Shown in pieces: positions 1 to 64,000 of a stretch of 64,000 bases of DNA. This DNA is from Uliginosibacterium aquaticum (GTDB taxonomy: Bacteria; Pseudomonadota; Gammaproteobacteria; Burkholderiales; Rhodocyclaceae): contig NZ_JABCSC020000003.1 in NCBI RefSeq assembly GCF_012972705.2, forward strand, positions 310,001 to 374,000. Direction: 5' to 3'. Position 1 is the stretch's first letter. Every line of letters starts with the position of its first letter. The position numbers were made by a program, and so were the translations under genes. The notes below the pieces were generated by a model. The model saw only the letters and a list, made by a program, of their open reading frames with translations. It ran no database searches and was not told where the DNA came from.

Positions 1-1
1 C

Positions 2-64
2 TATGCCATCTGGGCCGATGCGATGCAGGGCCTGCTCGACGAGATGATGGCGCAGACGCGGTAG
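2..64 (+). CDS. C-terminal end of a truncated protein, function unknown
   Basis: The window opens inside a reading frame that ends at a TAG codon. Only the last 20 residues are visible: a short amphipathic helix-like stretch containing QGLLDEMM and ending in AQTR. This is too little to assign a family. It converges on the LysR gene that ends at 107. The codon use resembles that of the neighbouring genes, so a real gene end is likely but not proven. Confidence 0.4.
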   Translation, partial: YAIWADAMQGLLDEMMAQTR

Positions 65-106
65 CGGCGCCTTCCGCCGCGTGTGGCCTTACGCAAGGGG
101 CATGCT

Positions 107-991
107 TCAGCCAAGGAGTGTGCGCAGGCTGCTTGCCAGCGCTTCGAACACCACCTTGCAGCGCGGGCTGTTGCGCAGATCGGTGTGCATGGCGACCCAG
201 GTCGGCAGCGCTATGCTGATCTGAGGCAACAGCGCCTGCAGCTGGGCATCGCGGCGCGCCACGCCGTGCTGGCAGAAGCCGATGCCGGCTGCAGCACGGA
301 GCAGGGCGAGCTGGCCGAGGTCGCTGTCGCAGCGCAGGGCAAAGGCTTCGCGCCGCCACTGCGCGAAGCCCTTGCCGGCGGCCCGGATGAAAGGGGTTTC
401 GAGATCGAAGCCGATCAGGTCGTGCTGCGCCAGCTCGGCCACGCTCGCCGGCTCGCCCTTGCGCGCGAGGTAGTCGCGGTGGGCGTGCAGGCCCACGGTC
501 ACGCTGCCGACGCGAGTGGCGAGGAGTACATCCTGGCGCGGCGGGGTCATGCGTACGGCGATGTCCACCTCGCGCTGGACAAGATCCTGCACCCGGTTGC
601 TGAGCACCAGTTCGATCTCGAGTTCGGGATGGGTCTGGCGCAGGCGGGCGAGGATCGGTGGCAGCCATTCGATGCCCATCACCTCGCTGGCCGAGACGCG
701 CACCGCGCCGCGGACGTTTTCGCCCAGGCCGCCGGCCACGCGCTCCAGCGAGGCGGCAATGCTGTGCATGGCTTCGATGTGGCCGCGCAGGGCGGTGGCG
801 GCATCGGTGGCGGCGAGGCCGGTCTGTGAGCGGGTGAACAGCGCCACGCCCAGTTGCTGCTCCAGTGCCGCGACCTGTCGCCCGAGGGTGGGCTGGGTCA
901 GGCCCAGCGCGCGGGCGGCGCCTGAGAGTGAGCCTTCCTGCAACACGGCGAGGAAGCTGCGGTAGAGATCCCAGGGGATGGTGGTGGTCAT
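107..991 (-). CDS. LysR-family transcriptional regulator
   Basis: A 294-residue protein of usual LysR length. Residues 1-60 form the winged helix-turn-helix (SLSGAARALGLTQPTLGRQV followed by the conserved ALEQQLG..LFTR block). The rest is a periplasmic-binding-protein-like effector domain. The ATG at 991 was chosen because the HTH starts within ten residues of it; the longer open frame upstream runs through the divergent gene. It is transcribed away from the NAD(P)-binding protein at 1097, the usual arrangement of a LysR regulator and its target. A dyad lies just upstream of its start. The effector cannot be deduced. Confidence 0.9.
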   Translation of the reverse strand: MTTTIPWDLYRSFLAVLQEGSLSGAARALGLTQPTLGRQVAALEQQLGVALFTRSQTGLAATDAATALRGHIEAMHSIAASLERVAGGLGENVRGAVRVSASEVMGIEWLPPILARLRQTHPELEIELVLSNRVQDLVQREVDIAVRMTPPRQDVLLATRVGSVTVGLHAHRDYLARKGEPASVAELAQHDLIGFDLETPFIRAAGKGFAQWRREAFALRCDSDLGQLALLRAAAGIGFCQHGVARRDAQLQALLPQISIALPTWVAMHTDLRNSPRCKVVFEALASSLRTLLG

Positions 992-995
992 GCAT

Positions 996-1020
996 AAATG
1001 TATAGCGGCGCTACGCATTT
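996..1020. promoter_or_regulatory. Candidate LysR operator (imperfect 25-bp dyad)
   Basis: AAATG-N2-TAGCG at 996-1007 mirrors CGCTA-N2-CATTT at 1009-1020 around one central base. It lies in the 105-bp gap between the divergent LysR and NAD(P)-binding genes, five bases from the LysR start, where autoregulatory LysR sites are usually found. Binding is inferred. Confidence 0.45.
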
Positions 1021-1096
1021 GGGTAATTTCCGTTTGATCTGGTGGCGCCCAGAATGCAGCGCATCGCAAGTCTGCGAGGCGAAAAGGAGCGGCGTG

Positions 1097-2101
1097 ATGG
1101 ACAGGAACGAAACGGCAGGGAACGGCGAGATGCCCCAGCGGGCGCTGGTGCTGGGGGCTTCGGGCGGGGTGGGCGGCGAGCTGGCGCGCGAGCTGCTGCG
1201 GGCGGGCTGGCAGGTGCGTGGCCTCAAGCGCGGGCTGGGCGTGCCGCGCCTGTTGCGTGACGGAATCGAATGGCTGGACGGCGATGCGCTGAAAGAGGCC
1301 GATGTGCTGTCTGCCGCCGAGGGTTGCGCGGTGATTGCGCATGCGGTGAATCCGCCGGGTTACCGCAACTGGGGCGAGCTGGTCTTGCCGATGCTGGCCA
1401 ATACGCTGGCGGCGGCGCGTCAGCAGGGCGCCACGATCCTCTTGCCGGGCACGGTGTACAACTATGGTCCGGACACTTTCCCGCTGATTGCGGAGGATGC
1501 GCCGCAGGCGCCGATCACCCGCAAGGGGGCGATCCGGGTCGAGCTTGAGCGCCGTCTGCAGGCGGCGGCGGAGGCCGGCGAGCTGCGGGTGATCATCGTG
1601 CGGGCCGGCGATTTCTTCGGGCCGCAGGCGCGCAACAGCTGGTTTTCGCAAGGCATGCTGAAGCCGGGGCGGGTGCCCAGCGCCATGCAATGGCCGGGTC
1701 GCCCCGGTGTGGGCCACCAGTTCGCCTATCTGCCGGATGTGGCGCGCACGATGCGGCGTCTGCTCGAAGTGCGCGAGCGCCTGCCGGCCTTCAGCCGCTT
1801 CAATATGGCCGGTCACTGGGATCCGGATGGCCGTGCCCTGGCGCAGGCGGTGTGCCGCGTGTTGCAGCGCCGGGGGCTGGCCGTGCCGCGGCTGAAAGCC
1901 TTTCCGTGGTGGCTGATGCGGCTCGCCGCGCCCTTCGTGACGACGCTGCGCGAGCTGCTGGACATGCGCTACCTGTGGCAGACCGAAGTGCGCATGACGA
2001 ACGCGCGTCTGCTTGAAGTGCTGGGCGAGGAGCCGCATACCCCGCTGGACGAGGCCATCGAGGCGACGCTGGTAGGCATGGGCTGCCTGGCGCAACGCTG
2101 A
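1097..2101 (+). CDS. NAD(P)-binding Rossmann-fold protein, extended/atypical SDR (epimerase-like)
   Basis: A 334-residue protein with the dinucleotide-binding motif GASGGVG at residues 20-26. The body resembles NAD-dependent epimerase/dehydratases (GTVYNYGP after the fourth strand, and RAGDFFGP). The YxxxK catalytic pair of classical SDRs is not evident: the expected place reads TRKGAIRVELE. It may be an atypical reductase or a non-catalytic NADP sensor. The ATG at 1097 has an AAAGGAG ribosome-binding site seven bases upstream; the longer frame from 998 runs through the promoter and was rejected. It is the likely target of the divergent LysR regulator. Confidence 0.8.
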   Translation: MDRNETAGNGEMPQRALVLGASGGVGGELARELLRAGWQVRGLKRGLGVPRLLRDGIEWLDGDALKEADVLSAAEGCAVIAHAVNPPGYRNWGELVLPMLANTLAAARQQGATILLPGTVYNYGPDTFPLIAEDAPQAPITRKGAIRVELERRLQAAAEAGELRVIIVRAGDFFGPQARNSWFSQGMLKPGRVPSAMQWPGRPGVGHQFAYLPDVARTMRRLLEVRERLPAFSRFNMAGHWDPDGRALAQAVCRVLQRRGLAVPRLKAFPWWLMRLAAPFVTTLRELLDMRYLWQTEVRMTNARLLEVLGEEPHTPLDEAIEATLVGMGCLAQR

Positions 2102-2263
2102 GAGTGGAGGGGCGTGCACTGCCTGTCGGGCCGGGCGAACCGTCTGGCTCGCTGCGCCAGAAATGCGCAATCCTGGTCAAGACAATGCGGAGGTCTGGTC
2201 ATAAGGTCGCCGGGCAGTTCCCAAAACCACAAGGGCATACGCCCGCGATCACGGAGACGATCA

Positions 2264-3574
2264 ATGCACACAACTCATTCCCTGCGCTTCCTGGGCAGTC
2301 TCATGCTGGGCTTCTCGGCGGCGGCTTCGGCCGGCACCTATTACGTGGCCCCGGGGGGTAGCGATACTGCGGCCGGCACCCAGGCCGCTCCCTGGAAAAC
2401 GCTGAGCCGCGCCCAGACCAGTGCCGTGGCGGGTGACACCGTTTACGTGCGCGGCGGCACCTACACCATCAAGACCGGCGTGAACAGCTGCGCCTCGCAG
2501 ACCGATGTGGTCAATGCCATTCTGCTCAACAAGAGCGGGGCTACCAGCAATCCGATCAAATACTGGGCCTACCCCGGTGAAACGCCGGTCTTCGATTTCA
2601 GCAAGATGACGGACAACTGCCGCGTGAAGGGCATCAACCTCAGCGCCTCGTGGGTGCACCTCAAGGGGCTGGAGATCAAGGGCGTGCCGCAGGGTAACTA
2701 CCTGAACCACGAATCCTGGGGCGTGTGGGTGAATGGCAGCCGTAATGTGCTGGAGCAGCTGAATGTGCACAACATCATGGGGGCCGGCGTGTTCATCCAG
2801 AACGGCGGTTACAACCTGGTGCTGAACACCGATTCGCACGATAACTACGATCCCAAAACCTCCAACGGCGCAGGCCAGAGCGCGGACGGTTTCGGAGCTC
2901 ACATCAAGGCCAGCAATCCCGGCAATGTGTTCCGCGGTTGTCGCGCCTGGAACAACTCCGATGATGGCTTCGATCTCATCAACGCCTATTCCAGCGTGAC
3001 CATCGAAGATTCCTGGGCCTGGTCGCACGGTTACCTGCCGGGCACCACCGCTTCGCTGCCAGCCGGCAACGGCAATGGCTTCAAGATCGGCGGCTACGGC
3101 GGTGTGTATGTGGCCGGCGCGCCCAAGCACATCGTGCGCAAGTCGGTAGCCTTCAACAACAAGGCCAGCGGCTTCTATGCCAATCACCACCCGGTGGCGA
3201 ACGACTACTTCAACAACACCGGCTACAACAACGGCATCGATTTCAACCTGCTCGGCATCGATTCCAGTGGCGCGGCGGTGAACCTTGGCACCCTGCGCAA
3301 CAACATCGCGTACAAGGGCAGCCTGCTGGCTAACAACGCGGGCGTGAACACGCGCTACAACAGCTGGGATGCGGCTACCGGGGTGTCCGTGTCGGATGCG
3401 GATTTCCAGTCGGTGTCGACCAGCGGCTGGGATGCCGCCCGCCAGTCCGACGGCAGCCTGCCAGTGTTGAGCAAGCTGCGCCTGGCCAGCAGCAGCGACC
3501 TCATCAACAAGGGGGGCGACGTAGGCCTCAGCTACACCGGCTCTGCACCGGATCTGGGCGCCTTCGAGCGCTGA
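2264..3574 (+). CDS. Secreted pectate lyase, right-handed beta-helix, PL9 type
   Basis: A 436-residue protein with a signal peptide (cleavage likely after AASA, residue 23) and a mature start AGTYYVAPGGSD typical of PL9/PelL-type enzymes. Repeating beta-helix turns follow. The family's calcium-binding aspartates can be placed at D208 (SADGF), D233, D234 and D237 (NSDDGFD), and the lysine general base at K274 (NGFKIGG), matching from memory the spacing in Pel9A. It would cleave polygalacturonate by beta-elimination outside the cytoplasm. The start at 2264 has GGAGA upstream, and the signal peptide begins there. No other pectin genes are nearby. Confidence 0.82.
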   Translation: MHTTHSLRFLGSLMLGFSAAASAGTYYVAPGGSDTAAGTQAAPWKTLSRAQTSAVAGDTVYVRGGTYTIKTGVNSCASQTDVVNAILLNKSGATSNPIKYWAYPGETPVFDFSKMTDNCRVKGINLSASWVHLKGLEIKGVPQGNYLNHESWGVWVNGSRNVLEQLNVHNIMGAGVFIQNGGYNLVLNTDSHDNYDPKTSNGAGQSADGFGAHIKASNPGNVFRGCRAWNNSDDGFDLINAYSSVTIEDSWAWSHGYLPGTTASLPAGNGNGFKIGGYGGVYVAGAPKHIVRKSVAFNNKASGFYANHHPVANDYFNNTGYNNGIDFNLLGIDSSGAAVNLGTLRNNIAYKGSLLANNAGVNTRYNSWDAATGVSVSDADFQSVSTSGWDAARQSDGSLPVLSKLRLASSSDLINKGGDVGLSYTGSAPDLGAFER

Positions 3575-3590
3575 GCGGGACGTTCGCAGG

Positions 3591-3640
3591 GGCGGTTTCA
3601 GACCGCCGGGCGCGGGTGGGCTGAAGCCCTACCCGCGCCC
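3591..3640. terminator. Paired hairpins between convergent genes, likely bidirectional terminator and divergent repeat copy
   Basis: GGCGGT and ACCGCC pair around TTCAG at 3591-3607. A longer GC-rich hairpin follows at 3608-3640 (outer stem GGGCGCGGGT with ACCCGCGCCC, loop TGAA). It separates the pectate lyase from the convergent TetR gene. There is no T tract. The layout of two hairpins carrying TTCAG/CTGAAG matches the repeats at 38839 and 59669. Confidence 0.5.
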
Positions 3641-3664
3641 GCCGTGGCACAAGCGGCCGTGTCT

Positions 3665-4279
3665 TCAGGCCGCCTGGTGGGTGCTGCGGAAACCGCGCAG
3701 GAAATTCTCGATCAGCATGTGGCTCATGGCTTCGGCATCCTGCCCGCCAGCGAGCTCCATGCGCTGGCTGATCTTGAGCAGGCAGATGCCGTGCACGCTG
3801 GCCCACAGTACCCGCGCGGCCTGCTCCACTTCGGTGGCACTGGCCCGGTCCGCCAGCGGGGCGAGCGCCGCTTCGACCAGCCCGAACACCTTGCCGACTT
3901 TCTGCAGGTGGCTCGCCGGCAGGGCACCGCCTTGTGCCGCGATGTATTCAAAAAGCATGTTCCAGCGCGGTGCGTCGTTTTCGGCATAGGCGATGTAGGC
4001 GCGTGCCAGCGCGAACACGGCTTCCTCGGGGCGGGTGGAGGCGCCGCTGCGCGCCTGCAACCAGGCGTAGAGCTTGTCCAGCGTGCGCTCGTTCACCTGG
4101 CGCACGACGTCGTCGAGGTTCTCGAAGACGAGGTAGAGGGTGCCCACGGTGTAGTCGATGGCGGCGGCCAGCTTGCGTGCCGAGAGCCCCTTGTAGCCCT
4201 CGGCGACGACGATGCGCTCGGCCGCATCGAGCGCCATCTGGTGGATTTCTTCCCTGCTGTGATCGTTGCGCCTGGCCAT
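3665..4279 (-). CDS. TetR-family transcriptional repressor
   Basis: A 204-residue protein. Residues 9-56 are a TetR helix-turn-helix (AERIVVAEGYKGLSARKLAAAIDYTVGTLYLVFENLDDVV), followed by a C-terminal ligand domain resembling the WHG/TetR_C_13 type. It is divergent from the VIT/VWA protein and rhombosortase genes. The gap carries three copies of a TGAACG-N-CGTTCA-like palindrome, so it probably represses both itself and that operon. The ligand is unknown; related regulators respond to hydrophobic compounds or membrane stress. Confidence 0.9.
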   Translation of the reverse strand: MARRNDHSREEIHQMALDAAERIVVAEGYKGLSARKLAAAIDYTVGTLYLVFENLDDVVRQVNERTLDKLYAWLQARSGASTRPEEAVFALARAYIAYAENDAPRWNMLFEYIAAQGGALPASHLQKVGKVFGLVEAALAPLADRASATEVEQAARVLWASVHGICLLKISQRMELAGGQDAEAMSHMLIENFLRGFRSTHQAA

Positions 4280-4334
4280 CCTGACTGTCTCCGCGTGGGT
4301 GCTGATGTCGTTGGAGAAGATTTTACCTGTTTAT

Positions 4335-4347
4335 TGAACGACGTTCA
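4335..4347. promoter_or_regulatory. TetR operator copy 1 (perfect palindrome)
   Basis: TGAACGACGTTCA is a perfect 13-bp palindrome lying 56 bp upstream of the TetR start. The same motif recurs at 4369 and 4448 and nowhere else that I noticed. That supports a repeated binding site for the divergent TetR repressor. Confidence 0.65.
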
Positions 4348-4368
4348 TTTGTGTGCTACAAACGCATC

Positions 4369-4381
4369 TGAACGATGTTCA
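4369..4381. promoter_or_regulatory. TetR operator copy 2
   Basis: TGAACGATGTTCA differs from copy 1 at one base. It is centred 34 bp from copy 1, roughly three helical turns, which suits two dimers on one face of the DNA. Confidence 0.62.
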
Positions 4382-4447
4382 ATTGAACTTGGGTGCGTTG
4401 GCTGTTGCGCCCCGCAAATGAACAGGTTCTTTTTTCAGGCCGTTAAT

Positions 4448-4460
4448 TGAACGGTGTTTA
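4448..4460. promoter_or_regulatory. TetR operator copy 3, next to the VIT/VWA gene start
   Basis: TGAACGGTGTTTA keeps one perfect half-site and a degenerate second half. It ends 15 bp before the VIT/VWA start codon, so binding would overlap the promoter or the ribosome-binding region of that operon. Confidence 0.5.
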
Positions 4461-4475
4461 TTACGCGAGGCGAAG

Positions 4476-6569
4476 ATGAACATGATCCGGAAGAGTCGCT
4501 TGGGGATGTGGCGGATGCTGATCCTGCTGCTCGGCATGCTGGCGGGAACGATGGTGCAGGCGGCGGGTTTGCTGACCCCTGTTGATGGCAGCAAGCCGCC
4601 GCTTGATCTGCGCGAGCAGCATGTGAAGGTAGTGATCGAGGATGGCTTTGCGGTCACCACGGTGGAGCAGGTGTTCCATAACCCGCATGACAAGGATCTG
4701 GAAGCGATCTACTCCTTCCCGGTGCCGGAGCATGGCGCGGTGGGCGAATTCACGCTGTGGATCGATGGCAAGCCGGTCACCGGTGAAGTGCTGGAGAAGC
4801 AGCAGGCCCGCCAGCTCTACGAGCAGGAAAAGAAGGCCGGGCGTGATGCCGGCCTGACCGAGAAGGACAGCTACAAGACCTTCGACATCAGCGTGGCGCC
4901 CGTGCGTGCCGGCCAGGACACGCGCATCCGCCTCGTCTATCTGCAGGCGGCAGCCGTGGATACCGGCATCGGCCGCTATGTGTATCCGCTCGAAGAGGGC
5001 GGCGTGGATGAGCAGAAGCTGGCTTTCTGGACCGCCAACCCGAAGGTGAGCGGCAGCTTCAGTTTCAACCTGCACCTCAAATCCAGCTATCCGGTGGATG
5101 GTATCCGCGTGCCGAACCAGGGCGCGGCGCAGGTGAGCCAGATTGGCCCCGGCGAATGGAAGGTGAGCCTCAGCAGCCAGGGCGCTACCGGCCCGGCCGC
5201 CAGTGAGAGCGGCAAGCCGGCCAGCGCTTCGGCGCCGGCGGCTTTCAACCCGCAGAGCGGCGGTGCGGCCTTTTCGCTGGACAAGGATCTGGTGGTGTAC
5301 TGGCGCCACAAGGCCGGCCTGCCGGGCAGCGTCGATCTGGTCACCTACAAGCCGGATGCAGCCAAGCGTGGCACTTTCATGCTGACCGTGACGCCGGGTG
5401 ACGACCTCAAGCCGATCACCGAGGGCAGCGACTGGATTTTCGTGCTGGACATGTCCGGCTCCATGACGGGCAAGTACGCCACGCTGGCTGACGGCGTGCA
5501 GCGCTCGCTCGGCAAGCTGCGCCCGAATGACCGCTTTCGCATCGTGCTGTTCAACGACCGTGCGACGGAGCTGACCGGGGGCTACGTGAATGCCACGCCG
5601 GAGATGGTCAAGCGCTATAGCGCCGAAGTGGCCGCGGTGCGTCCGAGCAGCGGCACCAATCTCTTCGCGGGTCTGCAAGTCGGGATGGACGCGCTGGAGG
5701 CAGACCGCACCAGTGCCATCGTGCTGGTTACCGATGGCGTGGCCAACGTGGGTGAAACCGCGCAGCGCAAGTTCATCGAGCTGATCCAGAAGAAGGATGT
5801 CCGCCTGTTCACCTTCATCATGGGCAACAGCGCCAATCGCCCGTTGCTCGAAGCGCTGACCCGTGCCTCCAACGGCTTTGCGATCAGCATCTCGAACAGC
5901 GACGACATCGTCGGCCAGTTGCTGACGGCGGTGAGCAAGGTGAGCCACGAAGCCCTGCACGGCGTGCAGGTGAAGATCAACGGCGTGAAGACGGACGACC
6001 TCACGCCGGCCCAGATCGGCAGCCTCTACCGTGGCCAGCAACTGGTGCTGATCGGCCACTACTGGGGCGACGGGCCGGCCAAGGTGGAGCTCACTGGGCG
6101 CGTTTCCGGCAACCCGAAAACCTACCGCACCGAATTCGCCTTCCCGGCGAAAACGGCTCAGCACCCGGAGCTGGAACGCCTGTGGGCCTATGCTTCGATC
6201 GAAGCGCTGCAAGCCGAGATGGCAGACTTCGGCGAGAAGGCCGACCTCAAGCGTGCGGCCACCGATCTGGCCCTGGAGTACTCGCTGGTGACCGACTACA
6301 CCTCGATGCTGGTGTTGCGCGAGGAGCAGTTCGCCGCCAACAAGATCGAGCGCCGCAATCAGGCGCGCGTGGCGGCCGAGGACGCGGCGCGCCAGCAACG
6401 CGCACAGGGCGGCCCGGTGTCGCGCCGGGTGGATACCCAGCAGCCGATCAGCCAGGCTCCGCGTGCCAGTCACAGCGGTGGTAGTGGCGGCGGTGCGCTG
6501 GATGGCTGGAACGTGGCTGCGCTGTTGGCTCTGCTGGTCCTGAGCCTGCGTCTGCGCCGCGCGGCATGA
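4476..6569 (+). CDS. VIT and VWA domain surface protein with GlyGly-CTERM sorting tail
   Basis: A 697-residue protein. It has a signal peptide (residues 1-29, ending VQA), a VIT domain (about 35-165), and a von Willebrand A domain from about 315 with the MIDAS motif DMSGSM starting near D325 and a later TDG. A basic, low-complexity linker follows, then a C-terminal SGGSGGGALDG, a hydrophobic helix and RLRRAA. That tail is the tripartite GlyGly-CTERM signal (Gly-rich motif, membrane helix, basic end) recognised by rhombosortase. The body resembles the proteobacterial sortase-target family TIGR03788, whose members usually carry LPXTG-like tails. The next gene is a rhombosortase, overlapping by ATGA. 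The divergent TetR probably controls it. Confidence 0.88.
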   Translation: MNMIRKSRLGMWRMLILLLGMLAGTMVQAAGLLTPVDGSKPPLDLREQHVKVVIEDGFAVTTVEQVFHNPHDKDLEAIYSFPVPEHGAVGEFTLWIDGKPVTGEVLEKQQARQLYEQEKKAGRDAGLTEKDSYKTFDISVAPVRAGQDTRIRLVYLQAAAVDTGIGRYVYPLEEGGVDEQKLAFWTANPKVSGSFSFNLHLKSSYPVDGIRVPNQGAAQVSQIGPGEWKVSLSSQGATGPAASESGKPASASAPAAFNPQSGGAAFSLDKDLVVYWRHKAGLPGSVDLVTYKPDAAKRGTFMLTVTPGDDLKPITEGSDWIFVLDMSGSMTGKYATLADGVQRSLGKLRPNDRFRIVLFNDRATELTGGYVNATPEMVKRYSAEVAAVRPSSGTNLFAGLQVGMDALEADRTSAIVLVTDGVANVGETAQRKFIELIQKKDVRLFTFIMGNSANRPLLEALTRASNGFAISISNSDDIVGQLLTAVSKVSHEALHGVQVKINGVKTDDLTPAQIGSLYRGQQLVLIGHYWGDGPAKVELTGRVSGNPKTYRTEFAFPAKTAQHPELERLWAYASIEALQAEMADFGEKADLKRAATDLALEYSLVTDYTSMLVLREEQFAANKIERRNQARVAAEDAARQQRAQGGPVSRRVDTQQPISQAPRASHSGGSGGGALDGWNVAALLALLVLSLRLRRAA

Positions 6570-7189
6570 GCGAGTCATCCCTTTCGCAAGCAGAGCCGGG
6601 CTGGCGTGGCTGGCCCTGGCTCAGCGCCCTCGGGGTGGCGCTGGCCATTCTGCTGTGGCTGGGCTTCGGCCCGGCCCCGGCGGCCCTGGTGTATGACCGG
6701 GGCGCCATCGCCGATGGCGAGTGGTGGCGCCTCCTCACCGCGCACTTCGTGCATAGCGATGGCGGCCACGCGCTGTGGGATATCAGTGCGCTGGCGATCA
6801 TCGGCAGCCTGATGGAAACGCACGGCCGCTGCCGCATGCTGGTCGCCGCCGTGCTCGGCCTGCTCGCAGTGGATCTCGGTCTGTGGTTCGGCATGCCCGA
6901 GCTGGCGCGCTACTGCGGCCTCTCAGGCATGCTGAATGGATTGTTCGTGGTGGCGCTGGCCGACCTGTGGTGGGCGCACCGGCATCCGCTGTTCCTGCTC
7001 GCAGGCTGCGGGCTGGTCGTGAAGCTGCTGCTGGAGATCAGCGCCGGTCAGTCACTCGTCGTCAACACCGCCTGGCCCAGCGTGCCGTTGACGCATCTGG
7101 CTGGCGCCCTGGGCGGACTGCTGCTGCTGTGGTGGCGAAGCCTGGTGGTGTGCTTGCGCTGGAGCCGGCGGCTGGAGCACCCCGCCTGA
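6566..7189 (+). CDS. rrtA: Rhombosortase, rhomboid-family intramembrane serine protease
   Basis: A 207-residue membrane protein with about six hydrophobic helices. It has the rhomboid-type segment GEWWRLLTAHFVHSDGGHALWD (residues 51-72), the catalytic serine in YCGLSGML (S120) and the catalytic histidine in LTHLAGALGG (H177). Its short length, and its position directly after a GlyGly-CTERM protein with a four-base ATGA overlap, identify it as the processing enzyme for that tail. It would cleave in the inner membrane so the target can move to the cell surface or be secreted. That it serves only its neighbour is an inference; other GlyGly-CTERM proteins may exist elsewhere in the genome. Confidence 0.88.
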   Translation: MSESSLSQAEPGWRGWPWLSALGVALAILLWLGFGPAPAALVYDRGAIADGEWWRLLTAHFVHSDGGHALWDISALAIIGSLMETHGRCRMLVAAVLGLLAVDLGLWFGMPELARYCGLSGMLNGLFVVALADLWWAHRHPLFLLAGCGLVVKLLLEISAGQSLVVNTAWPSVPLTHLAGALGGLLLLWWRSLVVCLRWSRRLEHPA

Positions 7190-7338
7190 GGTGGCGGACG
7201 TATTGGCCGCAGCCTGCGCCCAGGCGAGCGGGTGTTTGACGCGTCATGTGTTGTGGCCGAGCATCCGGCACTTGTCATATGAGGCAGCCCGTGCAGAGGG
7301 AGAAGTCGGCCTGTCTGCCCTTGAATCAGGAGTATCAG

Positions 7339-7932
7339 ATGGGTCGCGCAGCCGTCGTCTTGTTCGCTCTGCTGATGGGGCAATCTGCCCAGGGCTATTC
7401 GCCACAAGCAGGAGACATCGTTTTTCACACCTCCCTGTCGAGTCAGAGCAGGGCCGTGCAGCTGGCGACAAAATCCCGCTACAGCCATATGGGGATTGTG
7501 CTGTTCCGCGATGGACAAGCTTTTGTCCTGGAGGCGGTACAGCCGGTCAGATACACCCCCTTACAGCAGTGGCTGGATCGAGGAAAGGACCGCCGCTATG
7601 TCATCAAGCGGCTCAAGACCCCCTGGTCGGAGGCGGCCATCAAGAGGCTGCAGCAGGACAGCAGTCACTATGAAGGCAAGCCTTATGACCTCGCCTTCGA
7701 ATGGTCTGACAACCGGATCTACTGTTCCGAACTGGTGTGGAAACTCTACAAATCGGCGGCCGGAATTGAACTGGCGCCGCTGTCGAAACTGGGCGACTTT
7801 GATCTCAGCCACCCTTCGGTTCAAACCAAATTGAAGGAGCGCTATGGAAACAGACTGCCGCTTGCCGAGCCCGTCATCGCGCCGGCAGCCATCTTCGAAT
7901 CTCCGCTGCTGAGGACCGTCAGTGAGCGATGA
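7339..7932 (+). CDS. YiiX/YebB-like NlpC/P60-superfamily cysteine hydrolase, exported
   Basis: A 197-residue protein with an N-terminal hydrophobic segment (residues 3-18, signal peptide ending SAQG). The core is that of permuted papain-like YiiX proteins: GDIVFHTS at 25-32, the catalytic histidine in SRYSHMGIV (H50) and the catalytic cysteine in IYCSELVWKLY (C129). In this family the cysteine follows the histidine. It probably cleaves an amide or peptide bond in the envelope; the substrate is unknown. CAGGAG precedes the ATG at 7339. The last 11 bases overlap the next gene, suggesting coupled translation. It starts 150 bp after the rhombosortase, so it may form a separate unit. Confidence 0.8.
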   Translation: MGRAAVVLFALLMGQSAQGYSPQAGDIVFHTSLSSQSRAVQLATKSRYSHMGIVLFRDGQAFVLEAVQPVRYTPLQQWLDRGKDRRYVIKRLKTPWSEAAIKRLQQDSSHYEGKPYDLAFEWSDNRIYCSELVWKLYKSAAGIELAPLSKLGDFDLSHPSVQTKLKERYGNRLPLAEPVIAPAAIFESPLLRTVSER

Positions 7933-8650
7933 ACGCTGCGCGCCGTCGCCGGCTAGCCGCCTCGCCGCGAGGGCGCCAGCGGACGCCCTGCAGGCATTGT
8001 TCATCCACGGCATGGGGCGCACCCCCTTGTCGGGATGGCGGATGCTGCGCACGCTTCAGGCGAACGGAATCGCAACCGGCACATTTGCTTACTCGACTGC
8101 GCTGCAGGATTTTGAACAGATCTCCCGCCGGCTCTCCGAACGCATTCAGATGCTCGCCGCCAGGGGCAACTACATTCTGATTGGCCATTCACTGGGAGGC
8201 GTGTTGCTCCGTTCGGCACTGGCTTCGCTCCCGGCCGCCACGCGCCAGCCTCTGAGGGTTTTTCTGCTTGGCTCTCCCACCCGGGCCGCGCGTTTGGCCC
8301 GGATGCTTGAACGCAATGTCGTCTTCCGGATCGCGACCGGGGATTGCGGCCAGCTGCTGGCTTCAGATGATCGGATGGGCGCCCTGTCGCCGGTGGCGGC
8401 GCCCACCACCCGCATCTGTGGAGATCGCGGGATCGCGCTGACCTCACGGTGGTTTGGCGCTGAGCCCAACGATGGTGTGGTGGCGCTGGCGGAAACTTCT
8501 GCACCCTGGATCAACGAAGCCGTCTTGGTGCCGGTCGTCCACACCTTCCTGCCCTCCAGCGCGCAGGTGGCGAGGATCATTCTGCTCCGCACGAGCGAAG
8601 ACGCAGCCCGTCAAGGCAAGACCGGAGCGCTCCAGGCTCCCGGCGAGTGA
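7922..8650 (+). CDS. Alpha/beta-fold hydrolase, lipase-like
   Basis: A 242-residue protein. It has the oxyanion-region motif FIHGMGR (residues 27-33), the nucleophile elbow GHSLGG with S90, and plausible triad partners D184 (PNDGVV) and H207 (VVHTF), in the manner of small lipases and PGAP1-like esterases. No clear signal peptide is seen. The start is a GTG at 7922, inside the preceding peptidase gene; the nearby ATG at 7929 is out of frame. The 11-base overlap suggests joint expression with the peptidase, perhaps for attack on ester and amide bonds of the same envelope material. Confidence 0.75.
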   Translation: MSDERCAPSPASRLAARAPADALQALFIHGMGRTPLSGWRMLRTLQANGIATGTFAYSTALQDFEQISRRLSERIQMLAARGNYILIGHSLGGVLLRSALASLPAATRQPLRVFLLGSPTRAARLARMLERNVVFRIATGDCGQLLASDDRMGALSPVAAPTTRICGDRGIALTSRWFGAEPNDGVVALAETSAPWINEAVLVPVVHTFLPSSAQVARIILLRTSEDAARQGKTGALQAPGE

Positions 8651-8812
8651 GCCTTTCCAGACCGTGCTACGACCTGTTGCCCGGCGCGGATGAGTGAGCT
8701 CTGCATGCAGCGCAGGATGCGCTGGCGTCGATCTGCTGCACAGCCGGAGCAGGCTGCGGCACAATCATTCCGTGAGCAGGTTTTTCAGCCCCGCAGCGTG
8801 AAAGGAATTGCC

Positions 8813-9250
8813 ATGGACATCTATATGCAGGCCGCCATTGAAGAGGCCGAGAAGGGGCGTGCCGAGGGCGGCATTCCGATCGGTTCGGTCTTGGTGCATG
8901 AGGGCCGCATCATCGGCCGCGGGCATAACCGCCGGGTGCAGCAGGGCAGTGCGATCCTGCACGGCGAGATGGATGCGCTGGAAAATGCCGGCCGCCTGCC
9001 GGCCCGTGTCTATCGCGAGGCTGTGCTCTACACCACGCTTTCACCCTGTCCGATGTGCAGCGGCGCGATTGCCTTGTATGGCATTCCGAAGGTGATCGTG
9101 GGTGAGAACGAGACCTTCATGGGCGAGGAAGGCTGGCTGCGCGCGCGCGGGGTCGAGGTGGACGTGCGTCAGGACGCACGCTGCGTGCATCTGATGCGCG
9201 AGTTCATCGCGGCGTGCCCGGAGCTGTGGAACGAGGATATCGGGGTATAG
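8813..9250 (+). CDS. Cytosine deaminase, yeast Fcy1 type
   Basis: A 145-residue zinc deaminase with ligands H50 (ILHGEMDALENAGRL, with catalytic E52), C79 and C82 (TTLSPCPMCSGAIALYGIP). The sequence from LYTTLSPC through VIVGENETF to the C-terminal WNEDIGV closely follows the small fungal cytosine deaminase rather than the large bacterial CodA. It would deaminate cytosine to uracil for pyrimidine salvage. The ATG at 8813 has AAAGGA upstream; the longer frame from 8690 is not protein-like. No cytosine permease is adjacent. A related small nucleoside or guanine deaminase activity remains possible. Confidence 0.82.
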   Translation: MDIYMQAAIEEAEKGRAEGGIPIGSVLVHEGRIIGRGHNRRVQQGSAILHGEMDALENAGRLPARVYREAVLYTTLSPCPMCSGAIALYGIPKVIVGENETFMGEEGWLRARGVEVDVRQDARCVHLMREFIAACPELWNEDIGV

Positions 9251-9259
9251 GCAGGCAAG

Positions 9260-9277
9260 GGGCGCGCTCGCGCGCCC
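9260..9277. terminator. GC-rich hairpin between convergent genes
   Basis: GGGCGCG and CGCGCCC form a seven-pair stem around CTCG. It sits between the cytosine deaminase and the convergent J-domain gene. No T tract follows on either strand, so termination is only likely by position. Confidence 0.35.
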
Positions 9278-9290
9278 GTCTGGCCTTCAC

Positions 9291-10088
9291 TCAGCGCGGG
9301 TAATAGCCGTAGGGCGAGGATGAGGACTGGCTGCTCGGGATGCCGCCCGAGGTGCGCCGGTTATCCCGCTCGAGCTGGCGCAGATAGGCCTGCTCCTTGG
9401 CGAGGCGATTTCTGGCGTCGCTTTCTTCCCGTCGGCGCAGGGATTCCTGCTCGCTCTGGAGGCGTTGCTGGGAGCGCTGGGCGGCGAGTTCTTCGCGGCG
9501 TTGCTGGGACTCCTGGCTGGCGAGGTTGCGGTCCACTTCCCGGCTGATGCTGCGGGCTTCGGATTCGAAGCGGCGCTGCTCGGCCAGGCGGCGCGCCTCT
9601 TCCTGTTCCTGAGCGCGGCGCGCATCGCGCTGGGCGGCCAGCTCTGCGGCTTCGGTGCGTGCCCGGGCTTCGTCCTCCAGCCTTTGCTGTTCCAGCTTCA
9701 GCACTTCGGCGGCCACACGTTGCCGCTCGAGTTCGACCTTGTGGTTGAAGTAGAAGTAGCTGCCCACGCCGATGGCCAGCAGGATCACGGCCGCCCACTT
9801 GAGGCCATTGCCAATGCCTGCTTCTGCTTCGACCGGTGCATAGCTGTAGGCCACTTCCTGTGCAGGCGGATTGCGGCGGGCGTCGTAGCGCTCACGGCGC
9901 TGCGGATTGGAGAGGGTCTGCCAGGCGTCCTTGATCAGATTGAAGTGGGTATCCGGATCCAGGGTGTCCGACTTCAGCTTGCCTTCCAGATACCTGGCTT
10001 TCAGGCGCTCATAGGCGGATTCGATGGCATCGGCCGAAGCGCTCTGGCTCACTTCGAGCAAATCGTAAAGCGTCTTTTCCTGGGGCAT
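9291..10088 (-). CDS. Membrane-anchored protein with degenerate J domain and coiled coil
   Basis: A 265-residue protein. Residues 5-70 have the helical pattern of a DnaJ J domain (LYDLLEVSQSASADAIESAYERL, then LIKDAWQTLSNPQRRERYDARR). However, the HPD loop that activates DnaK is replaced by a longer segment around ARYLEGKLKSD. A membrane helix spans about 96-115. From there to about 245 runs a highly charged Glu/Arg/Gln coiled coil, and the end is Ser/Tyr-rich. Without HPD it should not stimulate Hsp70 normally, so a scaffold or adaptor role is more likely. The start at 10088 was chosen because the J-domain fold begins there. Confidence 0.72.
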   Translation of the reverse strand: MPQEKTLYDLLEVSQSASADAIESAYERLKARYLEGKLKSDTLDPDTHFNLIKDAWQTLSNPQRRERYDARRNPPAQEVAYSYAPVEAEAGIGNGLKWAAVILLAIGVGSYFYFNHKVELERQRVAAEVLKLEQQRLEDEARARTEAAELAAQRDARRAQEQEEARRLAEQRRFESEARSISREVDRNLASQESQQRREELAAQRSQQRLQSEQESLRRREESDARNRLAKEQAYLRQLERDNRRTSGGIPSSQSSSSPYGYYPR

Positions 10089-10256
10089 GTGCAGACCTGT
10101 CTGGCTCAAGAAGTCGAGATGCCCTGCGCAGGTGCTTCCGGCGGGCACTGACGGATTCGGTGTTTGCCGTGAATATATCGTTTTCAAGCCATCGACATGC
10201 GGCGCAATGAGGCCCAAAAGCGGAATTTTTCCGCCTTTCGGACGGATTCTGCGGCC

Positions 10257-10958
10257 TCAGGCGAAGCGCTGCTGGAAATCCGTGATCAGTGCATTCAGCA
10301 CATGCGGATCGGTGCAGGCGTGGTGCAGCTTGGCGGCCAGCGGGATCAGCAGGCGGCCGCCCTGCTCGTAGCGCTGGCCGAAGTAGAAGCCGGGCTGACA
10401 CTGGATCCGGCTCTGGCGCCAGTGCAGGCTCAGGCCGCTGAAGCGCAGCTGCGGCAGATTGCCGATGAAGCAGGCCGCGAGAAAGGTGGTTTCTGGCAGG
10501 CGCGGCAGTTCGCCACGCCGGGCTGCGTCGAGCTGCTGGCGATAGTGCCCGGCAAAGTCGGCAAGGCTGAGGCGGGTGGTGTTCTCGAGCAGCAGTTCAG
10601 TGAAGCGCTGGGCGCCGCCGATGGCCACCGGCACCACGATCGGGGCATTCTCCAGCACCCACCATTCGGCATGAAACCGGCGTAGCTGGAAATCGGGCTG
10701 GCCCTGCATCGCCTGGGCCAGATGCCAGATGAGGAAGGAAAAGAAGCTCAGGCCGGCAAGGCCTTGCGCGCGATAGGCGGCATGCGCTTCAGTAACGTCC
10801 AGCTGCAGGGTGATGTCGACGAAGGGGTCCTGCGCCACCGTCTCGTCAGTGAAGAAATCCAGCGCCCAATCGAGATAGCCCTTGCGCTCGGCGCTGCTCA
10901 GCGGGCGGGCGGACCAGGCTTGCAGGCTGTCCGGCGGGAGGGGCGGGGTCTGGTTCAT
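10257..10958 (-). CDS. Chloramphenicol acetyltransferase-fold acyltransferase
   Basis: A 233-residue protein with the size and fold signature of the CAT family: an N-terminal [21 protein letters not shown] block and a C-terminal active-site region LHHACTDP (H212/H213, D217). Classical CAT reads HHxxxDGxH; here the Gly after Asp is Pro and the second His is shifted. Several beta-strand motifs ([24 protein letters not shown]) fit. The acceptor is unlikely to be chloramphenicol in this chromosomal setting, and none can be named. No clear ribosome-binding site is seen. It is divergent from the chemoreceptor gene. Confidence 0.65.
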
Positions 10959-11133
10959 GGTGTCCGGGAGGAGAAGTCGCGGGCTGCATTCTCGCTCATG
11001 CGGCGCAATTGCGCGGCGCTGGCCTGTGGGGGGAGGATCGGGAGCCAAAAAAGGCGACGATTCTGCTCAAGGCAGGATGAGGTGCTGCCGTGAATACATG
11101 CTTCCCCGTATGTTCAATTCACCGCGTACAGCC

Positions 11134-13014
11134 ATGACTCTCCGCTCCCGCCTGATCCTCTTCGTCACCGCACTGGTGACGGCCATCATCCTGATCCTGT
11201 CCACCGCGGCCTATCTGCGCATGCAGGACGAGATCACCAACGGGGTCGAACGCGAGATCCAGGCTGCGGTGGTGGGCAGTGGCGAGGCGCTGAGCCGCTG
11301 GGCCATGCAGCGCAGCGATGCGATCCAGGCCGCGGCCAGCCATGTCAGCAGCAGCACCGAACCCTATCTGCCGCTCCAGATCGGCAAGGAGGGCGGGCGT
11401 TTTGACCAGACCTTCGCGGGCTTTGCCGACAAGCGCATGCACTATCACAACCCGGAGAAGAAGCCTCCCGAAGGCTATGACCCGACCTCGCGCGCCTGGT
11501 ACAAGAAGGCCAGCGAGGAGAAGACGGCCGTTCTCACCGCGCCTTACGTGTTCTCGTCGACCAAGAAACTCGGCGTGACCTTCGCTGCGCCGGTGCTTGA
11601 GAATCAGAGTGTGGTGGGGGTGGTGGGCGGCGATATTGCGCTCGAAGACATCATCAAGCTGACCCAGGACATCAAGCTCAACGGCGAGGGCTATGCCTTC
11701 CTCGTGACGCGTGACGGCAAGATCGTGGCGCACCCGGCCGGCGAAAGCACGCTCAAGCCGGTGAGCGAGATTCTGCCGGGGCTGGCGAGCGAGGACCTGC
11801 TGCGCCTTGCCGGCGCCCGGAAGCTGGAGGAGATGCAGATCGATGGCCGTGCCAGCCTCGTCAGCATCACGCCGGTCGCCGGTACGGACTGGCTGCTGGG
11901 AACGGTGATCGACCGCGACAAGATCTTCGCGCCGCTCAAGGGCATGCTGGTCTTGCTGCTGGCGCTGGGCGTGATCCTTGGCGGCGTAGCGGTAGGCGTG
12001 GCGAATCTGGCCCTGGCACGTCTGCTGGGAGGCCTCAACCGCCTGCGCGATGCGCTGATCGAGATAGCCTCCGGCGGCGGCGACCTGACGCGCACCCTGC
12101 CGATCGCGCATCGCGATGAAATCGGCCTCACGGCGGAGGCCTTCAACCGCTTCACTGCGAGCTTGCGCGAGATGTTCCTCGCCGTGCGCGAGCAATCCAC
12201 CCAGATGGGGAGCGCCGTGCACAGCCTTGAGCAGGCGACCCGCACCTTGTCGACCGATTCGGTGAAGCAGGCAGATCTGTCGACCTCGACGGCAGCGACG
12301 ATCGAAGAAATCACGGTGAGCATCAATCACATCGCTGATAACGCCCAGGAAGCCGAACAGACCGCCATCAACACGGGTCGCATCTCGCAGGAATCGGCTG
12401 CCGCCGTGGATGAACTGGCGGCCGGCATCGACCGCATCTCCGGCTCGGTCGAACAGCTCTCGGCCACGCTCGGCCGCCTTGGCACCAGCTCCACCCAGAT
12501 CACCAGCATCATTGGCGTGATCAAGGAGATTGCCGAGCAGACCAATCTGCTGGCCCTGAATGCGGCCATTGAGGCGGCACGCGCGGGCGAACAGGGACGG
12601 GGCTTTGCCGTGGTGGCCGATGAAGTGCGCAAGCTTGCCGAGCGCACCGGCAAGGCCACCGTGGAGATCGGCCAGCTCATCGAGTCCAATCACCGTGAGA
12701 TCGCTTCGGCGCTCGATGACATGGACAGCACGCGGCGCTCGGTGGTGGAGGGCGTCAGCACCTCGCACCAGGTCGCGCAGCGCATGGGCGGCATCGATGC
12801 GCAGATGAACCAGGTGGTGCGTGGCATCCGTGACATTGCCGAGGCCACCCGCGAGCAGTCGGCCGCCACCAACGAGATGGCGCGGGCGGCGGAGCAGGTG
12901 ACGCGGATGACCACCGAGACCGACGTGGCCGTGCAGTCGGCCGCGGGCAATGCCGCGCAACTGCATCAGCTCTCGCAGCAACTGCAGGCGCTGGTCGCCC
13001 AGTTCCGCCTGTGA
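11134..13014 (+). CDS. Methyl-accepting chemotaxis protein, dCACHE type
   Basis: A 626-residue transmembrane receptor. TM1 is at about 7-29. A periplasmic double-CACHE domain follows (about 35-270; typical [12 protein letters not shown] and [16 protein letters not shown]), then TM2 (about 273-295), HAMP and the cytoplasmic signalling coiled coil. The hairpin tip with [21 protein letters not shown] lies at about 463-507. It should sense small molecules, often amino or carboxylic acids, and control CheA. In-frame ATGs also occur at 11098 and 11110; I chose 11134 because TM1 then starts at the usual distance. No C-terminal CheR-binding pentapeptide is present. No other chemotaxis genes are nearby. 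Confidence 0.88.
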
Positions 13015-13165
13015 GGCGGCCGGGCGTTCTGCCACAGGGCGGCGCGCCCATCCTGAAGCAGGCGTTCGGGCCCTGGAGGGGGCCGAACACCGTTGTGGGT
13101 GCGTCGCAGCGGCTGAGCCGCAGGCCTCTTTTCAGTCCTAGTCCGGCCGGCTGAAGGCGACCCTA

Positions 13166-13308
13166 AGAAGCTGTTCGCGATCTTACTGCGAGGCCGTGAT
13201 CAGGGCTCATGCGCTGCTCGGAATCCTCATTTATCAACATAAACTCTGGTTCCTGTGCGGCTCTTCACTCTGCTGACGGCCTCTCGCGACAGATCGTGAA
13301 CAGCTTCT
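13166..13308. repeat. MITE-like element with about 31-bp imperfect terminal inverted repeats
   Basis: The left arm (13166-13196) begins AGAAGCTGTTC and the right arm (13277-13308) ends GAACAGCTTCT. The two pair over about 31 positions with a few mismatches, including CGATCT against AGATCG and GCGAG against CTCGC. Total length is 143 bp, with no transposase inside. Its right end overlaps the stop codon of the small gene at 13307. I could not identify a family; copy number elsewhere is unknown. Confidence 0.5.
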
Positions 13309-13645
13309 AAAGCATTGCCAGGGCGCGGCGGGTCAGGAAACCATCGACGGCTTTGGACTGTTCCTCGATGCGTTTGAGCAGGCGACGTTTTTCCTGCGGA
13401 CAGATCAGGATGTGCACCGGCTCGACCACCAGTTGCTGCCCCGCCAGTGATGCCGGCAGCCCTTCGGCCCGGATCGCTTCGGCAAAGTTCAGCGCGACCT
13501 GGGCGTTGTCGATCATGGCGTGGGCAGAGTAGTCGCGCACCTCGCCGCTGACCGAGATGAAGCGGCAGTCGCTCAGGCGACGCATCTTGTTGCCCTGCTG
13601 CGGCTTGTGGCAAGCCACCGTCCAATAGTTGATGCTTTCCTTCAT
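13307..13645 (-). CDS. Small hypothetical protein
   Basis: A 112-residue, soluble-looking protein with no signal peptide or membrane segment. The N-terminal half contains INYWTVACHK and FISVSGEV, and the C-terminal half a charged helix (CPQEKRRLLKRIEEQSKAVDGFL). I do not recognise a family. Its stop codon lies inside the inverted repeat ending at 13308, so the element may have supplied or altered the C-terminus. The ribosome-binding site is weak. An overlapping frame on the same strand (13227-13760) looks less protein-like. Confidence 0.5.
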   Translation of the reverse strand: MKESINYWTVACHKPQQGNKMRRLSDCRFISVSGEVRDYSAHAMIDNAQVALNFAEAIRAEGLPASLAGQQLVVEPVHILICPQEKRRLLKRIEEQSKAVDGFLTRRALAML

Positions 13646-13843
13646 TGCTGCCGAAAGCGGCTGGCCCCGGCCGCCGCTTTCCCCCCGTCTGCAACTCGTC
13701 CTGCGTTCTTGTCGTCACCCGCTCTGGCGATCTGGCGGGGGCTTGTGGCTGCGCGCACATTGGCCGCTGCCGGGAGATATATCGACCCTGCCTGCTACGA
13801 CTTTAGTGTCAGTCTGGTGGCGCGCTGCAAGCTTTGCGCTGGA

Positions 13844-14752
13844 TCAGTCGGCCGCCAGTCTTTCGGCCATCAGGCCGGCCAGCCAGTGCATGAACACCTG
13901 GACCCGGCGCGGCAGGTGGCGGCGATTGGCGTAGAGCAGGGAGACCGCCATGGCCGGCGCCGTGAAGGCCGGCAGGATATCGATCAGGCGACCGGCCTCA
14001 AGGTGACCACGCACGCCGGCACGCGGCACCTGGATGATGCCCAGGCCCGCAAGGCAGGCGCCTTCGTAGGAAAAGGTGGCGTTGACGCTCAGTGCGCCGG
14101 GCAGGGGAATGCTCTGAGTGTGGCCCTGCGCATCCACATACTCGAAACCGTCCGGGCGGGCGCCGAGGGTTGGCAGGTAATTCACCAGCTGGTGGCCGGC
14201 CAGCTCGGCCAGCGTGTGCGGCGTGCCGTAGCGGGCGAGGTAGGCCGGGCTGGCGAAGTTGCCCATGCGGTAGTGGCCCAGCGGCCGCGCGATCAGGCTG
14301 GAGTCGCTCAGGGTGCCCACCCGCAGTACGCAATCAAAACCTTCGCGGACCAGATCGACGCGTCGATCAGTGGAAGAGAGCTCGATCTCCAGCCCCGGGT
14401 GCTCGGCGAGAAAGGCCGGCAACTGCGGGATGACCAGATCGCGCGCGACAGCCTGCGGCATGTCCACCCGCAAGCGCCCGCGCAGCTCCGTGGGGCCGGC
14501 GCGGAACAGGCCCTGCAGCTCTTCCATGTCGGCCAGCATGTCGCGGCTGCGCTCGTAGAACACCTGGCCGTCCTGGGTCATCTGGACGCGGCGCGTGGTC
14601 CGGTGCAGCAGGCGGGTGCCGAGCAGGTTCTCGAGCTGCTGCACGGCGGCCGAAACGCTGGCCTTGGGCAGGCCCAGTTGCTCGGCGGTGCTCGTGAAGC
14701 TGGCCAGCTCGGCAACGCGCACATAGATACGCATGGCGTCCAGTTGATTCAT
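13844..14752 (-). CDS. LysR-family transcriptional regulator
   Basis: A 302-residue protein with the N-terminal HTH (FTSTAEQLGLPKASVSAAVQQLENLLGTRLLHRTTR) and the sequence style of the CrgA/AaeR-like LysR subgroup. The ATG at 14752 gives MNQLDAMRIYVRVAE, the usual LysR start; a GTG four codons earlier (14764) is possible. It is divergent from an SDR oxidoreductase, with an inverted repeat between them, so it probably regulates that gene. The inducer is unknown. Confidence 0.9.
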   Translation of the reverse strand: MNQLDAMRIYVRVAELASFTSTAEQLGLPKASVSAAVQQLENLLGTRLLHRTTRRVQMTQDGQVFYERSRDMLADMEELQGLFRAGPTELRGRLRVDMPQAVARDLVIPQLPAFLAEHPGLEIELSSTDRRVDLVREGFDCVLRVGTLSDSSLIARPLGHYRMGNFASPAYLARYGTPHTLAELAGHQLVNYLPTLGARPDGFEYVDAQGHTQSIPLPGALSVNATFSYEGACLAGLGIIQVPRAGVRGHLEAGRLIDILPAFTAPAMAVSLLYANRRHLPRRVQVFMHWLAGLMAERLAAD

Positions 14753-14762
14753 GTCCCGACTC

Positions 14763-14785
14763 ACTGTTCGTGGAATGCGAACAGT
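14763..14785. promoter_or_regulatory. Candidate LysR operator between regulator and SDR gene
   Basis: ACTGTTCG at 14763-14770 and CGAACAGT at 14778-14785 form a perfect eight-base inverted repeat with a seven-base spacer. It contains the T-N11-A pattern typical of LysR sites. It lies 10 bp upstream of the LysR start and about 95 bp upstream of the SDR start. Confidence 0.6.
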
Positions 14786-14878
14786 TTAGTCATTTTTGCG
14801 GTGTTTATCGCGGAGGTCCTGGTTAATAGACTGGCTTCACTGGCTCAACCCGAGCCAAGCCCACTCAAGGAGCTCAGC

Positions 14879-15637
14879 ATGACTCGCAAGATCGCCCTCA
14901 TTACCGGTGGCAGCCGTGGCCTTGGTCGCAGCGCCGCCCTCAAGCTTGCCGCGCGCGGCGTCGACGTGATCCTCACCTATCGCAGCCAGGTGGCCGAAGC
15001 GCAGGCCGTGGTGGCCGAGATCGAGGCGCTGGGCGCGCATGCCGTGGCCCTGCAACTGGAGGCTGGCGATGTCGCCAGCTTCCCGGCATTCATCGCCGAG
15101 GTGCGCAATGCACTGCAGACGCACTGGCAGCGCAGTCAGTTCGATTACCTGCTCAACAATGCCGGCATGGGCGTGTATGGCAGCATCGCCGAGACCAGCG
15201 AGGCGCAGTTCGACCAGCTTGTGAATGTGCATCTGAAGGGCGTGTTCTTCCTGACCCAGGGCTTGCTGCCGCTGATTGCCGAGGGCGGCCGCATCCTCAA
15301 TGTGTCCTCCGGCCTGGCCCGCTTCTCCTTGCCGGGCTATGCCGCCTATGCAGCCATGAAGGGGGCCATCGAAGTCTTCACGCGCTACCTCGCGCTGGAG
15401 CTGGGGCCACGCCGGATTGCGGCCAATGTGATCGCGCCGGGTGCCATCGAGACCGATTTCGGCGGTGCTGCCGTGCGCAACAACCCGCAGCTGAATGCCA
15501 TGATCGCCGGCCAGACTGCGCTGGGGCGTGTCGGCCAAGCCGACGACATCGGCAGCCTGATGGCGCTGCTGCTGTCGGACGAAGCCGGCTGGGTCAATGG
15601 CCAGCGCGTGGAAGCTTCAGGCGGCATCCATCTGTAA
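14879..15637 (+). CDS. Short-chain dehydrogenase/reductase
   Basis: A 252-residue classical SDR. The cofactor motif TGGSRGLG is near residue 9, NNAG in LLNNAGMGVYG follows, then the catalytic serine in NVSSGLARF and YxxxK in YAAYAAMKGA. The C-terminal VNGQRVEASGGIHL is typical of FabG-like enzymes. The arginine in the cofactor loop and the TYRSQ segment after strand two suggest NADP(H). AAGGAG sits seven bases before the ATG. The divergent LysR gene suggests substrate-inducible expression; the substrate is not deducible. Confidence 0.88.
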   Translation: MTRKIALITGGSRGLGRSAALKLAARGVDVILTYRSQVAEAQAVVAEIEALGAHAVALQLEAGDVASFPAFIAEVRNALQTHWQRSQFDYLLNNAGMGVYGSIAETSEAQFDQLVNVHLKGVFFLTQGLLPLIAEGGRILNVSSGLARFSLPGYAAYAAMKGAIEVFTRYLALELGPRRIAANVIAPGAIETDFGGAAVRNNPQLNAMIAGQTALGRVGQADDIGSLMALLLSDEAGWVNGQRVEASGGIHL

Positions 15638-15700
15638 GTGCATCTGGCATTCGGGCATAGGCAGGCGTGGCGTCGGCCACTCCTGCAGTCTGTCACCGTA

Positions 15701-16696
15701 TCAACCGTAGCTGAGGCTGCTGCTCTTGCCGCGGAACACCCAGTAGGAGAAGGCGGTGTAGGCCAGGATCATCGGCACGGTGATCACCGTGCCGATGAAG
15801 ATCACCGTCAGCGCCGGGGTGGAGGCCGCGGCCTGGAACAGGCTCAGGCGGTCCATGATGATGTAGGGATAGAGGCTGTAGGCGAGGCCGAAGAACCCCA
15901 TCAGCAGCACGAAGATGCTCAGCACGAAGGGCAGCCAGGCAAACTCTTCACGCACCCTGGGCCGCCCCAGCACCCAGCCCAGGCCCAGCAGGGCCGCGCC
16001 GCAGCTGAGTGGAATCGGCAGCAGGGCGAGGAAGACCGGCATTGCGAACCACTTGGCCCGCACCGTGTCGCTGAGCCAGGGCGTGGCCAGCGAAATCAGG
16101 ATCAGCCCCAGCGCCACCGGCAGCAGGGCTCGCCGGCCCCAGCGCTGCGCCTTTTCCTGCAGTGCGCCTTCGCTCTTCAGGAGCAGCCAGCAGGCGCCGA
16201 GCAGCACATAGGCGGCCGGCAGGGCCAGCGCGATCAGCCCGGCAAACGCCAGCGGCCCGGCGCCTTCGGCAAAGCCGCTGATGTAGCGGCCAAGCATCCA
16301 GCCCTGGGCGAGGGAGGCGGTCAGCGAGCCGGCGAAGAACGCCAGGTCCCACAGACCCTGGTGCTGGTCGCGCGCCTTGACGCGGAAATCAAAGGCCACC
16401 CCGCGCAGGATCAGGCCGATCAGCATGGCCGTGACCGGCAGGTAGAGCGCTCCGAGGATCAGGCCATGGGCCTGCGGAAAGGCGATCAGCAGGATGCCCA
16501 CGCCGAGCACCAGCCAGGTTTCGTTGGCGTCCCAGAAGGGGCCGATGGCGGCGATCATGGCGTCCTTCTCGGCCCGCTCGACCAGTGGCAGGAGCAGGCC
16601 CACGCCGAGATCGAAGCCGTCGAGCAGCACATACAGCAGCATCGCCACACCCAGCACGGCGAAGAAGAATACGGGCAGGAACTGATCGAAATTCAT
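15701..16696 (-). CDS. cioB: Cytochrome bd ubiquinol oxidase subunit II (CioB/CydB)
   Basis: A 331-residue polytopic membrane protein with the typical CydB start (YVLLDGFDLGVGLLLP), the GPFWDANETWLVLGVG block and about eight helices. It pairs with CydA to form the quinol oxidase that reduces oxygen to water without proton pumping. Its start overlaps the cydA stop by four bases (ATGA), ensuring equal synthesis. I saw no CydX-like small gene after it. The cio name follows subunit I, which has a short Q loop. Confidence 0.92.
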   Translation of the reverse strand: MNFDQFLPVFFFAVLGVAMLLYVLLDGFDLGVGLLLPLVERAEKDAMIAAIGPFWDANETWLVLGVGILLIAFPQAHGLILGALYLPVTAMLIGLILRGVAFDFRVKARDQHQGLWDLAFFAGSLTASLAQGWMLGRYISGFAEGAGPLAFAGLIALALPAAYVLLGACWLLLKSEGALQEKAQRWGRRALLPVALGLILISLATPWLSDTVRAKWFAMPVFLALLPIPLSCGAALLGLGWVLGRPRVREEFAWLPFVLSIFVLLMGFFGLAYSLYPYIIMDRLSLFQAAASTPALTVIFIGTVITVPMILAYTAFSYWVFRGKSSSLSYG

Positions 16697-18024
16697 GCTG
16701 CATCTCCTGCGGCTTGGCCGGCTTTGCCGGCCATGTAGAAAAGGACGCTGACATAGGCGGCCAGGAGCAGCGCATAGGTGATCAGATAGGCCGTGAGCGA
16801 GATGGCGATGGTGGCGGCCGGGGCCGGGCCGACCAGATCGGCGGTGAGCAGTTCGCCGAACACCAGCCAGGGCTGGCGGCCGATCTCGGTGACATACCAG
16901 CCGGCGAGGGTCGCGACCCAGCCGGAGAAACTCATCGCCGCGAGGAGGCGCAGCAAGGGGCGTGGCAGGGCCTCGGCACGCCCGGCGCGGCGCAGCGCCC
17001 AGACTCCGGCCCAGCTGGCGAACAGCATCAGCACGCCCACCCCGACCATGATCCGGAAGCCCCAGAACAGCGGCGCTACCGGCGGATGGCGGCCTTCGAA
17101 CTCACTGAGCCCGCGGATCTCGCCGGCCATGTCATGGGTCAGGATCAGGCTGGCGAGCTTCGGGATGCCGATCTCGAAATGGTTGCTGCGGGTTTTTTCA
17201 TCCGGCAGGGCGAAGAGCAGCAGCGGTGCGCCGCGCTCGGTCTGCCACACGCCTTCGATCGCGGCGATCTTCTGGGGCTGATGCTTAAGAGTGTTGAGGC
17301 CGTGAAGATCGCCCAGCAGGATCTGCAGCGGGATCAGCAGCGCGGCTGCGAAGAGACCGGTGCGCAGCGCTACGCCGGTAGCGGCGCTGGCCCGTCCGCG
17401 CAGGATCTGCCAGGCCGACAGGCCGGCGATCAGGAAGGCCGCGGTGAGGCCGGAAGCCAGCAGCATATGGCCGAAGCGATACGGGAAGGAGGGGTTGAAG
17501 ATCACCTCCAGCCAGCTCGCTACATGATACTGGCCGCCCTCGACGTAGAAGCCTGCCGGCGTCTGCATCCAGGAATTCAGGGCCAGGATCCAGAACGCCG
17601 AGGCCGTGGTGCCCAGCGCCACCAGCGCCGTGGCGGCCAGGTGCAGGCGCTCGGATACACGGTCATGGCCGAACAGCATCACGCCGAGGAAGGTGGCTTC
17701 GAGGAAGAAGGCGGTGAGCACTTCGTAGCCCAGCAGCGGTCCGGCGATATTGCCGACCCGCTGCATGTAGCCGGGCCAGTTGGTGCCGAACTGGAAGCTC
17801 ATGGTGATGCCCGAGACCACGCCCATTGCGAAAGTCAGCGCGAAGACCTTGGTCCACAGCCGGTAGGCTTCCAGCCAGGCCGTGTCGCGGCTGCGGATCC
17901 AGCGCCAGCGGAAGAACAGCAGTGCCCAGCACAGGGCGATGCTGATGGTGGGAAACAGGATGTGAAAGCTGATGTTGGCCGCGAACTGCAGGCGGGCCAG
18001 GAGGAGGGGGTCGAGGGCGTCCAT
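16693..18024 (-). CDS. cioA: Cytochrome bd ubiquinol oxidase subunit I, short Q-loop CioA type
   Basis: A 443-residue membrane protein carrying haems b558, b595 and d. Visible family residues include the axial His in NISFHILFPT (H21), the acidic pair in GYEVLTAFFLEATFLGVM, and GRQPW near the C-terminus. The region after WILALNSWMQTPAGF and the quinol loop is short, as in cyanide-insensitive oxidases, and the total length is below that of E. coli CydA. It is preceded by a GbsR-type regulator in the same direction (30 bp gap) and overlaps cioB. The FNR/ANR box upstream of the regulator suggests oxygen-dependent control. Confidence 0.92.
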   Translation of the reverse strand: MDALDPLLLARLQFAANISFHILFPTISIALCWALLFFRWRWIRSRDTAWLEAYRLWTKVFALTFAMGVVSGITMSFQFGTNWPGYMQRVGNIAGPLLGYEVLTAFFLEATFLGVMLFGHDRVSERLHLAATALVALGTTASAFWILALNSWMQTPAGFYVEGGQYHVASWLEVIFNPSFPYRFGHMLLASGLTAAFLIAGLSAWQILRGRASAATGVALRTGLFAAALLIPLQILLGDLHGLNTLKHQPQKIAAIEGVWQTERGAPLLLFALPDEKTRSNHFEIGIPKLASLILTHDMAGEIRGLSEFEGRHPPVAPLFWGFRIMVGVGVLMLFASWAGVWALRRAGRAEALPRPLLRLLAAMSFSGWVATLAGWYVTEIGRQPWLVFGELLTADLVGPAPAATIAISLTAYLITYALLLAAYVSVLFYMAGKAGQAAGDAA

Positions 18025-18054
18025 GTCGGTTCTCTGTGCTGCGCTGAAACGGGG

Positions 18055-18612
18055 CTAAGTGCGTGGCTTGGCGCCTGTGGCGCGCTTGATCTTGTCGGTG
18101 AAGTCGAGCAGCTTGTGGACGGTGGAGCCCATGCCCATCAGCTTGCTGAGGGTGGCGCTGTCGAGGCGCTGGATATCGTCGAACCAGTTGGTGAGTTGCT
18201 CGATCAGGCCGTGCATGTCGCGCATGCGCTCCTGGGCGTGGCGATCCTCGGCGCTGGCAGCGTCGTCCATCAGCGCGGCGCGCAGCATCGACAGGGTTGG
18301 CTCGATCTCGCGGCGGCGACGCTCTTCCGCCAGCGTGCGGAACACCTCCCAGGCGTCGCCGGGGGCCTCGAAATACTCGCGCCGGTCGTTCGGAAAATGG
18401 CGCAGACGCACCAGCCGCCAGGCCTGCAGCTCCTTGAGGCCCATGCTGACATTGGAGCGCGAAAACTCCAGTTCCTCGGCGATCTGGTCGGCATTGATCG
18501 GCTCGGCGGAGACGTAGATCAGCGCGTAGATCTGCCCCACGGTGCGGTTGATGCCCCAGCGGGAACCCATCTCGCCGAAGTGCGAAACGAAACTGCGGAC
18601 AAGGGGAGTCAT
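18055..18612 (-). CDS. GbsR/MarR-type winged-helix regulator of the cio operon
   Basis: A 185-residue protein. Residues 15-75 are a MarR/GbsR-like winged helix (GSRWGINRTVGQIYALIYVSAEPINADQIAEELEFSRSNVSMGLKEL with the wing RHFPNDRREYFEAP). The rest is a helical dimerisation segment. It lies 30 bp upstream of cioA on the same strand and probably controls the operon. A perfect FNR-type box starts 21 bp before its ATG, and a TTTCAG-N6-CTGAAA repeat lies further up. A later in-frame ATG at residue 15 is possible but would remove the first helix. Confidence 0.82.
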   Translation of the reverse strand: MTPLVRSFVSHFGEMGSRWGINRTVGQIYALIYVSAEPINADQIAEELEFSRSNVSMGLKELQAWRLVRLRHFPNDRREYFEAPGDAWEVFRTLAEERRRREIEPTLSMLRAALMDDAASAEDRHAQERMRDMHGLIEQLTNWFDDIQRLDSATLSKLMGMGSTVHKLLDFTDKIKRATGAKPRT

Positions 18613-18632
18613 GTCCAGCTCTCTGTTGTTTA

Positions 18633-18646
18633 TTGATCTGGATCAA
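18633..18646. promoter_or_regulatory. Perfect FNR/ANR box upstream of regulator-cioAB
   Basis: TTGATCTGGATCAA matches the FNR/ANR consensus TTGAT-N4-ATCAA exactly. Its centre is 27 bases from the regulator start codon, too close for classical activation at -41.5 of a promoter upstream. Repression, or a transcription start inside the annotated frame, is more likely. Confidence 0.7.
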
Positions 18647-18658
18647 GCCTATCACAAG

Positions 18659-18676
18659 TTTCAGGAATTACTGAAA
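18659..18676. promoter_or_regulatory. Inverted repeat upstream of the FNR box, candidate operator
   Basis: TTTCAG and CTGAAA form a perfect six-base inverted repeat around a six-base AT-rich spacer. It lies 47-64 bases upstream of the GbsR-type regulator start. It may be that regulator's own site or part of the promoter. Confidence 0.4.
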
Positions 18677-18992
18677 ATTGAAAATTCTGCTTTTGCAGGG
18701 CCGGCCTTTTCCGCCGGGGGCCGAGTTGGCGGGGAGCCCATGTGGCCCAAACCGCCTTCGTGACTCCGACTTGTGCGCCATGACAAGCTCGCGCCGGAGC
18801 TGTTTTTCCAAGGCCGGATTCGGCCGCTGGCGCCCGAACAGGCACGGCCTCGTCTGGCGTGGTGGGCCGCTGCTCTGGCGAGCTGGCCTGAAGCGGCTCG
18901 TCCGGGCATGATCGGGCAATGAACTTTGTTCTCCAGCCTGTGTCACACGCCCGGTTAACGCCGTCCTCCCTCTCTTTCCCCGAAAGCTGCTC
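18677..18992. other. Intergenic stretch before the beta-barrel gene
   Basis: About 316 bp without a convincing gene. It includes GC-rich inverted repeats around 18700-18745 and a CT-rich run just before the start at 18993. I see no clear promoter hexamers and no RNA gene. Confidence 0.3.
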
Positions 18993-19871
18993 ATGACCGT
19001 CCGCAAGATTCTCGCCGCCACCTGCCTGTTGTGGGGCGCCTGCGCCCAGGCCCAGATGGCGGGCACCAGCGTGTCGCTGGGCCAGGTCCACCTGAATGAA
19101 GCCAACCTGTCCGGGGGGGGCTCGACTTCGGTGGAAAACACCCAGCTGTCCTTCTCCCACACCGCAGCGATCGGCGCCGGCACCACGTTGGGCCTGCAGC
19201 TGCGCGGCGATCACGAATTCTGGTCTTTCGAGGGCACGCGTGCCGCGCCCTGGCAGGATGTGCAGCGCTTGTCGCTGGGCCTGCCGCTGAGCCGCAGCCT
19301 GTCGGACGGCTGGAGCATGATGCTGACGCCGCGCGCCGAATGGGCCGGTGAGGAGGATGCCAAGAGCAGCGATTCGCTGGCCTGGGGTCTGATCGCGGGC
19401 GCCAACAAGCAGTTCGGTCAGGGCCAGCGCATCGGCTTCGGTCTGACAGCCTCGCGCACCCTGGACAAGGACACCGAGTTCTTCCCCTTCGTGATGGTCG
19501 ACTGGCGCTTTAACGAGCAATGGCGCCTGTTCAACCCGCTGGGCCTGGGCCTGTCCGGGCCGGCTGGCCTCGAGCTGGCTTATCGCGTGACGCCTGGCGT
19601 GGAACTGGGCCTGGGCGGCTCCTGGCGTAATTCGCGCTTCCGCCTCGCCGAAGACAATGCCTTCTCGGCCGGCGGTGTCGGTCAGCTGAGCTATGTGCCG
19701 GTGTTCCTGCACCTGTCCTGGAAGCCGGTGCCGGTGTTCAGCCTGGATGCCTACGCCGGCATGATGCTCAATGGCCGCCTCAAGGTTGAAGATCGCGATG
19801 GCAACGATGTGAGCACCCAGTACATGGACAACACGCCGTCCTTCGGGCTGGCCGCGAGCTTCCGTTTCTAG
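18993..19871 (+). CDS. Outer-membrane beta-barrel protein, DUF6268-like
   Basis: A 292-residue protein with a signal peptide ending in CAQAQ (about residue 21), alternating polar/hydrophobic strands throughout, and a terminal ASFRF ending in phenylalanine, the signal for outer-membrane barrel insertion. The count of strand-like segments fits a 10-14 strand barrel. It converges on the last gene of the exopolysaccharide operon. That operon lacks a visible OPX exporter, so this barrel is a candidate outer-membrane partner; that link is inference only. The DUF assignment is from general resemblance. Confidence 0.65.
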   Translation: MTVRKILAATCLLWGACAQAQMAGTSVSLGQVHLNEANLSGGGSTSVENTQLSFSHTAAIGAGTTLGLQLRGDHEFWSFEGTRAAPWQDVQRLSLGLPLSRSLSDGWSMMLTPRAEWAGEEDAKSSDSLAWGLIAGANKQFGQGQRIGFGLTASRTLDKDTEFFPFVMVDWRFNEQWRLFNPLGLGLSGPAGLELAYRVTPGVELGLGGSWRNSRFRLAEDNAFSAGGVGQLSYVPVFLHLSWKPVPVFSLDAYAGMMLNGRLKVEDRDGNDVSTQYMDNTPSFGLAASFRF

Positions 19872-19909
19872 GATGCTGGGCGGTTGAGGCTCCGCCGCGG
19901 GTGAGCCGC

Positions 19910-22081
19910 TCAGGCCTCGCTGATCGCCGGCTGCATGGCCAGCCCGCTTGCGGTGGGGCCGGGCGGTGAAGTCACGTTGTTGAAGACCAGGCCGAGGATG
20001 CGCCCGCGCGCACGCCGCAGGCGCCGCAGCGAACGCGCTGAGAGCGGGTGCACGGTGTCGCGGGCCCGCACTACCAGCAGGCAGCGGGTGCACAGCGGGG
20101 CCAGGGCCAGCGCATCGCTGACCGGTGCCAGCGGTGGTGAATCAATGATGATGTTGGCGTAACGGGTGGATAGCTGCGCGAGCAGCTCCACCATGCGCGG
20201 CGATTGCAGCGCTTCGAGCGGTTCCGTCAGGGGCAGGCCGGCCGGCATCACATCCAGATCGCTGCCGATCAGGCGATGGATGCAGCGTTCCACCGCTACC
20301 CCCAGTTGCAGATGATTGCCCAGGCCCGGCAGCTCGCGTTGAACGCCGAGCTGTTCAGTCAGGCCGGCGCGGCGCAGGTCGGCATCGATCAGCAGGCACG
20401 GCCCGGTCTGCGCCATGGCGAGTGCCAGATTGGCGCTGATGGTGCTTTTGCCTTCACCGGCGACGCTGGAGGTGATCAGGGTGCGCCGGCAGCTGAGGTC
20501 CAGATCGGCCAGCAATATGCTTGAGCGCAGGCTGCGGATGCTCTCGGCGAGGCGGCTCAACGGTGCGTCCACCTGAACCGTGGCCAGGCTGCGGACCCAG
20601 GGCAGCGACACCCAGGGCAGTTCGGCGAGCACCGGGTGGGCAAAGCGTCGCTCGGCCTCGCTGGCGCTGAATACACCGAGCGCCAGGCGATCGCGCAGGA
20701 TGGCGAACAGCGCTGCGAGCAGCAGGCCCAGCACACCAGCGGCGAGGATCAGGCGTGGCCGGTTCGGGCTCACCGGGCGCAGCTGAGGGCTTGCCGACTG
20801 GATCAGGCGGGCCGGATCGCCGCGCAGATCGTGCTGGGCGCTGACTTCCTTGTTCCGCACGCTGAAGCGCGCGTGATGACTGCGGTCGCTGGCGACCTGA
20901 CGCTCCAGCGCGGCCAGCGCCGCTTCATCGCGATTGAGCCGCTGCACCACGGCGCGGGCGCTGTCGAGTTCGGCCTGCAGCATGCGTTCGCTGGCACGGG
21001 CGCGCTGGGCGTCCGCCTCCAGCCCGGCCAGGGCCACGCTGATCAGGTTGTTCAGGCGCTCCTCGGCGGAGGCCAGCTCGGCCGCGGCTTCGCGTAGGCG
21101 CGGATGCTCGCTGCCGTAGCGCTCTTGCAGGCGGGCCAGATTCTGGCGGGCCAGATCGCTTACGCCGCGCGCGCTCTGCACATCGGCATTGCCCAGCACA
21201 CCGGGCAGGCGCGCACGCTCGTCGGGCGCGGCAGTGCGGGCCTGTTCCCAGGCGCTCTCGGCACTGATCCGGCGGCTGCGGGCGCTGGCCAGCTGGATGC
21301 CCAGATCGGTGATGCGCTGGGCGACGAGGGCCTGGCCGTTGCCGCCCAGATCCACCAGCCCACGTCGTTCGCGAAAGGCCTGCAGGGCGCGTTCCGAGGA
21401 CTTGAGGCTCTGCAGTTGCTGTGCTTCGTGCTGGCTGAGGACTTCGCCGGCCTGCTCGGCATTCAGGATGCGGGTTTCGAGCAGGGCGCCGAGATAGTTG
21501 TCCACCACGCCATTGGCCACCCGCGCGGCTAGCGCCGGATCGGCCGCATAGAAGCGGATCGCCAGCAGCTGGCTCTTGCCCACCGGCGCCACCTGCAAGC
21601 GGCTGGCATAGTGCTGCCAGGTCGCCTCGGCGAGCAGTTCAGGGGTCCATTCGATGGCTTCCGGGGTCTTGCCGATGAGCCCCAGCAGGCGGGCGCGCAG
21701 GCCGGGGCGGGCACGGCGCGGATCGAACTCGGCCTCGTCCCACAGCTTGAGGCTGTCCACCACGCGCAGGCCCAGGCTGCGCGAGCCGAGGTATTCCGCC
21801 TGGGTTACGAAATGACTGCGCCCGCCCTGCACTTCGCTGAGATCGTCGAGGGCCAGTAGCTGCCCCGGGTTGTCGCCGATCAGCAGCAGGGCCTCGGCTT
21901 CGTGCAGCGGCGTCATGAGCAGGCTGGCGAGGCCCGCCAGTACCGCCAGCAGGGCGCCAGCCGCCAGCACCTGCCATTTGCGGCTGCGGATGCTGTGCCA
22001 GTAGTCGAGCAGCTCCGGCCTGCCGGGCAGGGCACGCGGACTGTGCTCGAAGCGAAGATAGCGTGGCTCGAATGCCGGCAT
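19910..22081 (-). CDS. Polysaccharide co-polymerase with BY-kinase-like ATPase domain (Wzc/GumC-like)
   Basis: A 723-residue protein. It has an N-terminal Wzz domain with TM1 (about 38-56), a long periplasmic coiled-coil region (ERALQAFRERR, RLQERYGSEHPRLREAA), and the Pro-rich TM2 region near 440-465. The cytoplasmic ATPase has Walker A SSVAGEGKST (about 537-546), Walker A-prime LLIDADLRR (about 560) and Walker B IIIDSPP. The C-terminus ends SGLAMQPAISEA and lacks the tyrosine cluster that Wzc kinases phosphorylate. It should set chain length and polymerisation of the Wzy polymer. It is the last gene of the operon. ATP binding looks intact; tyrosine autophosphorylation is doubtful. Confidence 0.85.
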   Translation of the reverse strand: MPAFEPRYLRFEHSPRALPGRPELLDYWHSIRSRKWQVLAAGALLAVLAGLASLLMTPLHEAEALLLIGDNPGQLLALDDLSEVQGGRSHFVTQAEYLGSRSLGLRVVDSLKLWDEAEFDPRRARPGLRARLLGLIGKTPEAIEWTPELLAEATWQHYASRLQVAPVGKSQLLAIRFYAADPALAARVANGVVDNYLGALLETRILNAEQAGEVLSQHEAQQLQSLKSSERALQAFRERRGLVDLGGNGQALVAQRITDLGIQLASARSRRISAESAWEQARTAAPDERARLPGVLGNADVQSARGVSDLARQNLARLQERYGSEHPRLREAAAELASAEERLNNLISVALAGLEADAQRARASERMLQAELDSARAVVQRLNRDEAALAALERQVASDRSHHARFSVRNKEVSAQHDLRGDPARLIQSASPQLRPVSPNRPRLILAAGVLGLLLAALFAILRDRLALGVFSASEAERRFAHPVLAELPWVSLPWVRSLATVQVDAPLSRLAESIRSLRSSILLADLDLSCRRTLITSSVAGEGKSTISANLALAMAQTGPCLLIDADLRRAGLTEQLGVQRELPGLGNHLQLGVAVERCIHRLIGSDLDVMPAGLPLTEPLEALQSPRMVELLAQLSTRYANIIIDSPPLAPVSDALALAPLCTRCLLVVRARDTVHPLSARSLRRLRRARGRILGLVFNNVTSPPGPTASGLAMQPAISEA

Positions 22082-22091
22082 CGGGGTAGGC

Positions 22092-23138
22092 CTAGCGCCT
22101 GCGGGCGTGCAGCTGACGGGTGAGGGGTTGCTCCAGCCAGAAATACAGCAGGGCAGCGAAGAAGCAGGCAGCAATCACGCTGAGGCTGCCGCCGAGGATC
22201 ACAACGGTCAGCTGCTCGCCGCCACCGGACTTGAGCAGGCGTGCCAGCGCGATCATGACGAAGGCGTGACTCAGATAGAGCGTGTAGGAGGCGTCACCCA
22301 TGCGGCTTAGCCAGGCGCCGGCGCGGCCTTCGCAGAAGCTGCCGGAGAGGCTGCAGGCCACCACCAGCAGGGCCGGCAGGCCCCAGGTCCACCAGCGGTA
22401 GGTGTCGGCCAGGCCGCCGGTGTATTCGCCGCCGAACAGGCGGGTGGCAAACAGGAAGCACAGGCCGGCCAGGGTCAGCAGGGCGGGGCGCCAGGCGAGC
22501 GGGATGCGCAGACCGGATGCTCCCAGCAGCAGACCGAAACCGAACTCGATGATCAGCGGGCTGCTGTACCAGGACTGGGCATGCTGCAGGCCGGCCAGCC
22601 CTGCCAGCGCCGGCACCCCCAGCATGAGTACGGCGATGCAGACGGGCCGCCAGCGTACGCGCGGAAAGAGCAGGGTCAGGCTGCACAGGGCATAGAAGTA
22701 CATCTCGTAGACCAGCGTCCAGGCCACGCCCATGACCAGTGGATCCTCGCGCGCAATCCCCGGCAGCAGGAAGATCGACGACAGAAAGCGCGGCAGGGAG
22801 TATTCGAGCGAGCGGAAGGCCAGGCCGCTGCTCCACAGCAGCAGGATCAGGCACAGGAAGGACCAGTAGATCGGGAAGATGCGGCGGATCCGGCGGCGCA
22901 TGAAATCCCCGGCCCTGACTTCGGGCGAGAAGCCGCGCGTGCTGTGCCACATCACATAGCCGCTGATCACGAAGAAGATGTCGACGCCGCAGGCGCCTAC
23001 CGTAGTGATGAACTTGGGCAGCATCACCAGCGGGCTGGCGTGCAGCTCTTCGAGCACATGGTGGATCAACACCAGCAGCGCGGCGACAAAGCGCAGCTGC
23101 TGCAGGCCGATGAGTTGATCACGGGCCGGGCTGATCAT
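22092..23138 (-). CDS. Acyltransferase 3 family membrane protein (first of three)
   Basis: A 348-residue polytopic protein with the acyltransferase-3 hallmarks: LRFVAALLVLIHHV near the N-terminus with the conserved histidine, GVDIFFVISGYVM, and RRIRRIFPIYW. About ten helices follow. These proteins transfer acetyl or succinyl groups to polysaccharide hydroxyls across the inner membrane. Its ATG overlaps the stop of the upstream glycosyltransferase (ATGA). Confidence 0.85.
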   Translation of the reverse strand: MISPARDQLIGLQQLRFVAALLVLIHHVLEELHASPLVMLPKFITTVGACGVDIFFVISGYVMWHSTRGFSPEVRAGDFMRRRIRRIFPIYWSFLCLILLLWSSGLAFRSLEYSLPRFLSSIFLLPGIAREDPLVMGVAWTLVYEMYFYALCSLTLLFPRVRWRPVCIAVLMLGVPALAGLAGLQHAQSWYSSPLIIEFGFGLLLGASGLRIPLAWRPALLTLAGLCFLFATRLFGGEYTGGLADTYRWWTWGLPALLVVACSLSGSFCEGRAGAWLSRMGDASYTLYLSHAFVMIALARLLKSGGGEQLTVVILGGSLSVIAACFFAALLYFWLEQPLTRQLHARRR

Positions 23139-24250
23139 GCTGGGGCGTATGTCTCGGCCAGTTGCTGGAAGCGCTGGCGGAACTGGGCATGTCCAAAGCG
23201 CTCGGCATTGCGCCGGCAGGCCAGTGGATCGAAGCCGGCGCCGGCCTCGAAGGCCTCCACTGCGGCGCAGATCGCGTCCACATCCTGGCGCGCAAAGAAC
23301 AGGCCGGTGTGCTCGGCCGGATCTCCGGTGGCAATCACTGTTTCGAGTGCCCCGCCGCGCCCGAAGGCAATCACCGGAGTGCCACAGGCCTGGGCTTCGA
23401 CCGGCGTGATGCCGAAATCCTCCTCGGCTGCGAAGACGAAGCCGCGCGCGCGCTGCATGTGATCGCGCAGCACCTCGAAGCTCTGGTAGCCGAGCAGGCT
23501 TACATTGGGAGTGGCGAGGGCGCGGCATTTCTCGAATTCGGGCCCGTCACCGATCATCACCAGGCGGCGTCCGGGCATCCTGGCGAAGGCTTCGACGATC
23601 AGCGGCATCTTCTTGTAGGGCACCATGCGCGAGGCGGCGAGATAGAAGTCCTCCTTGTCGCCGCCCAGGGCAAAGCCGGAGACATCCACCGGTGGATGCA
23701 GCACCGCTGCCTCGCGCCCATACACCTTGCGGATGCGTTTGGCGATGAAGGCTGAGTTGGCGATGAAGTGATCCACCCCGTTGGCTGTGCGTACATCCCA
23801 CAAGCGCATGTAGTGCAGCAACGCGCGCACGATCCAGGCCTTGAGGCCGCTGGTGAGGCCGGATTCCTGCAGGTATTGATGCTGCAGATCCCAGGCATAG
23901 CGGATCGGTGAGTGGCAGTAGCAGATGTGGGTCTGGTTCGGCCCGGTGAGCACGCCCTTGGCCACTGCATGGCTGCTGGAGATGATCAGCTCATAGGCCG
24001 ACAGATCGAGCTGCTCCATGGCCAGCGGCATCAGTGGCAGGTAGTGGCGAAACCACTTGCGCGCGCGCGGCAGCTTCTGGATGAAGCTGGTGACTGGCGT
24101 GCGCCCGCCGAGAAAGGCGCGCTGATTGTCCGGCAGAAAATCCGCTACCGCGAAAAGGTCGGCCTCCGGGTAGAGGGTGAGCAGCTGCTCGACAACTTTC
24201 TCGCTGCCGGCGTAAGTGGCCAGCCATTCATGGACGATGGCTATCTTCAT
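23135..24250 (-). CDS. GT4-family glycosyltransferase
   Basis: A 371-residue GT-B enzyme. The N-terminal domain starts MKIAIVHEWLATYAGSEKVVEQL. The C-terminal nucleotide-sugar domain has YLAASRMVPYKKMPLIVEAF, LVMIGDGPE and the EX7E motif region EEDFGITPVEAQACGTPVIAFG. The N-terminal style resembles mannosyl/fucosyl-type transferases of exopolysaccharide clusters. It adds one sugar to the undecaprenyl-linked repeat unit on the cytoplasmic face. Donor and linkage are unknown. Confidence 0.88.
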   Translation of the reverse strand: MKIAIVHEWLATYAGSEKVVEQLLTLYPEADLFAVADFLPDNQRAFLGGRTPVTSFIQKLPRARKWFRHYLPLMPLAMEQLDLSAYELIISSSHAVAKGVLTGPNQTHICYCHSPIRYAWDLQHQYLQESGLTSGLKAWIVRALLHYMRLWDVRTANGVDHFIANSAFIAKRIRKVYGREAAVLHPPVDVSGFALGGDKEDFYLAASRMVPYKKMPLIVEAFARMPGRRLVMIGDGPEFEKCRALATPNVSLLGYQSFEVLRDHMQRARGFVFAAEEDFGITPVEAQACGTPVIAFGRGGALETVIATGDPAEHTGLFFARQDVDAICAAVEAFEAGAGFDPLACRRNAERFGHAQFRQRFQQLAETYAPA

Positions 24251-24265
24251 GACACTCTCCTGAGC

Positions 24266-25279
24266 TCAGCCGAGGCCGAGCAGGCGGTTGATATTCCAGC
24301 GTCGTGCCAGTGCCGCCAGCGCGAGCGGAACGCCGATGCCCAGCAATAGCTGGCTGGGCAGGATCAGCCACAGGGCTTCGATGTGCAGCAGCTTGACCAA
24401 AGCAATCCGGGTGCCTGCCACGATCAGTACATGCAGCACGTAGATGCTCATGGAGAATTGGCCCAGGCATTGCAACCAACTCAGGTGCTGGCCCCAGCAG
24501 CGGCAGGCGAGGATCACGGCGCCCACCCCGGCCAGGGTGGCGGGCAGAATCGGGAGATTGAGGCCGGGCGCGTCGCCGTGGTCCTGCACCAGAATGGAGA
24601 CCGTGCCGCAGGCCAGCAGCAGCAGCGGCACCAGCACGGGCGCGGCGCGACGCAGGGCGGCCTCGCCTGGCCACAGCGGGGCATTGCCGAGGAGGCAGCC
24701 GGCGAAGTAGGCCCAGGCTGGCATGGCGGTCCACACCAGGATGCTGGCGCTCTCTGGCCAAGCCCACAGGGCGGCGAGCGACAGCGCGCTGGCCGCACCC
24801 AGGCACAGGCTGCGCGGGATGCGCTGGCTGAACAGGGCGCACAGGTGCAGCAGGAACAGGGCATAGAGAAACCAGAACTGGGCCGGCGGCTGCCACAGAA
24901 AGGAAATCAGGCGCTGCGCGTCGAAGGGGTACTGATGGTTGGTGTAGGCCGAGCCCAGATGGTTGGCGAGGCTCTGCAGGAAGCCCCACAGGAAATAAGG
25001 CCACACCACGCCGATCAGGGTGGCCTGGAGGAAGCGTCCGCTGCCCTTGGCGAGTCGTGCGTCCACGAGACTGCCGGCCAGCCAGAAGAACAGCGGCATG
25101 TGAAAGCTGTAGATCGCGTAGAACAGGTGAGCGCCGAAGCCGCTTCGCTCGATGAGGCCGGCGTCGCGCAGGCCACCGAGGATGTGGCCCAGCACCACCA
25201 GTAAGATACCGATGCCGCGCGCGGCATCCAGCCAAGCGAGGCGTGCGGGCGTGGCAGAGTGCGTTTCAGGGGGCGCCAT
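24266..25279 (-). CDS. Acyltransferase 3 family membrane protein (second of three)
   Basis: A 337-residue membrane protein starting with LAWLDAARGIGILLVVLGHI, the OafA/WecH-type first helix with the conserved histidine, then YSFHMPLFFWLAGSL. Helices continue to the C-terminus. It probably O-acylates the exopolysaccharide repeat. The first 14 bases overlap the end of the next acyltransferase gene upstream. A functional difference from the other two cannot be told from sequence. Confidence 0.83.
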   Translation of the reverse strand: MAPPETHSATPARLAWLDAARGIGILLVVLGHILGGLRDAGLIERSGFGAHLFYAIYSFHMPLFFWLAGSLVDARLAKGSGRFLQATLIGVVWPYFLWGFLQSLANHLGSAYTNHQYPFDAQRLISFLWQPPAQFWFLYALFLLHLCALFSQRIPRSLCLGAASALSLAALWAWPESASILVWTAMPAWAYFAGCLLGNAPLWPGEAALRRAAPVLVPLLLLACGTVSILVQDHGDAPGLNLPILPATLAGVGAVILACRCWGQHLSWLQCLGQFSMSIYVLHVLIVAGTRIALVKLLHIEALWLILPSQLLLGIGVPLALAALARRWNINRLLGLG

Positions 25280-26333
25280 GGCAAAGTTTCCGGATCAAGC
25301 TGCGAGGGTAGAAAACAAACTGACCGAGGCTGTGACGGTTCAGCACGGCATGATCGAGCAGAGCCGGCAGCAGGATGGCCAGGATCAGCGCCAGCCAGGG
25401 AGAATCGCTGCGGCTGGCAATGGCGTGCTGGAGCATCGGGTGCAGCACCATGATCGGCAGGCTGCTGCGGCCCAGCCAGGCGGCGGCCGCAAAACCGCCC
25501 AGCGCGTGGCGGGCCAGCAGCAGGCAGCTGAGGGTGCCAGCGAGAGCGGCCAGGGCGGTCCAGGCCGGAGTCGGGCCGATCTGGGCGTGGGCCAGCTCGA
25601 GGGTCCACGGCAGCAACTGGCGCGCCGACTGGCTGAAGGCCAGCGCCCACAGTGGCAAGAGCAGGGCCAGCAGCCACAGTACCGGGGTGCTCCGGGCTGG
25701 CCAGGCAATCCAGGCGCGCCCGAGCAGGATGAAACCGCTGATGAAGGGCACCACATTGGCCGACCAGGGCAGCAGGGCGTTTGATCCGGCGCCGTGCCAG
25801 GTCATCTGCTTGAGCGGCGGACTCTTGTCGACCTCGCCGAGGCAGGCGGCTCCGATGCCGATCAGCAGCAGCGCGCAGGCGCTGAGCCAGCTCGCCTGGC
25901 GGGCGGGGCGCTGCTCGCAGAAGTGGATCAGCGGCCAGGCCAGCAGCATGCCCAGAGCCAGGGCGGGCAGGAACCACAGAGTATCGACGCGCAGGCTGGT
26001 AGCCGTGCCGTACAGGATGCCCAGCAGCACATGCAGCAGGCGCGGCTGCGGGGTCGGCACGAAGTTGCCGTCCAGGCCGAGCGCCAGTGGCAGGAAGGCC
26101 AGCGACACGATGCCGTAGATCCACACCAGCGAGCCGATCCGGACCAGCCACTGGCGCGGGCTGAGATCGCACAGGGTGAGGCCGGCGATGGCGAAGAACA
26201 TCGGCATGTGAAAGGAATAGATCAGCCCGCGTAGTGCGCCATAGCCGACCAGCGGGCTGTGGCCGAGCACCACCAGTACCACGCCGAGGCCCTTGGCTAC
26301 ATCGATCCACTGCTGGCGCGGGCGGCTGCTCAT
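25266..26333 (-). CDS. Acyltransferase 3 family membrane protein (third of three)
   Basis: A 355-residue polytopic protein with WIDVAKGLGVVLVVLGHSP at the N-terminus and YSFHMPMFFAIAGLTL, the same architecture as its downstream neighbour. The ATG at 26333 overlaps the stop of the GT2 gene. The longer open frame upstream belongs to other frames. Its first helix resembles that at 24266-25279 and its middle differs, so the two may be old duplicates with different donors or acceptors. Confidence 0.83.
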   Translation of the reverse strand: MSSRPRQQWIDVAKGLGVVLVVLGHSPLVGYGALRGLIYSFHMPMFFAIAGLTLCDLSPRQWLVRIGSLVWIYGIVSLAFLPLALGLDGNFVPTPQPRLLHVLLGILYGTATSLRVDTLWFLPALALGMLLAWPLIHFCEQRPARQASWLSACALLLIGIGAACLGEVDKSPPLKQMTWHGAGSNALLPWSANVVPFISGFILLGRAWIAWPARSTPVLWLLALLLPLWALAFSQSARQLLPWTLELAHAQIGPTPAWTALAALAGTLSCLLLARHALGGFAAAAWLGRSSLPIMVLHPMLQHAIASRSDSPWLALILAILLPALLDHAVLNRHSLGQFVFYPRSLIRKLCHGAP

Positions 26334-27349
26334 GCGGCCTCCCCGTTGCAGGCCGGCAGGGGATAGGCAGGGCTGGTGCCGAGACGACCGCTTTCGCCAT
26401 CGTGGCGGGCCGCCTTGAGCAGGTGCAGGCGTTGCGGGCGCCCCAGTGCCAGTGCATAGGCCTGCAGGATCAGCCAGAAGAGCAGGCGATTGGTGCGCAT
26501 GACGAGGCCCGGCCTGCCGCTGCGCTGCTGCTCGAGGTGCGAGCGATTGCGGAACTCGTAGTACATGCGCATGTCGCTGCTGCCGGTCAGCAGGGCCACG
26601 AACACGTTCGGATAGTTGGCGGCGGCGTGGCCGGACTGATCGACGTCCACGATCTGCGCCTGCCGGTCGAGCACGATGCGGCCACCGGCGTCGGTGAGAC
26701 GCAGGGTCCATTCGATATCGTCGTTGTAGAGCACGTAATCGGCACGCGGCAGGCCGATGCTCTCGGGCACGGCGCGGTGGAACAGCAGGCCGCCCCACGG
26801 CCCCCAGCGCACTTCGCCGCCCTGTGACTGTGGTGCGCTGCGGCGGCCCAGATGGCGCAGCAGCTTGTGGCCGATATCGGCCACATGAAAACCCAGGTAG
26901 CTGCTGCGCTCGCGCTGTTGCTGCGCCAGCGAGCCGGCCACGTAATGCTCGGGGCGGAAGGCCAGCACGGCCGAACGCGCCGGCGCGGCCGGCATGCCCT
27001 GCGCGGTGTAGGTGGCTAGCAGGCTCGCGAGGCAGCCCGCTGCCAGCACATTGTCATCGTCGAGCAAGCAGATGAAGCTTGCCGGGCGGGTCAGCGCCGC
27101 ACGTATGCCGGCCGCGAAGCCGCCGGCCGAGCCGAGATTGGTGCTGTGATGGATGAGTTGCACGCGGCTGTCGAACTCGGCTGCGATGCGCCCGGCGAGG
27201 CCCGGCGCGGCGGCGTTATCCACCACCGTCACGCCGCCTGCGCCCTCGCTCAGGGCGGCGCTGATCACCTGGCGCAGCAGCACCCAGCGCTCGCCGTAAG
27301 TCACGGTGACGACTTCGACTTCGCCGGGCGAGAGCGGCGCCGGCTTCAT
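26330..27349 (-). CDS. GT2-family glycosyltransferase, rhamnosyl/galactofuranosyl-transferase-like
   Basis: A 339-residue GT-A enzyme: VEVVTVTYGERWVLLRQVISAAL at the N-terminus, NLGSAGGFAAGI for nucleotide binding, the DxD-like LLDDDNVL, and YNDDIEWTLRL as the catalytic-base region. This pattern is seen in GlfT2/rhamnosyltransferase-like GT2 proteins. It has no membrane helix. It overlaps the neighbouring genes at both ends by four bases. The sugar is unknown. Confidence 0.85.
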   Translation of the reverse strand: MKPAPLSPGEVEVVTVTYGERWVLLRQVISAALSEGAGGVTVVDNAAAPGLAGRIAAEFDSRVQLIHHSTNLGSAGGFAAGIRAALTRPASFICLLDDDNVLAAGCLASLLATYTAQGMPAAPARSAVLAFRPEHYVAGSLAQQQRERSSYLGFHVADIGHKLLRHLGRRSAPQSQGGEVRWGPWGGLLFHRAVPESIGLPRADYVLYNDDIEWTLRLTDAGGRIVLDRQAQIVDVDQSGHAAANYPNVFVALLTGSSDMRMYYEFRNRSHLEQQRSGRPGLVMRTNRLLFWLILQAYALALGRPQRLHLLKAARHDGESGRLGTSPAYPLPACNGEAA

Positions 27350-28416
27350 GTCAGGGCTGCCAGCAGTTGGCTGGCGGCATCGCGCCAGCGCCAGTGCGTG
27401 GCCTGAGCCAGGCTGCGATCGTGCGCAGCCTGGAGCCAGGCCTCGTCGCGCAGACTCTGCTGCAGGAGGGTGGACAGCGCCTGGGCATCACCGGCCGGAA
27501 AGTAGCGTGCGGCACTGCCGCACACTTCCGGGATCGACGCCGCATTGGCCGCAATCACCGGGCAGCCCAAGGCCATCGCTTCGGCAGCGGGCAGGCCGAA
27601 GCCTTCGTAATAGGACGGGAAGACGAAGCAGGCGGCGTGCTCGTAGAGCGCGCGCAGCTCGCCATCCGTGACATAGCCGACATGGCGCACGAAGCCGGGC
27701 AGGCTGGCGCCGGCGAAGATGCGCGGATCGGTGCCGCCGGCAATCACCACATCGAAGCCGCAGTCTGCCCCAAGCAATTCCACGGCGCGCACCAGGGTGG
27801 CAAAACCCTTGTGCGGCACCATGCTGCTCACGGCCAGCACATACGGCCGACCGAGCAGCGCACGGCGCTCCAGCAGGCCGGCATCGGCCGCCACCCGCAG
27901 CATGTGCTCACCGCTCTCGGCCAGCACCCGGATCTTGTCGGCGCGCACATGGTAGGCCGCGGCAATGGCGCGGGCCGAGAACTGCGACACGGTCAGCACC
28001 CGCGGAGCGATGCAGCCCAGCCAGGGCATCAGGCAGCGATACCAGAGGCGAAAGGCGCGGCCATAGGATTCCGGCACCTGCGCCGGGGCGGCATCGTGGA
28101 GGGTCACGATCTGCTGCCGCTTGAACAGTGGCGCGGCGTTGCACAGGCTCAGCAGTGGCAGGCCACGGGCGGCCAGCGGCAGCTCAAGTTGCTCCCACTG
28201 CAGACCCTGGCGCCGACCGCAGGTTTCCACGGCGAGATGACGGAAACTGGCGCTCACGCCCTGCGGCACCAGGATGCGAAAACGCAGCGTGGGATGCGGC
28301 TGTTCCTCCAGCAAATCATCGAGTGCGCGCAGCAGTTCGAAAGCGAAGCGGTCCACCCCGGTCGGGCGGCGGCCGAGGAAGCGGCCGTTGATGAGGATCT
28401 CGCGGGCCTCAGGCAT
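27346..28416 (-). CDS. GT4-family glycosyltransferase
   Basis: A 356-residue GT-B enzyme. The N-terminus ILINGRFLGRRPTGVDRFAFELLRAL is typical of mannosyltransferase-like GT4 proteins. The donor domain has YVLAVSSMVPHKGFATLVRA, VVIAGGTDPRIF and the acidic motif FPSYYEGFGLPAAEAMALGCPVIAAN. The ATG at 28416 is preferred because the fold starts there. It overlaps the heptosyltransferase-like gene by eight bases. Confidence 0.88.
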   Translation of the reverse strand: MPEAREILINGRFLGRRPTGVDRFAFELLRALDDLLEEQPHPTLRFRILVPQGVSASFRHLAVETCGRRQGLQWEQLELPLAARGLPLLSLCNAAPLFKRQQIVTLHDAAPAQVPESYGRAFRLWYRCLMPWLGCIAPRVLTVSQFSARAIAAAYHVRADKIRVLAESGEHMLRVAADAGLLERRALLGRPYVLAVSSMVPHKGFATLVRAVELLGADCGFDVVIAGGTDPRIFAGASLPGFVRHVGYVTDGELRALYEHAACFVFPSYYEGFGLPAAEAMALGCPVIAANAASIPEVCGSAARYFPAGDAQALSTLLQQSLRDEAWLQAAHDRSLAQATHWRWRDAASQLLAALT

Positions 28417-29644
28417 GAGCGGCCTCCGCCTGCTCGCCGAGGCTGGCTTCGATGGCTGCGAAAACGGCGCTGGCCGGGGTTTCCCGCAGGCAGGCCATGC
28501 TTGCGCAGCCGGCGGGCAGGAAGCACGGAGCGCAGGCTTTGGGGGTGGTGACGATGCGGCTGTGGCGAGCTGCCGGGCGCCAGCTGCCGTCCATGATGCC
28601 GGGATAGATGCCGACGACCGGAATGGCGTGTGCGGCGGCAAGATGGGTGCCCATCGAGTCGAGGCCGACGAACAGACGGGCCTGGGCGATGCAGCCGGCA
28701 AGGCGCGTGAAATCGAGCTGGCCGGCGAGGCTCACGGCCGCTGCTGGGACGCGTGCGGCAATGCGTTGCGCCAGGGCTTCTTCCGCCGGGCCGAAGCCGA
28801 GCAGCACGATGCGCTCGCCACGCGCGGCACAGGCCAGGGCCAGTTCATGCCAGGCGGGTTCCGGCCATTGTTTGTGCGCGCCACCGGCGCCAACGTGAAA
28901 ACACAGGAAGGGCGAGTGAATGCCGGCCGCCTGCAGCAGCTCGCGGCTGCGTGCGAGTGCCGTGGCTGGCAGTGGGCAGGAGGTTTGCAGATGGCCCAGA
29001 TGCGGGCGGCAGGCCGGTATCTGAGCAAGCAGGCGGCGATGCCACTCGAGGATGTGCTGGCCGGCGCAGTCCCATTCACGCGCATGGCTCAGTAGGCCGC
29101 CAAAGCCGCCGCTGGCCCAGCCCAGGCGCAGCGGGATGCGGGCACTGGCGAGCAGCGGGATGCTGTTGGGGAAGTAGGCGTAGAGATCGATGGCCAGCGC
29201 GTAGTGGTTGGCGCGGAGGGTCTGCAGAAGCGTGCGGCGCGCGCCAAGGTAGCGCAGCAGGCGGCGCCATAGCGGCCCACCTGCGCGGTCCAGCTTCCAG
29301 TGGGTCAGGCTGTGGATCTGGCCCAGCTCGGGGTGCTCGGCCAGCAGGTGGGCCGCGGCCGGATGGACCAGGAAATCGATGCGCGCGGCCGGGAAGGCTG
29401 CACGCAGCACCGGGATGGCGGCGCTGGCATAAATCAGGTCGCCGATGTGGGCCTGCATGCAGAGCAGGATGCGGTCGGGGGCGAGGCTGGCCGGCATGGG
29501 CCGGGCGAGGCTTCGCGAGAGGCCGGTGAGGGCATCGATCAGGCGCATCGCGGTGCGCAGCAGCGGGTTGAAGAACAGGTAACGGCCGCAGGCGAGGCCG
29601 GGGCGGGTGACGCTGGGCGTGGGCAGCGGGACGGAGGCCGTCAT
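28409..29644 (-). CDS. GT9-family (heptosyltransferase-like) glycosyltransferase
   Basis: A 411-residue protein of the ADP-heptose:LPS heptosyltransferase fold: ILLCMQAHIGDLIYASAAIPVLRAAFP, a central FLCFHVGAGGAHKQWPEPAWHELALA and VGLDSMGTHLAAAHAIPVVGIYPG. A Cys-rich segment (CAPCFLPAGCASMAC) near the C-terminus is common in this family. GT9 enzymes usually act in LPS core synthesis, so its place in an exopolysaccharide operon suggests a heptose or an unusual hexose in the repeat, or shared use with LPS. About 45 extra N-terminal residues precede the fold; a later start at the M before RLIDAL is possible. Confidence 0.84.
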   Translation of the reverse strand: MTASVPLPTPSVTRPGLACGRYLFFNPLLRTAMRLIDALTGLSRSLARPMPASLAPDRILLCMQAHIGDLIYASAAIPVLRAAFPAARIDFLVHPAAAHLLAEHPELGQIHSLTHWKLDRAGGPLWRRLLRYLGARRTLLQTLRANHYALAIDLYAYFPNSIPLLASARIPLRLGWASGGFGGLLSHAREWDCAGQHILEWHRRLLAQIPACRPHLGHLQTSCPLPATALARSRELLQAAGIHSPFLCFHVGAGGAHKQWPEPAWHELALACAARGERIVLLGFGPAEEALAQRIAARVPAAAVSLAGQLDFTRLAGCIAQARLFVGLDSMGTHLAAAHAIPVVGIYPGIMDGSWRPAARHSRIVTTPKACAPCFLPAGCASMACLRETPASAVFAAIEASLGEQAEAAHA

Positions 29645-31068
29645 GCGAAGACCCCGTCACTGGCCATCACCGGCCTTGCCTGCGGAGTACGGCGCGGTAC
29701 ATACAGCAAGGCCGGGCAGCAGGCGATGGCGCACAGGAGGTAGAACATCACGCCCAGATCGAAGACCGAGGCGACCAGGCTGGCGATGATCAGCGCTGCC
29801 AGCACGCCGTGGCGCGCGGCGATGACCAGCGCACGCTGGGTGGCATCGATGCCGGCCGGCAGTTTCGCCAGCAGCACGCGGGCGAGGAAGGCCAGAAACA
29901 GCAGGCTGCCGGGCAGGCCCACGTTGGACACCAGTACCATTGGCAGGCTCGAGGCGCGGGCGCTGCCCATGCCGGCACCGAGTCCCCAGGTATCGAGGAA
30001 GGCCTGCCAGGAAATCTGGTTCCATTCCCCGCGTTCGATTGCCGAGGAGGAGCTGGATTTGTAGAGCAGGGTGTTTTCGATGATGTCCCAGGCCTGCTCG
30101 CGCACGGCCGGCAGCAGGGCCAGGATGGCGCCGATCACGAGCGCCGCCGCGAGGCCGAGGCCCAGGTAATGCCACAGATGGGTGTGCCCGCCCGGGCGCC
30201 AGCCCTCGCAGAAAGAGATCACCAGAACCAGCGCGGCATACACGCCGAGGCCGCCGTAGCCGGCACTGGAGGTGGCCAGCAGCAGGGCCAGCAGGCTGCC
30301 CAAGGCGAGCGGCCCGCTCAGCCGCGGCCAGCAGCGCTCGCGCCACAGCACGTAGCAGAAGGCCATCAGCGGCAGGGTGAAGCCGGCGAAGGCAGAGGCT
30401 TCCGGGAAGGTGCCGTTGATGCGTTTCACATTGCCGAAGGCCGCCTCCGGCATGAAGGCGAAGTTCGCCGTCTGCAGTGGTTCGAGCAGATTGCCAAGGC
30501 CGCTGTAATAGCCGCCCAGATCAACCACGGCGGCGATCAGATTGAGCCCGGCCAGCCACAGCATGGCGCGCCCGGCGCGCTCCAGTCCGCCTTCGAGGCG
30601 CAGGAAGACCAGGGCCACCGCGAACACCACCAGCTCACCGGCCGCATACACGCTCTGGGTGATGTTGCCAGAGCCCGGCGCGAGGGTTTCGACCGGGACG
30701 GCGCCGAGCACCACGCTTGCGCGGTTCATCGACACTACGTCCACCTCGCCGCCGAACAGGCGCGGCAGCACCGCCGCCGATACAAAGCCCCACACCACCA
30801 GCAGTAACAACGGGAAGCCGGGCTGGCGCGGTGCCATTGCCTCGAACATGCTGTGCAGGTGGCCGAACTTCAGCACACATAGCGCCAGCAGCAGCAGCAC
30901 CGCGAAACCGGGCGCTACCGTGGCGCCGCCCAGCGCCGGCAGACTGAAGGCCGCACTGCCAGCGAACACACAGGCCACGATCTGCAGGCTCAGCAGGCGC
31001 TCGGGGGCCGACCACAGCAGGCCGGCTCCCAGCAGCATGAACACGACGCCGATCCATTCGAGGCTCAT
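29641..31068 (-). CDS. O-antigen ligase/polymerase-type membrane protein (Wzy candidate)
   Basis: A 475-residue protein with about 11-12 hydrophobic helices and a large periplasmic loop containing NTLLYKSSSSSAIERGEWNQISWQAFLDTWGLGAGMGSARASS. The pattern of a loop with W..A...F...P.LG.G.G..... is that of the Wzy_C/O-antigen ligase superfamily. It lies beside a flippase and glycosyltransferases, so it is the likely repeat-unit polymerase. It overlaps the next gene by four bases. WaaL-type ligase activity is the alternative. Confidence 0.8.
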   Translation of the reverse strand: MSLEWIGVVFMLLGAGLLWSAPERLLSLQIVACVFAGSAAFSLPALGGATVAPGFAVLLLLALCVLKFGHLHSMFEAMAPRQPGFPLLLLVVWGFVSAAVLPRLFGGEVDVVSMNRASVVLGAVPVETLAPGSGNITQSVYAAGELVVFAVALVFLRLEGGLERAGRAMLWLAGLNLIAAVVDLGGYYSGLGNLLEPLQTANFAFMPEAAFGNVKRINGTFPEASAFAGFTLPLMAFCYVLWRERCWPRLSGPLALGSLLALLLATSSAGYGGLGVYAALVLVISFCEGWRPGGHTHLWHYLGLGLAAALVIGAILALLPAVREQAWDIIENTLLYKSSSSSAIERGEWNQISWQAFLDTWGLGAGMGSARASSLPMVLVSNVGLPGSLLFLAFLARVLLAKLPAGIDATQRALVIAARHGVLAALIIASLVASVFDLGVMFYLLCAIACCPALLYVPRRTPQARPVMASDGVFA

Positions 31069-31076
31069 CGTGTGTC

Positions 31077-32018
31077 CTAACGGATGGACAGCACCCGTTC
31101 GGGGTGCAGGCGACCGAGGCCAGCATCAACGAGGGCCTGGAAATTGCCGCGCAGGCGGCCGGTGTAATCCTTGCGGCGATTCAGACGCAGCGAGTTGAAC
31201 AGATTCGAAGCCAGGTTGCGGGCCGCCAGGCGGGCGCCGAAGCTGGTCCGCATGCTGCCCTTGCGAATCAGGTAAACCGGATTGGCGATCTGCGAATAGC
31301 CAAAGCGCAGGCCGCTGGTGCGCGCGCCCTGAACCCCCATGTGCACCCCGCGGCAAGCCGGCTCGCACACCAGCTTGCCGTAGCGGCGGGCGCGGCCGGC
31401 AAAGTCGATGTCTTCCTGCCAGCCGTAGAGTGGCAGCTTCTCGTCGAAGCGCTGGGTAATCGCAATGGGGCCACGATAGGCCATGTTGCAGCCATAGAGG
31501 CCGTCGACCAGCTCGGTCAGCTGCTTGCCGTGGGCCCAGTGGGATTCCGGCGCACGCTTGCCGAGCAGGTAATCGCGGGCGGTCTGCTCGTCGTAACCAC
31601 TGGAGTGGATGCCATCGGCGAGCAAGTTGCCGCACAGGCCGACCACCTCTGCTGACTGCGCGAAGCGCTCGGCGCAGCACACCAGCCAGTTGCTGGCCGG
31701 GCGGAAGTCATCATCGAAGAACACCACGAACCAGTCTGCCGGTTTGAGCTCTTCAACCAGCCCGGCGAGGCGATCGAGGCCGGCGTTGCGTTGCAGGGTC
31801 AGGCCGGCGCGCCCGCACACGAGAACTTCTGCCTGTCCGCCGTGTACCAACGGATGGCTGCCCAGGCCCGCCACGTCGGCCGCGTCGGCGCCCACCACCA
31901 GGGTGCGCAGCGGCAGATGGCTCTGCGCCGCGATGTAGCCGAGCAGGTTGGCGGTTTCGACCGGACGGCCCTTGGTGGCGACGATCACGAAGGCTTGTGG
32001 CAGCGGGTTCTGGATCAT
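31077..32018 (-). CDS. GT2-family glycosyltransferase
   Basis: A 313-residue GT-A protein: AFVIVATKGRPVETANLLGYIAAQ at the N-terminus, LQRNAGLDRL, the metal-binding FFDDDFRP and WQEDIDFAGRARRYG near the catalytic base. It has no membrane segments. It overlaps the flippase gene by four bases and is followed eight bases later by the polymerase gene. It would extend the lipid-linked repeat; the sugar is unknown. Confidence 0.85.
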   Translation of the reverse strand: MIQNPLPQAFVIVATKGRPVETANLLGYIAAQSHLPLRTLVVGADAADVAGLGSHPLVHGGQAEVLVCGRAGLTLQRNAGLDRLAGLVEELKPADWFVVFFDDDFRPASNWLVCCAERFAQSAEVVGLCGNLLADGIHSSGYDEQTARDYLLGKRAPESHWAHGKQLTELVDGLYGCNMAYRGPIAITQRFDEKLPLYGWQEDIDFAGRARRYGKLVCEPACRGVHMGVQGARTSGLRFGYSQIANPVYLIRKGSMRTSFGARLAARNLASNLFNSLRLNRRKDYTGRLRGNFQALVDAGLGRLHPERVLSIR

Positions 32019-33283
32019 GGGGTTTTCTCGCTTTCAGGATCGAGCAGGCGTTGCAGGATGCCCATGCGCCAACTGGTGAGCAGCAGCATGGCGGCCACCG
32101 CCAGCTCGCCGCCGACACGCGCGGCAGCCATGCCCAATGCGCCCCAGGCAAGGCCGGCCGGGATGGCGCAGAGCAGGCTGAGGCCCGCGCCGAAGAGGGT
32201 CACGCGGGTTAGCAGACCTTCGCGGTGCTGCGGCACCAGCACATAGGCGCCGATGATCTGGTTGATGGCGGCCAGCGGAAACACGATGGCCAGCAGATGC
32301 AGCACCGGGACGCTGGCCTCGAAACCGGCGCCGAAGATCAGGCGCACCACCCAGTGCCCCAGCAGCAGGCTGGCCACGAGGCCTGCGAGGCCGATACCGC
32401 CAAGCAGCAGGGCGGCCTTGCGCACCATGCGGAAGGCCGCGCCCTCGTCGTGCAGGAACAGGGCCGTGATGCGCGGCACGAAGATCTGGCTGGCCGGGCC
32501 CATCACGCTGAGGCCCACACTGACCAGGCGTTCGGCGGCGCCGAAACTACCTACTTCGCTGCCGCTCGAAAGCAGGCTCAGCAGGTAGGTGGAAGAGGCC
32601 ACCAGCAGAGTCGAGCTGCAGGTGTAGATGAACAAGGTGCTGCTGCTGCGCACCAGCGCCAGCCCGGCTGCTGGCGAGAAACGCGCCGGGGAGATCTCGT
32701 GGCGTACCCACCAGTGCGCCAGGGCCAGGGCCAGCACCCCGGAAACCAGCAGGCAGGCCAGCACCACCCAGGCATCGCCGGGCGCGCGCACCAGGCTGAG
32801 GATCGGGATCAGGCTCAGCACGAAGCCCAGCACCTCCAGCTTCACGGTGTGGCGCGGGCGCTCGCTGGCTGTGAAATACCAGCCCAGGTTGTAGGCCGAA
32901 ACGATGCCCAGCAGCACCGCACAGACGCCGATCACCGGGTGGCTGGCGAGGATCGGCGAGGCCAGGGTGGCGACAATGCCGCCACCGAGAGCCAGGGTCG
33001 ACAGCAGGGCGCGTGCTGACACGTGCTGCCAGAAAATGCCGCCATAGCCGCTGCGCGGCGCGGTGGCGATCTCGCGTCCGCCGGCCGCTACGAAGCCCCA
33101 GCTGACGAAGAGCCACACCATGTTCATCAGCGACATGGCGGCCAGCACCTGGGCATAGCCCTCCACACCGAGCACCCGTCCATAGAAGGGGGTGAGGATC
33201 AGCAGGTAGAGGTAGCGCAGTGCATAAGCGAGGTACACGAAGAGCAGATCGGTGTGCTGCGAGGGCAGGGCGCGCGTGTTCAT
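32015..33283 (-). CDS. Wzx-type polysaccharide flippase (MOP superfamily)
   Basis: A 422-residue polytopic protein with about 12 helices, starting LFVYLAYALRYLYLLILTPFYGRVLGVEGYA, a typical Wzx/RfbX N-terminus. It moves the undecaprenyl-linked repeat across the inner membrane. I chose ATG 33283 because the first helix then begins at the usual place. An in-frame ATG at 33346, ten bases after the upstream stop and with GAGG nearby, would add 21 polar residues and is a real alternative. Confidence 0.87.
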   Translation of the reverse strand: MNTRALPSQHTDLLFVYLAYALRYLYLLILTPFYGRVLGVEGYAQVLAAMSLMNMVWLFVSWGFVAAGGREIATAPRSGYGGIFWQHVSARALLSTLALGGGIVATLASPILASHPVIGVCAVLLGIVSAYNLGWYFTASERPRHTVKLEVLGFVLSLIPILSLVRAPGDAWVVLACLLVSGVLALALAHWWVRHEISPARFSPAAGLALVRSSSTLFIYTCSSTLLVASSTYLLSLLSSGSEVGSFGAAERLVSVGLSVMGPASQIFVPRITALFLHDEGAAFRMVRKAALLLGGIGLAGLVASLLLGHWVVRLIFGAGFEASVPVLHLLAIVFPLAAINQIIGAYVLVPQHREGLLTRVTLFGAGLSLLCAIPAGLAWGALGMAAARVGGELAVAAMLLLTSWRMGILQRLLDPESEKTP

Positions 33284-33356
33284 GGCTGGCCGCTCCGCTG
33301 CGTCGGCGCGGCTGGGGTGAAGCAGGCTGGTACTGTGCCCGGACATGGTGCTGGCC

Positions 33357-34610
33357 TCATGGACGCGCGCACGCCGGCGCAGTGGCGGGGCGCTCGAGGC
33401 TGAGCTTGCCGGCACCCTGCACCGCCGGGTAAGCATCCCAGCGCGCGACCAGGGGCCCCTTGGCATCGCGGAACAGATAGGCCATGGCGGCGCCGCTGCC
33501 GCTCTGGGTGCTGAGCGGGCAGACATAGCGCGCCTTGCCGAGCTTGGCGTGGAGATCGCGGAAGGCGTAATAGGCCGGGCGCGGGCGGCTGTTGTTGTCG
33601 GTCAGGCCCATCGGCCCGTCAACCGAATCACGGGTACTGAACCAGCAGGTCGCCTCGGCACCGGTGGCGGCCCCCAGGATCATAGCCCGCGGCAGGTAGG
33701 TGGCCACGGCCTCTTCACTGAGCGGGCCGAGAGGCGATTTCTCGCCGACTCCCCAGCCCCATTCGGTGATCCAGATTTCGGGGCGCTTGCCGAGTTTCTG
33801 ACTGCCGAACTCGCGCAGGCGGCGCATCGCCGAGCCGAAGCTGCGGTCCGGGTCCACCACCTGGTAGGGGCGGGTCCAGTCGGTGTCATAGGTCACGGCG
33901 GTGAGTTCCGGGATGTCGCCGCCGGTATAGGGATGGATCGCGAAGCCATCGATCTGGCGTGTCAGCCCGCGCGCCAGGAAGTGGTAGTGGATGACCCACA
34001 TGTCATCGTCGGTGATGACCCGGATGCTCGGGTCAAAGAGTTTGATGCGGTGGGTGGCCTCATCCACCATGCGCAGGTAGTGATCCACCCAGGGCGAGGG
34101 CGGTGCGCCATTCCAGTTGCCGCCGAACTTGTGGAAGAGATCGTTGTGTGGCTCGTTCCACAACTCGATCACGAAGCGCAGGCCCTGCTTGCGCAGGCGC
34201 CGTGCCATCTCGGCAGCGTAGCGGCCGTAGGCCACTGGATCGGCCGAGTTGCCGGGCTTGGCCGGGGTGTTCGGGTAGGCCAGCGGATTGTCGTAGGCCA
34301 GCAGCATGACCAGCCCGATATCGTGCTGGCGATAGAAATCCAGGCGTTGCTGGAACTCCGGCGGAAAGGCCTGGTACTGCCCCGGCCGCTTTTCGATGTC
34401 GAACCAGGCGACGGTGTCGCGCACCCACTTCACGCCCAGATCGGTGAGCATCGGCAGCTCGGAGAGCGGCTGCCCCTGCGAGAACTTCGCAGTCACGCAC
34501 AGCGTGTCCTCGAAGCGCTCCGGTGCGGCATGGGCGGGGCCGGCCGCTACCAGGCAGCACAGGCCCAGCCAGGCCAGCCAGCCAGCAGGGAGCGAGCGGC
34601 GCTGGTTCAT
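33357..34610 (-). CDS. Secreted glycoside hydrolase, GH39/GH5-like clan A (PslG-like)
   Basis: A 417-residue protein with a signal peptide ending AHA (residue 29) and a TIM-barrel body. The acid/base glutamate is in VIELWNEPHND and the nucleophile glutamate in IWITEWGWGVGE, the E-E pair of clan GH-A. The layout is like the GH39 PslG proteins found in exopolysaccharide operons, which cleave their own polymer in the periplasm. A small C-terminal beta domain follows (about 340-417). Here it would trim, recycle or release the exopolysaccharide. Exact GH family needs profile comparison. Confidence 0.8.
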   Translation of the reverse strand: MNQRRSLPAGWLAWLGLCCLVAAGPAHAAPERFEDTLCVTAKFSQGQPLSELPMLTDLGVKWVRDTVAWFDIEKRPGQYQAFPPEFQQRLDFYRQHDIGLVMLLAYDNPLAYPNTPAKPGNSADPVAYGRYAAEMARRLRKQGLRFVIELWNEPHNDLFHKFGGNWNGAPPSPWVDHYLRMVDEATHRIKLFDPSIRVITDDDMWVIHYHFLARGLTRQIDGFAIHPYTGGDIPELTAVTYDTDWTRPYQVVDPDRSFGSAMRRLREFGSQKLGKRPEIWITEWGWGVGEKSPLGPLSEEAVATYLPRAMILGAATGAEATCWFSTRDSVDGPMGLTDNNSRPRPAYYAFRDLHAKLGKARYVCPLSTQSGSGAAMAYLFRDAKGPLVARWDAYPAVQGAGKLSLERPATAPACARP

Positions 34611-34617
34611 GCACGAC

Positions 34618-34785
34618 TCACTCGACAGAGCGCGTGTGCGGAATCACGGCCACAACCGGGCTGGCCGGAGCCGGCTCGGCAGCGGCACTGGGCACTTGCG
34701 GGGCGCGCGATTGCGACAGGCTGGTGGCGACCATGAAGCCAAAGCAAGCCACGCAGGCAACCAGACAACGGATGATGATGTTCAT
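34618..34785 (-). CDS. Small 55-residue signal-anchored peptide in the exopolysaccharide operon
   Basis: A 55-residue frame with a good ribosome-binding site (AAGGAG, eight bases from ATG). Residues 1-24 are hydrophobic with three cysteines (MNIIIRCLVACVACFGFMVA); the rest is Ala/Pro-rich and periplasmic by prediction, ending HTRSVE. It sits between the initiating transferase and the glycoside hydrolase, ending seven bases before the latter's start. The tight spacing and the ribosome-binding site argue that it is real. I recognise no family. A signal peptide, membrane anchor or leader role is possible. Confidence 0.6.
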   Translation of the reverse strand: MNIIIRCLVACVACFGFMVATSLSQSRAPQVPSAAAEPAPASPVVAVIPHTRSVE

Positions 34786-34837
34786 GAGAGTTCTCCTTGA
34801 AACGAGGGGGTAGAGCCTTTTCTTGACGACGTGTTGT

Positions 34838-36244
34838 TCAGTAAGCGGCGCTGTCTTTCGCGACCAGGCCGACGGTGCGCAAGATGATTCGCAGGTCCAG
34901 GCTCAGCGACCAGTTGCGCAGGTATTGCAGGTCGTAATAGATGCGTTTGCTCATATGCTCGAGATCGTCGCCGCCGCGATAGCCATTCACCTGGGCCCAG
35001 CCGGTGATGCCCGGGCGCACCTTGTGGCGCACCATGTAGCCGGAGATCACGGTGCGATATTTCTCGTTCACCGCCACTGCGTGCGGGCGCGGGCCAACGA
35101 TGCTCATCCGCCCCTGCAGCACGTTGATGAATTGCGGCAGCTCGTCGAGCGAAGTCTTGCGGATGAAGGCGCCAACCTTGGTGACGCGAGCATCGCCCTT
35201 GCTGACCTGGGTGTAAGCCTTGTCGCCGTCTTCGGTGACGGTCATGGAGCGGAACTTGTAGACGATCACTTCCTTGCCATCGAGGCCATAGCGGCGCTGG
35301 GCGAAGATCACCGGGCCGGGCGAAGTGAATTTCACGGCCAGGGCCACGCCCAGTAGCAGCGGCGAGATCAGCAGCACGATCAGGCTGCCCAGGACCAGAT
35401 CCTCGGTGCGCTTGATGATGCCGTTCACGCCCGTGAAGGGGCTCTCGCAGACAGCCACTGCGGGCATTCCGCTGACATGCTCGACGCGGCCCTGGATCAG
35501 TTCGGTCACGAACAGGTCCGGCACGAAATAGACCGAGGCGGTGGTGTCGCGCAGGCTCTGCAGCAGGGCTAGGATGCGTGGCTGGGAGGCCATCGGTAGG
35601 GCGATATAGATCTGATTGACGGCGTTCGTCTTGACGTAGCTGGCCAGATTGTCGATGGCGCCGAGCACCGGGCGATCACCGATGTGATGGCCCATGCGTT
35701 CGCGCGGGCGGTCGTCGAAGAAACCCAGAAAGCGTGAGCCGGCGTAGCGATCCTGCTCGAAGTGGGCGGCCAGTTCCACGCCGGTATCGTTGGCGCCCAC
35801 GATGACGACCCTTGAGGGGTCATGGGCCAGCACTCGCAGCAGGCTCTGGCGCGCAATTTCGTGCGAGGCGAGCAAGGCGGCAAGGGTGGCGAGCTGCCAG
35901 GTCAGGATGATGTCGCGGTCGTAGAAATCCAGATAATCCGTGACATAGCCGATGAAGTAGAGCGTGGCGCACAGCACCAGCCAAGCCAGGCTGGCCTTCA
36001 GCGCCATGCGCCAGCGGCTCTCCGAGATGCGCAGGATGCCCGGAAAGAGCAGCAGGAAGGTCAGCAGGGAGAGTGCGAAGTAGTGGCGATCGAAGCTGCC
36101 CCCGTGTGCCAACACGCTGATGATCAGGGTGACCACCGCCAGCACCGGGCCGAGCAGGGTTTCGATCAGCCCAACCAGCGGGAAGCGCGAGCGCAGATTG
36201 TCGGTTTCCCCGGACCAGGAAATGGACGACGCGGCAGCTTGCAT
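34838..36244 (-). CDS. Undecaprenyl-phosphate hexose-1-phosphate transferase (WcaJ/EpsE-like)
   Basis: A 468-residue polyisoprenyl-phosphate sugar transferase. Four N-terminal helices (about 24-130) are followed by a Rossmann-like CoA-binding-type domain (VVIVGANDTGVELAAHF), a fifth helix and the catalytic domain with KFRSM, DARVTKVGAFIRKTSLDELPQFINVL and GPRPHAV, ending KVRPGITGWAQV. It starts repeat-unit synthesis by loading a sugar phosphate, probably glucose, on undecaprenyl phosphate. GGAGGG lies before the ATG. It is the first gene of the operon, with an FNR/ANR box about 90 bases upstream. Confidence 0.92.
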   Translation of the reverse strand: MQAAASSISWSGETDNLRSRFPLVGLIETLLGPVLAVVTLIISVLAHGGSFDRHYFALSLLTFLLLFPGILRISESRWRMALKASLAWLVLCATLYFIGYVTDYLDFYDRDIILTWQLATLAALLASHEIARQSLLRVLAHDPSRVVIVGANDTGVELAAHFEQDRYAGSRFLGFFDDRPRERMGHHIGDRPVLGAIDNLASYVKTNAVNQIYIALPMASQPRILALLQSLRDTTASVYFVPDLFVTELIQGRVEHVSGMPAVAVCESPFTGVNGIIKRTEDLVLGSLIVLLISPLLLGVALAVKFTSPGPVIFAQRRYGLDGKEVIVYKFRSMTVTEDGDKAYTQVSKGDARVTKVGAFIRKTSLDELPQFINVLQGRMSIVGPRPHAVAVNEKYRTVISGYMVRHKVRPGITGWAQVNGYRGGDDLEHMSKRIYYDLQYLRNWSLSLDLRIILRTVGLVAKDSAAY

Positions 36245-36333
36245 GGTGGGCCCTCCGTGTGGAATTCACCGTTTTTGCCATGCCCGCATGACACTTGTGC
36301 GACGATCACACAGAGGCGGAAGGGCAGGTGAAC

Positions 36334-36347
36334 TTGATCCATATCAA
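36334..36347. promoter_or_regulatory. Perfect FNR/ANR box upstream of the exopolysaccharide operon
   Basis: TTGATCCATATCAA matches TTGAT-N4-ATCAA exactly. Its centre lies 96 bases upstream of the first gene of the operon, a distance that allows classical activation at -41.5 with a leader of about 55 bases. The site suggests induction or repression at low oxygen. Confidence 0.65.
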
Positions 36348-36373
36348 GCACGGGTTGTGCCATGCAGCATGGA

Positions 36374-36488
36374 TGCATAGGGATCTATGCACCGGGTGAG
36401 AAGCCCCAGCTTGCGCCAGCTAGGGGAAATCCCGGATTGCTGCCCGGAAGGGTGTGTTGTGCAGTGCGGAACTATTTCACGGAAATAG
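36374..36488. promoter_or_regulatory. Two further palindromes in the exopolysaccharide operon upstream region
   Basis: TGCATAG-N4-CTATGCA at 36374-36391 and CTATTTC-ACG-GAAATAG at 36472-36488 are both perfect inverted repeats in an AT-richer part of the 376-bp gap. With the FNR box they suggest several regulators. I cannot name the proteins. The rest of the gap (36245-36620) shows no gene. Confidence 0.4.
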
Positions 36489-36620
36489 CCGCTCTATAAA
36501 AGTGGTTTTTGCGCAAGCCTGGTGCCTGGCTGCACGGAAGTGTGCACTTCGGGCGTTTTTCAGAACCTGTTCAGGGCGTCCTGTGCTGGACGCCCTCGCC
36601 GCGAGCCCGCCAACGGACGC

Positions 36621-38774
36621 TCAGGCGGCCGCGAGGCGCTTCAGCTCCGGATAGTCCACCTTGCCCGAACCCAGCAGCGGCAAGGCGTCAAGGCAAACAA
36701 TACGACGCGGTACGGCCAGTTCCGGGCTGCCCTTGGCGCGCGCGCAGGCAAGCAGGCGCTCGCGCGTGAGGCCGGTGGCCGTGGTGTAGAGCAGGATGCT
36801 TTCGCCGCGCTCGTCGTCGCTGAGCGCGATGGCGGCATGCTGGCCCTCCGGCGCCGCCTCGCCAGCCAGCAATTCCACGGCGCCGAGGGACACCATCTCA
36901 CCGGCCACCTTGGCGAAGCGTTTGACGCGGCCCAGCACGTGCACGAAGCCGTCCGCATCGATGGCGACGATGTCGCCGGTGTCGTACCAGCCGGGGCCGA
37001 TCTCGGAAGCCGGGGCCTGGAGTTCGCCTGGTGCGTCAAAACGCAGGTAGCCGCTCATCAGGTTCGGTCCGCGCACATGCAACTGGCCGCAGCTCTGCCC
37101 GTCCCGGGCTTCCACGCCGGGCAGGGGTTGCAGGCGGTATTCGATGCTGGGCAGGAACTTGCCGACGCTGCCCGATCGGTAGGCCATCTGGGTGTTCACG
37201 CTGAGCACCGGCGCACATTCGGTGGCGCCGTAGCCTTCAAAGATGCGCGTGCCGAACTTCTCGAACCAGGCCTGGCGGACGCTATCGGTGATTTTCTCGG
37301 CGCCGGCCACCACGTAGCGCAGGCGGTAGAAGTCGAAGGGGTGGGCGTGCTTGGCGTAATTGGCCAGGAAGGTGTTGGTGCCGAAGAGGATCGTGCAGGA
37401 CGCGTTGTAGGCCAGCTCCGGAATCACCCGGTAGTGCAGTGGCGAGGGATAGAGGAAGACCTTGGCGCCGCACAGCAGCGGGATCATGCCACCGCAGGTG
37501 AGGCCGAAGGAGTGAAAGAGCGGCAGCGCATTGACGATCACGTCATTGACCGAGAAATCCAGCACCGAGCGCAGCTGCGACACATTGGCGAGGATCGCGC
37601 GGTGCGAAAGCACCACGCCCTTGCACTTGCCTTCCGAGCCGGAGGTGAACATCACCACCGCTGGATCTTCCGGGCGCGAGGCAGGTACCGCGGCAAGCGG
37701 TCGGTGGCGAGCGAAGCACAACCACCACAGGCGGTCAGCGAGGCTGACTTCGCGGCGCAGGTCTTCAAGGTAGATGAATTCCACACCCTGCAGGCGGGCG
37801 AGCTTGTCGCCGAGCTTGAACTGCTCGATGAATTTGCGCGAAGTGATGATCTGGCGGATACAGGCTGCGCTGCAGGCGGCCTGCATGCCTTCCACGCCGG
37901 CGGTGTAATTGAGCATGGCGGGCGGGCGGCGGAAGGCGCCAAGGCCAAAGACCAGCGCCAGCAGGGCCGCCACATTTGGTAGCAGCACGCCGAAGCGTTC
38001 ATTCTCGGCGCTGCGTGCGGCGAGTTTGCGGCCCAGGACCAGTGCGGTGCGCAGGATGTCGTTATAGGAGTAATCGACATGCTCCACGTCGCCCAGGAGG
38101 CGCCAGTTGCGGCCCTGGATGCGGGCTGCTTCGAGCAGGGCTGCAAGCAGGGTCTGCTCAGCGCGGCCGGCGAACATCAGGTCGGTCATCACCCGGTGCA
38201 TGGCCTGGCCAGCCAGATAGTGCTGCTCGCCGTGGGCCGCCTTGGCGGTTTCGATGAGTGTTGGTTCCTGCACGAAGAGGCGGATCTTCGGGAACAGCGA
38301 GCGCGAATAATGGCCCTGTAGCAGCGAGAAGTAGCTCCGTGCGGCACCCTCAATGCGCACCGGCAGGAGGGTGGCGCCGGACTTGGCGGCGATGAAGCCG
38401 GGTCCGTCGTAAGTCTTCATCAGGTTGCCGGTGGTGGTGATGCGGCCTTCGGGGAAGATCAGCACCGGCCGGCCGGTTTCGATCAGCCGGATCACCGATT
38501 TGAGCTCCATCGGGTTGTTCGGATCAATGGTGAGGTAATCGACCAGGCCGCGCGCCAGGAAACGGAACAGACGACCGCAGCCTGCCGAACTGTAGATCAG
38601 GATCACCGGTCGTTGCGGCAGGAACAGGCCCAGCAGCAACTCATCGAGGAAAGACTCGTGGTTGGCCACGATCAGTAGTCGCTCGGCGCGGATATGGGCA
38701 TTGCCATGCACCCGCACCCGGAACACGAGGCGGAACAGTGGGCGCAGCAAGGCTTTGAGAATCAGGCGCAGCAT
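36621..38774 (-). CDS. Aas-like bifunctional lysophospholipid acyltransferase / acyl-ACP synthetase (copy 1)
   Basis: A 717-residue protein. The N-terminal PlsC domain has the HX4D motif in NHESFLD (about residues 38-44) and FPEGR (about 108). The rest is an AMP-binding acyl-activating domain with TSGSEGKCKGVVLSHRAI, YGATECAPV and the C-terminal LGSGKVDYPELK lysine. E. coli Aas has the same order and similar length (719) and re-acylates 2-acyl-glycerophosphoethanolamine. GGAGA precedes the ATG. It is followed on the same strand by nothing close. The next upstream gene is a clear paralogue. Confidence 0.88.
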   Translation of the reverse strand: MLRLILKALLRPLFRLVFRVRVHGNAHIRAERLLIVANHESFLDELLLGLFLPQRPVILIYSSAGCGRLFRFLARGLVDYLTIDPNNPMELKSVIRLIETGRPVLIFPEGRITTTGNLMKTYDGPGFIAAKSGATLLPVRIEGAARSYFSLLQGHYSRSLFPKIRLFVQEPTLIETAKAAHGEQHYLAGQAMHRVMTDLMFAGRAEQTLLAALLEAARIQGRNWRLLGDVEHVDYSYNDILRTALVLGRKLAARSAENERFGVLLPNVAALLALVFGLGAFRRPPAMLNYTAGVEGMQAACSAACIRQIITSRKFIEQFKLGDKLARLQGVEFIYLEDLRREVSLADRLWWLCFARHRPLAAVPASRPEDPAVVMFTSGSEGKCKGVVLSHRAILANVSQLRSVLDFSVNDVIVNALPLFHSFGLTCGGMIPLLCGAKVFLYPSPLHYRVIPELAYNASCTILFGTNTFLANYAKHAHPFDFYRLRYVVAGAEKITDSVRQAWFEKFGTRIFEGYGATECAPVLSVNTQMAYRSGSVGKFLPSIEYRLQPLPGVEARDGQSCGQLHVRGPNLMSGYLRFDAPGELQAPASEIGPGWYDTGDIVAIDADGFVHVLGRVKRFAKVAGEMVSLGAVELLAGEAAPEGQHAAIALSDDERGESILLYTTATGLTRERLLACARAKGSPELAVPRRIVCLDALPLLGSGKVDYPELKRLAAA

Positions 38775-38838
38775 TCAGTCTCCGGCACATTATTTTGCGC
38801 CCGCGCGCTGCGGTGGCGTGCGGGCGGATATTCAGATC

Positions 38839-38893
38839 TAGGTGCGACTTCAGTCGCACGCTGAACGTGGTGGCGAACCGAAGCCCGCCCTAC
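38839..38893. repeat. Interspersed two-hairpin repeat, copy A
   Basis: TAGGTGCGACTTCAGTCGCA begins the unit; its arms TGCGAC and GTCGCA pair around TTCA. After a spacer come GGCG-N10-CGCC and CCTAC. The same arrangement recurs at 59669-59724. It sits five bases downstream of the second aas stop and may act as a terminator. Confidence 0.6.
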
Positions 38894-38898
38894 GAAAT

Positions 38899-41049
38899 TC
38901 AGGCCGTTTCAGCCCATTGTTTGAGCGTCACGTAGTCGGTTTTGCCCGAGCCCAAGAGCGGCAGCTCATCCACCACGATGATCTTGCGCGGCACCGCGAT
39001 CTCCGGCGAGCCGGCGCTGCGCGCGGCGGCCTGAATCAGGTCACGGGTCAGCATCTTGTCGGTGGTGTAGAGCAGGATGTTTTCGCCGCGTGCCGCATCG
39101 GGCTGGCTGGTGGCGGCATGCACACCCTTGTCCGAGGCCTGCAGGGCGAGGCGCTCCACCACCTCCAGCGAGATCATCTCGCCGGCCACCTTGGCGAAGC
39201 GCTTGAGGCGGCCAACGATGAACAGGTAGCCATCGGCATCGATGTCCACAATGTCGCCAGTGTTGTACCAGCCGCTACCCAGCTCGGAAGAGGGCGGTTC
39301 CAGCACACCCGGATTGTCAGCGCGCAGATAACCGCTCATCAGGTTCGGCCCGCTGACATGCAGTGCCCCGCCCAGATCCACGCCCGGCACCGGCACCAGC
39401 CTGGCCTGCATGCCCGGCAGGAGCTGTCCCACCGAGCCAGTCCGGTACGCCATACGGGTATTCACGGCGAGTACCGGCGCGCACTCGGTGGCGCCGTAGC
39501 CCTCGAGGATGCGGATGCCGAATTTTTCGAACCAGTTCGTGCGTACCGTTTGGGTCAGCTTCTCGGCGCCGGCGATCACGTAGCGCAGGCGATAGAAGTC
39601 ATACGGGTGGGCGTGCTTGGCGTAATTCGACAGGAAGGTGCTGGTGCCGAGCAGGATCGTGCAGTTGCGGTCATACACCAGCTCGGGGATGACACGGTAA
39701 TGCAGCGGCGACGTATATAGAAACACGCTGGCGCCTGAAATCACCGGCAGCAGGCCGCCCACTGTGAGGCCGAAGGAGTGGAACAGCGGCAGGGCGTTGA
39801 GCAGCTTGTCTTCCGAGGAGAAGTCCACTACTGCACGCGCCTGCTGGATGTTAGCGAGGATCGCGCGGTGCGACAGCACCACGCCCTTGGGCTTGCCTTC
39901 GGAGCCGGAGGTGAACAGCACCACCGCCGGGTCTTCGGCATTACCGCCGGGCGCAGCCAGGGCCGGGAAGCGCAGCGCCCAGAGGATCAGCCAGGCCTTG
40001 TCCCAGGCACTCATCTCGGCCTTGAGGTCTTCCAGATAAATCAGCTCGTAATGCTGTTCGAGTACTGAAATCTTGTCTTCCAGCTTGGCCTGTTCGATGA
40101 AGCCGCGCGAAGTCACGATGCGGCGGATGGTTGCCGCCTCGCAGGCTGCCAGCATGCCCTCCGCGCCCGAGGTGTAATTCATCAGCGCCGGCACCCGGCG
40201 GAAGGCGGACAGGCCCAGGATCAGGCCAAGGGTTGGGGCCAGATTGGGCAGGAGCACCCCCACGCGCTCACTCTCGGCGCACTTGCGGCCGACCAGGCGG
40301 CCCAGTGCGAGCGTCATCTTGAGCAGATCGCCATAGCTGTACTCGATCTGCTTGATGTCCTCCACTAGCCGCCAGGAGCGGCCATGAATCGAGATCGCCG
40401 ACAGCATTGCCTCGAACAGGGTCTGGTTTGGCCGGCTGGCGAAGATCATTTCCTGCATCAGGCGGCGCATGGCCTCACCGGCCTTGCGTCGGCGCTCACG
40501 GCTGCTGCCTTCGGAGGGCCACTCAATGCGCGTGGTCGGATGGATCGAGATCGTGATGCGCGGGAAGAGCTGGTGCGGATGCTTGCCGGAGAGGCGCGAG
40601 AAATAGGTGCGCGCCGCGCCATCGATGCGCACCGGCAGGATGGTGGCTCCGGTTTTGGCGGCCACGAAGGCAGGGCCGTCGTAGGTCTTCATCAGGCTGC
40701 CGGTGGTGGTGATGCGACCTTCGGGAAAGATCACTACCGGGCGGCCGCTGTCGATCACGCGGATGACGGTTTTCATGGCCATCGGGCTGGTCGGGTCCAC
40801 GGCCAAGTGGTCTACGGTCTTCAGCAGCAGGCGGAAGAACAGGGTCCGGGCCACTCCGGTATGGACCACGAACAGCGGACGTTGCGGCAGCGTGATGCCC
40901 AGCAACAGGCCGTCCAGGAAAGACTCGTGGTTGGCGATGATCAGCAGCTTGCTCGACGAGACGCGCGGATTGCCGCGCACCTCGATGCGGAACAGCACGC
41001 GGGCGATGACCCGCAACATGGTGATACCAATGCGCTTGCCCAGCGTCAT
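38899..41049 (-). CDS. Aas-like bifunctional lysophospholipid acyltransferase / acyl-ACP synthetase (copy 2)
   Basis: A 716-residue protein of the same design as copy 1: NHESFLD and FPEGRITTTG in the PlsC part, TSGSEGKPKGVVLSHRAI, PLFHSFGLT and EGYGATECAPVLAVNT in the acyl-ACP synthetase part, LGSGKTDYVTLK at the end. Long blocks are identical between the two copies, so they are tandem duplicates, 124 bp apart and on one strand. Both sets of active-site motifs look intact. GGGAG precedes the ATG. Confidence 0.88.
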   Translation of the reverse strand: MTLGKRIGITMLRVIARVLFRIEVRGNPRVSSSKLLIIANHESFLDGLLLGITLPQRPLFVVHTGVARTLFFRLLLKTVDHLAVDPTSPMAMKTVIRVIDSGRPVVIFPEGRITTTGSLMKTYDGPAFVAAKTGATILPVRIDGAARTYFSRLSGKHPHQLFPRITISIHPTTRIEWPSEGSSRERRRKAGEAMRRLMQEMIFASRPNQTLFEAMLSAISIHGRSWRLVEDIKQIEYSYGDLLKMTLALGRLVGRKCAESERVGVLLPNLAPTLGLILGLSAFRRVPALMNYTSGAEGMLAACEAATIRRIVTSRGFIEQAKLEDKISVLEQHYELIYLEDLKAEMSAWDKAWLILWALRFPALAAPGGNAEDPAVVLFTSGSEGKPKGVVLSHRAILANIQQARAVVDFSSEDKLLNALPLFHSFGLTVGGLLPVISGASVFLYTSPLHYRVIPELVYDRNCTILLGTSTFLSNYAKHAHPYDFYRLRYVIAGAEKLTQTVRTNWFEKFGIRILEGYGATECAPVLAVNTRMAYRTGSVGQLLPGMQARLVPVPGVDLGGALHVSGPNLMSGYLRADNPGVLEPPSSELGSGWYNTGDIVDIDADGYLFIVGRLKRFAKVAGEMISLEVVERLALQASDKGVHAATSQPDAARGENILLYTTDKMLTRDLIQAAARSAGSPEIAVPRKIIVVDELPLLGSGKTDYVTLKQWAETA

Positions 41050-41476
41050 TGAAGGACTCCCTCAGACTTGTCAGGAACTGCACAAACTGCGACGCAGTCG
41101 TGACTTTCAGCGCGCGACTTTAGCGCAAACTCTGGCGTATGGCTGCGCTGCGCCGCAGCAAGCGCGGATCGCAGCAATCCTGACCGCCGTCCTCGCCTGT
41201 GCATATGCCAGCACGTATTGAAATCTGGCCTATCTGTTGCTTTACGAGTTCCCGTTGCGGTGCTGCGTTTGCGTCGCAGCGGGGTTGTGCTTGATTTATG
41301 TCGAAAGTGAAGTGGTAAATTGCCTGAAAAGTAAATGCTGTTGCGCACAATCAAGGCGAGTTTGTAAAAAATGTCGAACGCCTCTTCTGGCGGGCCGGGC
41401 CTTGATCTGAAAGACCTTCGCTTGGAGAAAGCAAAAAACATCAAAACTGTTAGGGGTTTGCCGCAGTGCCGCATGA
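41050..41476. other. Intergenic region between aas copy 2 and the atp promoter
   Basis: About 430 bp with no convincing gene; frames here have unlike codon use and no ribosome-binding sites. An AT-rich part at about 41280-41370 probably holds promoter elements for the divergent aas genes. I see no RNA gene. Confidence 0.4.
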
Positions 41477-41505
41477 TTGACTTGCCCCAAAGAGGCTCCT
41501 AAGAT
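41477..41505 (+). promoter_or_regulatory. Sigma70-type promoter of the atp operon
   Basis: TTGACT at 41477-41482 and TAAGAT at 41500-41505 are separated by exactly 17 bases. Transcription would start near 41512, about 40 bases before atpI. Confidence 0.6.
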
Positions 41506-41552
41506 GGCGCGGCTCTAGGCTGTAAAAGCCCTACTCGCCGCATTGGTCAAGG

Positions 41553-41894
41553 ATGTTGAAGCTCATTGCCCTGCAAGCACTTGCAGCCCTGATCGGCGTT
41601 GTAGCAGCTGCCCTGCTGTTCGGTTTGCGCGGTGCAGCATCGGCAGGTTTCGGAGCTCTGGTCTGTGTGCTGCCGACGGCCGTATTCGCGCTCTGGTTGC
41701 TGCGAGCGACGAAACGCACGGGCCAAGCGCAAACAAGCGCGTTTTTTACGGGAGAAGTGCTCAAGACACTGCTCTCGTTAGTGATTTTGGCTCTGGTGGC
41801 GGCCTTGTATCCGGGCGTTCATTGGGGCGCACTGGTGATGGGTCTGATCATCACCCTGCAAGCGAATTTTTTGGCTTTTTTGGTGAAACCTTGA
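41553..41894 (+). CDS. atpI: ATP synthase protein I
   Basis: A 113-residue membrane protein with four hydrophobic helices, first gene of the atp operon in its usual place before atpB. The sequence GAASAGFGALVCVLPTAVFALWLL is typical. AtpI assists assembly of the c-ring and is not part of the finished enzyme. The ribosome-binding site (AAGG) is close to the ATG and weak, fitting low synthesis. Confidence 0.85.
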   Translation: MLKLIALQALAALIGVVAAALLFGLRGAASAGFGALVCVLPTAVFALWLLRATKRTGQAQTSAFFTGEVLKTLLSLVILALVAALYPGVHWGALVMGLIITLQANFLAFLVKP

Positions 41895-41895
41895 C

Positions 41896-43096
<1,201 letters not shown>

Positions 43097-43142
43097 TCTT
43101 TCCTGATCGTTTCACTCTTCATCACCAGGAAAGGAATCTGCC

Positions 43143-43616
43143 GTGAATCTGAACGCAACCTTCATTGCGCAGATCGTGGTGTTCTTGACGTTCGTTTGGT
43201 TCACGATGAAATTCGTGTGGCCACCGATCGTGAAGGCCCTCGACGAACGCGCAAGCAAGATCGCTGACGGACTTGCTGCGGCGGACAAGGCAAAGAACGA
43301 TCTGGCTCTGACCGAGAAGCGTGTTGGCGAAGAATTGCGCAAGGCGCGCGAATCTGCTGCTGATGTACGTGGCGGGGCCGAAAAGCAGGCTGCAGTCATC
43401 GTGGAAGAAGCGCGTGCCGAAGCGGCGCGCATTGTTTCTGCCGCGCGTGAAGCTGCCCAAGGCGAAGCTGCCACTGCTGCCCAACGTGCCCGCGAAGAGC
43501 TGCGCGCCGAAGTGGCTGCGCTGGCTGTTGCCGGTGCCGAGCGCATCCTGCGCCGCGAGATCGATGCCCAGGTCCATGCCGAGCTGCTGACCAACCTGAA
43601 ACAGGAACTTAACTGA
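43143..43616 (+). CDS. atpF: ATP synthase Fo subunit b
   Basis: A 157-residue protein: one N-terminal membrane helix (residues 5-24) and a long Ala/Glu/Lys-rich coiled coil that forms the peripheral stalk. It starts with GTG at 43143 behind AAAGGA. Length and layout match the family. Confidence 0.93.
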   Translation: MNLNATFIAQIVVFLTFVWFTMKFVWPPIVKALDERASKIADGLAAADKAKNDLALTEKRVGEELRKARESAADVRGGAEKQAAVIVEEARAEAARIVSAAREAAQGEAATAAQRAREELRAEVAALAVAGAERILRREIDAQVHAELLTNLKQELN

Positions 43617-43619
43617 GCC

Positions 43620-44156
43620 ATGGCCGAAAACGTCACCCTTGCGCGTCCCTACGCCGAGGCCGTCTTTGCGCTGGCGCGGGATGCGGGCGCGCTCGCTTCC
43701 TGGGGCGAACTGCTTGAGCGTCTGGCTGCCGTAGCGGCCGATGCGCAGGTTAGCGAATGCCTCGGCGACCCGCGTTTTGCTGCTGCCCAGCTGAGCCAGC
43801 TGTTGCTGGAAAGCTCGGGCGTGCAGGCCTCGGTCCAGCAGGCCAACTTCGTACGTGTCTTGGTTGAAGCCGAGCGCGCACAAGTCCTGTCCGAGATCAG
43901 CGAGGTGTTCGGTCAGCTCAGGGATGCCCATCAAGGCGTCAAGGACGCAGTCGTGACTTCAGCTTTCCCCTTGGACGACGCAGCCCTGGCCCGTCTGTCT
44001 GCCGATGTGGAGGCGCACTTCAAGTCGAAGGTGCGCGTCACCGTGCAGATTGATCCGGACCTGATCGGTGGTGTGCGTATCGCCGTGGGCGACGAAGTGA
44101 TCGATGCCTCCGTGCGCGGCAAGCTTGCCGCCATGGCCGCCGCGCTACAGAACTAG
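43620..44156 (+). CDS. atpH: ATP synthase F1 subunit delta
   Basis: A 178-residue soluble protein starting [20 protein letters not shown], typical of delta, and ending with [23 protein letters not shown]. It links the b-stalk to the top of the alpha/beta hexamer. It follows atpF by three bases. Confidence 0.94.
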
Positions 44157-44166
44157 GAGCACATTC

Positions 44167-45708
44167 ATGCAACTCAATCCTTCTGAAATCAGCGATCTCA
44201 TCAAGAGTCGCATTCAGAACCTGCAACTCGGCGCGACTGAACGCAACGAAGGCACCGTGGTCTCCGTGACTGACGGTATCTGTCGCGTGCATGGCCTGGC
44301 CGACGTGATGCAGGGCGAAATGCTGGAGTTCCCGAACAACACTTTCGGCCTCGCGCTCAACCTTGAGCGTGATTCCGTGGGTGCCGTGGTACTCGGCGAA
44401 TACACTCACATTTCCGAAGGCGACACGGTCAAGTGCACCGGCCGCATTCTGGAAGTGCCGGTCGGCCCCGAACTGATTGGTCGTGTGGTCAATGCACTGG
44501 GCCAGCCGATCGATGGCAAGGGCCCGATCAACGCCAAGCTGACCGACAAGATCGAAAAGGTCGCTCCGGGCGTGATCTGGCGTAAGTCGGTGTCGCAGCC
44601 GGTGCAGACCGGTCTGAAGGCTATCGACTCGATGGTGCCGGTGGGCCGTGGCCAGCGCGAACTGATCATTGGCGACCGCCAGACGGGTAAGACTGCTGTG
44701 GCAGTCGACACCATCATCAACCAGAAGGGCAAGAACCTCTTCTGCGTGTATGTGGCGATCGGCCAGAAGGCTTCCACCATCAACAACGTGGTGCGCAAGC
44801 TGCAGGAACACGGCGCGATGGAATACACCATCATTGTCGCCGCCTCGGCTTCCGATTCTGCGGCGATGCAGTACATCGCCCCGTACGCCGGCTGTACCAT
44901 GGGCGAGTATTTCCGCGACCGCGGCCAGGATGCATTGATCGTTTATGACGATCTGACCAAGCAAGCTTGGGCCTATCGCCAGATCTCGCTGCTGCTGCGC
45001 CGCCCGCCGGGCCGCGAAGCCTATCCTGGCGACGTGTTCTACCTGCACTCGCGTTTGTTGGAACGTGCTGCACGTGTCTCGGAAGAGTATGTCGAGAAAT
45101 TCACCAACGGTGAAGTCAAGGGCCAGACCGGTTCGCTGACCGCTCTGCCGGTGATCGAAACCCAGGCCGGTGACGTGTCTGCATTCGTGCCGACTAACGT
45201 GATCTCGATTACCGACGGCCAGATCTTCCTGGAAACCGACTTGTTCAACGCCGGTGTCCGTCCCGCTATCAACGCCGGTATCTCGGTGTCGCGTGTGGGC
45301 GGTGCGGCTCAGACCAAGGTTGTCAAGAAGCTCTCCGGCGGTATCCGTACCGACCTTGCGCAGTATCGTGAGCTGGCCGCCTTTGCGCAGTTCGCTTCCG
45401 ACCTGGACGATGCAACCCGCAAGCAACTCGAGCGTGGCCGCCGCGTGGTGGAGGTGCTCAAGCAGGCTCAGTACGCACCGCTGCAGACCGCTGAAATGTC
45501 TGCGACCCTGTACGCGATCACCCGTGGCTATGCCGACGATGTCGACGTCAAGAACATCCTGCCTTTCGAAGCGGCCCTGCATCAGTATTTGCGTGGCAGC
45601 CAAGGCGAATTGATGAGCAAGATCGATTCGAGCAAGGATCTGGACGCTGACGCTGAAGCCGTGTTGAAGGCCGCGATCATCGAGTTCAAGAAGAGCTGGA
45701 ACAACTGA
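44167..45708 (+). CDS. atpA: ATP synthase F1 subunit alpha
   Basis: A 513-residue protein of standard length. The P-loop GDRQTGKT is at about 169-176, and the arginine-finger region and [10 protein letters not shown] are present. It carries the non-catalytic nucleotide sites of F1. ATG 44167 gives the canonical [13 protein letters not shown] start, with AGGAG upstream (44154-44158). Confidence 0.97.
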
Positions 45709-45720
45709 TCAGGACACATC

Positions 45721-48036
<2,316 letters not shown>

Positions 48037-48038
<2 letters not shown>

Positions 48039-48118
48039 GGGATGGATAAGGGGGAGAGATAAGGGCTGGCTTGGCGCCTGACCTTATTCTTCCCTCTGAC
48101 CCTTCCCCCTTCCCAAGG
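48037..48118. repeat. Purine/pyrimidine-rich inverted repeat between atpD and atpC
   Basis: The left arm (48037-48064, AAGGG...GGGGGAGAGATAAGG) mirrors the right arm (48082-48118, CCTTATTCTTCCC...CCCTTCCC) imperfectly; ATAAGG with CCTTAT closes a 17-base loop. The right arm runs into the AAGGGG ribosome-binding site of atpC. It may be an inserted small element or a structure that tunes atpC translation. Confidence 0.5.
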
Positions 48119-48126
48119 GGTAAGAA

Positions 48127-48552
48127 ATGGCAATGACCGTACACGTCGATGTCGTCAGCGCGGAAGAGGAAATCTTCTCCGGGCTGGCCGAAATCGTCTC
48201 CCTGCCGGGCGAGTCGGGCGATCTGGGCATTCTGCCCGGGCATGCTCCGCTGCTGACCCGTATCCGTCCGGGTACGGTGCGCATCAAGCTGCCGAACAAG
48301 AGCGAAGAAGAGGTGATCTTCGTGGCGGGTGGCATGCTTGAAGTTCAGCCGAACCTAGTTACCGTGCTGGCGGATACCGCCATCCGTGGCAAGGATCTGG
48401 ACGAAGCCAAGGCGATGGAAGCCAAGAAGCGCGCTGAAGAGCTGATGACGGCTCGCCAGGGCGAAGTCAATTACGCCGCTGCACAGGCCGAACTGGCCGA
48501 AGCGATTGCTCAGCTGGCTGCGATCGATAAGTTCCGTCATCGCACGCACTGA
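48127..48552 (+). CDS. atpC: ATP synthase F1 subunit epsilon
   Basis: A 141-residue protein: an N-terminal beta-sandwich ([40 protein letters not shown]) and a C-terminal helical hairpin. It regulates ATP hydrolysis by the F1 head. AAGGGG lies seven bases before ATG 48127. It is the last gene of the operon, followed by a terminator. Confidence 0.95.
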
Positions 48553-48577
48553 GCGCAGGCGGGATACTTCAGCAGAC

Positions 48578-48605
48578 AAAGGCACCTTCGGGTGCCTTTG
48601 TTGTT
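48578..48605 (+). terminator. Rho-independent terminator of the atp operon
   Basis: AAAGGCACC-TTCG-GGTGCCTTT is a perfect nine-pair stem with a stable UUCG tetraloop, followed by GTTGTTT. It ends where the convergent ubiJ gene stops and may serve both directions. Confidence 0.85.
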
Positions 48606-49163
48606 TCAGGGGAGGCGCTTTTCGAGTTGCTGCAGGCGAGTCAGCAGTTCTTCCAGCCTGCTGCTGAACGCGTTCATCTCGTGTTTGCCGACCAGTGTGG
48701 CGCCCGGCGCGCGCAAGGCGTCGAGTGCCGAGCCGGCGAGGCTCTGCCCGGCCTTCAGCGTGTGGCGGCTCAGGTTGGCAGCAGTCTGCTCAAGTCGATA
48801 TGCTGCGACATCACCGATTAGCGGTGCGAAGTGCCCGGCCAGATCGGGGCGCAAATGCTGCAGCAGCAGACCCACGCTTTCTGCAAAGCGCGCGTTGCCC
48901 TCGATGTGTGCTGCCTGACGCAAGGCCTCCGGCCCGTCGAAGAGTTGCGTCAGCGCATCGGCGGCAATGCTCAGGCTCAGATCCGCCGGTGCATCCTTGC
49001 TCGCGGCATGCAGCATGCCGCTTTCCGTGACGGTGAAGCGTAGCGACAGGCCCCCGAGTTGCAGCGCCGCCGTCTGGCCAGCGTGTGGTCGCAGCAGGTC
49101 GGTCGCCCAGCGCTCGGCAGCCAGCAAGCGATTGATCAGGGATAGCGGCAGGGCGTCGAACAT
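48606..49163 (-). CDS. ubiJ: Ubiquinone biosynthesis accessory factor UbiJ (SCP2 domain)
   Basis: A 185-residue protein: an SCP2-like lipid-binding domain (about 25-110; LGGLSLRFTVTESGMLHAASKDAPADLSLSI) and a C-terminal coiled coil (LEELLTRLQQLEKRLP). UbiJ binds ubiquinone precursors in the soluble Ubi complex together with UbiK. It is third after ubiE and a Tim44-like gene, a common betaproteobacterial order. The ubiB gene that often follows is absent here. A terminator lies just upstream, so it may have its own promoter. Confidence 0.82.
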   Translation of the reverse strand: MFDALPLSLINRLLAAERWATDLLRPHAGQTAALQLGGLSLRFTVTESGMLHAASKDAPADLSLSIAADALTQLFDGPEALRQAAHIEGNARFAESVGLLLQHLRPDLAGHFAPLIGDVAAYRLEQTAANLSRHTLKAGQSLAGSALDALRAPGATLVGKHEMNAFSSRLEELLTRLQQLEKRLP

Positions 49164-49174
49164 GGCGGTGACAG

Positions 49175-49212
49175 AAATGAAAACGGCCACCGGAGGATAC
49201 CCCGGTGGCCGT
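49175..49212 (-). terminator. Terminator between the Tim44-like gene and ubiJ
   Basis: On the minus strand, ACGGCCACCGG and CCGGTGGCCGT form an 11-pair stem with a short loop, followed by TTTTCATTT. It lies directly before the ubiJ start and would reduce read-through into it. Confidence 0.75.
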
Positions 49213-49231
49213 CTGGATGGCGCGTTCTTGT

Positions 49232-50125
49232 TTAGCCGAGTTGCTGAATGCCGGAGAGGGTCCAGCCGCGATTGCCGTCGACTGGCTTGGCGAGATGCCA
49301 GATTTCGTCGAATGCTTGCGGAGCCGCCGCATCATCCTCACGCAGCGAGCCCGAGTAATGCACGCTGGCAATGTATTGGCCGTTTTCTTCCACCACCTCG
49401 AGCACTTCGGCGTTGAGAACGACGACATCGGTCTTCTGAGCCTTGCCACCGCGCTCGTCGATGCCCAGCTTGATCTCGGCGAAGATCTCTGGCGAGGTGA
49501 AATCGCGAATGTCAGCAAGGTTGCCGGCATCGTTGGCCGCTTGTAGACGGATGAAGTTCAGCTTGGCCTGGCGTTCGAAGGCGGCCACATCAAAGCCCGC
49601 CGGGAAACGAGCTTCTGCAGCTCCAGGGCTCGCTCCGGCTGCACCGCCAAAAGCGGCTTGAGGGGCGGCCTCACGTTGCATCGGGCTGACGTTGCCGGCG
49701 CCGGCAAAGGCCGGTTCAGCCTGCTGCTGGCGGGCGCCACCCATGAAGCGGCGCAGCAGGGCTACGACAACGACGACAGCGAGAATGGCGAGCAGGATGC
49801 CCGCGAACTCGGCCCCTACTCCCAGATGCGAGAGAAGGGCGGCGAGGCCGATACCGGCGGCGAGTCCGGCGAGCGGGCCGGCCCATTTGCGCCAGCCGCT
49901 GGGCTGTGCGGCCGGAGCCGGCTGGTTGGCCGGACGCGCAGCTTGAGTGGGCGCAGCCTGCTGTTGCGGGGTGGCCGTGGGCGTCGCCTGACGCTGGGTG
50001 GGTGCCACCTGGCGCTGGATCCCGGTATTGCGGCCGCCGCCGAGACGCTTGGCTTCGGCCACTTCGATGCTCGCGCCGACAAGGGCCGAGACGAAGGCGA
50101 TGGAAAGCATGAGGTTCTTGAACAT
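49232..50125 (-). CDS. Tim44-like domain membrane protein
   Basis: A 297-residue protein. The signal/anchor is at residues 1-25, then a Gln/Pro/Ala-rich linker, two hydrophobic helices (about 83-125, LAGLAAGIGLAALLSHLG and GILLAILAVVVVVALL) and a C-terminal Tim44-like fold (about 178-297: FDVAAFERQAKLNFIRLQAANDAGNLADIRDFTSPEIFAEI, then WTLSGIQQL). This is the conserved neighbour of ubiE in Betaproteobacteria; its role is not established, though the fold binds lipids or proteins at membranes. Confidence 0.85.
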   Translation of the reverse strand: MFKNLMLSIAFVSALVGASIEVAEAKRLGGGRNTGIQRQVAPTQRQATPTATPQQQAAPTQAARPANQPAPAAQPSGWRKWAGPLAGLAAGIGLAALLSHLGVGAEFAGILLAILAVVVVVALLRRFMGGARQQQAEPAFAGAGNVSPMQREAAPQAAFGGAAGASPGAAEARFPAGFDVAAFERQAKLNFIRLQAANDAGNLADIRDFTSPEIFAEIKLGIDERGGKAQKTDVVVLNAEVLEVVEENGQYIASVHYSGSLREDDAAAPQAFDEIWHLAKPVDGNRGWTLSGIQQLG

Positions 50126-50214
50126 GGGTTTTCTCTCTGCGAGCGAATGCGCGCAAGACGCGCGCTTCCACTTAGATGGAGTACTTCCGGAAAGGTTTCA
50201 AGCCTTGCGCCAAA

Positions 50215-50952
50215 TCAGAGCTTGTAACCACGATGCAGGGCGACGGCGCCGGCGGCCAGATTGAAAAACTCGACGCGTTGCAGGCCGGCACTTGTGAGCA
50301 TTCCGGCCAGAGTCGGCTGATCCGGATGCATGCGGATCGATTCAGCGAGGTACTTGTAGCTCGCAGCATCATTGGCAATCTTCTGGCCCAGCCAGGGCAG
50401 GACCTTGAAGGAATACACGTCGTAGGCCTTGGCCAGTGGCTTCCAGATCTGTGAGAACTCCAGCACCAGGAGGCGCCCGCCTGGCTTGAGCACGCGGCGC
50501 ATTTCAGCTAGGGCTACATCCTTGTGGGTCATGTTGCGCAGGCCAAAGGCCACGGTGACGAGATCGAAGTGGTTGTCCGGGAAGGGCAGCTTCTCAGCAT
50601 CACACTGGGCGACCGGTAGCAGGAATCCCTTGTCTGTCGTGCGGTCGCGGCCGACGCTGAGCATGGCGTGATTGATGTCGGTGAGCCAGACCTGGCCGGT
50701 CTGGCCAGCTCGCTTGGCGAAGGCGAGTGACAGATCCGCGGTGCCGCCCGCTACGTCCAGCACTTTTTCGCCCGGGCGTACGTTGGCGAGTTCAATGGTG
50801 AAGGCTTTCCACAGGCGGTGCATGCCGGCGGACATCAGGTCGTTCATCACATCGTATTTCTGCGCGACGGAGGAGAACACGCCGCGCACGCGGCCGGCCT
50901 TCTCGCTCTCCGGAACCTGCTCGAAGCCGAAATGGGTGATCTTGTCGTTCAT
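50215..50952 (-). CDS. ubiE: Ubiquinone/menaquinone methyltransferase UbiE
   Basis: A 245-residue SAM-dependent methyltransferase. The N-terminal [36 protein letters not shown] is highly typical; motif I is [12 protein letters not shown] and the C-terminal ALHRGYKL is characteristic. It C-methylates the benzoquinol ring in ubiquinone synthesis. It follows the DUF971 gene by ten bases. Confidence 0.95.
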
Positions 50953-50962
50953 GGCAGTCGTC

Positions 50963-51397
50963 TCAGTGCTTGCCGCAGGCTTTGGCCGGGGCGGCGGGGC
51001 GAAGATGATCGGGGACCGGTGCAGCCGGATCCCGGCTGGCTCCAGCGGCGGCGAGGCGGGCCAGATAGTCGGCCCACAGGCTTTCGTGCTGGCTGGCCAG
51101 CTCGTGGAGGTAATCCCAGGAATACAGGCCGCTGTCGTGACCGTCGGAGAACACCAGCTTAACGGCGTAATTGCCGATCTGCTGGATGTCGATCAGCTCG
51201 ACGTCCTGTTTGCCGAACTGCAGCACCTCCTGGCCGGCACCATGGCCCCGCACTTCAGCGGAGGGCGAATACACCCGCAGCAGCTCGTGGCTCAGGGTGG
51301 CGCTGAGGCCATCCTCGAAGCTGATCTCGAGGGTGCGGGCGCGCTGATGCAGGGTCAGAGCAGTGGGCAGAGGGGTATCGGGGTTCAGGCCAGCCAT
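50963..51397 (-). CDS. DUF971 (gamma-butyrobetaine hydroxylase N-terminal-like) protein
   Basis: A 144-residue protein with the DUF971 pattern: [58 protein letters not shown]. The C-terminus ends in a CGKH tail. The family is found alone upstream of ubiE in many Proteobacteria, and as an iron-sulphur-related or zinc-binding domain elsewhere; its exact role is not settled. It leads the ubiE block. Confidence 0.85.
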
Positions 51398-51505
51398 GTG
51401 GAGATGCCGTAGCAGCGGTGGATGCAGCGATTATCCTTCAAAAGCCGTGATCGGGCGCGCCTCGTCCGGCTGTTGGCGGATCCGCTTGTGTTGCACAATG
51501 CTTAC

Positions 51506-51523
51506 CTGTCACAAAACAGTCAT
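51506..51523 (+). promoter_or_regulatory. Pho box upstream of phoB
   Basis: CTGTCAC-AAAA-CAGTCAT matches the direct-repeat Pho box CTGTCAT-N4-CTGTCAT in 12 of 14 consensus positions. It lies 46 bases before the phoB ATG, fitting autoregulation by PhoB under phosphate limitation. Confidence 0.65.
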
Positions 51524-51569
51524 GCATTGGCAATAGACTGCAGGAATCGAACGCACGAAGGGGAGTGCC

Positions 51570-52280
51570 ATGCCTGCGAACATCCTGCTTGTTGAAGACG
51601 AACCTGCGATCCAGGAGCTGATTGCCGCCAACCTGACGCGCGCCGGCCATGCCGTGATGCGGGCCAGTGATGCCGAGACCGCTTCACGCATCGTGCGCGA
51701 AGCCCTGCCGGATCTGGTGTTGCTGGACTGGATGCTGCCCGGCATGAGCGGCGTGGAGTTTGCCCGTCGCCTGCGCAACGAGGAACGCACCCGCACGATC
51801 CCGATCATCATGCTGACCGCGCGCAGCGAAGAGCAGGACAAGGTCATGGGTTTGGAAATCGGAGCGGACGATTACGTGACCAAGCCTTTCTCGCCGCGCG
51901 AGCTGGTCGCCCGTATCAAGGCTGTGCTGCGCCGGCGGGCTCCGCAGGTGACTGAAGATGCCGTGGAGATCGGTGGCCTGCGCCTCGACCCGGCCACCCA
52001 CCGCGTGACTGCTGGCGGTGAGCCGGCCAATCTCGGCCCGACTGAATTCCGCCTGCTGCATTTCCTCATGACTCACGCCGAGCGGGTACACTCGCGGGCA
52101 CAGTTGCTTGATCAGGTGTGGGGTGATCATGTGTTCGTGGAAGAACGGACCGTGGATGTACATATCCGCCGCCTGCGCAGTGCCCTCGAAGCCAGCCGCC
52201 ACGACCGCCTGATCCAGACCGTGCGTGGCAGTGGTTATCGTTTCTCGGCCGAGTTGCCTGCGACCGCAGACCAGGAGTAA
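51570..52280 (+). CDS. phoB: Phosphate regulon response regulator PhoB
   Basis: A 236-residue OmpR-type regulator. The receiver domain has acidic residues at D10/E11, the phospho-acceptor D53 (LVLLDWMLPG) and TKPFSPREL. The winged-helix domain ends RTVDVHIRRLRSALE. The NILLVEDEPAIQELI start and overall similarity favour PhoB among OmpR relatives, as do phoR and the Pho box. GGGGAG precedes the ATG. Confidence 0.92.
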   Translation: MPANILLVEDEPAIQELIAANLTRAGHAVMRASDAETASRIVREALPDLVLLDWMLPGMSGVEFARRLRNEERTRTIPIIMLTARSEEQDKVMGLEIGADDYVTKPFSPRELVARIKAVLRRRAPQVTEDAVEIGGLRLDPATHRVTAGGEPANLGPTEFRLLHFLMTHAERVHSRAQLLDQVWGDHVFVEERTVDVHIRRLRSALEASRHDRLIQTVRGSGYRFSAELPATADQE

Positions 52281-52336
52281 AGAAGATTCTTGCCGGGCGT
52301 TACATCCTGCTGGCAGCGGGCGAAACGGTTCTCCTC

Positions 52337-53614
52337 GTGCTCGGGGCGGGCGGTCTGCTGTGGTTGTTCTTCGATCCGCTGACGGCCCTGCTGTTGCTGA
52401 TCGGTCTGCTGTTGCTGATCCTGCTGCACCATCTGCGGCATATGGCCCGGCTGGTGAACTGGGCCCAGAAGCCGCTTGGTACGCCTACGCCAGTGGCCTT
52501 TGGTGTTTGGGACTACATCTTTGCCAGTCTGGCGCGGCGTGCGCGCAGCGAACGCGAGCAGCGCGAACGCCTGGCGCATAGCCTGGCGCGGTTTCGCGAG
52601 GCCAGCCAGGCCTTGCCGGATGGCGTGATTTATCTGAGCCGCCAGCACACCATCGAATGGATCAATGCCGCCGCCGCGGGCTATTTTGGACTCGATGGCG
52701 AACGCGACATGGGCCGTGCGATTACCACCCTGGTGCGCGAGCCGACTTTCGTGAATTACCTGCGCGCGCCGGCCGAGCTCACGCGCGAGCCACTGGTGCT
52801 GCACAGCAGTCGTCAGGAAGGGCTCACCCTCGCGGTGCAGGTGATTCCTTTCGGTGATGATCAGGAAATGGTGCTGGCGCGTGACATTACCCAGCTCGAA
52901 CGCCTGGACACGATGCGCCGCGACTTCGTGGCCAATGTGTCGCATGAACTGAAGACCCCGCTCACCGTGGTTAATGGCTTCATCGAGACCATGCTGGATG
53001 CGGGTGAGGACATCACGCCCGGCGAATCCGAGCATTATCTCGGGCTAGCGCTGCAACAATCGCAGCGTATGCAGCGTCTGGTGGACGATCTGCTGCAGCT
53101 CTCCACCCTGCAGGCCAATCAGCTGACCAGTGTGGAAGATCCGGTAGATGCCGGCGCACTGGTGCGCAGCGTGCTCTACGAGACCGAACAGCTGTCAGCC
53201 GGAAAGCATGCCATCGTGCTGGATGCAGTAATGCCGGCAACCTTGCTGGGATGCCAGAAGGAACTACACAGCGCCTTCTCCAACCTTGCCAGCAATGCCG
53301 TGCGCTATACCCCGGAAGGCGGCTCAATCCGCCTGAGCTGGCGCGTGGCGGCTGATGGCTGCGGGGAGTTTGCAGTGGCCGACAACGGCATCGGTATCGG
53401 CCCGGAGCATATCAGCCGCCTGACCGAGCGGTTTTACCGCGTGGATCATGGCCGCTCGCGTGAAACCGGTGGAACTGGTCTTGGTCTGGCCATCGTCAAG
53501 CATGTGCTGAACCGTCACCAGGGGCAGCTGCTGATCCGCAGCCAGCCGGGTGAGGGGAGCTGTTTTACGGCGCGCTTTCCGGCGAAGCGACTGCGTCTTC
53601 CCGTACAAAGCTGA
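52337..53614 (+). CDS. phoR: Phosphate regulon sensor kinase PhoR
   Basis: A kinase of at least 425 residues. It has N-terminal membrane helices, a PAS domain (about 80-180: ASQALPDGVIYLSRQHTIEWINAAAAGYFGL), the H-box VSHELKTPLTVVNGFIETM, an N-box around NLASNAVRYTPEGG and G-box GGTGLGLAIVKHVL. The GTG at 52337 is the first standard start but splits the first helix. The AGGAG over the phoB stop points, at eight bases, to an ATT at 52286 in frame, giving 17 more residues. The 3-prime end overlaps the convergent gene by 50 bp. Confidence 0.88.
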   Translation: MLGAGGLLWLFFDPLTALLLLIGLLLLILLHHLRHMARLVNWAQKPLGTPTPVAFGVWDYIFASLARRARSEREQRERLAHSLARFREASQALPDGVIYLSRQHTIEWINAAAAGYFGLDGERDMGRAITTLVREPTFVNYLRAPAELTREPLVLHSSRQEGLTLAVQVIPFGDDQEMVLARDITQLERLDTMRRDFVANVSHELKTPLTVVNGFIETMLDAGEDITPGESEHYLGLALQQSQRMQRLVDDLLQLSTLQANQLTSVEDPVDAGALVRSVLYETEQLSAGKHAIVLDAVMPATLLGCQKELHSAFSNLASNAVRYTPEGGSIRLSWRVAADGCGEFAVADNGIGIGPEHISRLTERFYRVDHGRSRETGGTGLGLAIVKHVLNRHQGQLLIRSQPGEGSCFTARFPAKRLRLPVQS

Positions 53615-55223
53615 CCCGGTCGAAATTCGCGCCGCGCGCGATGAGCTTGATCATGCGTGCCACCCACGGGGTCTCGGCACGCACTTCGACGCGGCGATCC
53701 GACACATACCAGCCTGCCGGTACGATTAGACTGGGTTCGGTCTTCAGCGCGGCGACGCCCGGGATCAGAAAACCCAGTTTGAAGCGTTCGCGCAGAGATT
53801 TACGTTGCGGATCGATCAGGCGCACCGGCTGCACCGTGGGTGGCCCCGGCATCAGCGAGATGCCGCAGCACAGCGCACCGTTCTGCAGGTATTGCAGCCA
53901 GCTGATCTCGGCTAGCAGGATCCGTTCTTGCGCATTGGGGCGTACGCCGATCAGCTGGCGGTGATCAAGACGCGATTCGCCCTGCGCCCGCATCAGACGG
54001 AAGCCCGCCACGGACTGATCCAGCACATCCCATGGCTCCAGCACGTAGCCCAGTTTCAGGGCATGTTCGGTGAGCTGGGCATCCGTCATTTCAGCCTGCT
54101 CGACGCGCTCGCCCAGCGCCAGCATGGCTTCGGTGCGGGTGAAGTCGTTGTAGTGGATCTGCTCGTCTTCGGGTTGCTCGAAGGCCTTGCCGGTAAGGAA
54201 ATAGGCCACGCCGACCGGATCGGCACACACCTCGACTTGGCCATGGAGCAGCTTGCGCGGGAATTTGCGGCCGGAAGAAGCCAGCCCCCAGGGGCGGTAG
54301 AGCGATACGATGAGGCGGGCGCAGGCCGGCTGCACGCAGTCGTCACCAAGGCCCAGCGAAGCGGCTGAAACACCGCTCTTGAGCTGACTGACGACGGCCT
54401 GGATGTGGCTTGCGAGCTTGGTGGTGTCGAGGCTGCGGACGACTGCGGCGGGATCGACCGTGCCGGCCGGGCGCAGGCCGTGGTCACTGTCGGGTTCCAG
54501 CAGGTAGAGGTTGGTGTTGGTGCCCACTCCGCCAGTGTGCAGAGTGCAGTAGGGCGCGAAGCGCTGGGCCCAGCGCACGACCCACAGGAACTCACGCGGG
54601 GTGCGACTGTAGGGGCTGGCCGCATCGGTCAGCAGCAAAGCAACATAGGCTTCGAGCGGACTCTGGGCGCCCCAGGTTTCGTTCAGGGCGTCCGGTACAC
54701 GGGTGCTGGCTACGCCGCTGCGCTCTGCCGAGGCGAAGAGCTGGTGTAGATCCAGCCACAGATTTTCCGGCATTTCCTGGCGGGCACGGAAGTACTCGGT
54801 CATGGCCAGGGCGTGATAACGGATGCGGCGCTGGGCGATCAGGGCGCGCTTGTCGTCCACACTGCCATCGCCGGCCAGTGTGCCGCGCTGGGCCACGAAG
54901 CCGTAGTTGGTGGCCATCAGCGACCATAGCCGTACGACCTGACGCAGCGTCTCCTCTTCGTGGCTGGAAGGGGGGAGCGGGCGTGAAGCGTAGCGTTTTG
55001 AAACCTCGCCGAGCACGTAATCGATGGTCTGGCGGGCTTCTTCCAGTACCTGTAGTTGGGCCAGTGGGGGCGGGCTGGCTACTGCCATGCCCTCAAGCAA
55101 CTGGATCAGGGTGCGGCCGGCCTCTTCCAGATCGGTGACGCTGATCCTCCGCAGCAGTGCCTGGCACTGGGCGGGCTGATTGAAGTCGATATTCGCCGGA
55201 GCCTTCAAGGGCATGAGGTTCAT
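53565..55223 (-). CDS. Conserved-looking hypothetical protein, 552 residues
   Basis: A large soluble protein with no signal peptide and no membrane helix. The N-terminal two-thirds is helical (LLRRISVTDLEEAGRTLIQLLEGMA, IRYHALAMTEYFRARQEMPENLWLDLHQLFA). The C-terminal third has beta-rich segments (ILLAEISWLQYLQNGALCCGISLMPG) that might be a PilZ-like or small barrel domain, but I see no RxxxR...D/NxSxxG motif. I do not recognise the family with certainty. The start at 55223 was chosen over upstream read-through. It overlaps phoR tail-to-tail. Confidence 0.65.
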   Translation of the reverse strand: MNLMPLKAPANIDFNQPAQCQALLRRISVTDLEEAGRTLIQLLEGMAVASPPPLAQLQVLEEARQTIDYVLGEVSKRYASRPLPPSSHEEETLRQVVRLWSLMATNYGFVAQRGTLAGDGSVDDKRALIAQRRIRYHALAMTEYFRARQEMPENLWLDLHQLFASAERSGVASTRVPDALNETWGAQSPLEAYVALLLTDAASPYSRTPREFLWVVRWAQRFAPYCTLHTGGVGTNTNLYLLEPDSDHGLRPAGTVDPAAVVRSLDTTKLASHIQAVVSQLKSGVSAASLGLGDDCVQPACARLIVSLYRPWGLASSGRKFPRKLLHGQVEVCADPVGVAYFLTGKAFEQPEDEQIHYNDFTRTEAMLALGERVEQAEMTDAQLTEHALKLGYVLEPWDVLDQSVAGFRLMRAQGESRLDHRQLIGVRPNAQERILLAEISWLQYLQNGALCCGISLMPGPPTVQPVRLIDPQRKSLRERFKLGFLIPGVAALKTEPSLIVPAGWYVSDRRVEVRAETPWVARMIKLIARGANFDRVSFVREDAVASPESAP

Positions 55224-55523
55224 GCGCCGATTCCTGGTAATTGAACTGCCTGACGCCAGCCGGCAAAGCTGCTTGCCTGCCTCGCAACATCCGGGTTGAA
55301 GCCGCTGGCATTGCTGCCTCGGTTTACCCGCCCGTCTTAGTATGGTTGACGGCGCAAAGGGACGTAGATTGAGTCCTGATGCGCTGCCCGTAAGGGTGAG
55401 CCCTAATGGAATATAGACTCCCGTTGGACGCGTTCGGGCAGGGTTTGGCTGCAAGCGTGAAATGGATCACGCAATTACGCCTGTTGCATACCGGAGTGAC
55501 GTGGCAGGGTGCCACGCAAACGT
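55224..55523. other. Intergenic region, no gene seen
   Basis: Three hundred bases between the hypothetical gene and the COG0523 gene, both on the minus strand. A small hairpin, GTGGCA-GGG-TGCCAC at 55500-55514, lies after the COG0523 stop without a T tract. The part at 55320-55480 is AT-richer and may hold the promoter of the hypothetical gene. Confidence 0.35.
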
Positions 55524-56588
55524 TTAGATGGAGGCGTCCGGCTGGGCTGAGCAGAAGGCGGAGAAGGCTTTCTCCAGCACGCTGCGGGGCAACTCGCGCA
55601 CGATGAAGACGAGACGGCTGCGCCGGTCTTCGTCCGGCCAGGCGGGCAGCTGGCTGTCTGGATAGCGCTCGTGCTGCACGGCATGGATGACCCGCGGAAG
55701 GTCTTCGCCCTCGACGGCCACGAGGCCCTTGATGCGCAGGATGTGTTCGCCAACGACCGACTGGAGGGTATCCAGGGCGCGGGCGAAGTCCCCCCAGGCG
55801 AAGGGCTCGCTGAAATGCAGCACATGGGTGCTGATGGCCTCGTCGTGCAGTGCTGCGGCCGGAGCGGTCTGACCGAACACGCCGTGGCGGGCATTCAGGC
55901 GCTGCTGCTCGCGGATGGCGGATTCATTCAGCCAGTGGGCAACGTCCGGCATCTTGCCTTCCGGCGCATACAGGCTCATGCCTTCGAGCAGGCCGGGAGG
56001 GAGTTTGCCGGGCTCGCTGTGCCACAGCTCGGCCGCAGGATTGAGCTCGCGGACGCGCTCCTCCGCTTCGGCGATGCCCAGGCTATCGGCCAGATCACAT
56101 TTGGTGAGCACCACGCGATCAGCCATCGCGACCTGCTTCACGGCTTCTGGATGCTGGCCCAGTTGCCAGTGCACATGGCGCACATCCACGGTGGTGATCA
56201 CGCCTTCGAGGCGGAAACGCTCGGCGAGGAAGAAATCCTTGAGGAGTGTATGGATCACCGGTGCCGGATCGGCGAGGCCGGTGGTTTCGATCACCACCCG
56301 GTCCAGCGCGCCGATTTCACGTCTCAGTCGGCGCATGAACAGATCACGCAGGCTGCGCGACAGATCGCCGCGTACGGTGCAGCACAGGCAGCCGGATTCG
56401 AGCAGGGTGATGTCTTCGGAGACCTGCTCGACCAGCAGGTGATCCAGCCCCACCGCGCCGACCTCGTTGATCAGCACCGCCGCGCCGGCCATCTCCGGTG
56501 CCCGCAGCAGGGTGTTGAGCAGGGATGTCTTGCCGCTTCCCAGAAAGCCGGTCAGCAGAACGACCGGGATGCGTTTGTCAGTGACCAT
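55524..56588 (-). CDS. COG0523 G3E-family GTPase, putative zinc metallochaperone (ZigA/YeiR-like)
   Basis: A 354-residue GTPase. Its P-loop is GFLGSGKT (14-21), the metal-binding motif GCLCC (C67, C69, C70), the Walker B-like ETTGLADP and the guanine motif TKCDLAD. The C-terminal CobW_C domain is near 260-345. Such proteins deliver zinc to client enzymes when zinc is scarce. It shares an operon with zur and a ZIP transporter, overlapping the latter by 11 bases; that context favours the zinc class over the cobalamin or nitrile hydratase classes. Confidence 0.86.
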   Translation of the reverse strand: MVTDKRIPVVLLTGFLGSGKTSLLNTLLRAPEMAGAAVLINEVGAVGLDHLLVEQVSEDITLLESGCLCCTVRGDLSRSLRDLFMRRLRREIGALDRVVIETTGLADPAPVIHTLLKDFFLAERFRLEGVITTVDVRHVHWQLGQHPEAVKQVAMADRVVLTKCDLADSLGIAEAEERVRELNPAAELWHSEPGKLPPGLLEGMSLYAPEGKMPDVAHWLNESAIREQQRLNARHGVFGQTAPAAALHDEAISTHVLHFSEPFAWGDFARALDTLQSVVGEHILRIKGLVAVEGEDLPRVIHAVQHERYPDSQLPAWPDEDRRSRLVFIVRELPRSVLEKAFSAFCSAQPDASI

Positions 56589-57360
56589 GGCCCAGCGAAC
56601 CGAGGGCAATCACGGCGATGCCGGCGAGCAGGGCCACGGTCTGCCAGATCGAGGTGTGGCGGTGCGGTTCATGGCGCAGCATCGGCAACAGATCGGAGAT
56701 CGCGATGTAAAGGAAGCTGGCAGCGGCGACGGTGAGGATGTAGGGCAGCAGGCCTTCCATGCCGGAGAGCGCGAAGTAGCCGAGCAGGCCACCGGCAATC
56801 GAGGCGAGGCTGGAGACGCCGTTCCACAGCAGGGCGCGCCGGGTGCTCATGCCGGCGGCGCGCAGGATGGCAAAGTCACCGGCTTCCTGTGGCACTTCGT
56901 GAGCGATCACGGCGAAGGCGGTGCTCCAGCCGAGCACCGGGTCGGTCAGGAAGGCCGCCGCGAGCAGTACGCCGTCGACCAGATTGTGAAAGCCATCGCC
57001 GATCAGCACCGAAACCACGGTGTGGCTACCCACTGCGTGATGATGGTGGCCGTGGTTGGGGCAGTGGTGGTCATGACCTTCTTCGTCCACATGCGCATGG
57101 CGCCACAGGGCAATGCGTTCGAGCCCGTAGAAGCCCAGCAGGCCAGCGAGCAGGGTGACGAACAGGGCGTGTGCTTCGACACCGGACTCGAAAGCCTCCG
57201 GCAACACGTCAAGCAGCGCCACGGCCAGCAGCACGCCGGTGGCAAAGCCAACCAGGCGCGGCAGCCAGCGTTGCGGGAAGCCGGCGATCAGCAGACCGGC
57301 CGCGATGACGCTGAGGAGGCCACCGGCAAGGGTGGCGGCAAGGATGGAGAGCAGGGTCAT
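56578..57360 (-). CDS. ZIP-family zinc transporter
   Basis: A 260-residue protein with about eight helices and a His-rich cytoplasmic loop (about residues 88-114, with HDHHCPNHGHHHH). Metal-site motifs are HNLVDG (125-130) and HEVPQEAGDF (154-163), as in ZIP family members. It imports zinc or related divalent ions. Its start overlaps the zur stop (ATGA). The position behind Zur suggests induction by zinc limitation. Confidence 0.87.
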   Translation of the reverse strand: MTLLSILAATLAGGLLSVIAAGLLIAGFPQRWLPRLVGFATGVLLAVALLDVLPEAFESGVEAHALFVTLLAGLLGFYGLERIALWRHAHVDEEGHDHHCPNHGHHHHAVGSHTVVSVLIGDGFHNLVDGVLLAAAFLTDPVLGWSTAFAVIAHEVPQEAGDFAILRAAGMSTRRALLWNGVSSLASIAGGLLGYFALSGMEGLLPYILTVAAASFLYIAISDLLPMLRHEPHRHTSIWQTVALLAGIAVIALGSLGHGH

Positions 57361-57797
57361 GTGGATTCTTTTTCGTCACAGCGGGCACATTGCCCGGTGA
57401 TGCAGTACTCGACGGCACGGCCGGCAAAACCGGCGGGCAGGGTCGGCTGTGGGGCGGGGATGTCAGCCAGGCAGAAAACCTTGCCGCAGCAGTCGCAGCG
57501 AAAGTGGGCGTGCTCGCCGTGGGCGGCGGCATCCGGCGCGGCCAGACTGAAGCGGAAGACCCGCTCGACATCGGTGATGCGATGGGCGAGGCCGGCTTCC
57601 ACCGCCCAGTCGAGCACACGGTAGAGCGTGACGCGATCGAAGCCGGCGCCCAGCGCTTCTTCGATCTCGCGGTGACTCAGGGCGCGCTCGGCTGCTTCGA
57701 GCAGTTTCAGGACGGCGATGCGCGCCGGCGTCGCACGCGCACCGAGGGCGTGGATGCGCTCGATCTGGCTGGAATTGGCGGTGACTTGGGCAGGCAT
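57357..57797 (-). CDS. zur: Fur-family regulator, probable Zur
   Basis: A 146-residue protein with an N-terminal winged helix (ATPARIAVLKLLEAAERALSHREIEEALGAGFDRVTLYRVLDWAVEAGL) and C-terminal metal sites: HFRCDCCGKVFC and CITGQCARCDE, two CxxC-type pairs. The operon with a ZIP transporter and a COG0523 GTPase identifies zinc as the likely signal. The ATG at 57797 was chosen; the M twelve codons upstream lies in the operator region. Confidence 0.84.
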   Translation of the reverse strand: MPAQVTANSSQIERIHALGARATPARIAVLKLLEAAERALSHREIEEALGAGFDRVTLYRVLDWAVEAGLAHRITDVERVFRFSLAAPDAAAHGEHAHFRCDCCGKVFCLADIPAPQPTLPAGFAGRAVEYCITGQCARCDEKEST

Positions 57798-57826
57798 GGG
57801 GCGGATTGGAACATGTGTGCCGGTCA

Positions 57827-57845
57827 GATGCAACCCCGTTGCATC
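57827..57845. promoter_or_regulatory. Candidate Zur operator
   Basis: GATGCAAC-CCC-GTTGCATC is a perfect eight-base inverted repeat, 30 bases before zur. Its last two bases overlap the stop codon of the LysR gene. Position and symmetry fit autoregulation of the zur-zip-COG0523 operon; the binding protein is inferred. Confidence 0.6.
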
Positions 57846-58737
57846 AGTCGACGCGAGCCGGAAGCAAGCCGTTCATGAACCCCTGTACGCGTGGTGATGC
57901 CTCTTCCGCCCGGGTCGCCAGGGCCATGCACACTTCCGCACCGGGGTCGGCCAGCGGAATGAAGCGCACCCCCTCCACGCGGATCAGGGCCAGCGGTTCG
58001 GCCAGTACTGCCACCCCTATACCGGCTGCAACGAGGCCGATCTGGGTCTGCGCTTCACGCGCTTCCTGGGTGATGTGCGGCTCGAAGCCCGCGTTGCGGC
58101 AGAGTGCCTGCAGGTAGTCAACCAGACTGGCACCGGCACCAGCCGGGTAGCCGATGAAGGCCTCGTTGCGGCAATCGGCGAGATGGATCCGTGGCTGCGA
58201 GGCGAGCGGATGATCGTCCGGCAGGATCAGGCACAGGCGGTCGCGGCGCAGCAGTTGCAGACGCAGGCCGGCCGGTGCGGCAGGTTCGTTGTAGCGTACG
58301 AAGCCCACATCCAGCTCACCCGCGATCAGGGCGGCGAACTGGGCGTGGGTATACATTTCGGAGAGGCGCAGGCTCACGCCCGGGTAGCGTTGGCGATAGG
58401 TCTTCAGGGCACTGCGCAGCTCCGGGATCAGCAGGCCGCTGGAGGTGAAGGCAATGCGCAATTCACCGCTTTCGCCGCGTGCGATGCGCTGCAATTCGGC
58501 CGCCACGTCCGTGCTGGCGGCGAGGATGGTGCGCGCCCGCTCGAGCAGATGCCGACCAGCCTCGGTCAGTTGCACGCTGCGCCGGGTGCGATGAAACAGG
58601 CTCACGCCCAGCTCGGCCTCGAGTGCCTGGATCTGCTGCGACAGAGGCGGCTGGCCAATGTGCAGGCGGGCCGCGGCCCGCGTGAAATGCAACTCCTCGG
58701 CAACGGCCACGAAGTAGCGCAGGTGGCGCAGCTCCAT
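57844..58737 (-). CDS. LysR-family regulator, BenM/CatR-like
   Basis: A 297-residue protein with MELRHLRYFVAVAEELHFTRAAARLHIGQPPLSQQIQALE, the N-terminus typical of the BenM/CatM/CbbR-like branch that governs aromatic-acid use. The effector domain is complete. It is divergent from the shikimate dehydrogenase homologue with 100 bp between, so that gene is its likely target. An aromatic or alicyclic acid as inducer is a reasonable guess. Confidence 0.9.
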   Translation of the reverse strand: MELRHLRYFVAVAEELHFTRAAARLHIGQPPLSQQIQALEAELGVSLFHRTRRSVQLTEAGRHLLERARTILAASTDVAAELQRIARGESGELRIAFTSSGLLIPELRSALKTYRQRYPGVSLRLSEMYTHAQFAALIAGELDVGFVRYNEPAAPAGLRLQLLRRDRLCLILPDDHPLASQPRIHLADCRNEAFIGYPAGAGASLVDYLQALCRNAGFEPHITQEAREAQTQIGLVAAGIGVAVLAEPLALIRVEGVRFIPLADPGAEVCMALATRAEEASPRVQGFMNGLLPARVD

Positions 58738-58756
58738 TCATATCTCCAGGCGATCA

Positions 58757-58770
58757 ATTCATCCTGAAAT
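58757..58770. promoter_or_regulatory. Possible LysR site between regulator and aroE-like gene
   Basis: TTCA-TCC-TGAA at 58758-58768 is a small perfect inverted repeat flanked by A and A, in the AT-rich centre of the 100-bp divergent gap. Short, so weak evidence. Confidence 0.3.
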
Positions 58771-58837
58771 ATATATTGGACAGCTGGTTAGCCCAAACCT
58801 AAGATCCGCCATCCCCGAACATTGCAGGAGTCGCTCC

Positions 58838-59662
58838 ATGACTGATCGCTACGCCATCATCGGCAACCCCATCGCCCAGGCCAAGTCGCCGGCCCTGCAG
58901 ACCGCCTTTGCACAGCAGTGCGGGCAGGACATGGCGTACGGCGCGATTCTGGGTGAGCTGGATGGCTTCGTGGCTGGCGTGCGCGAATTCCAGAAGAGCG
59001 GCGGCAAAGGTATGAACATCACCATGCCCTTCAAGCTCGAAGCCTTCGAACTGGCTGATGAACTGACCCCGCGTGGCCGCGCGGCCGGCGCCATCAACAT
59101 GTTCACGCTGCGGGACGACGGCACGATCCTCGGCGACAACACCGACGGCTTCGGCATCATGCGCGACATCACCCACAATCTTGGCCGCGCGCTCAAGGGT
59201 GCCCGGGTGTTGTTGCTGGGTGCTGGCGGCGCGGTGCGCGGCACCCTGCTGCCGCTGTTTGACGAACAACCGGCTGAGATCTTCATCGCCAACCGCACCG
59301 CCAGCAAGGCCGTCGAACTGGCCGCCGAGTTTGGCGGTGAGGCCGGCAGCATCAAGCTCGCAGGGGGTGGGTTTGCCGATATCAGTGGCCGCTTCGATGT
59401 GATCATCAACGGCTCGGCATCCTCCATGACCAATGACGTGCCGCCCCTGCCGGTCGGGGTGTGGGACAAGGAGTCGCTCGCCTACGACATGGCCTACAAG
59501 AAAGAGCCGACCGCTTTCGTGCTCGCCGCGCGGGCTGCCGGCGTGGGGCAGACGGCCGATGGCCTGGGCATGGTGGTGGAGCAGGGCGCCGAGTGCTTCT
59601 TCTTGTGGCGCGGCCAGCGCCCGGATACCGCGCCCGTGATCGCGGCCTTGCGGAACGCCTGA
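58838..59662 (+). CDS. Shikimate dehydrogenase family protein, altered substrate motif
   Basis: A 274-residue AroE-fold protein. The catalytic lysine K66 (NITMPFK) and aspartate D103 (DNTDGFG) and the cofactor motif GAGGAVRG are present. The N-terminal substrate motif, normally HSKSP, reads QAKSP, so the first of the two shikimate-binding serines is alanine. A divergent LysR gene and a downstream permease suggest an inducible catabolic shikimate- or quinate-type dehydrogenase rather than the biosynthetic AroE. Confidence 0.82.
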   Translation: MTDRYAIIGNPIAQAKSPALQTAFAQQCGQDMAYGAILGELDGFVAGVREFQKSGGKGMNITMPFKLEAFELADELTPRGRAAGAINMFTLRDDGTILGDNTDGFGIMRDITHNLGRALKGARVLLLGAGGAVRGTLLPLFDEQPAEIFIANRTASKAVELAAEFGGEAGSIKLAGGGFADISGRFDVIINGSASSMTNDVPPLPVGVWDKESLAYDMAYKKEPTAFVLAARAAGVGQTADGLGMVVEQGAECFFLWRGQRPDTAPVIAALRNA

Positions 59663-59668
59663 TGTTTG

Positions 59669-59724
59669 TAGGTGCGGCTTCAGCCGCACGCCACCTGTGA
59701 ATGGCGGACTGAAGTTCGCCCTAC
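59669..59724. repeat. Interspersed two-hairpin repeat, copy B
   Basis: TAGGTGCGGCTTCAGCCGCA begins the unit with arms TGCGGC/GCCGCA around TTCA. A spacer and GGCGGACTGAAGTTCGCC then lead to CTAC. It matches copy A at 38839 in order and spacing. It starts seven bases after the aroE-like stop and may terminate its transcript. Confidence 0.62.
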
Positions 59725-59754
59725 ACCACCACCCCACTCCCCACTTCCCGCACA

Positions 59755-60525
59755 GTGACCTACGAACTCCTGATCCTGCTGCCCATTTCCTTCATCACCG
59801 GGGCCATCAATGCGGCCATCGGTGGCGGTGGCCTGATCGGGATTCCCGCTTTCTACAGCGTGCTGACGAGCTTCTCACCGGCCCAGATCATGGGCGTGGA
59901 CAAGTTCTCCTCGGTGATGGGCCATGCCATGTCGATCCGCCAGTACGCGGCGAAGATGGACCTGCCCTGGCGCCTGATGCTGCCCACCGTGATCACCGCC
60001 TTTGCCGGCTCCTATCTCGGTGTGCGCATGCTGGACCTGATGCCCAGTCAGTGGATGCGGCCGGTGATCATCGTGGTGCTGGCCATCATGCTGGTCTACA
60101 CCTGGTTCCGGCCACAGCTGGGCCATCTGGATACCAGCCGCACCCCGACCCGCGCCGACCTGATCAAAGGGGCCGCACTGGGCCTGGCGCTGGGCTTCTA
60201 CGATGGCTTCATCGGCCCTGGCACTGGCAGCTTCCTGTTGTTCCTGTTCGTGCGCTTCTTCCACTTCGACTTCCTGCGCGCCACGGCTTGCGCCAAGGTC
60301 GTGAACTTCGGCACCAATGCCGCCACCCTGGTGTTCCTGGTGCCGGCGGGCATGGTGGCCTATGAGCTGGCCGTGCCGCTGGGAGTGGCCGCGATCTGCG
60401 GTTCGGTAGTCGGTTCGCGCCTGGCCATGCGCGGCGGGAATCAATGGATCAGGCGCTTGTTTCTGATCCTGGCGGTGAGCCTCCTGGCCAAGCTGGCCTG
60501 GGAGACCTTGCGCGGGTGGCTGTAA
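59755..60525 (+). CDS. TauE/SafE-family (DUF81) membrane permease
   Basis: A 256-residue protein with about eight helices and the paired family motifs GAINAAIGGGGLIGIPAF near the N-terminus and GFYDGFIGPGTGSFLLF in the second half. The family exports or imports sulphonates, sulphite and other organic anions. It starts with GTG at 59755, 92 bp after the aroE-like gene on the same strand. A link to that gene's substrate is possible but the repeat between them may stop transcription. Confidence 0.82.
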   Translation: MTYELLILLPISFITGAINAAIGGGGLIGIPAFYSVLTSFSPAQIMGVDKFSSVMGHAMSIRQYAAKMDLPWRLMLPTVITAFAGSYLGVRMLDLMPSQWMRPVIIVVLAIMLVYTWFRPQLGHLDTSRTPTRADLIKGAALGLALGFYDGFIGPGTGSFLLFLFVRFFHFDFLRATACAKVVNFGTNAATLVFLVPAGMVAYELAVPLGVAAICGSVVGSRLAMRGGNQWIRRLFLILAVSLLAKLAWETLRGWL

Positions 60526-60601
60526 GGCAAGACTTGCTTTGCAGCTAAAACGCGCAGGACGTTCCCGCGCTACCGAAAACGCTGCCGCTTGATGCGGTAT
60601 T

Positions 60602-61942
60602 TCAGCGCAACCAGCCCTTCTTGTTGAAGTACCAGAAGGGGACGAGCACCGAGAACAGCATCAGGAGCAGGGCGAAGGCGTAGCCGTGGCTCCACTCCAG
60701 CTCGGGCATGTACTTGAAGTTCATGCCGTAGAGACTGGCGATCAGGGTCGGCGGCAGCATGGCGACGCTGGCCACCGAGAAGATCTTGATGATCTTGTTC
60801 TGGTTGATGTTGATGAAGCCGACGGTGGCATCCATCAGGAAGTTGATCTTGTCGAACAGGAAGGCGGTGTGGCCATCCAGCGACTCGATGTCGCGCAGGA
60901 TCTGGCGTGCATCTTCCTGCTGATCCTTGGACAGGAACTTGCCGCGGATCAGGAAGGACAGGGCCCGGCGCGTGTCCATCACGTTGCGCCGGATGCGCCC
61001 GTTCAGGTCCTCTTCGGCGGCAATCGCGGCGAGGATCTTGGCGGCCTGGGTGTCGGTCATCTCGGTGCTGAGCACCTGCTTGCCGACGGCCTCGAGCGAG
61101 GCATACACATCTTCGAGGGTATCGGCGGAGTACTCCACATCGGCGGCGTAGAGGTCGAGCAGCACGTCCTTGCCGTCGGACACATAGCCCGGCTGGATGC
61201 GCGCACGCAGGCGCTGCAGACGGAACACCGGCAGCTCTTCGTTGCGGATCGAGAACAGGATGCCGTGATGGAGCACGAAGGCCACCGCCACGTTGCGCGA
61301 CTCATCCGCCTTGTCGAGCAGGAAGTCCGAGTGCAGATGGATCTGCTCGCTCTCATCCTCGATGTAGAAGCGCGCCGATTCTTCAAGGTCGGTGAGGTCT
61401 TCCGGGTCCGGCAGGGAGAGGCCGAACACCTGCTTCACCCACTCCAGCTCTTCCTTGTCCGGCGCGATCAGGTCCACCCAGATCGGTTTGGCGGCGGCCA
61501 GTGCGGCGCGCGTCTCGATGTTGATCTGACGCAGGCGTCCGTTGTGCAGCTCGAAGGCGTTGAGCATCAGCGGCTTGCGCTCGGGCTGCTCGGGTTCCGA
61601 GGTGAGGGTGTCGCGGAAATCGTCCGACGAGAGTTCGTCGAGAATTTCTTCCCCGCGCGCGGCCTTGACCAGCTCCCACACCACCACGCTCTCGTTGTGC
61701 GGCAGGGCTTCGAGGATGCGGGCGATCTCGGCGGCGTCGAGGGTATCGAGTTTCTTCTGCAGCTCGACCAGATTCTGGCGGTGCACGAGGCCGTCCACCA
61801 GGTCGTGGCGGGGCATCTCCTGGCGCCTGACCAGGTCCTCAACCAGGCGATGACGGCCGAGCAGGCCCTGCACTTCCAGCAAGTGTTGCTGGAAGAGCTC
61901 GTTCTCATCGACTTCGGGCTGGAGGTCTTCGTTTTCGGTCAT
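60602..61942 (-). CDS. CorA magnesium transporter with MgtE_N-like extension
   Basis: A 446-residue protein. Residues 40-110 resemble the MgtE N-terminal helical domain (LVHRQNLVELQKKLDTLDAAEIARILEALPHNESVVVWELVKAARGEEILDEL). Residues 130-380 are the CorA cytoplasmic funnel, and the C-terminus has two membrane helices with YGMNFKYMPELEW (the GMN pore motif) and a basic end KKGWLR. E. coli CorA is 316 residues. It should conduct Mg2+ into the cell; the extra domain may add regulation. Its 5-prime leader is an unusually structured 267-nt segment that would bury the start site. Confidence 0.87.
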   Translation of the reverse strand: MTENEDLQPEVDENELFQQHLLEVQGLLGRHRLVEDLVRRQEMPRHDLVDGLVHRQNLVELQKKLDTLDAAEIARILEALPHNESVVVWELVKAARGEEILDELSSDDFRDTLTSEPEQPERKPLMLNAFELHNGRLRQINIETRAALAAAKPIWVDLIAPDKEELEWVKQVFGLSLPDPEDLTDLEESARFYIEDESEQIHLHSDFLLDKADESRNVAVAFVLHHGILFSIRNEELPVFRLQRLRARIQPGYVSDGKDVLLDLYAADVEYSADTLEDVYASLEAVGKQVLSTEMTDTQAAKILAAIAAEEDLNGRIRRNVMDTRRALSFLIRGKFLSKDQQEDARQILRDIESLDGHTAFLFDKINFLMDATVGFININQNKIIKIFSVASVAMLPPTLIASLYGMNFKYMPELEWSHGYAFALLLMLFSVLVPFWYFNKKGWLR

Positions 61943-62209
61943 AGGGTCTGCTCTCGGTAGTCAGACGGATCACGTTGCCACATCTGGCCTGCGGGACAAG
62001 GCATGGGACGCAGTGCGGGGTGGCGCCCCGCACAAGGAGCATAACGCAGTAGCGCAGGCCAGATGTGGCAACCCGCAGGGCTCGTTTGATTCCGGCGCAT
62101 CACTACGTTGCCCTTCCTTGCAAGGGGGCCACCCTTGCTGCGTCAGGGCGCCTTGTGCTGCATCCCGAATCAGACGAGCGTGACCGCCTGACTACCGAGA
62201 GCAGACCCT
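61943..62209 (-). promoter_or_regulatory. Highly structured corA leader: candidate cis-regulatory RNA
   Basis: Read on the minus strand toward the corA ATG, three long helices form a junction. P1: 62189-62209 pairs perfectly over 21 bp with 61943-61963, the bases touching the ATG, with five more pairs (62179-62183 with 61970-61974). P2: 62164-62179 with 62080-62095, 14 of 16 pairs. P3: 62053-62072 with 61974-61993, 20 perfect pairs, capped by an eight-pair GC stem (62013-62020 with 62026-62033). P1 hides the only purine-rich ribosome-binding candidate (GAGAG). It matches no riboswitch I know; an inserted repeat element is the alternative. Confidence 0.6.
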
Positions 62210-62287
62210 TGGCCCCGTTGGAAAGGCGGAATTCTACGCGTGAATGTCGCGATGCAGCAGTTTCCTGGCGGCCTTTGCCAAGGCTGC

Positions 62288-62992
62288 TCAGGGCACTTCG
62301 GAGCCCGCCATGCGTGCTTGCACGCGCGCTGCGTGGGCGGCCAGGCGTGGCGAGTAGTTCCGCTCGTATTTGCGCGGGTTGGGCAGCATTACGGCGAGGC
62401 GGGCGGCCTGGGCCGGCGCGAGCTGGCCCGCACCGGTGCCGAAGTAGCGGCGCGCAGCCGCTTCTGCGCCGAAGATGCCATTGCCCCATTCCACCGAGTT
62501 CAGATAGACCTCGAGGATCCGGCGCTTGTCCCACAAGGCCTCGATCATTAGGGTGGCCGGCACTTCCAGCGCCTTGCGCGAATATTTCTCGAAGCGCGTG
62601 CTGCCGGACCACAGGAACAGGTTCTTGGCCAGCTGCTGGCTGATGGTGGAGCCCCCCGCCACCACCCGGCCCTTCTTGTCATTCTTTTCCAGTGCTTTCT
62701 GGATGCCTTCCAGATCGAAGCCGTCGTGATCCACAAAGGTGTCGTCTTCGGCAGCCACCACGGCACGTTTCAGATGGATCGAAATCTTTCCGTAGGGCAC
62801 CCACTGGTGTTTGAGGCGGGCCGCGGGATCCTTTTCCTGCAGCTCGGCCAGGCGGATCTGCATGAAGCTGGTGGTGCCCGGGTCCATCCACTTCCACCAC
62901 AGTACCCAGCCCAGCAACCACAGGTGCCAGGCCACGAGGAGGAGGAGGGCTGCCAGCAAGAGGCGGCGCACCCACAGGAGGAGAAGTTTCAT
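62288..62992 (-). CDS. mtgA: Monofunctional biosynthetic peptidoglycan transglycosylase
   Basis: A 234-residue GT51 enzyme with one N-terminal membrane helix (about 8-32). The catalytic motif EDDTFVDHDGFDLEGIQ holds the first glutamate, followed by GGSTISQQLAKNLFL, KALEVPATLMIEALWDKRRILEVYLNSVEWGNGIFGAEAAARRYF with the second. It polymerises lipid II into glycan strands at the inner membrane. ATG 62992 with AGGAGGAG upstream is correct; the longer frame is read-through. Confidence 0.93.
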   Translation of the reverse strand: MKLLLLWVRRLLLAALLLLVAWHLWLLGWVLWWKWMDPGTTSFMQIRLAELQEKDPAARLKHQWVPYGKISIHLKRAVVAAEDDTFVDHDGFDLEGIQKALEKNDKKGRVVAGGSTISQQLAKNLFLWSGSTRFEKYSRKALEVPATLMIEALWDKRRILEVYLNSVEWGNGIFGAEAAARRYFGTGAGQLAPAQAARLAVMLPNPRKYERNYSPRLAAHAARVQARMAGSEVP

Positions 62993-63206
62993 AAGGGCCC
63001 GAACAGCGGAAGGCAAGCAGAGGAAAAGCGGCGCCAAGCATTGCAGAGCGGGCGCCTTGAGGCAAGCATCGGGGCGCTTGCGCGGCCCTCGCGCTCTACC
63101 CGGGTCAGGTCAACAACTCGCTTGGGAGTCCCTGTATCCTTCGGGGTTTCCCTTAGTGGTAGCGCTGTTCCGGCTGCCGCCTCTCAACGCCAGGCCCTTA
63201 CCGACC

Positions 63207-64000
63207 ATGACGCAAACAACCAAACCCATCGATTTCAAGAACGACTGGCCCAAGCTGGGCTTGCCGGCGCACGTCATCGAAGTGCTCAGTGCCGCTCCGG
63301 CCATCTATGTGGCCGAGTGCCGCGAAGATCTGCTCAACTGGGCGCTGAACCGCAAGCCGGGTGAGACGGACTGGCGTCATGGCAACCGTGAAGACAAGGG
63401 CGAGGTCGAGGTCGGTTTCGACGTGCCGGGCAAGGGCTATGTGGCGGAGGCCACCGTTACCAAGGCGCGCAACGGCATCTGCATCAACTTCATCGATCCC
63501 AAGATGCGCCGCCGCGATCCGGATGCGATGGTCATCGGTGACAAGCTGCCGACCGACAAGCCGACCTACCAGGAGCGTTTCGGCGAGAGCTTCGACAAGA
63601 TGCGCCAGAAGACCCTGGACTGGCTCAAGACCCAGGAACTGATCGTCGTTCCGTTTTACGCCGGCCCCGATGAACTGGGCTATGGCGCGCTGGCCATCGT
63701 GCCCAAGGGCGCGGCTTTCTTTGCCGGCGCCCTGGCTGACCTGCAAGGCATGATCCCGAACAGCCAGGTGCCGTCCAATTTCAAGCTTGCCGGTGGTGCG
63801 ATCTTCATCGCTCCGCCCTTCCGCCATACCCATTTCGATGGCAAGCAGGTGGTGGTGCACGCACGCTCCGAGACGCATCAGGAAATCTTCGCCTACAACC
63901 TCTATCCCGGTCCTTCGGCCAAGAAGGGCGTGTACTCCCTGCTGCTGGACATCGGCGAGCGCGAAGGCTGGACCACCAACCACTGCGCCGCGGTGGGCGT
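63207..64000 (+). CDS. DUF4914 protein, N-terminal part, cut by the window end
   Basis: The frame is open to the window end, giving 264 residues: MTQTTKPIDFKNDWPKLGLP at the start, then VEVGFDVPGKGYVAEATVTKARNGICINFIDPKMRRRDPDAM, IVVPFYAGPDELGYGALAIVPKGAAFFAGALADLQG, and AYNLYPGPSAKKGVYSLLLDIGEREGW. The layout resembles DUF4914 proteins, long enzymes distantly like PEP carboxykinase. Function is unknown. The ribosome-binding site is weak. Typical family members are over 600 residues, so more than half is missing here. Confidence 0.68.
   Translation, partial: MTQTTKPIDFKNDWPKLGLPAHVIEVLSAAPAIYVAECREDLLNWALNRKPGETDWRHGNREDKGEVEVGFDVPGKGYVAEATVTKARNGICINFIDPKMRRRDPDAMVIGDKLPTDKPTYQERFGESFDKMRQKTLDWLKTQELIVVPFYAGPDELGYGALAIVPKGAAFFAGALADLQGMIPNSQVPSNFKLAGGAIFIAPPFRHTHFDGKQVVVHARSETHQEIFAYNLYPGPSAKKGVYSLLLDIGEREGWTTNHCAAVG

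Follow-up and report, generated by a model that had tools for sequence, protein, structure and literature searches.

Introduction

The M-box (ykoK) and mgtA leaders are 5′ leaders of Mg2+ transporter genes. The element described here is like them in sitting 5′ of a Mg2+ transporter gene but is unlike them in being dispersed and transposon-like and in having no Rfam match. Another set of systems with which it has to be compared is the MITEs. IS5-derived MITEs are already known, as examples BrickBuilt, MITE293 and MITE700 of Porphyromonas gingivalis (PMC4596501), and according to the available part of that report they share with the present element predicted long stem-loops and terminal inverted repeats that resemble the ends of IS5-family IS. 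For the P. gingivalis MITEs, these are IS5-family IS of their own genome (PMC4596501). The stem-loops of BrickBuilt come from direct repeats (PMC4596501); in contrast, the element described here has a near-constant length of about 262-279 bp, a three-way junction and two mutually inverted arms, and it occurs in many genera.

The Coxiella element QMITE2, as far as the accessible text of PMC10969869 describes it, is also short, with terminal inverted repeats of 23-29 bp, and has a stable folded transcript, but differs in its direct repeats of 7-9 bp and its core of 113-145 bp. REP and the palindromic GTAG and CGTC repeats (PMC3733652) are similar in being dispersed palindromic DNA, and the GTAG and CGTC repeats are also present in Thauera and Thioalkalivibrio (PMC3733652). 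However, REPs are 20-40 bp long and carry a GTAG or CGTC tag that stays unpaired (PMC3733652) while the present element is about 265 bp long with paired, transposon-like ends and YTAR flanks. Identity with REPs was rejected on its length (267-279 nt) and its paired ends. No description of the element family was found in the literature searched, which was mainly open-access, with ISfinder beyond reach, and which included the available portions of PMC3733652. PMC9012009, which names both Thauera and MITEs, was considered as a description of the element and rejected since the content seen there is unrelated. The family looks undescribed, although IS5-derived MITEs as a class are known.

The element was found in a stretch of 64,000 nucleotides of a Uliginosibacterium aquaticum contig (NZ_JABCSC020000003.1, positions 310,001 to 374,000), hereafter the window, whose own numbering is used throughout. 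An initial annotation had described the 267 bases before corA as a leader that controls this gene. We consider the stretch to be, very probably, a copy of a non-autonomous IS5-type MITE which was inserted at a YTAR-like site before the corA ATG in this lineage.

The corA locus

The gene adjoining the element (60602..61942, minus strand) encodes a 446-aa protein that is identified as CorA (PF01544, 203.5 bits against a cut-off of 27), and the element was inserted into the leader of this gene. The closing stem of the element lies directly against the corA ATG (61942-61940, minus strand), in agreement with the initial annotation, which had placed the start codon at the foot of this stem. At this locus, a TAGAAT box is separated from the ATG by 21 nt followed by the 267-nt element. 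In four corA loci of the genus (L120, L121, L122 and L125) the TAGAAT box is found 25-27 nt before the corA ATG. Because the element is located between this shared box and the ATG, it is probably transcribed with corA as part of its leader, to which it is predicted to add a very stable block of 267 nt. A transglycosylase gene (PF00912; 62288-63037, minus strand) was observed upstream of corA, and the end of a similar gene was seen by eye before corA in L121, L123 and L125.

A Shine-Dalgarno-like GGGG (62213-62216, minus strand) is followed by the element and then by the corA ATG, so that the old GGGG would lie across the helix foot from the ATG, where it could bridge or block initiation. This arrangement bears on an exaptation reading, in which a chance insertion now affects corA through the GGGG-ATG proximity, lowered translation or RNase III. 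The frame of corA is open with the element between GGGG and ATG, and MITE transcripts form stable stem-loops whose effects on expression are discussed in a review (PMC10969869, available part). However, no outward promoter was found in the element by a consensus scan, and we regard such an effect as rather unlikely. The same kind of scan gave one terminator-like site, which is located outside the element. Under the preferred MITE reading, any effect on translation at corA would be a by-product of insertion.

Architecture and predicted fold

The whole copy as first outlined (61943..62209) has the ends AGGGTCTGCT...AGCAGACCCT, which were set by the common ends of 16 full copies of 267-279 nt in an alignment. 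When the convention for IS5 is followed, the element itself spans 61945-62207, with the ends GGTCTGCT...AGCAGACC. It is flanked on the left by a putative target-site copy ATAG (61941..61944), which overlaps the corA start codon, and on the right by CTTG (62208..62211); each is one change away from the YTAR of the other copies. Since these target copies are imperfect, no clean duplication is visible at corA.

The closing stem (helix 1) is made up of a 5′ half at 61943..61973 and a 3′ half at 62180..62209 (both given on the plus strand), as supported by the fold, by arm complementarity and by covariation. The terminal arms at 61943-61968 and 62184-62209 (26 nt) are 96% complementary. Judged from IS ends in other genomes, the first 12-17 nt or so of the 5′ half appear to be an IS5-type terminal inverted repeat, with the 3′ half carrying the right one. 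Arm 2 (61974..62072, plus strand) is a long GTTG...CAAC hairpin formed by helices 2-5, with conserved inner motifs, a GC tip and 20 perfect outer pairs. These outer pairs (61974-61993 with 62053-62072, 100% complementary) are the perfect 20-bp stem with a GC cap that had been noted before. Between the arms, a mini hairpin CC-GCA-GG (62073..62079, plus strand) forms helix 6, and both of its pairs were observed to be invariant in the 15 distinct rows of the alignment A1 described below. Arm 3 (62080..62179, plus strand) is a hairpin whose inner motifs are the reverse complement of those of arm 2.

The inner motif was recognized by eye in the alignments as approximately ACAAGGnG...ACGCAG. Each arm has two directional copies, on the plus strand in arm 2 (61996..62013, ACAAGGCATGGGACGCAG; 62032..62049, ACAAGGAGCATAACGCAG) and inverted, on the minus strand, in arm 3 (62103..62120, CAAGGAAGGGCAACGTAG; 62138..62155, CAAGGCGCCCTGACGCAG), giving an overall order of + + - -.

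The minus strand of 62215-61930 was predicted to fold into a three-way junction with a free energy of -183.5 kcal/mol, while shuffled sequences have a mean of -113.5 (sd 5.34), giving a z of -13.1; none of 200 shuffles folds as well. The earlier claim that this long-helix fold is beyond chance is thus borne out. The minimum-energy fold and the centroid fold agree for this stretch. No Rfam match reached the gathering threshold in the window, and the only matches were MIR1858 (E 7.5) and sR38 (E 8.8), both at chance level, in line with the earlier statement that it holds no known Mg2+ riboswitch. A conserved coding frame was not seen by eye in the alignments of the copies, and the frames that enter the element come from flanking DNA.

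Copies in the genome and the corA loci of relatives

A query of the own genome with the 267 bases gave 15 rows, three of which are the corA copy's own inverted repeats, and these correspond to 12 separate places. The other 11 copies are 67-78% identical to the corA copy. All but one of the 12 copies are full length, the exception (L006) being cut at its right end. Sixteen full copies (267-279 nt) from the own genome and those of relatives could be aligned over their whole length, and their consensus ends are AGGGTCTGTT...AACAGACCCT; an IS5-style reading of this consensus gives GGTCTGTT...AACAGACC flanked by YTAR. Three further remnants were found beyond the 12 places. One of them is a 53-bp stub (G000:C10:110319-110371; L152, L163) in which the closing stem alone is present and both arms are gone; it has the look of a deletion by slippage at the junction base. 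Lone element ends at G000:C8:646783-646796 (L147) and G000:C6:835978-835991 (L157) look decayed or truncated.

Strong homologues of corA were found in six of seven other genomes of the genus (L120-L125), with a partial match (L126) in the seventh, G006. At these seven loci, blastn gives the element no match with an E-value below 0.086, while the own locus gives 3.9e-139. Since the corA loci of the relatives are without the element while the TAGAAT box is common, the insertion at corA probably took place after the split from the genus relatives.

These data bear directly on the leader reading of the initial annotation, taken here as a cis-acting Mg2+-responsive switch for corA in which the closing stem masks the start site until a signal opens it. 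The position between the shared TAGAAT box and the ATG, where the stretch is probably transcribed, and the very stable stem that abuts the ATG are consistent with such a switch. Against it stand 11 further loci of the own genome with related copies, six corA loci in the genus that lack the element, the lack of an Rfam match at gathering and the agreement of minimum-energy and centroid folds. The dispersed copies and the corA loci of the six relatives argue that the stretch is no corA-specific leader. A switch that evolved to control corA is largely refuted, and we consider it very improbable. The alternative that the same annotation had offered, an inserted inverted-repeat element, is supported by the dispersed copies and by the IS5-like ends. 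That annotation had named many identical copies at unrelated loci, or related corA leaders without compensatory changes, as evidence against a leader. The leader reading fails this check, with copies that are 67-78% identical, though not fully so, at many unrelated loci, and with corA loci in the genus that have no such structure.

Covariation and symmetry of the arms

Compensatory changes were measured in A1, which consists of 15 distinct rows after exclusion of the truncated L006 and the short partial L011, L014 and L015. In A1, 67 of the 91 pairs were changed on both sides, as compared to 30.9 (sd 3.2) in shuffles, and paired cells form 95.9% against 78.6%. There were 220 both-sided cells (54.6 in shuffles) and 27 one-sided cells. 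None of 500 shuffles reaches the observed value in any of five measures, although the shuffles overstate independence because the rows of A1 are related. When partners were slid by 1-3 columns, 14-25 pairs were obtained. In helix 1, 22 of 30 pairs were changed on both sides and 95.3% of cells are paired. The compensatory changes expected of a corA leader are thus present, but as a property of the dispersed element and not of corA leaders.

The strong covariation (67/91 pairs) would fit a functional structured RNA family that is dispersed as genes, with compensation reflecting selection on RNA; the near-constant length (262-277 bp in 53 resolved copies) and the wide spread also agree with this. 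In A1, G-T cells outnumber A-C cells in both arms (23:4 and 25:7), a count to be read with the A1 structure having been derived from RNA energies. However, when the arms of 96 copies were compared in a fold-neutral way, 72 G-T and 99 A-C cells were counted in the closing stem. A-C is thus at least as common as G-T in this stem, and the absence of a G-T excess argues against both an RNA family and the corA leader switch. Overall, both strands of the closing stem are about equal, and Thioalkalivibrio alone has 7 G-T against 23 A-C.

In the arms, an excess of T.G in arm 2 and of C.A in arm 3 is clear in Thioalkalivibrio, Ectothiorhodospiraceae and the own lineage and weak in 45 other copies (29 against 22 in arm 2 and 20 against 35 in arm 3). 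This mirrored excess fits a two-fold symmetric DNA, in which arm 3 reads as the reverse complement of arm 2, whereas C.A would be a mismatch in RNA. Three counts run counter to the DNA reading, namely the weak bias of the 45 other copies, the 7 to 23 cells in the closing stems of Thioalkalivibrio and the G-T excess in the arms of A1. The relation between the arms is seen in their mean alignment score, which is 14.5 when arm 3 is reverse-complemented, 6.6 when compared directly and 6.9 when shuffled (n=96). In many of the copies matched by the arm-3 model, a second match falls on arm 2, on the other strand. Together with the ratio of 220 both-sided to 27 one-sided cells and the terminal repeats and YTAR targets, the mirrored bias makes a structured RNA family improbable. 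The few one-sided changes and the complementarity of arm 3 to arm 2 favour DNA-level symmetry or homogenisation of the arms, so that the compensated fold points to one of these rather than to RNA sensing.

Homogenisation may go without any function of the complementarity. Template switching between inverted-repeat arms homogenises them and has been reported in many organisms (PMC8604942, as far as available). The few one-sided cells and the closing stem without overall strand bias are what such a process would leave, and it is compatible with the MITE reading. However, distant hosts also have the inner motifs, the mini hairpin and the total length in common, and homogenisation alone is insufficient to explain this. 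We regard complementarity kept purely by template switching as possible, if somewhat short of even. In copies from Polaromonas, Acidovorax and Comamonas (L022, L030, L048, L072 and L113), arm 3 was observed to keep the family motifs while arm 2 is without them and has a different inner sequence, showing that the two arms can evolve apart; the search pattern behind these five copies required arm 3 and the converse case would escape it.

In the MITE reading, the two arms, with their + + - - motifs of about 17 bp each, may form a two-fold symmetric DNA module. The module could serve as a protein-binding array, or it could fold as a single strand during replication or transposition. Its complementarity would be kept by selection on this DNA fold or by arm-templated correction.

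Ends, target sites and candidate transposase partners

The target of IS5 is YTAR (PMC10359306, available part). In the aligned copies of the own lineage, whose ends were set by alignment, the left flank is CTAG in 10 of 16. Outside this lineage, YTAR flanks both ends of 21 of the 53 resolved copies and one end or both in 48, counts that lean upward because YTAR was part of the score by which the ends were chosen. The two target copies match directly at all four positions in 13 of the 53 and at three or more in 33, where both YTAR and duplication were scored in end-finding. CTAG and TTAA are palindromic, so that many apparent 4-bp duplications are indistinguishable from a longer inverted repeat.

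The tips were found to be lineage-specific among the copies from other organisms. Of 26 transposase loci, both ends match in two, one end matches by computation in L180, and the rest show no match. The first of the two is from Thioalkalivibrio sp. AKL19 (L189), where an uninterrupted frame of 342 aa (1462-2490, minus strand) encodes an IS5 transposase (NF033581, 306.4 bits against a cut-off of 140) and is enclosed by IS ends that differ from the MITE ends GGAAACACTGATTAATG by 1 and 2 mismatches of 17. The second is an IS of Gallionella (L173), each end of which departs from the MITE end at 3 of 16 positions. This IS is flanked by CTAA left and right, and its transposase frame, shortened to 230 aa, matches NF033581 positions 1-207 of 285 (288.1 bits). 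By eye, the ends of a Polaromonas PF13340 locus (GAGCCTGTCTACGAT) also look similar to those of the MITE (GAGCCTGTTCACGAT).

The own genome was searched for an autonomous partner, and none was found. Neither PF13340 nor PF05598 has a match there, and the one match of PF01609 (25.9 bits, just over the cut-off of 23) is without matching ends. By eye, the 87 sites of the genome within two mismatches of the end motif include no facing pair at IS spacing. From the ends and the target, an IS5-family transposase would act in trans; it would cut where the closing stem has its conserved tips and insert the element at YTAR.

Spread across other bacteria

A pattern search gave 98 hits, some of them by chance, consisting of 97 stretches of genome contigs and one viral hit. 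The hosts include Thioalkalivibrio, Ectothiorhodospiraceae, Gallionella, Thiobacillus, Marinobacterium, Polaromonas, Pseudomonas, MAGs of Verrucomicrobia and others. A permissive arm test found the same anatomy in 80 of the 98 hits; some of the 18 failures are contig ends. Folding and end-finding could be applied to 75 hits, and in 53 of these the ends were resolved, including two Verrucomicrobia MAG copies (L054 and L078). The viral hit (L118), the sole one among viral contigs, fails the arm test and was rejected.

For the A2 set, L053 (Streptomyces) and L109 were dropped, as they passed the arm test but look by eye like chance or decayed matches, along with hits offering fewer than 120 nt; once redundancy was removed, 50 of 89 remained, and the arm-3 model was built from 50 sequences. 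R1 held 18 pairs only, and the search E-values are rough. At the family level, the arm-3 model was found in 135 of 297 genomes and 47 of 68 genera at E<=1e-3, where matches near 1e-4 may be chance. At the class level, it was found in 37 of 185 genomes and 36 of 177 genera at E<=1e-6. Copy numbers per genome are lower bounds, with as a rule 12 (family) or 19 (class) candidates scored in each genome.

The window's own version has no plasmid copies. A Pseudomonas relative (L093) was found in four plasmid records (one of Pseudomonas, two of Azotobacter and one of Halomonas) and in no phage record. In the conjugative IncP plasmid NZ_CP017294.1 of P. aeruginosa (L186, 5001-5268), a relative was observed between CaiB/BaiF and acyl-CoA dehydrogenase genes, about 2 kb beyond an IS1071 transposase.

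Insertion at stop codons

In 32 of 69 copies (6/11 own, 2/5 relatives and 24/53 others), a frame that is open for at least 150 codons has its stop codon in the last three bases of a target copy, with end-finding for the 53 outside copies having favoured YTAR, which itself places TAA or TAG at the site. Elsewhere in the 30 bases before the target, 3-base bins contain such stops in 0-5 of 69 copies. Because the target motif itself supplies TAG or TAA, the share in the window is a fairer background; in this one window of one genome, 3 of 16 CTAG and 10 of 56 YTAR sites end a frame of at least 150 codons. The excess at stop codons is about 2.5-fold and may come from the loss of insertions inside genes.

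As examples, the element starts directly after a stop codon in its own target site in L002, L004, L005, L007, L008 and L017 and in 26 of 58 copies from other genomes. In L063, the target sites on both sides supply the stop codons of two convergent frames. The corA copy is unlike these copies in that it touches a start codon.

Implications

An element with 67 of 91 compensated pairs would probably pass screens for structured RNA. The mirror-image wobble pattern and the IS5-like ends point to DNA, which makes the element a warning case for riboswitch hunting and, more generally, a warning against taking covariation as proof of RNA function.

A broader reading, which we put forward tentatively and hold to be somewhat doubtful, is that of an old superfamily in Pseudomonadota and some Verrucomicrobiota. 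It would have one interior of about 265 bp, taken as the three-way junction with its mutually inverted arms and four directional ACAAGGnG...ACGCAG motifs, and tips that adapt to the IS5-type transposase of the host, together with a preference for stop codons at which duplication of the target keeps the stop. If this were true, the interior would be a module for recognition or replication that has a partner protein of its own. The near-fixed size and shape under changing tips allow the needs of a transposase or host protein in the interior of the element to be probed.
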